From NCBI GenBank assembly GCA_022750375.1, contig JAKIVU010000011.1, positions 1-33,550 on the forward strand: 33,550 bases of DNA, in the 5' to 3' direction. Source of the stretch: Thermoplasmata archaeon. GTDB taxonomy: Archaea > Thermoplasmatota > Thermoplasmata > Lutacidiplasmatales > UBA184. Of this stretch, positions 1 to 33,550 are shown piece by piece. The notes under the pieces are model-generated. The model was not told the DNA's origin. It did no database searches and was given only the letters and a program-made list of their open reading frames with translations. The translations under genes were made by a program, and so were the position numbers. The number at the start of each line of letters is the position of its first letter. Position 1 is the first letter of the stretch.

Positions 1-1420
1 TGTCGCCCTGCTGGAAGATCTGGGTGCGGAGCTGGCTGTTGAGGAACTCGGGGTACGCGGTGTGGATCGCCGTGGCTTCGAAGATCATCCCGTCGAGATA
101 GACGGGGACCCGCGGGATCTTTCCCTCGCGCATCCGCTCCTCGAGCACGAGCATGACCTCCTGAGAACGCCCGACCGCGAAGACCGGCACGACCAGGTGG
201 CCGTTCCGGGCGAGCACTTTCGTCGCGAGCGCGGAGAACTGGTCGGTCGCCTGCTGGCGACTCGGCTGGATGTCGCGGAACCCGCCGTACGTCGATTCGA
301 GCACGAGGGTTTCGAGCCGAGGAAAACGGTTCGTCGCCGGGTTGAACAGCCAGCTGCGCTCGAACTTGATGTCCCCAGAATACGCGAGGTTGTGGTCGCC
401 GTCTCCCAAGTGGAAGTGGCAGATCGACGAGCCGAGGATGTGGCCCGCGTTGTGCATGGTGAGCCGGATGTCGGGAGCGATGTCGGTCGTCTCCCCCCAG
501 CGGAGCGGGATCGTCCGCCACACGAGCTCCCGGACCTGGGCCGAGTCGTAGAGGCCCCGTCGCGCCTCCTGGTTGACGACCTTGATCGCGTCGAGCAACA
601 TCAGCGTCATCAGGTCGCGCGTCGGGGCGGTGCAGTAGATCGGGCCCTTGTACCCGTACTTCAGCAGCACCGGAACGAGCCCGCAGTGGTCGAGGTGGGC
701 GTGGGTGACGACGACCGCGTCCAGCGAATCGAGCGGGAGGAGTTCGGGCGCGTTGAAGTACGGCGTCCGGTCGGAGCCCGGGTCGATGCCGCAGTCGATC
801 AACACCTTCGAATTCTGCGTCGTGAGGAGGTGGGCGCTCCGCCCAACCTCGCGGTAGCCGCCGAGCGCGGTGTTCCGGGCCCACAGCTTCTCCGGCAGCG
901 GGTCGCGGGCGATCCGGATCCCGACCTTCTTCAGGAACGAGCGTCGGTCGTCGAAGGAGTTCCGAAGGTGGATGCGGACCTCCTCGACGGTCTTGGACGG
1001 GATCGGCGGAGTGCGGACGACGGTCGGCACCCACCCGATCCGCCGCTTGAGGTCGTTGAGGACGGAGCCGCCGCGGCCGATCGCCGCCCCCGGGTTGGCG
1101 GCCTCGATCGTAACCTCGCCGGTCTCGGGTTCGAAGAATAGTTGGTTGATCTCGGCCTCGGGAGGGATCAGCTCCCGGATGAGCTTCTCGGCCTCCTTCG
1201 GGTCGCTCAGGGTCGACGGGTCGCTACGGACCACGACCCGTCGGTGCAATCGTTGCGCTACCTGGCGGAGGAGGTCGCCGCCGGAGAGGAACGCGTCGAG
1301 CTGCTTCGTGTAGAGGACGATCTGCGGGCCTTCCAGCTCGATGTCGGTGACCTCGATCGTTTCCGGCAGCACTCCGCGGAGCGCTTCCCGGGTCTGTTCT
1401 ATGAGAGAGTCGAAACTCAT
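1..1420 (-). CDS. fttA: Transcription termination factor / beta-CASP ribonuclease FttA (aCPSF1), C-terminus cut by window edge
   Basis: About 473 N-terminal residues of an archaeal CPSF73-like nuclease, which in this family cleaves nascent RNA 3' ends behind RNA polymerase and terminates transcription. An N-terminal KH region carries a GxxG-type loop (IGRGG, residues 114-118). The metallo-beta-lactamase fold follows, with the zinc motif HAHLDH at 240-245 and further conserved pieces (SGDIKFE, LESTYGG), then the start of the beta-CASP domain. ATG at 1420 is preceded by 60 bases after psmB on the same strand, so the two are probably co-transcribed. The family is usually about 630-650 aa, so roughly a quarter is missing beyond base 1. 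The call rests on the KH plus HxHxDH architecture and the proteasome-beta neighbour, a common archaeal arrangement. Confidence 0.95.
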   Translation of the reverse strand, partial: MSFDSLIEQTREALRGVLPETIEVTDIELEGPQIVLYTKQLDAFLSGGDLLRQVAQRLHRRVVVRSDPSTLSDPKEAEKLIRELIPPEAEINQLFFEPETGEVTIEAANPGAAIGRGGSVLNDLKRRIGWVPTVVRTPPIPSKTVEEVRIHLRNSFDDRRSFLKKVGIRIARDPLPEKLWARNTALGGYREVGRSAHLLTTQNSKVLIDCGIDPGSDRTPYFNAPELLPLDSLDAVVVTHAHLDHCGLVPVLLKYGYKGPIYCTAPTRDLMTLMLLDAIKVVNQEARRGLYDSAQVRELVWRTIPLRWGETTDIAPDIRLTMHNAGHILGSSICHFHLGDGDHNLAYSGDIKFERSWLFNPATNRFPRLETLVLESTYGGFRDIQPSRQQATDQFSALATKVLARNGHLVVPVFAVGRSQEVMLVLEERMREGKIPRVPVYLDGMIFEATAIHTAYPEFLNSQLRTQIFQQGD

Positions 1421-1480
1421 TGACTGCTTCGGGAAAAGGTTCGGTCGGAAGGGGTTGGCCGCGATCCGGCCCGGCGCCGT

Positions 1481-2158
1481 CTAGGGGAGAACCGGAGGCA
1501 ACGGTATCTTGAGTGCCTTCAGACGCTTATTAATCTCGTCGTCCGTCATCTCGTGGTATTCTTTGGCCGTAATGATATGGCAGAGGTAGCCGTCACCACT
1601 CGCACTGTCGCGTCGCATCGCGACCGTCAGGCCGCGGAGGGCGAGGTCGACCCCGTCCGACGTCGAGAGGTCGCGGGAGTATCCCTCCTCCAGCACGCCG
1701 TAGGCGAACGTCGAGCCCGACCCGACCGAGCAGTACCGGTCCTCGATACAGCCGCCGGCGGGGTCGATCGAGAAGATGTGCCCGCCCTTCCCATCCATCC
1801 CGCCGAGGATCAACCAGGCGTAGTACGGATAGTAGCGGTTGCCGCTGAGGATGTTGGCGAGGAGGGTGGCGGCGCCCTCGGCGCTCACCGGCCCGTTGCG
1901 ACGGAGCCGATACAGGGAGACCTCGGCCTTGAGGTAGCGCGCGAGGACCTGGGCGTCTCCGACCATGCCCGCGATCGTGATCCCGATGTTCTGGTCGATC
2001 TTGAACAGCTTCTGGGTCTGCTTGTTCGCGATCATCGAGCCCGCGGTGGCGCGGCGCTCGGTCGCGAGAACGACCCCGTCCTTGAGCACCATCCCGATCG
2101 TGGTCGTGCCCTTCAGCAGGCGATCTTCGTCGGCGGCGCTCACAGCATGCTGCATCAT
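1481..2158 (-). CDS. psmB: Proteasome beta subunit (threonine protease)
   Basis: This 225-residue N-terminal nucleophile hydrolase forms the inner catalytic rings of the archaeal 20S proteasome. A 17-residue propeptide ends in Gly17, and autocleavage would expose Thr18 of the TTTIG motif as nucleophile. Asp34 of the LKDGVVL stretch (D34 by count from Met1 is approximate) and the lysine of ANKQTQK fit the family's catalytic set. A GSGS turn and a late DSASGDG stretch are also typical. Length is normal for archaeal PsmB. ATG at 2158 is the only start that gives a sensible propeptide. A good TATA box lies about 46 bases upstream, so it probably leads a psmB-fttA transcript. No proteasome alpha gene is in the window. 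Confidence 0.97.
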   Translation of the reverse strand: MMQHAVSAADEDRLLKGTTTIGMVLKDGVVLATERRATAGSMIANKQTQKLFKIDQNIGITIAGMVGDAQVLARYLKAEVSLYRLRRNGPVSAEGAATLLANILSGNRYYPYYAWLILGGMDGKGGHIFSIDPAGGCIEDRYCSVGSGSTFAYGVLEEGYSRDLSTSDGVDLALRGLTVAMRRDSASGDGYLCHIITAKEYHEMTDDEINKRLKALKIPLPPVLP

Positions 2159-2203
2159 CGTACGAACTCCAAAGTCTTCGGGGCGGTCAGCCGACCCGGG
2201 CTC

Positions 2204-2213
2204 GCTATATAAC
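2204..2213 (-). promoter_or_regulatory. TATA box for psmB
   Basis: On the minus strand the bases read GTTATATAGC, the best archaeal TATA match in the window. It lies 46-55 bases before the psmB ATG, which predicts a start about 25 bases downstream and a short 5' leader of about 20 bases. Confidence 0.7.
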
Positions 2214-2318
2214 TGCTCACCGGGCGATTACGCGCGCGTCACCGAGGAACCTACGGGGAGGTGGTGGCGGCGCTTCCCGGAGCCGGAAACCGCGCGCGAG
2301 TTCCCCGAACCACGATAC

Positions 2319-2328
2319 CCATTAAGAC
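2319..2328 (+). promoter_or_regulatory. TATA-like box for the sdh operon
   Basis: CCATTAAGAC lies 25-34 bases before the sdhA ATG in an otherwise GC-rich region. The spacing predicts transcription starting at or next to the start codon (leaderless mRNA). The match to the consensus is modest. Confidence 0.45.
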
Positions 2329-2352
2329 CTCCCGAGCCTCGAGGCCCCTGCG

Positions 2353-4035
2353 ATGCAACGTCACGAGGTCGTCGTCGTCGGGGCCGGACTCGCGGGGCAG
2401 CGGGCGGCGCTCGCCGCGATCCAGGCCGGTCGGGACGTCGCCGTCGTCTCCAAGCTCCATCCCCTTCGGTCGCACTCGGGGGCGGCCCAGGGCGGCATCA
2501 ACGCGGCGCTCGGGAAGGAGGACTCCGTCGACACCCACATCTACGACACGGTGAAGGGGTCGGACTACCTCGGCGACCAGGACGCGATCGAGTTCTTCTG
2601 CCGCGAGGCCGGTCCGACGGTCGTCGAGATGGAGCATTTCGGCACGATCTTCAGCCGGGGGGACGACGGGTCGCTCGCCCGCCGCGCGTTCGGGGGCGCG
2701 GGATTCCCGCGAACGATCTACGCCGCGGACCGCACCGGTCTCGCGCTCCTCCAGGGTCTCTGGGAACGCCTCGGCACCGAACGGTTCACGCTCTACGAGG
2801 AGTGGGACCTGACCGACCTCGTCGTCCGCGACGGTCGGGTGCACGGGATCATCGCCTTCGACCGGAAGGGGGGCGATTTCGAGGAGATCGCCGCGAAGAG
2901 CGTCGTGCTCGCGACCGGGCCGTTCGGACGGGTCTACGGGCGCACGACGAACGCCCACAGCTGTACCGGGGACGGGGTGGCGGTCGCGTACGCCGCGGGG
3001 GCCTACCTGAAGGACATGGAGTTCGTCCAGTTCCATCCGACCGCGCTGCTGGAGTCGGGGATCCTGATCACCGAGGGCGCCCGCGGAGAGGGGGGGATCC
3101 TCAAGAACGCAGCCGGGGAGCGTTTCATGAGCCGGTACGCCCCGCACGTCCTCGACCTCGCGTCGCGGGACGTCGTCTCCCGCGCGATCGTCACCGAGGT
3201 CGCCGAGGGCCGCGGGTTCGACGGTCCGTTCGGGAAGTACGTCCACCTGGAACTGATGCATCTCGGCAAGGAGAAGGTCATGAGTCGTCTGCAGGAGATC
3301 GTCGACTACTGCCGGAACTTCGCGGGGATCGACCCCGTGACGGAGCCGATCCCGGTCTATCCCGGACAACACTACATGATGGGGGGCATCGGGACGGACA
3401 TCCGCGGGGCGACGAACATCCGCGGACTGTTCGCGGCGGGCGAGGGCGCCTGCGTCTCGATCCACGGAGCGAACCGGCTCGGTGGCAACTCCTTGCTCGA
3501 GACGTTGGTGTTCGGCAAGGAAGCGGGGATCGCCGCGGCCGCCCACGCCGAGACGGCCCCGAAACCCGAAATGCACTCCGCCGACCTCGACGCGGTCGTC
3601 GCGCCATTGCGCGCCTGGTCGAACCGCAAGGACGGAGAGGACCCGACCGCGCTCCGGGAGGAGATGCAAACGACGATGGATCGGTACGTCGGGATCTACC
3701 GGAACGAGGCCGACCTTCTCGAGGGCCTGAAGCGGATCCGGGCGATCAAGGCCCGGTTCCCGAACGTCCACGTCGTCGACCAGTCGCACGTCTACAACCT
3801 GAACCTGACCGACGCCCTCGAGGTCGGCCACATGCTCGAACTCGCCGAGACGATCGTGGTCGGCGCGTACGCGCGGACCGAGAGCCGCGGCGCGCACGCG
3901 CGAACGGATTATCCGAAACGCGACGACGCCCGCTGGATGCGGCACACGCTGGCGCAAAAGACGCCGCAAGGTCCAAGCCTATCGTATAGTCCGGTCACCT
4001 ACACCCGCTGGGAACCGAAGGAGCGGGTCTACTGA
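2353..4035 (+). CDS. sdhA: Succinate dehydrogenase/fumarate reductase flavoprotein subunit
   Basis: This 560-residue FAD subunit interconverts succinate and fumarate. The N-terminal dinucleotide-binding loop is GAGLAG (residues 10-15). The [10 protein letters not shown] stretch (39-48) contains His41, which aligns with the histidine that covalently holds FAD in E. coli SdhA. The HPTAL, RGEGG and [11 protein letters not shown] motifs of the substrate and FAD sites are all present. Length is normal for the family. ATG at 2353 begins directly at the Rossmann strand. The gene overlaps sdhB by one base (TGATG), so the two are translationally coupled. The physiological direction cannot be read from this subunit; the SdhE-type partner downstream is more informative. 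Confidence 0.97.
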
Positions 4036-5009
4036 TGGAGGAGAAGATGGTCTCGGCGAAGTTCGAGGTCTACCGGTTCGACCCGGCGAAGGACGCCGCG
4101 CCGCACTATGACCAGTACTCGCTCGAGATGGCGGCCCACACCCCCGTGCTCACGGCCCTTCTTAGGATCCGCTCCGAGGTCGACCCGTCGCTCACTCTCC
4201 GCTACTCGTGCCGCAGCGCGATCTGCGGGTCGTGCGCGATGCAGGTGAACTCGAAGAGCCGGCTCGCGTGCGAGACGCAGGTCGGGCCCGAGATGGAGCG
4301 GAACGGGCGGATCGTCGTCGAACCGATGCGGAACCAGGCCGTGCTCCGTGACCTCGTCGTCGACCAGGAACCGTTCTGGCGGCAGTACGACAAGATCCAG
4401 CCCCATCTGATCCTCGACCCGCGACACCCGATGCCGGAAGGGAAGGAGAACCCGATGACGCCGGCCCAGGTCGAGCGGTTCCACGAGACCCCACGGTGCA
4501 TCGCCTGCGCGGCCTGCTTCTCCGCCTGCCCGGCCGTCGAAGCCGATCCGGGGTTCCCGGGGCCGATGGCGCTCGCGAAGTTGTACCGATTCGTCGTAGA
4601 CCCCCGAGACCAGGCGCACCAGGCCCGCCTCCTCGCGATCCAGCCCGGCGGACTCTGGACGTGCCTCCGATGCCACCTCTGCACCGAAGCGTGTCCGAAG
4701 GACGTCCGCCCCTCCGAGCGGATCCGGGATCTGAAGGAGATGGCGATCCGCGTCCAGGGAGCGACCGAGAACGGCTCGCGCCACGCCGTGGGCTTCAAGG
4801 AGAACATACGGGAACGGGGAGTGCTGAGCGAGGCGAAATTGGTGCGGCAGACGTCAGGGATCGCGGGGATGGTCGGGCAGCTCGGCCAGGGGGTCCGCAT
4901 CTACCGCAAGAAGCCGGAGATCCTGAAATCTCCCCACCCGATCGAGGGGCTCGACGAGGTCCGGAAGATCTACGCAGCGCTCGATCACCCGGAGGGAGAC
5001 CCGCCATGA
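4035..5009 (+). CDS. sdhB: Succinate dehydrogenase/fumarate reductase iron-sulfur subunit
   Basis: This 324-residue electron-transfer subunit has a plant-type [2Fe-2S] ferredoxin domain (C59, C64, C67, C79) followed by two bacterial ferredoxin-like cysteine sets: C155, C158, C161, C165 and C210, C213, C216, C220. In E. coli SdhB the last set has only three cysteines, with Ile at the second position, and binds [3Fe-4S]. Here Cys213 fills that position, so a [4Fe-4S] cluster is expected, as I recall for Sulfolobus-type enzymes. The protein is longer than bacterial SdhB (about 240 aa), with roughly 90 extra C-terminal residues of unknown role. It overlaps sdhA by one base and sdhE by four (ATGA). 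Confidence 0.96.
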   Translation: MEEKMVSAKFEVYRFDPAKDAAPHYDQYSLEMAAHTPVLTALLRIRSEVDPSLTLRYSCRSAICGSCAMQVNSKSRLACETQVGPEMERNGRIVVEPMRNQAVLRDLVVDQEPFWRQYDKIQPHLILDPRHPMPEGKENPMTPAQVERFHETPRCIACAACFSACPAVEADPGFPGPMALAKLYRFVVDPRDQAHQARLLAIQPGGLWTCLRCHLCTEACPKDVRPSERIRDLKEMAIRVQGATENGSRHAVGFKENIRERGVLSEAKLVRQTSGIAGMVGQLGQGVRIYRKKPEILKSPHPIEGLDEVRKIYAALDHPEGDPP

Positions 5010-5890
5010 AGATGGCCTACTATCCGGGCTGCGTCGCCCAGGAATCGGGCAAGGAGCTCGACATGGCGACCCGCTGGGTCTGCCGGAACCTCGGCATCGA
5101 GCTCGTCGAGTTCCCCAACTTCTCCTGCTGCGGCTCCGGTTTCATCGACGAGGCGAACGAGGTGCTGAACGTCGCGCTCAACGCCCGGAACCTCGCGATC
5201 GCGGAGCGCGCCGGGCTCGACCTCCTCACGATCTGTTCTACTTGCCAGGGAATGCTCTCGCTCGCGAACCTCCGCTACACCGACCCGAAGGTGAAGGCCC
5301 GGGTCGATGGGGCGCTGAAGCCGATCGGCATCGAGTACCGCGGCACGACGAAAGTGAAGCACCTCCTCCAGGTGCTCGTGCAGGATGTCGGACTCCCCGC
5401 GATCAAGGCGAAGGTCCGCCGCCCGCTCCAGGGGCTCAAAGTCGGAGCGTTCTACGGGTGTCACCTGCTCCGGCCCGCCGATGAACTGAACTGGGAGAGC
5501 GCCGAGGAGCCGCACTCGTTCGAGGACCTCCTGGCCGCGCTCGGCGCGACGCCCGTCTACTATCGCGGCCGGGTGATGTGCTGCGGATTCCCGATCCAGT
5601 TCGTGAAGCCGGAGACGGCGAGCCGTATCGCCGGTCACCAGATCGACGACGCGAAGGCGCACGGCGCCGACGCGATGGCGACCCCGTGCCCGCTCTGTCA
5701 CATCTCCCTCGACGCCTACCAGAACCAGGCGGCGAAGGCCGTGGGCCACTCGCTCGACATGCCGGTCTTCCATCTCCCGCAGGTCGTCGGTCTCGCCCTC
5801 GGGGCATCCCCCGAGGAGCTGGGGCTCCCGCGTCACCTCGTCCCGACGGAGGCTGCGCTTGGCAAGATCGGTACGCGCGCCCCGGCGTAA
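5006..5890 (+). CDS. sdhE: SdhE-type (HdrB-like) CCG-domain subunit of succinate dehydrogenase
   Basis: A 294-residue protein with two complete cysteine-rich CCG domains: C9, C41-C42, C77, C80 and C152, C192-C193, C228, C231. This is the pattern of heterodisulfide reductase subunit B, where CCG motifs bind non-cubane [4Fe-4S] clusters, and of the SdhE subunit that replaces classical heme-containing membrane anchors in archaeal type-E enzymes. No transmembrane helices are evident, so membrane contact would be peripheral. ATG at 5006 overlaps the sdhB stop (ATGA). No SdhF, SdhC or SdhD follows. SdhB plus this protein together resemble methanogen thiol:fumarate reductase TfrB, so the electron partner could be a quinone or a thiol carrier; the sequence does not decide. 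Confidence 0.9.
   Translation: MKMAYYPGCVAQESGKELDMATRWVCRNLGIELVEFPNFSCCGSGFIDEANEVLNVALNARNLAIAERAGLDLLTICSTCQGMLSLANLRYTDPKVKARVDGALKPIGIEYRGTTKVKHLLQVLVQDVGLPAIKAKVRRPLQGLKVGAFYGCHLLRPADELNWESAEEPHSFEDLLAALGATPVYYRGRVMCCGFPIQFVKPETASRIAGHQIDDAKAHGADAMATPCPLCHISLDAYQNQAAKAVGHSLDMPVFHLPQVVGLALGASPEELGLPRHLVPTEAALGKIGTRAPA
5848..5852 (+). promoter_or_regulatory. Shine-Dalgarno motif that sets the TTG start of the RidA gene
   Basis: GGAGG lies six bases before TTG at 5859, inside the end of sdhE. It supports the non-ATG start and coupling of the two genes. Confidence 0.6.
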
Positions 5891-6305
5891 ACGCCCCCGC
5901 GTCGGCGTTCGCGCCCGCTACTCGAGCGGCACGCCGTGGGAACCGACGGTCGGGTATAGCCGGGCGGTGCGGGTGGGCGGGCATGTCTACGTTTCCGGAA
6001 CGACCGCGTTCCTGCCGGACGGGTCGATCGTCGGGCTCGACCACCCGTACCGTCAGACCGTGCAGGTCCTCGACAACATCGAGCGCGCGCTCCGGGCGCT
6101 CGGCAGCAACCGCGAGGCGATCGTCCGCCTGCGGATCTTCGTCACGGACCGGGAGCGCGTCGCCGAGGTCACCCGCGCGCTCGGAGAGCGGTTCCGGCCG
6201 ATCCGTCCCGCCATGACCCTCGTCGTCGTTCCCGCGCTGCTCGAGCCGGCGATGATGGTGGAGATCGAAGCGGACGCCGACGACCTCCCCGCGCCGTCCG
6301 GCTAG
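5859..6305 (+). CDS. RidA (YjgF/UK114) family imine/enamine deaminase
   Basis: This 148-residue protein belongs to the trimeric RidA family, which hydrolyses reactive enamine/imine intermediates released by PLP enzymes. The stretches SSGTPWEPTVGYSRAV and GHVYVSGTT are characteristic. The Arg of RPAMT and the Glu of VEIEADA match the catalytic-site Arg and Glu of canonical RidA, so activity is likely retained. The domain proper begins around residue 20, after an Arg/Lys-rich lead. No ATG or GTG is usable near the domain start, and TTG at 5859 has a GGAGG motif six bases upstream. That start places the first 32 bases within sdhE. Family assignment is secure; the physiological substrate is not. 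Confidence 0.87.
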   Translation: MARSVRAPRRKRPRVGVRARYSSGTPWEPTVGYSRAVRVGGHVYVSGTTAFLPDGSIVGLDHPYRQTVQVLDNIERALRALGSNREAIVRLRIFVTDRERVAEVTRALGERFRPIRPAMTLVVVPALLEPAMMVEIEADADDLPAPSG

Positions 6306-6351
6306 GCCGCCGTCCGGCGGATTCAAGAAGCGGGAGGTCTACCCGCGAGGA

Positions 6352-7023
6352 ATGGCCGGCGACGAGGGTCACCCTCCGGACACCGGGACGGGGTTCCGCC
6401 CCTCCCGAGGGATCGCGGGAGAGGACCTCAACCGTATCCTCGCGCTCAGCGACGGGGTCTTCGCGTTCGCGCTGACGCTCCTCGTCCTTTCGCTCGTGGT
6501 GCCGGTGTTCCCCAACCTCCCTCCCGGGGTCAGTCCGACCAACGCCCAACTCGCCGGCGCGCTCAACGCGGACTGGGCCCGGTTCCTCGGGTACGGGTTC
6601 GCGTTCGTGATGATCGCGATCTGGTGGGTCGTCCACCACCGGACGTTCCAGTACATCGCGCGGTACGACAGCGCGCTCGTCTGGATCAACATGATCCTTC
6701 TGATCCAGATCGCCGTGATGCCGTTCGTCCTCAGCGTCTATTCGACGTATTCGAACCTGCAGGTCGCGGTCGACCTCTTCGCCGGGATCCAGGTGACGCT
6801 CGGCCTCACCGCCACCCTTCTCTGGGACTACGCGCGGCGGGCGAAGCTGCTGAAACCGAATGTTCCGGCGCCCGTGGCGAGATACTTCACGCGCCGGGGC
6901 TACCTGATCTCCCTCGTCTTCGCGGCCTCGATCGTGGTCTCCTTTCACAGCGTGGCGTGGGCGCAGTACACCTGGGTGTTCGCGTTCGTAGTCCAACGGT
7001 TCTTGACCGTTACGCCGGATTAG
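6352..7023 (+). CDS. TMEM175-like (DUF1211) integral membrane protein, putative potassium channel
   Basis: This 223-residue protein has a first helix carrying R28 and the SDG signature (residues 33-35, followed by VFAFALTLLVL), typical of TMEM175/DUF1211 proteins. About six membrane segments are visible, roughly at 36-54, 83-105, 114-135, 140-160, 184-203 and 203-220. Prokaryotic TMEM175 proteins are tetrameric potassium-permeable channels in the cytoplasmic membrane. The usual FSDG reads LSDG here, a mild variation. ATG at 6352 has a weak AT-richer patch 25-34 bases upstream, so leaderless initiation is possible. The 3' end overlaps the convergent small gene by four bases. Ion selectivity is inferred from the family only. 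Confidence 0.8.
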   Translation: MAGDEGHPPDTGTGFRPSRGIAGEDLNRILALSDGVFAFALTLLVLSLVVPVFPNLPPGVSPTNAQLAGALNADWARFLGYGFAFVMIAIWWVVHHRTFQYIARYDSALVWINMILLIQIAVMPFVLSVYSTYSNLQVAVDLFAGIQVTLGLTATLLWDYARRAKLLKPNVPAPVARYFTRRGYLISLVFAASIVVSFHSVAWAQYTWVFAFVVQRFLTVTPD

Positions 7024-7283
7024 CCCACCGCGCGGCGCCCCGGAGGGTCGAGCACCCGCGCTCCTTCGCCCTTCGTCACGTAGACGTGGAGGCGGTCGCA
7101 GGTCCCGCGGAAGTAGTTCTGTCCCTGGACGCCGAACCGGGCGAGCAAGAGTCCGGAGATCTCCTCGTCGCTCAGGGTCGGTTCGACCTCGGGAGTGAAC
7201 ATACAACGGAACACGAGGAACCGTTTCCCCTCGATATCGATCCGCTCCGTTTCGGGAGCCTGGCAGAACGGGCAGGCGAGCAC
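7020..7283 (-). CDS. Small Cys-rich (zinc-ribbon-like) protein of unknown function
   Basis: An 87-residue protein that I do not recognise as a named family. It opens with CPFC (C4, C7) and has further cysteines at C27 (in FRCMF) and C62 (in RGTCD), enough to bind one zinc ion. The GTG start at 7283 puts CPFC almost at the N-terminus, as in many small archaeal zinc proteins. A TATA-like box lies 22-31 bases upstream, so the gene may have its own leaderless transcript although it follows the YVTN surface-protein gene by only 59 bases. It overlaps the end of the TMEM175-like gene on the other strand by four bases. The well-ordered composition argues against a chance reading frame. Confidence 0.7.
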   Translation of the reverse strand: MLACPFCQAPETERIDIEGKRFLVFRCMFTPEVEPTLSDEEISGLLLARFGVQGQNYFRGTCDRLHVYVTKGEGARVLDPPGRRAVG

Positions 7284-7304
7284 GTTCGGGCGGAGCGAAA
7301 CACT

Positions 7305-7314
7305 GCGTTAATCG
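7305..7314 (-). promoter_or_regulatory. TATA-like box for the small Cys-rich protein
   Basis: On the minus strand this reads CGATTAACGC, 22-31 bases before the GTG at 7283 and just after the surface-protein gene ends. The position fits a leaderless start; the match is weak. Confidence 0.35.
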
Positions 7315-7342
7315 TTGGCGGGCGGCGCGGCCCTCGTCCGGT

Positions 7343-10300
7343 TCACGGAGGAGGAGACGTCGGCGGCGGCAAAGAGGGGGGAGGTGCGGCGGTGGAAGTC
7401 CCTCCCTGTCGCCGGCGACGGACGACCAGGAACACCAGGATCAGCACCGCGACCACGATGACGACGAGGAGGATCCAGAGCCAGCTCGTCGAGCTCGCGG
7501 GCGGGGAGCTCGTCGACGTCGAACCCTGCACGATGAGCTTCGCGTTCGCCTCGGCGGAGTGGTGGTCGGTGTCCGTCACCGTGACCGTCACCGTCGAATT
7601 GCCCGAGGCGGTCGGGGTGCACTCGAGGGTCGGGGAGTCGGCCGTCGCGCAGCCCGTGGGGAGGTTCGTGTAGACGTATTCGAAGGGGGGCGCTCCGCCC
7701 CCGGTCACGGTCGTGAAGTTACTGCTCTCTCCGAGAGTGATGGTCGCGGGCGTCGCCGTGAGGGTGGCGGTGAGCGCCCCCGTGCCGGCGATGAAGGTGA
7801 TGTTCTGGTCGATCGGCCCCCCGAACACGGTGAGGTCCCCCGAGCTCGGCACCGCGGCAAAGCCCGTGACCGGGCTGACGGTGAATGAGTACGTCCCGTT
7901 TTGCTCGGAGAAGACGATCGATGAGGTCGTCGAGCTCTGCGGACTGCCCCCGACGCTGACGTTCCACATCGTCCCGACCACCAGCCCGGTCTCCTCGAAG
8001 GTGACGGAGTACGACACCCGGACCGCGGTGAAGTGGAGGTTCACGGTCTTCCCGGAACCGTTCACGATCACGGAGCCGCCCGTCATGTTCGCCACATACC
8101 CCACCACCGCCCCGATGGTGTAGGAGTACGTGTAGTTCGAGAGCTGGTAGCCGACCACGCTCGTCGTGGACCCGTTCGTCGTTCCGTTGAGCGTCACGCT
8201 CCACGCCTTACCCGAGGGAAGTCCCGTCTCCACGAATTGGACCGGGTACGTCGGGACCGGGCGACCGATGGTGGAGATGATCCCCGCGTCGGCGGTCGAA
8301 ACGTAGGTGTCGTGGTTGACCGGGTCGTAGGTGATCCCGCTGGAGTACTCGTTTTCCCCCAGGTAGATCATGCCAAGGACGGAGTAGTTCGACGCCCCGA
8401 TCCCGGAGACGATCGACTCGGAGTTTCCCGCGTCGTAGATGACGTTGGTGGCGGAGTCAAAGGCGAGCCGACCGTAGGCGTAGGGGTCCGAGACATTCGC
8501 GACCGACTTGTTGGTCGCGTCGCTCACGACCGTGAAATTGCCCGAGTTCGCGACCCAGATCGTGTCGTTGGTCGAGTCGAAGGCGAGGGAAAGGGGCGCG
8601 AGCCCGGCCGGCGAGGAGCCCACGGTCTTCTCGGAGGTGCCGTTGATGATCGTGAGGTTGTCCCCCGTGCCGTCCGCCACGTAGACCCCCTCGTTGTGCG
8701 GGTCGTAGAGGATCGCGTTCAGGCTGGCGCCCGCAGTAATGGGGATCGTGGTCAGGAACGAATGGGTCGCTCCGTTGAAGACCCACACGTCGCCCGCCGA
8801 CGAATCCGTCACGTAAATGTTGCCGTTGGCGGAGTCGAAGGCGATCGCGTTCGGGAACGGACCCGGGGTCAGGTTCGCGACCGAGTGAAGGGCCGGGTTG
8901 AGGACCGTCAGGTTGTCCGAGCCCCGGTTCAAGACCCACAGGTCTCCCGTGATCGAGTCGTACACCGACGCCCAGGCGTACCCCGTCGGCGCCGTGCCGG
9001 TCGAGAGGCCGGTCGCGGGGTTCAAAAGGTAGAGGTCCAACCCGGCCGGGTCGGCGGCGACCAGCTCGCCATTCCCCGGGTCGAACGTCACGCCCACCGG
9101 GTACACCTCGACGGGAACCGAGGCGATCGGGAGATTCGTCCCGTCCGCGACGACCGTGACGTTCGCCTGGTGCCCGCTGATCGACGGGGGTCCAGCGTAC
9201 GTGCCCTCGCTCGCCGCGAAGACGTTCCCGCTCTCCGAATCGACGGCGACAGAGTAGACGAGGCCGTCGTTCGTCCAAATGCTCGCCACGATGTGGTTCG
9301 TTGCGGGGTCGATCACCGTAAGGTTCGGCGTCTCGGAGTTCGCAACGTAGACGTCGTGGTCCACCGGGTCGAAGGCGATCCCTTCGGGGTCCTCCCCGGT
9401 CGAGATGTTGGCTACGATCCGGCTGTTCTCGGATTGATTGAACACCGAGACGTTGCCCTCGGCTCCGTTCTCGACGAACAGTTCGTCCTGCCTCGGCGCG
9501 TACGCGAGACCGTCCGAGTCGAAGGGGACGTATGGGTGGGCGGATAGGCTGAGCGTCGTCGCGTTGATGACGCTGAGATTGTCGGTCGTTTGGCTCCCCA
9601 CGTCCACGAGATTGTCGTCGGTGTCGAGGGCGACTACCTGCGGGGTGCTCGCGAGGATCCCCGTGGGGAGGTTCTTCACGACCGCGCCGGTGAGCGTATC
9701 GATGACAGAGACGTTCCCCGAGCCCGTGTTCGCGACGAACAGTTCGTTGGAAGCCGCATCGAAGACGAGGGGGCCGGGGTGGCTTCCCACGGGGATGCCG
9801 ACCACCACGGCGTTCGTCGCCGTGTTGATGATCGTGACGTTGTCCCCGCTCCAATCGGAGAGGTAGATGTACCCGTTGTCGGGGTCGAACACTGCGCTTG
9901 TGGGGGAGAGGCTGGAACCGATGCTGGCGGTGACCGTATTCGTCACGGCGTCGATGACGGAGACGTTCCCCGCGTTGTAATTCATCGAATAGACGTCGCC
10001 GTTGACCGGGTCCGCGAGGAGTGTGGGGGCGAGACTGTACGGGTTCGCCGAGGCGGGGAGGGCGATCGCCGCCACGACGACATTGGTCGTCGCATCGATC
10101 ACCGCGACCGCCGTGCCCTCGGCTCCACGAACGTAGAGGTCGCCGTTCACACTGTCGTAGAGGACGCTCGCGGGCAGGTCCTGCACGGGCGGAATGTGGT
10201 CTCCCGGCAGCACCTGGTTAGCGACCAGGCCCGTCGTCGAGATCACCGCACCGAGACTCGAGATGCTCGGATGACCGGCGCCGGCCGGTGTGCCGCCCGG

Positions 10301-10504
10301 GAGGACGGGAGTCGAGCCACCGTTTGGGGGGAGACTCTCCCCCGAAGCGAGCGTAGCTGGGGGGAGAGAATGCGTCGTCGCGAGGGAGGCGGCGCTCGAC
10401 AGCACGACCGCCAACGCGACGACCACCGCGAGGAACCGAGCCGTGGCGCGTCGGACGTCCGCTCTGTTTCGAGACAATATTCGGTTGGGCGGTCGGCCAG
10501 TCAC
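7343..10504 (-). CDS. Secreted, membrane-anchored YVTN beta-propeller surface protein with proline-rich tail
   Basis: About 1053 residues. A charged N-terminus and a hydrophobic stretch (LAVVVALAVVL) form a signal peptide. Roughly residues 90-740 are repeats of the YVTN propeller type, with recurring units such as 'FDPxNGxIYVxxxxxxNVTVI' in variant form. Two 'ETGLP/ETGLV ... W.V' modules follow near 755 and 830, then one Ig/PKD-like module with LPTGC and LECTP near 905-990. A single helix at about 1007-1028 is followed by RRRRQ and a cytoplasmic tail ending in PPP blocks. Many N-x-S/T sequons suggest glycosylation outside the cell. GTG at 10504 is chosen for a TATA-like patch 27-36 bases upstream; TTG at 10477 is an alternative that keeps the signal peptide. 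The ligand or role is unknown. Confidence 0.85.
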   Translation of the reverse strand: MTGRPPNRILSRNRADVRRATARFLAVVVALAVVLSSAASLATTHSLPPATLASGESLPPNGGSTPVLPGGTPAGAGHPSISSLGAVISTTGLVANQVLPGDHIPPVQDLPASVLYDSVNGDLYVRGAEGTAVAVIDATTNVVVAAIALPASANPYSLAPTLLADPVNGDVYSMNYNAGNVSVIDAVTNTVTASIGSSLSPTSAVFDPDNGYIYLSDWSGDNVTIINTATNAVVVGIPVGSHPGPLVFDAASNELFVANTGSGNVSVIDTLTGAVVKNLPTGILASTPQVVALDTDDNLVDVGSQTTDNLSVINATTLSLSAHPYVPFDSDGLAYAPRQDELFVENGAEGNVSVFNQSENSRIVANISTGEDPEGIAFDPVDHDVYVANSETPNLTVIDPATNHIVASIWTNDGLVYSVAVDSESGNVFAASEGTYAGPPSISGHQANVTVVADGTNLPIASVPVEVYPVGVTFDPGNGELVAADPAGLDLYLLNPATGLSTGTAPTGYAWASVYDSITGDLWVLNRGSDNLTVLNPALHSVANLTPGPFPNAIAFDSANGNIYVTDSSAGDVWVFNGATHSFLTTIPITAGASLNAILYDPHNEGVYVADGTGDNLTIINGTSEKTVGSSPAGLAPLSLAFDSTNDTIWVANSGNFTVVSDATNKSVANVSDPYAYGRLAFDSATNVIYDAGNSESIVSGIGASNYSVLGMIYLGENEYSSGITYDPVNHDTYVSTADAGIISTIGRPVPTYPVQFVETGLPSGKAWSVTLNGTTNGSTTSVVGYQLSNYTYSYTIGAVVGYVANMTGGSVIVNGSGKTVNLHFTAVRVSYSVTFEETGLVVGTMWNVSVGGSPQSSTTSSIVFSEQNGTYSFTVSPVTGFAAVPSSGDLTVFGGPIDQNITFIAGTGALTATLTATPATITLGESSNFTTVTGGGAPPFEYVYTNLPTGCATADSPTLECTPTASGNSTVTVTVTDTDHHSAEANAKLIVQGSTSTSSPPASSTSWLWILLVVIVVAVLILVFLVVRRRRQGGTSTAAPPPSLPPPTSPPP

Positions 10505-10530
10505 CCATCGCCCGGTATCGCGGGCACCGC

Positions 10531-10540
10531 AAAGTCGTTT
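10531..10540 (-). promoter_or_regulatory. Weak TATA-like box for the YVTN surface protein
   Basis: AAACGACTTT on the minus strand is 27-36 bases before GTG 10504. It is the only AT-rich patch in the 188-base gap between the two surface-protein genes, which otherwise shows nothing. Confidence 0.3.
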
Positions 10541-10692
10541 CGCCCGAGCCAGCGGGAAGCATCCACGCGAACCGCTGCCTTGAACAGCCCCCTCACCGGA
10601 TCCGCCCGAGAACGGGATCGGCTCCGCGTCGCCCGCGGGAGTGTGTGCCCGAGGCTCCGCCCTTCGAGCAGTCCAGTCGTGTCGCGGCGAGG

Positions 10693-12513
10693 TCACGGGG
10701 AAGGAGGCGGCGGCATCGGGACAGTAGGGGGAGGCGACGCCGGAATTGCCCCGGCAGCCTTTCGGCGTCTTCGCACGATGAAAACGATCAAGACCACGGC
10801 GGCCACCACTACCAGTGCGATCACGAGCCAGAGCCAGAGGCTGCCCGAGGTGCTGGCGGGCGAATTCGGGGACGTCACGGTCAGCGAGGTCGTGGCGTTC
10901 GCGAAATGTCCGGCTTGGTCGTGGACCTCGACACGCGGTGTGAACGCCCCGACCTCGGTCGGAGTGCACGTGAGCACGGCGAGGTCGGACGAGGCGCAAC
11001 CGGCGGGCAGACCCGTATAGAAGTACGTCAGGTTGGCGGGCAGAACTCCGCTCGTCTTCACCGTAAGCGTCGTCGACTCATTGACCACCACCGTCCCCGG
11101 ATCGGCCGTCAGGTTCGCGGTCAATGTGACCACGACGGCGGTGACGTCGAGCGTGGCGACGGCGGCGGCCTCCCGGTCGGCCGTGTCCGTGACATTGACT
11201 CCGACCACGTAGTCACCGACCGCGGTCGGGGTGCAGGAGATCGCGCTCCGATTCCCGGTCGCGCACCCGGGGGGGAGCGTCGAATACAAGTAGCTGTACG
11301 ACCCGGTCCCTCCCGACGCGGTGGTCGTGAGCGTCGCGCTTCCTCCGACCGGCACCGTACCGGGGTTCACTTGGAGCGACGCCGTCAGCGGCGTCACCAT
11401 CGACGTGAAATTGAACGCCCAGTTTCCCATGATCGGGCCGTTGCTGTTGACCTCGTAGAACAGGAAGGTGTAATCGTCGACCGGGTCGTAGAACATCTGT
11501 CCGTAGGGGTTGTTCGGATTCGGTGGGCTGTTGCTGACGTTGTACTGCAACCACGACCCTTCGGAGAACAGCCACGTGGAGTAGTAGTCGTCGGCGGCAG
11601 GGTACCCGCCGTAGAGCACGAGCTGCTCTTGCGCGGTATCGAACGCCATGCCCGCGGCGATCCGGGCATCGGGATGATTTCCCGGAGCGATCGGAGCCCA
11701 GTTGCCTCCCCGGAAGGTCCAGGTGTCGTTGAGGTAGTCGACGGCCCCCAAACCCCCGAACATGACCATCTCGTTGTCCCCGGAGTCGAACGTCATCTCC
11801 TGGGCATGGCGCCCGGAAGGCAGCGTGGTCGGGAACAGCTGGGTCCACTTCCCTCCCGCGAAGGACCACGTGTCGTTGCCGTACTGGGAGGTGTGGTTGA
11901 TGCCGCCGAAGAGCAGGACCGACAGGGTGGCTGCGTCGTAGGCCATGGACATCCAGAAGCCCTCGGGCGGCGCCGTTCCGGCGCTCGCGGTGATATTCGT
12001 CCAGACACCGGCGGACCACGTCCAGGTGTCGTTGAGATAGGCGCCGTTGGCACCGTCACCCCCGAACAGCACGACTTCGCTGTCCTCCGGGTCGTCCGCC
12101 AACCCGAAACCGAATCGTGGGGAGGGGGAAACGGTCGTGGTCCGGTTCGTCCACACGCCGCCTTTGTAACTCCAGGTGTCGTTGTAGTACTGGTAGTGGA
12201 ACGAGCTCGTGTTGAGGTACTCCCCTCCGAACAAGAGCCCGTACCCGTCGTTCGCATCGAACACCATGCTCGCGGAGATCCGGGGGGGCGGGCTGGCCGA
12301 ATCGGGAATGCTCAGGTTGGTCCAGTTCAGGTCGGTCGCCGAGTAGGACGGGGCAACGGAGGAGGGTCCGGTCGGACCGAGGGCCCCGGGAGGAGCCACT
12401 CCGGGAATCGCGTGGGTTCCCACGATCGATGCAGCGGTTCCAGTGAGCGTGCTGCCCAAACAGAGCAGCACCACGGCGACGACCACCACCCCCCGAAGGT
12501 TCCGCGACGTCAC
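10693..12513 (-). CDS. Secreted, membrane-anchored Kelch-type beta-propeller surface protein with proline-rich tail
   Basis: This 606-residue protein starts with a signal peptide (MTSRNLRG then a Val/Leu-rich core to about residue 30). Residues about 65-345 hold five or six Kelch/galactose-oxidase-type blades, each with a VLLFGG-like strand and an 'NDTW.W..G.W' turn. Two tandem Ig/PKD-like modules follow (about 372-458 and 459-545), each with LPxGC, a CTP turn and a V.V.V.D strand, so each can form one disulfide. A single helix (558-580) leads to RRRRK and a tail with PPP and PPPP blocks. The whole C-terminal plan matches the neighbouring YVTN protein. The start codon is GTG. N-x-S/T sequons are abundant. 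A role in adhesion or glycan binding is plausible for the fold but not shown. Confidence 0.87.
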   Translation of the reverse strand: MTSRNLRGVVVVAVVLLCLGSTLTGTAASIVGTHAIPGVAPPGALGPTGPSSVAPSYSATDLNWTNLSIPDSASPPPRISASMVFDANDGYGLLFGGEYLNTSSFHYQYYNDTWSYKGGVWTNRTTTVSPSPRFGFGLADDPEDSEVVLFGGDGANGAYLNDTWTWSAGVWTNITASAGTAPPEGFWMSMAYDAATLSVLLFGGINHTSQYGNDTWSFAGGKWTQLFPTTLPSGRHAQEMTFDSGDNEMVMFGGLGAVDYLNDTWTFRGGNWAPIAPGNHPDARIAAGMAFDTAQEQLVLYGGYPAADDYYSTWLFSEGSWLQYNVSNSPPNPNNPYGQMFYDPVDDYTFLFYEVNSNGPIMGNWAFNFTSMVTPLTASLQVNPGTVPVGGSATLTTTASGGTGSYSYLYSTLPPGCATGNRSAISCTPTAVGDYVVGVNVTDTADREAAAVATLDVTAVVVTLTANLTADPGTVVVNESTTLTVKTSGVLPANLTYFYTGLPAGCASSDLAVLTCTPTEVGAFTPRVEVHDQAGHFANATTSLTVTSPNSPASTSGSLWLWLVIALVVVAAVVLIVFIVRRRRKAAGAIPASPPPTVPMPPPPSP

Positions 12514-12540
12514 GACGACCCCGGGACGGGATGCGGTTGC

Positions 12541-12550
12541 CTACTTAGAA
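12541..12550 (-). promoter_or_regulatory. TATA-like box for the Kelch surface protein
   Basis: TTCTAAGTAG on the minus strand lies 28-37 bases before the GTG start, consistent with a leaderless transcript. Confidence 0.4.
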
Positions 12551-12583
12551 TGGCGCGGGGGGCTCCGGAGGGGTCGGGTCGTC

Positions 12584-12811
12584 TCAGTCAATGTAGCCGA
12601 GGGAGCGAAGGCGTTCCTTGAGCGCCTTCTCGTCTTCCTCGCTGAACACCGTCTCTCCCGTCTGCTCGAGCAGTCGGGCGAGGACGAAGGAGACGAACGC
12701 GTCCGCGGAGCCGAACGACGAGCCGCGGATCCTCTTCTCGACGTCCAGCGCGACTTCCTCCGGTATACGAATCACTCGGGTCCGGGGCCCGTCCGGCGCG
12801 GCGTCGGTCAT
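12584..12811 (-). CDS. Small ribbon-helix-helix-like protein
   Basis: A 75-residue protein. The first third (TRVIRIPEEVALDVEKRI) looks like the beta-strand and first helix of a ribbon-helix-helix (CopG/Arc-like) DNA-binding domain. The segment SADAFVSFVLARLLEQ would be the second helix. The C-terminus has the motif 'SEEDEKALKERLRSLGYID', which I associate with small archaeal proteins of this type. Such proteins bind DNA as dimers, often regulating nearby genes, so the flanking surface-protein genes are candidate targets by position only. The ATG start lies 24-33 bases from a TATA-like box. Fold assignment is by eye and moderately sure; DNA binding is inferred. Confidence 0.65.
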   Translation of the reverse strand: MTDAAPDGPRTRVIRIPEEVALDVEKRIRGSSFGSADAFVSFVLARLLEQTGETVFSEEDEKALKERLRSLGYID

Positions 12812-12833
12812 GAAACATCGGAGGGAGGTCGTC

Positions 12834-12843
12834 GGATAGATAG
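12834..12843 (-). promoter_or_regulatory. TATA-like box for the ribbon-helix-helix-like gene
   Basis: CTATCTATCC on the minus strand is 24-33 bases before the ATG at 12811, fitting leaderless transcription separate from guaA subunit B upstream. Confidence 0.45.
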
Positions 12844-12869
12844 GGTCTTCGCGGCGGACGGCGGGCCGG

Positions 12870-13817
12870 CTACTCCCATTCGATCGTCGCGGGTGGCTTG
12901 TCGGTCACGTCATAGAGCACGCGGACCACTTCCCCCGAGAGTTCCCGGGTGATCCGTTCCGAGATCGCCTTCAGCACCGCTCGCGGGACCTCCATCGCGG
13001 TCGCGGTCATCGCATCGATCGATTCGACGATCCGGACGCTGACCGCCTCCCCGTACACCCGGTTGTCCCCGGTGACGCCCACGGTGCGGGTCGGAAGGAG
13101 GACCGCGAAGTACTGCCACGGCCGGGCCATCGTTTTCGCAGCGACGGCGCGCTCGACCTCCTGCTCCACGATGGCGTTGGCGACGCGGGCTCGTCGGACG
13201 CGCTCGGGGGTGACAACCCCATTCACGCGCACCGCGAGTCCGGGGCCGGGGAACGGCTGCCGGTCGGGAGAAGGGATCCCCAGGTGATGCGCGAGCTGCC
13301 GCACTTCGTCCTTGTACAGGTCCCGCAACGGTTCGACGAGCACGAGGCGGCTGTCCTTGGGAACCCCACCGACGTTGTGATGGGTCTTGATCGTGTCGCG
13401 GAGCGCCCCACCGCTCTCGATCCAGTCGGGAGCGATCGTTCCCTGAACGAGCCGGTCGGTGCCGAACCGGTCCGCCTCGGACTCGAAGAGACGGATGAAC
13501 GTCTCGCCGATCCGACGTCGTTTCTCCTCGGGCTCCGTGACGCCGTCGAGCGCGCGAAAGAACTGGTCCGCGGCGGGCACCACGTCGAATCGGAGCCCGC
13601 TCGTCCGGAAGAACTCGCGGACCAGTTCGACCTCGCCCGCGCGCAGGAGCCCCGTGTCGACGAAGATCGCCCGCGCCCGTTCCCCGAGCGCCCGCTCCAC
13701 CAGCAGCGCGGCCGTCGTGGAGTCGATCCCGCCCGAGGCGGCGATGATCGTCTTCCCCGGCACCTGCTCCTGGATACGACGGACGGCCTCGGTCACGAAG
13801 GCCGCCGGGTCGTTCAC
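12870..13817 (-). CDS. guaAB: GMP synthase ATP-pyrophosphatase subunit (subunit B)
   Basis: This 315-residue subunit activates XMP with ATP and aminates it to GMP using ammonia from a separate glutaminase subunit. The PP-loop SGGIDS is at residues 28-33. The GTIAPDWIES, THHNVGG and PFPGPGLAVR stretches belong to the XMP and ATP sites, and the C-terminal DVTDKPPATIEWE is the conserved end of the dimerisation domain. The archaeal split form is confirmed by the absence of a class I glutaminase domain; that subunit is not in the window. GTG at 13817 overlaps the purE stop as GTGA, so the two purine genes are translationally coupled. Confidence 0.96.
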   Translation of the reverse strand: MNDPAAFVTEAVRRIQEQVPGKTIIAASGGIDSTTAALLVERALGERARAIFVDTGLLRAGEVELVREFFRTSGLRFDVVPAADQFFRALDGVTEPEEKRRRIGETFIRLFESEADRFGTDRLVQGTIAPDWIESGGALRDTIKTHHNVGGVPKDSRLVLVEPLRDLYKDEVRQLAHHLGIPSPDRQPFPGPGLAVRVNGVVTPERVRRARVANAIVEQEVERAVAAKTMARPWQYFAVLLPTRTVGVTGDNRVYGEAVSVRIVESIDAMTATAMEVPRAVLKAISERITRELSGEVVRVLYDVTDKPPATIEWE

Positions 13818-14275
13818 GTGGAGCTCCCGGGGGCCGCGGGCGGTTCCTCTCGCCACTTGGCGCGGTACTTCTCGAGGGCCGCGACGAGTTCTGGAAACTT
13901 CAGGGCGAGGATCGCGGTCGCGAGGAGCGCCGCGTTCTCGGCCGCGTCGAGGCCGACGGCCGCGACCGGGATCCCGGGCGGCATCTGAACGACCGAGAGC
14001 AGGCTGTCCAGCCCGAGCCCGCGGTGCAGCGGCACCCCGATCACCGGCTTCAACGTACGAGCCGCCACGACCCCGGGCAGGGCGGCGGAGAGCCCGGCCA
14101 TCGCGATGAAGACGTCGGTGGCGGGGTCGCGCACGAGCCGGTCGACCTTGTCGGGGTTGCGGTGGGCGGAGGCCACGTGGACCTCGCACTCCACCCCGAA
14201 CTCAGTGAGGCGCGTCCGGACCTTCTCCGCGACCTCGAGGTCGGATTTGCTCCCGACCAGGACCGTGACCTTCAC
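13814..14275 (-). CDS. purE: N5-CAIR mutase / AIR carboxylase-type PurE
   Basis: This 153-residue enzyme of de novo purine synthesis rearranges or forms carboxyaminoimidazole ribonucleotide. GSKSDLE (8-14) and ASAHRNPD (35-42, including His38) are the conserved nucleotide and catalytic motifs. The loop that reads GGAAHLPG in bacterial class I enzymes reads GLSAALPG here, losing one histidine; archaeal relatives may share this, but it makes the exact class uncertain. GTG at 14275 is chosen because it begins directly at the first beta-strand and has a TATA-like box 23-30 bases upstream; longer in-frame extensions add residues absent from the family. It overlaps guaA subunit B by four bases. Confidence 0.93.
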   Translation of the reverse strand: MKVTVLVGSKSDLEVAEKVRTRLTEFGVECEVHVASAHRNPDKVDRLVRDPATDVFIAMAGLSAALPGVVAARTLKPVIGVPLHRGLGLDSLLSVVQMPPGIPVAAVGLDAAENAALLATAILALKFPELVAALEKYRAKWREEPPAAPGSST

Positions 14276-14297
14276 GACCTCGCCGAGCGACGGTGAG

Positions 14298-14308
14298 ACA
14301 AATAGTTT
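14298..14308. promoter_or_regulatory. AT-rich patch serving purE and possibly the divergent membrane-protein gene
   Basis: The bases ACAAATAGTTT read CTATTTGT on the minus strand, 23-30 bases before purE. On the plus strand AATAGTTT is 20-27 bases before the ATG at 14328. With only 52 bases between the two start codons, one box may serve both directions. Confidence 0.4.
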
Positions 14309-14327
14309 GGCCGCTTGCCCGCGCCGC

Positions 14328-14981
14328 ATGGGGTATCGGCTCCACCGAGGCGGGAAGTTCCGGCGTTGGCTCGGCGAACGTCTCGGCGGCGATTTCGACC
14401 TCGGCGACCGGGTCTGGCGACGCGCGCTCCACGTGCTCGGCGCGATCGCCCTGGTCTACTATGCGCTCCCGACCGACTTCTTCGTCATCGCCCCGAAGGA
14501 GTACGTCCTCCTGGCCGCGCTCGCCGCCGTGCTCGTGGTGGAGGGGCTCCGACACGCGATCGGTCTCGAACTGCCGACGATCCGCGCCTACGAGGAGGGG
14601 CGGGTCGGAAGCTTCGCGATCTTCGGCGCCGCGATCGTCGTGGCGATCCTGCTCTTCCCGCTGCCGGTCGCGTGCGCCGTGGTGCTCGGTACGGCGGTCG
14701 TGGACCCGCTCGCCGGCGAGCTGCGGCGGGACCCGCGGTACCGGTCCGTCGACGCCGTCGGCCCGTTCGCGGTCTACTCGGGCCTCGCGTTCTTCGGCCT
14801 CGCCGCGCTCGGAGACTGGCCTCCGCTCCCGTCCATCGGACTCGCGCTCCTGGCCGGAGCGGTCGCCGTCGCGGTGGAGCGACCGAAGGTCTGGTGGATC
14901 GACGACGACCTCGTGATGACGCTGGTGCCGGCGGTCGCGCTCTACGCGGTCGGGGTCGTGGCGCTCGGATACCCCCGGTAG
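14328..14981 (+). CDS. Dolichol kinase / CDP-lipid synthase-like membrane protein
   Basis: This 217-residue polytopic protein has about six membrane segments. After a basic N-terminus the first helix begins 'VWRRALHVLG', resembling the R-K/R-x-x-H signature at the start of dolichol and phytol kinases. A late 'WWIDDDLVMTLVP' stretch resembles the acidic DDN segment of that superfamily, and 'AVVDPLAGELRR' sits at the place of its central conserved loop. These enzymes phosphorylate polyprenols or activate lipids with CTP at the membrane. The match is by motif only and key residues are not all clear, so function is tentative. ATG at 14328 is used because upstream in-frame codons lie within purE on the other strand. 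It ends four bases before the convergent ATPase gene. Confidence 0.5.
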   Translation: MGYRLHRGGKFRRWLGERLGGDFDLGDRVWRRALHVLGAIALVYYALPTDFFVIAPKEYVLLAALAAVLVVEGLRHAIGLELPTIRAYEEGRVGSFAIFGAAIVVAILLFPLPVACAVVLGTAVVDPLAGELRRDPRYRSVDAVGPFAVYSGLAFFGLAALGDWPPLPSIGLALLAGAVAVAVERPKVWWIDDDLVMTLVPAVALYAVGVVALGYPR

Positions 14982-14985
14982 GGGG

Positions 14986-16530
14986 TTACACGATCGGCGT
15001 CAGCGTCGCGTGCGGAGCACCCTTCTCGGGGTCCGGGCTGATCGCATAGATCGTCGTCCGCGGCCGGATCCCGTAGATGCACGGCGCGTTGTCGATGTTG
15101 ATGATCCGGAAGTACGTGTCCATCATGTTCAGGATCTCGCTCGAGACGAGGAGCCCCGGCTTCAGGAGGCCGATCCCGAGATTCCCGACATGCTTCGTCC
15201 GGGAGACGCCCTGGAAGTACATCCGGATGGCGACCTGGTCGCCCATCAGGCTCTCGAACGTGTCGAACGCGGTGTACTCGATGAACGGCTTTCGGTCGGG
15301 GCCGGCGACCGCCTTCTCCGCGGTGACCATCGCTCGCATCGCCTCGTCACGCCCGAACCGTGCCATCGGCAGGATGTACGGGTCCTCGGTCTCGTTCGCG
15401 GTGTAGTCCGGGATACGGACGCGGGTGTCGAACTGGTTCGTCGGGACGTGGCGCACGAGGGTCTCCCGGAGCTTCTCCGGGGACTCGCCGGCGGCGAGGA
15501 CCGCGATGATCCCGCGGCCCTGGGCGAGGAAGTTGAGGAACGTCGGAGTGAACAGCATGTAGTAGTCGTCGATGCCGACGTTGACGTCGACCTCGAAGGC
15601 GTTGAAGCTTCCCCGGCGGAACCCACCGCCGAGAAGTCGGTCGAAATCGGGGATCCCCGTCGAGTAGTACCGCTCCGGATCGGGGAGCGGCTTCCACGTT
15701 CCGGAGGGCGCCCCCGCGGTGGGGGTCGTCATGATCCCGAGGGCCTCGAAGCGCCCGCCGTCGAGCGTGACGGCGTACCGGGCACGCCCGATGTTCGTCG
15801 CGCGCAACTTCTCGAGACGGAGGTGGCGGACGCGGCGCTCATCGAGCTCCTCGCGCTGGATCGAGATCAGACCGTCGACGAGATATTCGATGCCGCCCGC
15901 CTCGGGCTTCTCGAGGATCATGACGACGTCGGTGCTCGAACCCTCGACGAGGTCCTTCTGGAGCGCCATGACGAACTCTTCCATTTCGAGTCCGTACTTG
16001 TGGGTCACACCCTCGAGCGAATCGATGACGAGCAGCGACTTCTCCGGCAGCGCCTTCTCGATGCGGTTGTAGACGTTCTCGACCTCGGGCATCGGGCTGC
16101 GCTTCAGGAGCGCCTGCAGGTGGGCCCGGTCGACGCGGGTCGGCGGGCCGCGTTCCTGGCCGAAGCTGCCGAGGATCTCCTTGCCCGCGCGGACCTTGCG
16201 TTGTTCCGCTTCCGGGAGCTCGGGCTCCCGGCTCTTGCCGGTCGCCTGGATCGCGTCGAGGAACAGTTTGGCGGCGTCGAGGACGCGGGTGCGCATCTCG
16301 GTCGACTTGAGCCACGGGAACTGCCGGTACAACGCCTCGTCGCCGACGCGGGTGGAAAGGTAGTAGGAGCGGCTCGGCTGGCCGACGCGCTCGAGGATCT
16401 CGAGCCCGAACGTGGTCTTGCCGGAACCGGCGCCCCCCTTCACGATGAGCGAGCGGCCCCCCTTGCCACTGAGGAAGGCGATGACTTCCGGAGGAACTCC
16501 GCCGACCGTGCTTCCCTCGTTCGCCGTCAT
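14986..16530 (-). CDS. Two-domain KaiC/GvpD-like RecA-superfamily ATPase with degenerate second domain
   Basis: This 514-residue protein has an N-terminal domain with a perfect Walker A (GGAGSGKTT, 32-40) and a Walker B-like strand LLVID (166-170), separated by a long insert (about 75-150). A second domain begins at 'STGIPDFDRLLGGGF' (290-304), the standard lead-in to a KaiC P-loop, but the P-loop position (about 313-320) reads EVDVNVGI, with no Gly-Lys-Thr. The second domain has therefore lost nucleotide binding by Walker A. Relatives include KaiC-like regulators and gas-vesicle GvpD; no gas vesicle genes are here, so that name would mislead. An AT-rich region at 16607-16628 may hold its promoter, giving a leader of about 60 bases. 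Role unknown, probably regulatory. Confidence 0.8.
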   Translation of the reverse strand: MTANEGSTVGGVPPEVIAFLSGKGGRSLIVKGGAGSGKTTFGLEILERVGQPSRSYYLSTRVGDEALYRQFPWLKSTEMRTRVLDAAKLFLDAIQATGKSREPELPEAEQRKVRAGKEILGSFGQERGPPTRVDRAHLQALLKRSPMPEVENVYNRIEKALPEKSLLVIDSLEGVTHKYGLEMEEFVMALQKDLVEGSSTDVVMILEKPEAGGIEYLVDGLISIQREELDERRVRHLRLEKLRATNIGRARYAVTLDGGRFEALGIMTTPTAGAPSGTWKPLPDPERYYSTGIPDFDRLLGGGFRRGSFNAFEVDVNVGIDDYYMLFTPTFLNFLAQGRGIIAVLAAGESPEKLRETLVRHVPTNQFDTRVRIPDYTANETEDPYILPMARFGRDEAMRAMVTAEKAVAGPDRKPFIEYTAFDTFESLMGDQVAIRMYFQGVSRTKHVGNLGIGLLKPGLLVSSEILNMMDTYFRIINIDNAPCIYGIRPRTTIYAISPDPEKGAPHATLTPIV

Positions 16531-16606
16531 GGTTTTGTGTGGTGGAGATTCGGCGCGGGGAGTCGTGGTCGTGGTCGGTCCGTTCCGTGCCGTGATGTCT
16601 TCATGG

Positions 16607-16628
16607 ACGCGATTAGAAAGTAAAGCTT
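16607..16628 (-). promoter_or_regulatory. AT-rich candidate promoter of the KaiC/GvpD-like gene
   Basis: The minus strand contains GCTTTACTTTCTAATCG, the only AT-rich stretch in the 137-base gap after alaS. It sits 77-98 bases before the ATG, implying a leader of 50-70 bases if used. It could also help end the alaS transcript (T-rich runs). Confidence 0.35.
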
Positions 16629-16667
16629 TGCTCTCGACTTTTCGCTAGGACCGGGGGCCGGAACCGC

Positions 16668-19232
16668 TCAGCTCTGGGCCATTCGGCGGGCCTCTTCCAC
16701 CGCCGTGCGCAGCGCGTCCGCGAGCGGGGCCCCGGGCTCTCCGACGGCCGTCGCCGCCGCCGGATTCCCCCCACCCTTTCCCCCGAAGGAGGTCGAGGCG
16801 ACCCGGACGACCTCGTTCGCGGCGACTCCGGGCGACGTCGACCCGACGAACAGCGTCCCCCGCCCTTCCTGCTGGCTCGCGAGGATCGCGACCCGCCCCT
16901 TCTCCTTCGTGAGGAGGCGGGAGAGTTCCATGAGGTCCGCCCGGGAGAGGTCGACCTGGCCCGCGACGATCGTGGTCGCCCCGACCGTTTGTGCGACGGA
17001 CGGGTCGGCGAGGAGCCGGGCGGAGGTGACTCCGAGGTCCTCCTTGCGTCGCTCGCGCGCGAGCTTGCGGGACTCCTCGATCTCGCCGAGCAGACGGTCG
17101 ATGCCGTCCGGGAGCTGCGGCACGGGCACGCCGAGCCGCCGCGCGGCCTCCTTCAGGATCTCCTCGTGCTCGTCCCGGAGGTCGAGCGCTCGTTCCCCGC
17201 TCGCGTACGTGAGCCGGACGACCCCGTCCTGGATGCGGTCGACGTCGAGCAGCGCGATGGCCCCGACCTCGCTCGTGTGGGTGCAGTGCGTGCCGCCACA
17301 GGCTTCGACGTCGATGCCCTCGATCTCCACGATCCGAAGCTCCCGACCGGGGACCGCGCCGCCCTGGTAGAGCGTGAATCCGAATCGTCGCTCCGCCTCA
17401 TTCCGCGCCTCGAAGTAGCTCTTGACCGGCCGGTCCTCGCGCACGACCTCGTTGACGCGGCGTTCGACCTTCCGTAGCTCCTCGCGGGAGAGCGCCTTGT
17501 AATGCGTAATGTCGATCCGCGCGGATTCGGTGCCCTTGTACGCCCCGGTCTGCCAGACGTGCGGACCGAGCACCTCCCGGAGCGCCCCGTTGAGCAGGTG
17601 GGTCGCCGTGTGGTGCTGCATCAGCTGGACCCGGCGGGGCCGGTCGATGCGCCCGTGCACCCGGTCGCCGACCCGGAACGGAGAGGGCCGCTCCAGCCGG
17701 TGGAGGACCCAGGGACCCCGCCGGGCGACGTCGACCACCTCGAGGTCTCCCAAGTGCCCATGGTCCGTCACCTGTCCGCCGCCGGTAGGGTAGAAGTAGG
17801 TTCGGTCGAGCGCCACGAACGCCCCCGCGGACCAGACGACGTGTGCGTCGAAGGCGAGCGTGTACGGGTCGAGATAGTACAGGACTTCCGTCGGGGGGGT
17901 CGGTTCCGGAACCTCGGGAAGCCCCTCGACGGACTCCGCGTAGTCGGTCGTGGGCTGCTCGTTCTCGTGGCGCGTCGCGACGCGAGCGTAGAAGTCGTCG
18001 GGGATCGGCGGAGGATCCTTCACCTCCTCGATCGCGAGGTCGGGGGGGATGCCCAGCGAATCGTACCATTGGATGAGGTCCTCTTCGGTGACCCGGGCAC
18101 CGGTCGAGCGAACCTTCTCGTCGTAGCGACGGATCGTCGCGCGGGCGCGGTCGATCGATTCCGCGAACCGCTCGACCTCGGCCGTGACGACGCGATGGAG
18201 GTCGTCCCGGTGGGCCCCGATCTCGGGGTAGTCGGTGGCGAGCTCTCGCGCGGAACGGTCGAGGATCGCGAGGAGGTCGGGCGCCTCCGGCGTACGCTGG
18301 AGGATCCGGATCGACCGGCGGAGCAAGAGGCGCGCGAAGTAGCCTTCCTTGCTGTTGGAGGGCACGACTCCGTCCGTGAGCAGGAAGTTGAGCGCGCGGG
18401 CGTGGTCGATCAGGATCGCCGCCTCCTTCGCCGGGAAGGTGCGTCGCAGCTCCTCGTACTCCCGGCCAAAGACGGCCTCATACGCGGTGTTGGTTCCCTG
18501 GCTCATCCAGACGAATCGTTCGAGGCCGTAACCGGTATCGACCACCGTGAGCGGCATCGGCCGCATCGACGTGCCGTCCCGAACGTACTCCATGAAAACG
18601 AGGGTGCTCACCTCGAGCCCGAGCAGCCCGACGCTCAACGACGGACCGAGGTTGCCGCCGCCTTCCCAGACCTCCTCCTTGTAGGTGATCGCCTTCGGGT
18701 CGGCGCCGAGCTCCTCCGTCAGGAGCCCGTGGCACAGCTCGACCGTGCGGTCCTTGAAGTAGACCTCGTGGTCGGGGCGGTTGAAGGCGTGATGCGCCAT
18801 CATCTCGAAGAGGGTGAAGTGTCGGCCGCTCCGGCCGACCTCCTCGAGGTCGATGAAGCGAAGGACGGGCTGGCTGATCGCGAGCGGGTTCGCGGGCGGA
18901 GGGATCGCGCCGCTCGTCACCCACGGTTGAAAATCGTAGATCGACGCCTGCGTGAAGAAGACGTCGTTCCTCCATCGAGCGACGACCGGGTAGCGGCGGA
19001 GGCGGGTGTGTCCCCGATGCTCGAAATACTGCAGGAACGCCTCCCGCATCGGTCGCGGCTCGTACGGTCGGGCGAAGCCGGGGTGCCCCAGGAATCCGTA
19101 GTCGCGACACGGTGCCTCCTGGCACCGGTCGTAGTCCCCGAGGCTCCAGAACGCGGAGCCGCATACGACGCAGGCTTTCCGGTGGAATCCTGCGCGGTGG
19201 AAGAACGGGAGGTCGTATTCGGCAGAATCCAT
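16668..19232 (-). CDS. alaS: Alanyl-tRNA synthetase (archaeal type)
   Basis: This 854-residue enzyme charges tRNA-Ala and hydrolyses mischarged Ser/Gly-tRNA. The archaeal N-terminal zinc motif is visible (CVVCGSAFW...CQEAPC within the first 45 residues), followed by the class II catalytic core ('FFTQASIYDFQPWV', 'FTLFEMMAHHAF'). The editing domain has H541-x3-H545 (HTATH) and C645GGTH649. The C-terminal DHHA1 domain ends with the GGKGGGNPAAA glycine-rich motif. Length is slightly under typical archaeal AlaRS (about 900). ATG at 19232 has a TATA-like box 26-35 bases upstream, suggesting a leaderless mRNA. No domain is missing. Confidence 0.97.
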   Translation of the reverse strand: MDSAEYDLPFFHRAGFHRKACVVCGSAFWSLGDYDRCQEAPCRDYGFLGHPGFARPYEPRPMREAFLQYFEHRGHTRLRRYPVVARWRNDVFFTQASIYDFQPWVTSGAIPPPANPLAISQPVLRFIDLEEVGRSGRHFTLFEMMAHHAFNRPDHEVYFKDRTVELCHGLLTEELGADPKAITYKEEVWEGGGNLGPSLSVGLLGLEVSTLVFMEYVRDGTSMRPMPLTVVDTGYGLERFVWMSQGTNTAYEAVFGREYEELRRTFPAKEAAILIDHARALNFLLTDGVVPSNSKEGYFARLLLRRSIRILQRTPEAPDLLAILDRSARELATDYPEIGAHRDDLHRVVTAEVERFAESIDRARATIRRYDEKVRSTGARVTEEDLIQWYDSLGIPPDLAIEEVKDPPPIPDDFYARVATRHENEQPTTDYAESVEGLPEVPEPTPPTEVLYYLDPYTLAFDAHVVWSAGAFVALDRTYFYPTGGGQVTDHGHLGDLEVVDVARRGPWVLHRLERPSPFRVGDRVHGRIDRPRRVQLMQHHTATHLLNGALREVLGPHVWQTGAYKGTESARIDITHYKALSREELRKVERRVNEVVREDRPVKSYFEARNEAERRFGFTLYQGGAVPGRELRIVEIEGIDVEACGGTHCTHTSEVGAIALLDVDRIQDGVVRLTYASGERALDLRDEHEEILKEAARRLGVPVPQLPDGIDRLLGEIEESRKLARERRKEDLGVTSARLLADPSVAQTVGATTIVAGQVDLSRADLMELSRLLTKEKGRVAILASQQEGRGTLFVGSTSPGVAANEVVRVASTSFGGKGGGNPAAATAVGEPGAPLADALRTAVEEARRMAQS

Positions 19233-19257
19233 GACGGGCGGGCCGAGGTCCCCCGGT

Positions 19258-19267
19258 CCTTAAACGG
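19258..19267 (-). promoter_or_regulatory. TATA-like box for alaS
   Basis: CCGTTTAAGG on the minus strand, 26-35 bases before the ATG. It stands out in a GC-rich divergent region and fits a leaderless start. The rest of the 167-base divergent gap shows no clear box for the MFS gene. Confidence 0.5.
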
Positions 19268-19399
19268 TTATGGAGATTTTGGGGGTCGCGGGCGCGGCCG
19301 GCGGGCCGGGCGCGTCGCAGCGGGGCGGTCAGGCTGGAAAATCTGGAGACCGAACCGACACCGATCGGACCGGGGGCCGTCTCCCGCGCGACCTGGGTC

Positions 19400-20680
19400 T
19401 TGATCGCACTCCGGATCGGATACGCCTACAACTGGTTCGATACCGGGCCGGCGTTGACGGCGATCGGGAGCACGTTCTCCGTCGGGCCAGCCCAGTTGGG
19501 CCTCCTCGTCGCGATGTTCCTGGTGGGTGCCGGCCTATTGCAGGTGCCGGCGGGATTCCTTGCGTTGCGTTTCGGGGCCCGCGCGGTCTCCGTCGCCGGT
19601 GTCGCCCTGCTCGCCGCCACCGCCGCGGCGAGCGCGGTCGCCCCGTCGTTCGATGCGCTCCTTCTCCTCCGGCTCGGCGCCGGATTCGGCGCGGCGTTGT
19701 TCTTCTCGCCCGCGATCGGGCTGGTGGCGAGCCTCTATCCCGCGGGCCGGAAGGGACTGCCCGTCGGGACGTTCAGCTCGGCGTTCAGCGCGGGGGCGGC
19801 GCTCGGGATCGTCGGGAGCTCGTTCCTCGTCCCGATGATCGGATGGCGGGGGTCGTTGCTCGTCGGCGGGGCGCTCCTCGGTATCCTCGCGCTCGCCGCG
19901 TTGGTCGCGATCCCGCGGGAAGCGGGGAGGCCCGCCCCCCGCTCCACCGCCCCCTGGTCGTGGCCGGTCGCGCTCCGGTTCCCGGGCGTGTGGATCATCG
20001 GCTTCGCCTTCGTCGGCGTGGAGGGAGCGGCGTTCGCGACCGGCCAGTTCATCGTTCCGTTCGGGGAGACGGTCCGGGGGTGGTCGATCCTGCTGGCGGG
20101 GGTCGTCGGAATGATGTTCGTCTTCCCGAGCACGTTCGGGGGGCCCGTCGGAGGGTCGGTCGCCGAACGGTATCGGAATCACCGAACGCAGTTCGTGGCC
20201 GCGACGCTCGTCGCGGCCGGGGTCCTCGCCCTGGTCCCATGGGCCGGGCTCGTCACCGCGGTCCTCATCGGCATCGTGTTCTCGTTCTCGTACGGGTTCA
20301 TCTACGCCGTGATGTACGTCCTTCCCCACTTCTGGACGAAGGTCCCGTCCGACCAGATCCCGCTCGCGATCGGGCTGTTCAACTCGATCCAGCTGAGCGG
20401 CGGGGCGGTCGTGTCGTTCCTCTTCGGTTGGGTCGTTTCGGTGCAGTCGTACGGGGTCGCCTGGGAGTTCCTGGCGGTCGCGATGGTCGTGACGCTGGTC
20501 GTGCTCGTCGCCCTGCCCGCGACGGGGCCCGGGCCGGGATCCGGTCCTCCGCTCGCGGAGGATCCCTCCCGGAACGGAGCGCTCGCCCCGTCGCGCACCG
20601 CTCCCGTATCGGACAGTCCGGACAGCGGGGACGGTGCGGTCGACAGAGGTTCTGCCCGTGCTGGACGAGGAGCGGGTTGA
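19400..20680 (+). CDS. Major facilitator superfamily transporter
   Basis: This 426-residue protein has about twelve membrane helices in the MFS layout: six up to residue about 170, a central loop (PREAGRPAPRS), then six more to about 374. The first helix holds 'YAYNWFDTG', like the N-terminal helix of many anion or carboxylate porters, and basic/acidic residues sit between helices 2 and 3. Substrate cannot be deduced. No ATG or GTG exists in frame; TTG at 19400 is taken, but the helix seems to begin a few residues earlier, so a rarer upstream codon cannot be excluded. After the last helix a Pro/Ser/Asp-rich tail of about 50 residues is antisense to the conserved iron-sulfur end of nth. Confidence 0.85.
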   Translation: MIALRIGYAYNWFDTGPALTAIGSTFSVGPAQLGLLVAMFLVGAGLLQVPAGFLALRFGARAVSVAGVALLAATAAASAVAPSFDALLLLRLGAGFGAALFFSPAIGLVASLYPAGRKGLPVGTFSSAFSAGAALGIVGSSFLVPMIGWRGSLLVGGALLGILALAALVAIPREAGRPAPRSTAPWSWPVALRFPGVWIIGFAFVGVEGAAFATGQFIVPFGETVRGWSILLAGVVGMMFVFPSTFGGPVGGSVAERYRNHRTQFVAATLVAAGVLALVPWAGLVTAVLIGIVFSFSYGFIYAVMYVLPHFWTKVPSDQIPLAIGLFNSIQLSGGAVVSFLFGWVVSVQSYGVAWEFLAVAMVVTLVVLVALPATGPGPGSGPPLAEDPSRNGALAPSRTAPVSDSPDSGDGAVDRGSARAGRGAG

Positions 20681-21227
20681 GCGGGATCCAGTACTCGCGG
20701 GGGAGCACGAGGCGGAGTCGGGCCTCGGTCTCCTCGGGAGTTTTCGTGCGCACCACCCCGAGTCGATTCGAAATGCGATGGACGTGGGTGTCGACGGGGA
20801 TCCCCGGGATGTCGTACCCGAACACCAGCACGCAGTTGGCGGTCTTTGGGCCGACCCCCGGGAGCGACATGAGCTCCTCCAACGTGCGGGGCACCTGCCC
20901 AGAGTAGCGGGCGAGGAGCTCGCCGGCGCACGCCCGGATCAGCCGTGCCTTGGTGTGGTAGAACCCGGTTTCGTGGATCAACGGCTCGATCGCCTCCGTC
21001 CGCGCCCGTGCGAGGGAGGGCGCGTCGGGGTAGCGCGCGAACAATCGCGCGCTCGCGGCCGCGGTGGCGGCATCGCGGGTGCGCTGGGACAGGATCGTTC
21101 CGATCAGCACCTGGAACGGGTTCTCGGCGTGGTCCCGGAGGTACGGGACCCGCCAGTCGCCCGTGTGGTAGAACCCCGAGAGTCCGTCGAGGACCGCCAC
21201 CCAGTCGTACGGCCCGCGCGACGTCAT
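20379..21227 (-). CDS. nth: Endonuclease III-type DNA glycosylase/AP lyase
   Basis: This 282-residue base-excision-repair enzyme removes oxidised pyrimidines. The helix-hairpin-helix is LPGVGPKTA (122-130), with catalytic Lys128 and Asp146 (VDTH). The [4Fe-4S] loop is C195-x6-C202-x2-C205-x5-C211. Canonical endonuclease III ends shortly after this loop (about 210-220 aa). Here the frame stays open for another 70 residues of Arg/Pro-rich sequence that lies antisense to the last MFS helices, so the tail may be an incidental lack of stop codons. ATG at 21227 overlaps the folC stop (ATGA), so folC and nth are coupled. Confidence 0.93.
   Translation of the reverse strand: MTSRGPYDWVAVLDGLSGFYHTGDWRVPYLRDHAENPFQVLIGTILSQRTRDAATAAASARLFARYPDAPSLARARTEAIEPLIHETGFYHTKARLIRACAGELLARYSGQVPRTLEELMSLPGVGPKTANCVLVFGYDIPGIPVDTHVHRISNRLGVVRTKTPEETEARLRLVLPREYWIPLNPLLVQHGQNLCRPHRPRCPDCPIRERCATGRALRSGRDPPRAEDRIPARAPSRAGRRARPASRPSRPPGTPRRPRTTAPKRPNRRGTTRPPRRSAGSS
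20545..20562. repeat. Perfect hairpin between the convergent MFS and nth cores
   Basis: TCCTCCG-CTCG-CGGAGGA forms a 7-bp stem with a four-base loop, flanked by two GGATCC copies (20537-20542 and 20560-20565). It lies where the conserved parts of the two convergent genes meet. There is no T-run, so it is not a standard archaeal terminator; it may shape the transcript ends or be chance in GC-rich DNA. Confidence 0.4.
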
Positions 21228-22675
21228 CGGACGGACCGCCTCCGGCCCGAGGCCGTCGCCGGTGGGGGAGTCAGCCCGGCACGTCGAGGCTCCTGTCCGG
21301 GGTCGGAGAGGTCCGGCTCGTCGTTCCCGCCGTGCGCCTCCCGGAGCAGCTCGCCCACCAGGTAGTCGCTCCCGACCACGAGCGTGAATCCGTCGGTGCC
21401 GGTGGCGGCCCGACCGAGTCGCACCCCCTCGCTCGCGGACCGTGCGAGGACGATCCGAGGAAACCGCCCCACCGCCTGGGCCCGCAGCTCGGCGACCGGA
21501 GCGCCGCGCTCCGAACGGACCGGCACCAGCACGAGGGTCCGGGCGAGTGGCGCGAGCGCGTCGAGGATACGCGGTACGTTCTTCCCCTGCAACGAGCCAA
21601 AGACGACCACGCTCTCGTCCGGGTCGGCGAGCGGGAACAGTTCTCCGAGGCTCTGGGCGACCAGACGAGCGCTTTCGGGCGTGTGCGCGACGTCGTAGTA
21701 CAGTTCGGGTCGACGGGCCACGCGCTCGAGCCGTCCGGGCCACACGACTCCCGAGAGGGCGGTGCGTACGAGCGATTCCTCGAGCCGCGTTCCGGTCGCC
21801 TCGCGGAACCGCGCGACGGCGGCGACCGCGAGCGCGGCATTCCCCGGCTGAAAGCGCCCGTAGAGCGGCAGAAAGATCCCCTCGATGGTTCGACCGGGGA
21901 GGTGGACGTCGAACTGCTGACCCTCCGCGGAGAGGTCGCGAGCGTCGACCGCGACCTCGCCGCCCAGATGCCACAACCGTACTCCGCGCTGCTTCGCCTC
22001 GGAGTCGACGACGGCCCGCGCCTCGGGCGGGAGTTCGCCGATCACCCCGGTCATCCCCGGGTGGAGGATCCCGGATTTCTCGTGCGCGATCGCGGCGAGG
22101 GTGTCGCCGAGGAGCTCCGTGTGTTCGAGTTCGATCGTCGTAACGACCCCGACCTTGGCGTCCAGGACGTTCGTCGCATCGAGCCGTCCCCCGATCCCGA
22201 CCTCGACCACCGCGGCCTGGACCGCCGACCGGGCGAACCAATCGAACGCGAGCGCGGTCGTCGCTTCGAAGAACGTCGGGCTGCGGTCGATCGCGCCGGC
22301 CGCCTCGAGCGTCTCGGCGGCGCGTTCGACCCGGTCGAGCCCTCGCACGACCTCGTCCGTGCCGATGGTCGCCCCGTCGACCCGCATCCGCTCCCGGTAG
22401 CTCTCGAGGTGGGGCGACGTATAGAGTCCGGTGCGGAGGCCGTGCGCGGTCAGGATCGTCTGGGCCATCGTGGCCACCGAGCCCTTCCCCTTGCTGCCGG
22501 TCACGTGGAGCGCCGGGAACCGCTGCTCGGGGTGCCCGAGGGCGGCGAGGAGCGCCGACATCACGTCGAGCCCGGGCCGGATGCCGAAGCGTCGGCGACG
22601 ATACAGCGCATCCAGCGCGGTGCGGTACTTCTCATGGCGCACGGCCCGTCGTTTTCCGGAGGGAGTATCGGGCAT
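21224..22675 (-). CDS. folC: Folylpolyglutamate synthase / dihydrofolate synthase (Mur ligase family)
   Basis: This 483-residue ATP-dependent ligase adds glutamate to (dihydro)pteroate or folate. The P-loop GSKGKGS is at residues 60-66. The substrate and metal segments 'TSPHLESYRERM', 'VVEVGIGGRLDATN' and 'HEKSGI' are all typical of FolC, and the C-terminal domain has 'YDVAHTPES', close to the family's DGAHN motif. ATG at 22675 is preferred over GTG at 22684 because a GGTGA Shine-Dalgarno-like motif sits five bases upstream of it. The gene follows the mutase by 28 bases and overlaps nth by four. The C-terminal 40 residues are Pro/Arg-rich and unlike the family. Presence of FolC suggests folate-type cofactors, though glutamylation of another pterin is possible. 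Confidence 0.92.
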   Translation of the reverse strand: MPDTPSGKRRAVRHEKYRTALDALYRRRRFGIRPGLDVMSALLAALGHPEQRFPALHVTGSKGKGSVATMAQTILTAHGLRTGLYTSPHLESYRERMRVDGATIGTDEVVRGLDRVERAAETLEAAGAIDRSPTFFEATTALAFDWFARSAVQAAVVEVGIGGRLDATNVLDAKVGVVTTIELEHTELLGDTLAAIAHEKSGILHPGMTGVIGELPPEARAVVDSEAKQRGVRLWHLGGEVAVDARDLSAEGQQFDVHLPGRTIEGIFLPLYGRFQPGNAALAVAAVARFREATGTRLEESLVRTALSGVVWPGRLERVARRPELYYDVAHTPESARLVAQSLGELFPLADPDESVVVFGSLQGKNVPRILDALAPLARTLVLVPVRSERGAPVAELRAQAVGRFPRIVLARSASEGVRLGRAATGTDGFTLVVGSDYLVGELLREAHGGNDEPDLSDPGQEPRRAGLTPPPATASGRRRSVR

Positions 22676-22680
22676 AAGCG

Positions 22681-22685
22681 TCACC
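22681..22685 (-). promoter_or_regulatory. Shine-Dalgarno-like GGTGA that decides the folC start
   Basis: GGTGA on the minus strand is complementary to the 16S rRNA 3' end and lies five bases before ATG 22675; the upstream GTG candidate would overlap the motif itself. Confidence 0.5.
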
Positions 22686-22703
22686 GAAGCGGGCCGCGCG
22701 GGC

Positions 22704-24422
22704 TCAGTACGTCGACCGTTCCCGATAGCTGCCGTACACGTCCTGGAAGGCGCGGACGATCTCGCCGAGCGTCGCGTCCGCCCGGAGCGCGTCGAGCACC
22801 GCGGGCATGGTGTTCTCGTCGTCCGTCCCCGCGACCGTCCTCAGCCGGTCGAGCGCGGCTTCGTACCGCGACCGATTCCGTCGAGCGCGCAACGTGCGGA
22901 GCCGGGCGGACTGGCGACGACGCGCCTCTTCCGTGATCTTGAGCCGCGGGACCTTGATCGGCGCATCGACGGTGTAGGCGTTCACGCCGACGACCTTCTC
23001 CGCGCCCGATTCCACGGAGCGCTGGTAGCGGAACGACGCCTCCTGGATCTCGCGCTGGAAGAATCCGCGCTCGATCGCCGGGACGACGCCACCGAGCGCG
23101 TCGATCCGGTCGAAATATTTCTGCGCCTCCTCCTCCATCGTGTCGGTCAGCCACTCGACGTAGTAGCTGCCCGCGAACGGGTCGACCGACTCCGTCACGC
23201 CCGACTCGGAGGCGAGGATCTGCTGCGTGCGGAGGGCGATCCGTACCGCGTCCTCGCTCGGAAGCTGGAGGGCCTCGTCGTAGGAGTTCGTGTGCAGCGA
23301 TTGCGTTCCTCCGAGGACCCCTGCGAGCGCCTGGACCGTCGTCCGGACGATGTTCAGCTCGGGTTGCTGCGCGGTGCAGGAGCAACCGGCCGTTTGGGTG
23401 TGGAACCGCAGCCACATCGAACGTTCTTTCGTGGCGTGGAACTCGTCGCGCATCACCCGCGCCCACAGGCGCCGGGCCGCCCGGAACTTCCCGATCTCCT
23501 CGAAGAAGTCGTTGTGCGAGTTGAAGAAGAACGAGAGGCGGGGGGCGAACTCGTCGACGTCGAGCCCCCGCCGGATCGCTTCCCCGACGTACGCCCGCCC
23601 GTCCGCGAGCGTGAACGCGAGCTCCTGCACCGCGGTCGAGCCGGCCTCCCGGATGTGATAGCCCGAGATCGATACCGGGTTCCACCGCGGGGTGTGGCGG
23701 GTGGCGTACTCGATCGTGTCCGTGACGAGCCGCAGGGCCGGCCGCGGCGGGTAGAGGAACTCCTTCTGGGCGATGTACTCCTTGAGAATGTCGTTCTGGG
23801 TCGTTCCCCCGAGCCGGTCCGGGGAGATTCCGGACGCCTCGCCCGCGAGGAGATACATTCCCCAGACGATGTTCGCGGGGCCGTTGATCGTCATGCTCGT
23901 CGTGACCTCGGCGAGCGGGATGCCGTGCAAGAGGCGTCGCATGTCGGCGAGGGAGCCGACGTTGACGCCGCACTTCCCGACCTCGCCGAGCGACTCCGGG
24001 TCGTCGGCATCGATGCCGTAGAGCGTCGGGTCGTCGAACGCGATGGAGAGGCCAGACTCCCCGTGCTTCAAGAGGTAGTGAAAGCGGCGGTTCGTGTCCT
24101 CGGGCGAGCCGAATCCGGAGAACATCCGCATCGACCAGACCCGGCCGCGGTATCCCGTCGGATGGATCCCGCGGGTGAACGGCGGCTGGCCGGGGTAGCC
24201 GATCCCCTCCGGCCCGGAGTGAGGAGAGCGGGGAGTGTAGAGCCGGTCGACAGGGATCCCGCCGAGCGTCGCGAACCGTTCCTTCCGCTCCGGACCCTTG
24301 GCGAGCGCCGGGTTCGCGACCTCGGCCTCCCAACGGCGTTGCCGCTCCACCACGGGGTCTTCGGACGCAGCGCGTGCGACCCGCGACCCGGACGGAGCGG
24401 AGGTCGCCCGACCCGCGGACAT
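22704..24422 (-). CDS. B12-dependent acyl-CoA mutase large subunit, isobutyryl-CoA mutase-like
   Basis: This 572-residue TIM-barrel large chain lacks the C-terminal B12-binding domain, so it must pair with a separate small subunit that is not in the window. Family motifs include 'SGLSIAFD', 'TQNDILKEY', 'SISGYHIREAG' (His256 is the active-site histidine) and 'GGTQSLHTN'. In methylmalonyl-CoA mutase, Tyr89 and Arg207 (Propionibacterium numbering) hold the substrate carboxylate. The aligned positions here are Phe101 (RVWSMRMF) and Gln219 (EYIAQKE), the pair found in isobutyryl-CoA mutase. Length also matches the isobutyryl enzyme's large subunit (about 566). A generic 'methylmalonyl-CoA mutase' label is therefore doubtful. 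It probably heads a mutase-folC-nth transcript from a TATA-like box 24-33 bases before ATG 24422. Confidence 0.92.
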   Translation of the reverse strand: MSAGRATSAPSGSRVARAASEDPVVERQRRWEAEVANPALAKGPERKERFATLGGIPVDRLYTPRSPHSGPEGIGYPGQPPFTRGIHPTGYRGRVWSMRMFSGFGSPEDTNRRFHYLLKHGESGLSIAFDDPTLYGIDADDPESLGEVGKCGVNVGSLADMRRLLHGIPLAEVTTSMTINGPANIVWGMYLLAGEASGISPDRLGGTTQNDILKEYIAQKEFLYPPRPALRLVTDTIEYATRHTPRWNPVSISGYHIREAGSTAVQELAFTLADGRAYVGEAIRRGLDVDEFAPRLSFFFNSHNDFFEEIGKFRAARRLWARVMRDEFHATKERSMWLRFHTQTAGCSCTAQQPELNIVRTTVQALAGVLGGTQSLHTNSYDEALQLPSEDAVRIALRTQQILASESGVTESVDPFAGSYYVEWLTDTMEEEAQKYFDRIDALGGVVPAIERGFFQREIQEASFRYQRSVESGAEKVVGVNAYTVDAPIKVPRLKITEEARRRQSARLRTLRARRNRSRYEAALDRLRTVAGTDDENTMPAVLDALRADATLGEIVRAFQDVYGSYRERSTY

Positions 24423-24445
24423 CGCGGAGAGAGAAGCGTCGTCGC

Positions 24446-24455
24446 GGATAAGTCC
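24446..24455 (-). promoter_or_regulatory. TATA-like box for the acyl-CoA mutase gene
   Basis: GGACTTATCC on the minus strand is 24-33 bases before the ATG, in the 40-base gap after the methyltransferase gene. The spacing fits a leaderless transcript. Confidence 0.5.
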
Positions 24456-24462
24456 GGGGGCG

Positions 24463-25263
24463 CTACGGGCGGGCGCGGGCTCGGCGAGGCGTCACCGCGG
24501 GCGCCCGGTCCGGCGCCCGAAGCCCGACGAGATCGGTCCGGCCCCGCGGGAACCACGGCACGCCGAGGCGTTTCGCAAAGCGAGGGAACGACGCCCCGGT
24601 CCAAATCGTGTTGTCGGCCAGCACGACCGCGCCCGGCGTGAGCTTGGGCTGGATGGTGGTGAGCTCGAACGTGAGGTGGGCCGGCGTGTGGAGATCGTCG
24701 TGCAGAAAGACGTCGACCGAGGGGAGTTCGTCCACGAGCATCGGGAGAAGCTCCTGACTGCGGCCGATGCGCAGGTCCCAACCGGCCTTGAGCCGGTCAG
24801 GGATCGCCCAGCCGCTGGACCGACACGGGGGGACCGACACCGGGGACTCCTCGGGTCCGAGCATCGGGCCGCGCTGGAACGTGGGCCAATCGACGGAGTG
24901 GAGCCGTCCGTGACGATTTCGCGCGAGCGCGAGAAGGAAGTGGGCCGAGGAGACCCCGCTGCTGACGCCCGCCTCGACCACGTGATCGGGTCGACGGAGG
25001 CGAACGAGGGCGTACAGCTCGAACGGGGCACGGATCTGAGCGTAGCCGGGGCGGCCGGCGGAGAGATGTGCCTCCCGAATCTCTCGCTCGACCTCTACGA
25101 GGTCGTCGACCTCCGCCAGCGTCTCCTCCACCTCGGATCGGCTCGCGCCGGTCAGCTGGGTGAGCCAACGAACCTGTGGCACGGCGCGAAGATCGCCGAG
25201 CGCCCGGAACGCCTTCCCGGGCTTCTTCGAGGCACGACGAGGACGATTCGACCGTGGGCTCAT
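24463..25263 (-). CDS. Class I SAM-dependent methyltransferase-like protein
   Basis: This 266-residue protein has a Rossmann-type methyltransferase core. The SAM-binding loop is 'VEAGVSSGVSS' (about 96-106), with an acidic strand end 'HSVDW' (122-126). 'DVFLHDDLHTPAHLTFEL' (from about 184) and 'PGAVVLADNTIW' match the class I group often labelled Methyltransf_24 or O-methyltransferase. An N-terminal basic region (first 20 residues) and a helical segment of about 50 residues precede the core. The substrate cannot be deduced. ATG at 25263 overlaps the dph6 stop (ATGA), so it is the last gene of a purS-purL-dph6 operon. Confidence 0.8.
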   Translation of the reverse strand: MSPRSNRPRRASKKPGKAFRALGDLRAVPQVRWLTQLTGASRSEVEETLAEVDDLVEVEREIREAHLSAGRPGYAQIRAPFELYALVRLRRPDHVVEAGVSSGVSSAHFLLALARNRHGRLHSVDWPTFQRGPMLGPEESPVSVPPCRSSGWAIPDRLKAGWDLRIGRSQELLPMLVDELPSVDVFLHDDLHTPAHLTFELTTIQPKLTPGAVVLADNTIWTGASFPRFAKRLGVPWFPRGRTDLVGLRAPDRAPAVTPRRARARP

Positions 25264-25961
25264 CCCGCGACCCCCTTGCCTGCGATCGGTTTTGGAACGA
25301 GCTTCGCTGAGCGGACCACGAGGCGACTCGACGACGGCCCGACCACGCGCTCGACCTCGTCGAGCTCGATCCGAGAGCGGAAGAACGGGGCGTCGACCAC
25401 CAGGGTCTCGTACTCCCCGCCTTCGCCCGCGACGTTCGTCCGGCGGACCGTCGCGCTCCGTCGTTCGAGCTCGGACAGCAGGTCGGAGTCGAGGCGCCGC
25501 CCGAGGAGTTCCGGTCCGAACGACTCGGCCGCCAGATGAACGAGCCGAATGTCGAGCCCCGCGGCGATCTCTTCCCGGACGACGCGCCCGGGCTCCTTGC
25601 GCCAGAGGGGTGTGTAGACCGGCCGACCGACGCGGGCGGCGACCGAGAGCAATCGCGACCACTGATACGACGACTGGATCGCTCCTGCGACTACCCACCC
25701 CGCACCGCCCGAGAGCGCGCGCTCGAGGCCGGCGAGCTCCGACGTCTCGTCCCGCCCCTCGACCTCCACGGAGCGGTACGACTTCCCCCACGCTTCGGCC
25801 TGCAAGGCGACCAACGAAAGGTTCGGCGTGTGAAACATCATCGACTCGGGGTCTTCAGGACGGAGGACGACCAGTTCATCGACGGTCCGTCCCTGAGTGT
25901 CGGCGAGGTACGCAGAGTAGACCGAGTCTTTTCCACCCGAAACGAGCGCGGTGACCGTCAT
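25260..25961 (-). CDS. dph6: Diphthine-ammonia ligase (Dph6-type ATP pyrophosphatase)
   Basis: This 233-residue protein has the PP-loop SGGKDS at residues 8-13 and the signature 'GEGGEYETLVVDAPFF', diagnostic of the DUF71/Dph6 family that converts diphthine on elongation factor 2 to diphthamide using ATP and ammonia. 'VVAGAIQSSYQWSR' is the conserved middle segment. Length is typical for archaeal members. ATG at 25961 is nine bases from the purL stop, and the gene overlaps the methyltransferase gene by four. Other diphthamide genes are not in the window. Some archaeal members of this family may act on other substrates, but the motif match is strong. Confidence 0.92.
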   Translation of the reverse strand: MTVTALVSGGKDSVYSAYLADTQGRTVDELVVLRPEDPESMMFHTPNLSLVALQAEAWGKSYRSVEVEGRDETSELAGLERALSGGAGWVVAGAIQSSYQWSRLLSVAARVGRPVYTPLWRKEPGRVVREEIAAGLDIRLVHLAAESFGPELLGRRLDSDLLSELERRSATVRRTNVAGEGGEYETLVVDAPFFRSRIELDEVERVVGPSSSRLVVRSAKLVPKPIAGKGVAG

Positions 25962-25970
25962 CCGTTTCCT

Positions 25971-28301
25971 CTATGGGAGCCCCAACCCGCCGCGCCACTG
26001 GTCGTAGAGAGTCCGGAGGTCGATGCGTGCGAGGGATGTCGTTCCCCACCGGAACGAGCCGCCGTCGTTGGTGACCGCGCCGATCCGAACGTGCGGGAGT
26101 CGGCCCAGCAGGCGATGGAACCGCGTCTCCTGCGAGCGAGGCACCTCGACAACGAACCGAGAGCCGCCCTCGGCGACGAGGGCGGTTCCCGCGGTGTCCA
26201 AGCCGACCAACGCGAGGTCGACATCGAACCCGAGCCGACCGCCGAACGCCATCTCTGGGAGCGTGACGGCGAGTCCTCCATCGGAGACGTCGTGGGCCGC
26301 GGCCACCGTGCCTTTCTCCATCGCGTCGAGGAGTCGCTCCCCGAGCCGTCGTAACCCGGTCGGATTGGAGCGAGGCAGCGAGAGTCCCGTCAGCGAACGC
26401 CGGCGAGCCCATAGTGACCCCCCCAGGTCCGGCCACGACGCGCCCAGAAGATAGAGGGCGTCCCCCTCGGTCTTCAGGTCGGAAGTGGAGGCGAACTGGA
26501 GGTCTCTCACGATCCCCGTGGCCATCAGGACCGGTGTCGGCGGGATCCCGGAGCCCAGCCCGCCGTTGTAGAAGCTCACGTTGCCCGAGGGCACCGCGAA
26601 TCCGAGTGCTCGCGCCCCGTCGGCGAGACCCTGGGTGACCGCCGCGAAATCCGCGAGGACCTCGGGATCCTCCGGATTGCCGAAGTTCAGACAGTTCGTG
26701 AACGCGTCCGGCCGCGCCCCCACGGCGTAGAGGTTTCGTGCGGCCTCCTCGACGACCCACGTCGCGCCCCCTCGCGGCTCCTCTCGGCACGCCCACGGTT
26801 GGGCGGCGGTCGCGATGGCGAGTCCCCGACGGCTCTCGGGTCGCGGCTGGATCACCGCGGAGTCGCCGTGGGACGGTGAGGCCATCCGACCGTGCAGCGG
26901 CTTCACGACGGTTCGTCCCTGGACTTCGTGGTCGTAGAGGCGGATGACCGGTTCCCGCGAGACCGAATCGGGGGCGAGCACCATTTCGTTGACGAGGCCG
27001 GCCACGTTGTCCGACGGCACCCGTGGAGTCGGGTGGGACGGGCGGCGACGGGTACGGGTCGGGCGATGCAGCGGCGTCGGGGCGACCCGGAAACCGAGCC
27101 GAAGCCGCGCCGCGGGCATCCCGTTCCACTCGATCGTCTCGAACGGAGGGGCCGTCACCTCTCCGAGATCCGTGACCGGGACGTCGTAACGACGGAAGAT
27201 CTCCGTCAACGTCGCGAGGTCCCGGGGTCGCACGTCGAGCACCATCCGCTCCTGCGACTCGGAGACCCAGACCTCCCACGGACTAAGTCCCTCCTCGCGC
27301 ATCGGGACCACGGCGAGGTCGAGTCGCATGCCGAACCCTCCGGCGTGCGCGAGTTCCCCTGCGGCGGAAGCGATCCCACCCCCGCCGAGGTCTTTCAACC
27401 CCTGGACGAGCCCGCGGTCGAACGCCTCGACACAGGCGTGCATCAGCGGTTCCTTCATGATCGGGTTGCCGAGCTGGACCGCCCCCCGCGATTCGGATTC
27501 GCTACGGTCCGTGAGCTCCTTCGAGGCGAACGCGACGCCCCCGATGCCGTCCCGGCCGGTGAGACCTCCGACGAGCACGAGCCGGTCCCCGACCGCGCGG
27601 GCGCGGTTCGGACGCAAGCGCGCCGTGGGCAAGAATCCCACGCAGCCGACATTCACGAGGGGATTGACGACGTACGCCGGGTCGAAGTAGATCCCCCCCG
27701 AGACCGTCGGCACCCCGACCCGGTTCCCGTAATCCCGGATTCCCGCGATCACTCCGGTGGCGAGGTAGCGAGGGCTCTTCGTTCCCTTCGGCAGCTGGTT
27801 CGCTGGGAGGTCGAGCGGCCCGAAGAACAACGGGTCGGTGAGCGCGATCGGTTTCGCCCCGACCGCGAGGACGTCGCGCAGGATGCCGCCGATGCCGGTC
27901 GCGGCGCCCCCGTACGGTTCCACCGCGGACGGATGGTTGTGGGACTCGATCCGGAGCGCGTAGGCGTAGCCGGGCTCGAATTTCATCACGCCCGCATCGC
28001 CCGTCCCGAGGACTCGGTTCGACGGACGAAGGCTCGAGAACGCCTTGCGCAGAAACGGCCGGGAGCTCTTGTAACTGCAGTGTTCGCTCCAGCTCTGCGC
28101 CAATCCGGCGAGCTCGACGTCGGTCGGGTCCCGGCGCTCGCGACGGAAATAGGCGCGGATCCTCCCCAACTCGCGCGCGTCGAACCCGAGGCCTCGATCG
28201 AGTGAGGTTCGTTCGAGCGTAGGCAGCGACACGTTGCGGAACGGCACCGACGTGACGCCGGCCGCCCAGACGGGCGAACGGGTCGCTCGGGAAGCGGTCA
28301 T
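25971..28301 (-). CDS. purL: Phosphoribosylformylglycinamidine synthase subunit PurL
   Basis: This 776-residue ATP-dependent subunit converts FGAR to FGAM in purine synthesis, with PurS and a glutaminase PurQ. The hallmark WSEHCSYKSS lies near residue 70, followed by 'ESHNHPSAVEPYGGAATG' (ATP/Mg site), 'DLGGGGIASAAGELA' and 'DVSDGGLAVTLPEMAFGG' in the second half. An N-terminal extension of about 30 residues before the usual start is present; no better start is evident. It begins four bases after purS and ends nine bases before dph6. PurQ is not adjacent, so the complex is completed from elsewhere. Confidence 0.96.
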   Translation of the reverse strand: MTASRATRSPVWAAGVTSVPFRNVSLPTLERTSLDRGLGFDARELGRIRAYFRRERRDPTDVELAGLAQSWSEHCSYKSSRPFLRKAFSSLRPSNRVLGTGDAGVMKFEPGYAYALRIESHNHPSAVEPYGGAATGIGGILRDVLAVGAKPIALTDPLFFGPLDLPANQLPKGTKSPRYLATGVIAGIRDYGNRVGVPTVSGGIYFDPAYVVNPLVNVGCVGFLPTARLRPNRARAVGDRLVLVGGLTGRDGIGGVAFASKELTDRSESESRGAVQLGNPIMKEPLMHACVEAFDRGLVQGLKDLGGGGIASAAGELAHAGGFGMRLDLAVVPMREEGLSPWEVWVSESQERMVLDVRPRDLATLTEIFRRYDVPVTDLGEVTAPPFETIEWNGMPAARLRLGFRVAPTPLHRPTRTRRRPSHPTPRVPSDNVAGLVNEMVLAPDSVSREPVIRLYDHEVQGRTVVKPLHGRMASPSHGDSAVIQPRPESRRGLAIATAAQPWACREEPRGGATWVVEEAARNLYAVGARPDAFTNCLNFGNPEDPEVLADFAAVTQGLADGARALGFAVPSGNVSFYNGGLGSGIPPTPVLMATGIVRDLQFASTSDLKTEGDALYLLGASWPDLGGSLWARRRSLTGLSLPRSNPTGLRRLGERLLDAMEKGTVAAAHDVSDGGLAVTLPEMAFGGRLGFDVDLALVGLDTAGTALVAEGGSRFVVEVPRSQETRFHRLLGRLPHVRIGAVTNDGGSFRWGTTSLARIDLRTLYDQWRGGLGLP

Positions 28302-28305
28302 GCGT

Positions 28306-28572
28306 CTAACCGGAACGGGAGCGGATCGTGACCCGGTGGATTACCGGGTTCGCCAGGAGGCGGTCGGCGGCCTCCTCGGCGCGTCGGCGGGCTTCGGCGG
28401 GGGTAGCGTCGACGAACTCCAGGTCGTAGATTCGGGCCGTGGTCACGTGCCGGACGCCCACGATCCCGAGCAGACCCAGGGACTTTTCGACGTTCTCCCC
28501 TTCCGCGTCGAGGACCCCCGGCTTTAGCTCGACACGCACCTCGATCCGCACCGAACCGGAGGAACGGTCCAC
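28306..28572 (-). CDS. purS: Phosphoribosylformylglycinamidine synthase subunit PurS
   Basis: This 88-residue structural subunit bridges PurL and PurQ in the split FGAM synthase. The pattern 'VELKPGVLDAEGENVEKSLGLLG' followed by 'VRHVTTARIYDLEF' and 'ADRLLANPVIHRVTI' is typical of PurS. The start is GTG at 28572, with a TATA-like patch 25-35 bases upstream. It is the first gene of the purS-purL-dph6-methyltransferase operon. Confidence 0.95.
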   Translation of the reverse strand: MDRSSGSVRIEVRVELKPGVLDAEGENVEKSLGLLGIVGVRHVTTARIYDLEFVDATPAEARRRAEEAADRLLANPVIHRVTIRSRSG

Positions 28573-28596
28573 GTTTTCCTGCCTCGTCGTTCGTGA

Positions 28597-28607
28597 CCAA
28601 AACTAAC
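28597..28607 (-). promoter_or_regulatory. TATA-like box for the purS operon
   Basis: GTTAGTTTTGG on the minus strand is 25-35 bases before the GTG of purS. A further AT-rich GTTATC just upstream could be part of the same element. It sits in the 200-base divergent region shared with the small protein at 28775. Confidence 0.5.
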
Positions 28608-28722
28608 AGATAACTCTGAGCCCGTGGCGAGCCAGGGAAAGTAAAAGTCGCTTGTCCCGGGAGCAGCGCGGCGGGGCACCCACGCTGGCCCGGAGGGAGG
28701 ATTTTACAGTTGTTTAGTTAAT

Positions 28723-28730
28723 CATTTATA
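28723..28730 (+). promoter_or_regulatory. TATA box for the plus-strand genes from 28775
   Basis: CATTTATA, within a 25-base AT-rich stretch (28701-28731), is the second-best TATA match in the window. It lies 45-52 bases before the ATG at 28775, predicting a short leader of about 20 bases. Confidence 0.6.
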
Positions 28731-28774
28731 GGGGGACTTTTTCGGGCGGTCGGCGCGGTGGGGGCCGAGCCATC

Positions 28775-28948
28775 ATGGAGGAGTTCATCTGTAGCGTCGA
28801 GTTCCTCCGCGGACCGGCCGAATTGGTCGCCCGCGTGTCGAGCGAAGCCGGCGGCGTCCGAGAGTATCGGAGCCCGTCGGCAGGGTCTGTGATCGATCAG
28901 GTCATCAACGACCTCCAAGAGGAGTTCGAGTCCGCCCCGGTGGCGTAG
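28775..28948 (+). CDS. Small conserved-looking protein of unknown function (57 aa)
   Basis: The frame reads MEEFICSVEFLRGPAELVAR at its start and ends DLQEEFESAPVA before a TAG stop. The composition is balanced: an N-terminal strand-like segment, a middle 'REYRSPSAGSVIDQVINDL' that looks helical, and an acidic end. A clear TATA box lies upstream and the next genes run in the same direction, so it looks like a genuine first gene of the cluster. I do not recognise a named family. A frame on the opposite strand covers the same bases but has Arg/Asp-rich filler. The reading frame stays open past the TAG into the next gene. Confidence 0.65.
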   Translation: MEEFICSVEFLRGPAELVARVSSEAGGVREYRSPSAGSVIDQVINDLQEEFESAPVA

Positions 28949-29092
28949 AACGGGACGCGCACGGGGCATTCGCAGTCAAGGGTAAGGGTACCGCATCGAG
29001 GGGGGATCAGTACGGAAAAATCCACATCGTCCAAGCCGCCGGTCAGTCGCGCCGTCGAGAGCGCGTTCACGAAGGTATGGGGGGACGACCAC

Positions 29093-29353
29093 GTGGTCGC
29101 CCTCATTGCGCTCAAGGTGGAGACCGCCGAAGCCGACACCGTTGCGAGCGAGGTCGCGCGGTTCACCGAGGTCGAGGACGTCTTCCTCGTGACGGGCGAC
29201 ACGGATATCTTCCTCAAGGTGCGCTTCCCGCATTACGACGAACTGAAGGACTTCGTCCTGCACCGCCTCCCCTCGGTACGCGGGATCCGGGAGACGAAGA
29301 CGCTCCTCGTCGTGACCGCCTACAAGGAAGCCGGGGAGACGCGCCACGCATGA
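29093..29353 (+). CDS. Stand-alone Lrp/AsnC ligand-binding (RAM) domain protein
   Basis: This 86-residue protein matches the effector-binding domain of Lrp/AsnC regulators without a DNA-binding part: an initial strand 'VALIALKVE', helix, then 'VEDVFLVTGDTDIFLKV', 'YDELKDFVLHRL' and the closing 'GIRETKTLLVV'. Such proteins form dimers or octamers, bind amino acids and may tune full-length regulators. GTG at 29093 matches the usual start of the fold. The same frame is open upstream to 28949 but lacks ATG, GTG or TTG there. The 144 bases between the previous stop and this GTG show no other feature. It overlaps the UPF0147 gene by four bases (ATGA). Confidence 0.82.
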   Translation: MVALIALKVETAEADTVASEVARFTEVEDVFLVTGDTDIFLKVRFPHYDELKDFVLHRLPSVRGIRETKTLLVVTAYKEAGETRHA

Positions 29354-29667
29354 CGCCGTCCCCTCCCGCCGCTTCCGGCAGTAGCCCGGCCACGCCGATG
29401 CAGGCGACCGTCGGCGTCGAAGTCCCCGCCGTCCAGCGCGTCGTCGAATCGCTCGCCGAGCTCGCGGACGATTCCTCGGTGCCGCGCAACATCCGCCGCG
29501 GAGCCCAGTCGGCGCGCGACGCGCTCTCCAAACCGCGGGTCGCGCTCGACGTTCGGATCGCGAGCGCGGTCTACGTGCTCGACGACCTCGCGAACGACCC
29601 GAACATCCCGACGCACGGCCGCACCGCGATCTGGTCGATCATCTCGAACTTGGAGAGCATCCAGTGA
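29350..29667 (+). CDS. UPF0147 family protein
   Basis: This 105-residue helical protein is of the archaeal UPF0147 family. The conserved stretches 'LADDSSVPRNIRRGAQSARD', 'LDVRIASAVYVLDDLANDPN' and 'RTAIWSIISNLESI' cover most of the family domain (about 90 aa). The first 20 residues are Pro/Ser/Ala-rich and outside the domain; an internal ATG at 29398 is an alternative start, but the ATG at 29350 gives an ATGA overlap with the preceding gene. Function is unknown; wide archaeal conservation suggests a basic cellular role. A short palindrome and the tRNA promoter follow. Confidence 0.9.
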   Translation: MTPSPPAASGSSPATPMQATVGVEVPAVQRVVESLAELADDSSVPRNIRRGAQSARDALSKPRVALDVRIASAVYVLDDLANDPNIPTHGRTAIWSIISNLESIQ

Positions 29668-29673
29668 ACTCTC

Positions 29674-29688
29674 TCAGGGATACCCTGA
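29674..29688. repeat. 15-base palindrome before the tRNA-Lys gene
   Basis: TCAGGGATACCCTGA forms a 6-bp inverted repeat around ATA. It lies just after the UPF0147 stop and runs into the candidate TATA box of the tRNA gene, so it could be an operator or a transcript-end hairpin. Short palindromes can occur by chance. Confidence 0.35.
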
Positions 29689-29695
29689 AATACGT
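29685..29695 (+). promoter_or_regulatory. Candidate promoter of tRNA-Lys and the RNA polymerase genes
   Basis: CTGAAATACGT is the only AT-rich stretch upstream, 32-42 bases before the tRNA 5' end. No separate box is seen between the tRNA and rpoH, so it may drive both. Confidence 0.45.
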
Positions 29696-29747
29696 TGCTC
29701 TCGTCGCTCCGGGTCGGAACGGGAATGGGCCCGTAGCTCAGCTAGGT

Positions 29748-29778
29748 TGGTCGCGCGGAGCGCCCGCCGACCCTACAA
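29748..29778 (+). other. Predicted tRNA intron 1 (D-loop, about position 20/21)
   Basis: About 29-31 bases inserted after AGCTAGGT of the D-loop. It folds internally: GGTCG (29749-29753) with CGACC (29768-29772), and GCGG (29755-29758) with CCGC (29764-29767). Boundaries are uncertain by a few bases because no perfect bulge-helix-bulge is seen; TTG/CAA (29747-29749 with 29776-29778) could form a relaxed one. Confidence 0.75.
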
Positions 29779-29817
29779 AGAGCATCTGGCTTTTAACCAG
29801 TTGGTCGGGGGTTCGAA

Positions 29818-29855
29818 CGAGTCGCCCCGCGCGACGCGCGGAGTCGCTCCGAGCG
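29818..29855 (+). other. Predicted tRNA intron 2 (T-loop, about position 59/60)
   Basis: About 38 bases inserted after TTCGAA. It can form a 6-bp hairpin CCGCGC-GAC-GCGCGG (29827-29841), or two smaller hairpins (29821-29835 and 29839-29851). A near repeat GAGTCGC occurs at 29819-29825 and 29841-29847. The boundary may be one base later (TTCGAAC versus TTCGAAT in the spliced T-loop). Confidence 0.75.
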
Positions 29856-29879
29856 TCCCCCCGGGCCCGTGCCGCTCCT

Positions 29880-29884
29880 GGAGG
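29880..29884 (+). promoter_or_regulatory. Shine-Dalgarno motif of rpoH
   Basis: GGAGG six bases before the GTG at 29891, within the 21 bases that separate the tRNA 3' end from rpoH. It supports this start over upstream in-frame codons that would run through the tRNA. Confidence 0.65.
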
Positions 29885-29890
29885 AACACC

Positions 29891-30229
29891 GTGACCCCGA
29901 GTCCTGCCCGCCGAACGAAGAAGCGCGCCGCGAGCGCAGCCCCAGCGAAACCGCTGCGCCCGTTCGTCGCACACCACTTGCTGCCTCGCCATGAGATCCT
30001 GACCGAGGAGGAGACGAAGCAGGTGCTCGAAACGCTCGAGACGGTCGCCGAACGCCTCCCGAAGATCCTGGTCGGGGACCCCGGCCTTCAGACCGACCCG
30101 AAGTTCGTTGCGGGGCGCGACGCCGGAGAGAACTTCACCGGACGTCTCGTCCGCATCCATCGTCCGAGCGCGACGGCCGGTACCGCGGTCGCCTACCGCC
30201 TCATCGTCCCCGCGATCGGGGGGAGCTGA
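29891..30229 (+). CDS. rpoH: DNA-directed RNA polymerase subunit H (Rpb5-like)
   Basis: This 112-residue subunit equals the C-terminal domain of eukaryotic Rpb5. Conserved pieces are '[14 protein letters not shown]', '[14 protein letters not shown]' and '[19 protein letters not shown]'. Archaeal RpoH is usually 75-85 aa; here about 25 basic, Ala/Pro-rich residues precede the domain. The GTG start at 29891 has GGAGG upstream. Placement of rpoH directly before rpoB is the classic archaeal operon order. The gene lies 21 bases after tRNA-Lys and seven bases before rpoB. Confidence 0.95.
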
Positions 30230-30236
30230 CGAATCC

Positions 30237-33200
30237 ATGCGCGAAATCGTAGACGCATTCTTCCGCGAGCGTTCGATCGTCAACCATCACCTCGCCAGCT
30301 TCAACGACTTCCTGCCGACCGAGGACAACCCGAACTCTCGGATGCAGCGGATCGTCGACGAGGCCCGTGTCAGCGAGGACGCGACCGAGCACGGGATGGT
30401 CCGGCTGGACGTCCAGAAGACGAAGAGCTCGATCCAGGTGCGCGTCGGCCGCCGGCGGGATGCCCGCGGGTACGTCAGCCCTTCGGCAGAACCCACCATC
30501 CGGATCGGCAAGCCGTTCGTCAAGGAGCCGGTCGGCTCGAAGCCGACGCTCACGCCGATGGAGGCGCGACTGCGGAACCTCACCTACCAGGCGCCCATCT
30601 ACCTCGACGTCACGGTCGTCGAGAACGGCGTAGAACGGGCGAGCGAGACGGTCCACATCGGCGACCTGCCGATCATGGTCAAGAGCCGCCAGTGCAACCT
30701 TTCCAAATCCAACATCGAGGCCGACGGGCAGGTCGCCCTGTCGGACGACGAGTATCGGGCCAAGCTCGTCGAGTACGGGGAAGACCCGCTCGACCCCGGA
30801 GGCTACGCCATCATCGGCGGGACCGAACGGGTCATCATCAGCCTCGAGGACCTCGCGCCGAACCGGATCTTCGCCGAGTTCAACGAGCGGTACGGCACCC
30901 CGATCGAAAGCGCGAAGGTGTTCAGCCAGCGCGGCGGGTACCGGTCGCTCACCGTCGTCGAGAAGAAGAAGGACGGCGTTCTCCAGGTCTCCGTCCCGAC
31001 CGCGAGCGGCCAGATCCCGCTCGTGATCCTGATGAAGGCGCTCGGGATGAAGAACGACGAAGAGATCTTCCAGGCGGTCCTGGGAGAGCTGCTGCCGCTG
31101 GACGACTCGTTCGTCCAGACGATGAAGCACCTCCTCAACGTCAACCTCGAGGAGTGCGTCTCGAAGAAGCTCTACCCGCCCGAGGGCGTGCTGTCGACCG
31201 AGGACGCGCTGATCTTCCTTGAGAAGAAGTTCGCCACCGGCCAGGCCAAGGAGTACCGTCAACGCAAGGTCGACGGGATCCTCGACCGGTCGCTCCTCCC
31301 CCACCTCGGGGACACGAAGGCGAACCGTCTGAAGAAGGCGCTCTACCTCGCACGGATGGCCCGTACGGTTCTCGAGCTGCACCTCAAGGTGCGCGGCGAG
31401 GACGACAAGGACCACTACGCGAACAAGCGGCTCAAGCTCGCGGGCGACCTGATGGAAGACTTGTTCCGCGTGGCGTTCTCCCTCCTGCTCAAGGACCTGA
31501 AGTACCAGCTCGAACGCTCGTTCGCGCGGAAGAAGGACCTTCGGATCGCGAGCGCGATCCGCCCGGACCTCCTCACGCAGCGACTGGTTCACGCCCTCGC
31601 GACCGGCAACTGGGTTGGCGGGCGCGCGGGGGTTAGCCAGGTGCTCGACCGGACGAGCCACATGTCCACGATCAGTCACCTGCGCCGGGTCACGAGCCCG
31701 CTGACGCGCAGCCAGCCGCACTTCGAGGCCCGCGACCTGCACCCGACGCAGTGGGGCCGTCTCTGCCCCAACGAGACCCCCGAGGGTCAGAACTGCGGAC
31801 TCGTCAAGAACTACGCGCTCTGCGTCGATGTCTCGGAAGGGACCGACGAGGAGGAGGTCACGCTGATCCTCCGGGACAACAACACGCGCGAGATCGGTCC
31901 CGAGGTGTTCCAGGAGGCCGCCGCCCCGAAGGGAAAGCGCGCCGCCCGGGTCTACGTCAACGGGAACCTGATCGGATTGCACTCGCAGCCGCTCGACCTC
32001 GTCCGTGACATTCGCGAGCGCCGTCGTACCCGCACGCTCTCTTCGACGCTCGAGGACAAGACCTACGAGATCAACGTTCGCTACGATGCGGAGATGAACG
32101 AGGTCATCGTTCACTGCGACGCCGGGCGCCTCCGCCGCCCGCTCGTGGTCGTGCGGAACGGCGTCCCCCGCGCGACGCGCACCGACCTCGACGAGCTCGC
32201 GCGCGGCACCCGCTCGTTCACCGACCTGATACGGGAAGGGAAGATCGAGTGGCTCGACGCGGAAGAAGAGGAGGACTCGTTCATCGCGGTCGAGCCGTTC
32301 GTCTCACCGGACCGCTGCCCGAACTGCGAGCGCGCCCTGAGCCGCGGGGACGTCCGCTGGGTATCGATGGGCGACAAGCGCGACCAGGCGATGGTCGAAT
32401 GCGCGCACTGCAAGACCGAGTTCCCGACGGTGAGCCTGATCACCGAACGCCACACGCATCTCGAGATCGACCCGAACCTGATCCTCGGCGTCTGCACGGG
32501 ACTCATCCCCTACCCTGAGCACAACTCCGCACCGCGGAACACGATGGGCTCGGGAATGGCGAAGCAGGCGCTCGGCGTGGAGTCGGTCAACTACCGACGC
32601 CGGCCCGACACGCGAGGACACCTCCTGCACTACCCCCAGGCGCCCCTGTTGCAGACCCAGACGATGCGCTACGTGCACTTCACGGAGCGACCGGCGGGTC
32701 AGAACTTCGTCGTCGCCGTCCTCTCGTACGAGGGGTACAACATGCAGGATGCGCTCGTCTTCTCGAAGGGCGCGATCGACCGCGGCCTCGGCCGCTCGTC
32801 GTTCTTCCGCACGTACCGGGGAGAGGAGCGGAAGTATCCGGGCGGCCAGGAAGACCGCTTTGAGATCCCGCGCCCCGACGTCGCCGGCGCGCGCGTCGAC
32901 ACGGCCTACCGGAACCTCGGCGAGGACGGACTGATCTTCCCCGAGCTCGAGGTCACGGAAGGCGACGTCCTCGTCGGGAAGACGAGCCCGCCCCGATTCC
33001 TCGAAGAGAAGACCGACCTGTTGACCCCGCAGAAGCGCCGCGAGACGAGCGTCACCGTTCGTTTCGGTGAGTCGGGCTGGGTCGACAACGTGATCCTCAC
33101 GGAGGGCGAGAACATCTCCAAGCTCGTCAAGGTCAAGGTCCGCAATCAGCGGGTGCCGGAGCTCGGCGACAAGTTCGCGAGCCGACACGGGCAGAAGGGC

Positions 33201-33550
33201 GTCATCGGGCTCATCGTGCCGCAGGAGAATCTTCCGTTCACGCGGGACGGGGTCACTCCGGACCTGTTGATCAACCCGCACGCGATCCCGTCGCGCATGA
33301 CGGTCGCCCACGTCCTCGAGATGTTGGGCGGCAAGGTCGGCGCGCTCGAGGGAAAGACGGTCGACGGTACTGCGTTCTCCGGTGCCCGAGAGGAGGCGCT
33401 GCGCGAGGGGCTCAAGGCGGTCGGTTTCCACCCCTCGGGACGCGAGACCCTCTACGACGGCCTCACCGGCCGGCGGTTCGAGGCCGAGATCTTCGTCGGC
33501 GTGATCTACTACCAGAAGCTCCACCACATGGTCGCGGGCAAGATGCACAT
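30237..33550 (+). CDS. rpoB: DNA-directed RNA polymerase subunit B, unsplit, 3' end outside the window
   Basis: 1104 residues of the second-largest RNA polymerase subunit are present without a stop, so B'' and B' are fused, unlike in most methanogens and haloarchaea. Visible signatures include '[18 protein letters not shown]' near the start, '[20 protein letters not shown]', '[13 protein letters not shown]', '[20 protein letters not shown]' and '[16 protein letters not shown]' of the catalytic region. Between DAEEEED (from 674) and HTHLEID (from 739) there is an insertion with C694-x2-C697 and C722-x2-C725, a likely zinc ribbon. Only the clamp-proximal C-terminus lies beyond the edge. The frame is intact; ATG at 30237 follows rpoH by seven bases. 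Confidence 0.97.

Follow-up and report, generated by a model that had tools for sequence, protein, structure and literature searches.

Proline-rich C-terminal tails recur on membrane-anchored surface proteins of a Thermoplasmata genus and probably have a function

Archaeal surface anchors are usually described as ends processed by archaeosortase or as plain helices accompanied by some basic residues. In the 33,550-nucleotide stretch of Thermoplasmata archaeon contig JAKIVU010000011.1 analyzed here (the window), two neighboring minus-strand genes encode surface proteins with different propellers, YVTN and Kelch, and both continue past the membrane helix into a proline-rich tail (Table 1). What might such a tail do on what is probably the inner face of the membrane?

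Results

Two different propellers are carried by one anchor plan

The YVTN protein contains eight stretches of TIGR02276 repeats over the cut-off (3e-38, 129.5 bits versus 27.85), and the Kelch protein exceeds the gathering scores of PF24681 (7.6e-25, 87.9 bits versus 50) and PF13418 (60.4 versus 21.6). The two proteins are nonetheless 46% identical over their last 143 residues, as expected from a sequence-only reading of two propeller types on one shared anchor. The common order is an LPxGC...CTP Ig module (single in the YVTN protein and doubled in the Kelch protein), a 21-residue W-L-W helix, RRRR, and the proline-rich tail. The YVTN open frame extends to 10999, where it overlaps the Kelch gene, and a Pfam search returned no match to its E-[TE]-G-L domains (7787..8248).

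Table 1. Features of the two surface protein genes in the window
Feature	Coordinates	Strand	Basis or remark
YVTN-propeller surface protein, ~1,050 aa	7343..10501	-	start uncertain, likely near 10426-10501; stop at 7343
YVTN protein, N-terminal hydrophobic signal-type segment	10373..10441	-	sequence; alignment with G010 relative
YVTN-type beta-propeller region, approximate limits	8165..10162	-	TIGR02276, 8 stretches
YVTN protein, two E-[TE]-G-L domains (FVETGLPSGxxWxVTLNG type)	7787..8248	-	sequence
YVTN protein, Cys-paired Ig-like module	7529..7774	-	sequence comparison with Kelch protein
YVTN protein, single membrane helix	7421..7483	-	sequence
YVTN protein, RRRR	7409..7420	-	sequence
YVTN protein, proline-rich putative cytoplasmic tail, 21 aa, 43% Pro	7346..7408	-	sequence
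Kelch-propeller surface protein, 606 aa	10693..12513	-	sequence, Kelch models
Kelch propeller, approximate	11389..12336	-	Pfam Kelch models
Kelch protein, first Ig-like module	11143..11388	-	sequence, AlphaFold2 model
Kelch protein, second Ig-like module	10876..11124	-	sequence, AlphaFold2 model
Kelch protein, single membrane helix	10774..10836	-	sequence, AlphaFold2 model
Kelch protein, RRRR	10762..10773	-	sequence
Kelch protein, proline-rich putative cytoplasmic tail, 22 aa, ~48% Pro	10696..10761	-	sequence; predicted disordered

AlphaFold2 predicts two Ig-like modules with a beta-sandwich fold (pLDDT mostly >90) and a single helix spanning 184-211; pLDDT drops to ~50-62 in the tail. The Ig-like module model has 473 matches in the PDB at E≤0.001, with Ig-type adhesion proteins at the top; SraP (4m03), titin Z1Z2, and CEACAM share the beta-sandwich, whereas sequence identities among the matches listed are 10-24% and TM-scores are moderate. 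Pfam PKD matches to the modules lie below cut-off only. Of 38 C-anchored proteins from unbiased stretches, 37 have more Arg and Lys in the 12 residues that follow the helix than in those that precede it (mean 3.7 versus 0.2), and this excess on the far side of the helix leads us to infer that the YVTN and Kelch tails lie inside the cell, in agreement with the cytoplasmic placement first proposed.

According to PMC7157517, ArtA substrates have a tripartite signal in which basic residues follow the helix, and PGF-CTERM substrates of Haloferax volcanii are surface proteins with a C-terminal hydrophobic helix and basic residues; RRRR gives both window proteins the same trait. Unlike those substrates as described there, the window proteins lack a PGF-type signature before the helix (SPPASSTSWLW and SPASTSGSLWLW precede the two helices) and carry a proline-rich tail of 20 or more residues behind it. 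Exosortase_EpsH (PF09721) was found in none of 19 genus genomes, including the genome of the window itself (69% complete), versus 8 of 12 outgroups, with a positive M. jannaschii control; given this pattern, the YVTN and Kelch anchors look permanent and uncleaved by archaeosortase.

Kelch/YVTN adjacency is not conserved among relatives: at E≤1e-80 (Kelch) and E≤1e-70 (YVTN), both genes occur together in the window's own genome only, and the weaker Kelch relatives in G010, G062, and G066 sit on contigs separate from the YVTN relatives, which eliminates a conserved two-gene operon. In an anchor tree of the 19 of 29 rows with LPxGC, window-type Kelch anchors are closer to YVTN anchors than to other Kelch anchors. 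This placement suggests exchange of modules between surface proteins, as proposed earlier from the shared plan, but the relevant forks have 86-93% support in a tree where support is mostly low, and a single origin would also be possible.

Proline-rich tails recur across the genus

The anchor plan was found again across the genus (78 genomes). A first search for relatives had the tail in its profile and was biased towards Pro; the analysis was redone on ectodomain-selected loci and contiguous stretches to avoid this bias (gene calls of G025, G026, and G027 come from an earlier caller, which in G010 had missed genes in favor of antisense frames). Among ectodomain-selected relatives, PP is present in 8 of 8 readable Kelch tails (PPP in six) and 13 of 13 YVTN tails (PPP in 10). 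An unrelated small anchor family has PP in 21 of 21 tails, PPP in 18, and at least five consecutive prolines in 15. The tail is shared by other proteins of this genome and its relatives, and orthologue tails keep their proline blocks and stay proline-rich while their sequence turns over. Tail length in C-anchored proteins ranges from 0 to 107 residues, with tails shorter than eight residues or absent in 9 of 38 from unbiased stretches.

In unbiased stretches, with the two window proteins excluded, Pro makes up 28% of the tails but 10% of the segment that adjoins the membrane on the outer side of these proteins. When disorder is matched by restricting the comparison to low-hydrophobicity segments, the values are 28.4% for these tails, 16.8% for tails of multi-pass proteins, and 13.4% for soluble C-terminal ends. 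Proline also reaches 28.7%, roughly double the 14.7% expected from neutral GC3, whereas Ala, Gly, and Arg stay below their own expectations (loci L154, L034, L137, and L169 left out). PPP occurs in 12 of 29 unbiased tails against a shuffled mean of 11.4, so the feature is proline content and not the PPP motif. The ending originally described, RRRR followed by a tail with PPP blocks, varies among relatives: the basic run may be RRRR, RRRKK, or RKKK, and some tails lack PPP. Composition also follows genome GC: tails at GC 0.66-0.70 contain 28% Pro, those at 0.35-0.47 are Lys/Glu-rich, and in low-GC relatives from the same order, whose tails consist largely of Lys and Glu, Pro is down to 4.9% and PPP is absent.

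Other endings occupy the same position. P-x-x-W-x-E ends are conserved in a second Kelch clade, and zinc-ribbon ends occur in 3 of 106 tails, a set that omits low-GC loci L154, L034, and L137 and tails <8 or >110 residues but includes loci selected by their tails and a small number of proteins wrongly classed as C-anchored (e.g., peptidase-like). A W-acid motif is weakly enriched in this set (14 of 106 versus 7.7 shuffled, shuffle maximum 15); W-x-E was accordingly rejected as a universal tail motif, being conserved only within the one Kelch clade. A W-x-E end is also seen in the YVTN protein of G081.

Selection acts on the best-resolved tails

Fifteen codon pairs were available, three of which repeat one record (L218 = G091), leaving 12 distinct pairs. 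In the close Kelch pair G020/G091, the tail has changed at 11.0 of 28.3 synonymous but only 1.0 of 58.7 nonsynonymous sites and is more constrained than the ectodomain (pN 0.067-0.111), with non-Pro residues conserved as well (e.g., GAPPFNGPPV). In a separate comparison, the small-anchor pair G015/G008 shows 13.0 of 29.8 synonymous versus 5.0 of 84.2 nonsynonymous changes. The nonsynonymous rate is below the synonymous rate in 12 of 12 distinct pairs, although tail alignment favors identity, and tail pN is below ectodomain pN in only three of the 12. Since the proline-rich tail recurs on many surface proteins and selection retains it in these best-resolved cases, it probably has a function.

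A general polyproline reader was not found

For the suggestion that the tail may recruit a cytoplasmic partner or act in sorting, no general reader came to light among the SH3 and WW families searched. SH3_1 was over cut-off in none of the 31 genomes searched, and WW and SH3_2 scans of the lineage yielded no reader, with controls that were themselves silent. The SH3_2 search overlooked one protein that another search places over the cut-off. A tandem SH3-like protein adjoins the small anchor with a polyproline tail in G015 and G008, an arrangement that resembles a reader with its ligand; we rejected it as a general reader, as it is present in only 3 of 78 genomes while the small anchor family is in 21.

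Discussion

We compared docking, a passive spacer, and a ribosome-pause site as functions of the tail and slightly favor docking. In this tentative reading, the surface proteins would be permanently anchored: after export, a C-terminal stop-transfer helix would hold each protein with its arginines inside (the architecture drawn from sequence and model, the topology from charge bias), leaving a disordered cytosolic segment in which selection retains proline content while exact order drifts. We infer a docking step in which a polyproline-type stretch would expose short motifs, or carry small domains, to cytosolic partners, with a W-x-E acidic end or zinc ribbon taking the same position in other members. 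The retention of PP/PPP tails by ectodomain-selected orthologues, the proline excess over every reference level, the constraint in two pairs, and the conserved P-x-x-W-x-E and occasional zinc-ribbon ends argue for docking; the failed partner search, the short or Lys/Glu-rich tails, and the weak W-acid enrichment and infrequent excess of tail over ectodomain constraint argue against it.

The tail might instead be a passive spacer, in that RRRR with any soluble disordered tail would stop transfer and proline would be safe, unsticky disorder in a GC-rich genome. Free length, composition that tracks lineage GC, and PPP at the level predicted by composition are consistent with this proposal, but proline above both disorder-matched segments of the same genomes and neutral GC expectation, together with strong amino-acid constraint in two pairs and conserved non-Pro residues, makes it less likely.

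Some eukaryotic membrane proteins carry polyproline cytoplasmic tails read by SH3, WW, or profilin domains, and the single-pass plan with inside-facing polyproline is similar here, although no general reader was identified. A genus-wide cytoplasmic address made of polyproline and shared by many unrelated surface proteins, its tail classes (polyproline, P-x-x-W-x-E, zinc ribbon) read by a common inside partner that couples display to the cytosol as in eukaryotic receptors, seems to us rather unlikely.

A ribosome pause is also unlikely. Here terminal polyproline would slow translation as the helix exits the tunnel, the translocon would insert the anchor before release, and aIF5A would resolve the stall, which would account for the keeping of composition rather than sequence. 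PMC5811046 provides a precedent from E. coli, where enrichment of polyproline motifs right after helices, at 49-59 residues counted from where the helix starts (site III), is interpreted as delaying insertion. Counted from the start of the helix window, the first PPP of Kelch and YVTN relatives comes at 26-51 residues and their ends mostly at 39-56; however, most of these PPP are closer than site III, and whole proline-rich tails on many single-pass surface proteins replace the single motifs of E. coli. Moreover, PPP is absent from 26 of 38 unbiased C-anchored proteins and from low-GC relatives, and zinc-ribbon and W-x-E ends stay unexplained.

GC-driven drift of a functionless tail fits the coincidence of proline-rich tails with high-GC genomes but is improbable given twice the neutral proline level, depressed Ala, Gly, and Arg, and the uniformly lower nonsynonymous rate. 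An archaeosortase (PGF-CTERM-like) processing signal shares only the basic residues behind the helix and is scarcely credible with no PGF-type motif, a long tail, and no PF09721 in the 19 genus genomes.

According to PMC6023141, polyproline motifs mediate protein-protein contacts in another prokaryotic membrane protein, the receptor EnvZ, where they lie in the HAMP and periplasmic domains rather than in a terminal tail. No description of a proline-rich inside tail on archaeal surface anchors turned up in the literature searched, some of the searches having retrieved no paper. The significance is that a lineage with no detected archaeosortase equips a wide variety of surface proteins with a proline-rich, apparently inside-facing tail, which selection retains in readable pairs. 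Should a partner exist, archaea would have a system for reading polyproline; if none does, the tails could clearly exemplify polyproline that times membrane insertion.

An anchor shared by two surface propeller proteins

The window comprises the entire contig C9 (33,550 bases) of a 931-kb genome bin, 69% complete, from the Lutacidiplasmatales, a soil order of high GC content (≈69%) according to PMC9287336. The genes around the Kelch and YVTN proteins are ordinary and encode a proteasome subunit, the C-terminal part of GMP synthase, an alanyl-tRNA synthetase-type protein, the succinate dehydrogenase/fumarate reductase flavoprotein and iron–sulfur proteins, a TMEM175-like protein, and methylmalonyl-CoA mutase. 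The Kelch gene lies upstream of the YVTN gene on the same strand; their propellers belong to different families, and their final 143 residues are 46% identical. An AlphaFold2 model of the Kelch C terminus, obtained from a five-row alignment (two window rows and three from named relatives), shows a pair of Ig-like modules, a single long helix, and a tail modeled with low confidence; Foldseek groups these juxtamembrane modules with Ig-type adhesion domains.

Genes and helices were called with purpose-written scripts (Kyte–Doolittle, 19 residues). Stretches of five genomes of the genus encode 38 C-anchored proteins. A hydrophobic segment is present at the N terminus of 33, and Arg/Lys residues are more numerous after the helix than before it in 37, features that would place the tail inside the cell. 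At one locus (L149, G015:C215), the helix and RRRRR precede an E-S-G-L-P-x-G domain, elsewhere of extracellular type, which is either an inside copy or an exception to this topology. We favor a helix that would never be cleaved, i.e., a permanent anchor, because the anchors lack a PGF-type motif and exosortase/archaeosortase (PF09721) was found in none of 19 genus genomes versus 8 of 12 others from the order and class in a search whose control responded; as the genomes are incomplete, absence of the enzyme is probable rather than proven.

Coordinates of the features discussed
Feature	Contig	Position	Strand	Remarks
Kelch protein	C9 (window)	10693–12513	−	
YVTN protein	C9 (window)	7343–~10501	−	
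FVETGLPSGxxWxVTLNG-type domains	C9 (window)	7787–8248		Very frequent in the genomes analyzed; no Pfam match
C-anchored candidate	C16 (own genome)	141164		Low helix score; tail without PP
Surface protein with zinc-ribbon end of cytoplasmic tail	G018:C2	~52965–56315		CxxC...CxxC past a long linker

Recurrence of the anchor and its tail

A profile that includes the tail matches proteins in 36 of 41 genomes (maximum, 72 matches in one genome). The expectation that the tail recurs elsewhere in the genome is borne out: four proteins match in the own genome, two of them in the window, and further scripts add anchor proteins on contigs C13 and C16. Each of the five proteins measured beyond the window pair has consecutive prolines (PP) in its tail, and three have PPP. 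Nor do orthologous tails vary freely without proline blocks. Among relatives chosen by ectodomain alone, PP occurs in 9/9 close Kelch rows and 14/14 YVTN rows, and PPP in 7/9 and 11/14 (6/8 and 10/13 without the window); a Kelch relative truncated at a contig end (G009) was left out, and the G064 tail has only three residues past the basic run. Tail sequences are barely alignable except in close pairs, yet proline richness persists. A third, unrelated family of small anchor proteins has PP in 21/21 members and at least five consecutive prolines in 15/21, and adjoins a tRNA-Phe gene at 10/21 loci. These extreme tails (L257–L277) contain P, M, G, Q, and W. A tandem SH3-like gene, rare in the genus (3/78 genomes), adjoins both the tRNA-Phe gene and the small anchor gene at L254 and L255 (G008:C175, G015:C195).

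The sequence-only reading also proposed module shuffling, which is partly supported. The window Kelch anchor matches YVTN anchors from other genomes better than it matches the anchors of its Kelch orthologues. In the anchor tree, rows of window-type Kelch proteins intermix with YVTN rows; the tree calls for four label changes, just one of which is enforced by well-supported branches. In the YVTN relative from G008, three E-[TS]-G-L domains replace the Ig module and a tail of the same kind is kept; tail and Ig module are thus separable.

Composition, constraint, and predicted role of the tail

In the same five-genome stretches, 29 unbiased tails of at least eight residues contain 27.7% Pro, 14.5% Ala, and 8.3% Gly, compared with 10.7% Pro in the 25 residues outside the membrane, 11.6% in multi-pass C-terminal tails, and 8.7% in soluble C termini. 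Restricted to low-hydrophobicity segments, with window proteins excluded, the values are 28.4% (n = 23) for tails, 16.8% (n = 29) for multi-pass, and 13.4% (n = 178) for soluble proteins. Against a neutral expectation from third-position base frequencies (Pro 14.7%, Ala 15.8%, Gly 17.0%, Arg 17.9%), a set including tail-selected loci has 28.7%, 12.1%, 10.1%, and 4.9%, respectively; the surplus is therefore specific to proline and not to GC-rich codons at large. PPP blocks show no surplus (12 unbiased tails versus 11.4 by shuffling).

In all 12 distinct pairs, the tail has changed less at nonsynonymous than at synonymous sites; its nonsynonymous change is lower than that of the ectodomain in 3 pairs and lower than that of the outer 25 residues in 8. 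Since alignment of repetitive tails is biased toward identity, weight is placed only on nearly gapless pairs, such as the G020/G091 Kelch tails (11 synonymous changes, one nonsynonymous, and one codon gap). Among three small-anchor pairs, G015/G008 agrees with tail constraint, G010/G066 has a lower pN in the tail than in the ectodomain (0.135 versus 0.241) but is rich in gaps, and the G017/G086 tail is under weak constraint (pN 0.264 versus 0.060).

A docking tail, a passive spacer, and a ribosome pause each fit part of these data. We slightly favor a predicted docking role, as the best pairs are constrained at non-proline residues too and sister tails terminate in a conserved W-x-E element or a zinc ribbon, although a partner was not found in the genomes searched. 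More distant Kelch proteins retrieved with the Kelch ectodomain query end in P-x-x-W-x-E (G010C15, G041C16, G066C137, G060, and L054 of G005), and some tails of the low-GC relative G026 end in zinc ribbons. Pausing, in which polyproline would delay translation behind the helix, accords with the polyproline enrichment downstream of helices reported for E. coli (PMC5811046), but PPP in the Kelch and YVTN proteins mostly lies nearer the helix than in that case. A second Kelch clade (L056/L116, L237, L238, L236, L054) has a proline stretch before a conserved acidic P-x-x-W-x-[DE] end; zinc ribbons past a long linker also occur at L022 (G024), L032 (G017), and L034 (G026).

Twelve tails from three relatives of the order with low GC (0.35–0.47) contain 4.9% Pro, against 16.5% Lys and 15.1% Glu; PP occurs in one and PPP in none. 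Of the 38 C-anchored proteins of the genus, 9 have tails under eight residues. The proline-rich tail is thus a habit of the lineage rather than a universal signal.
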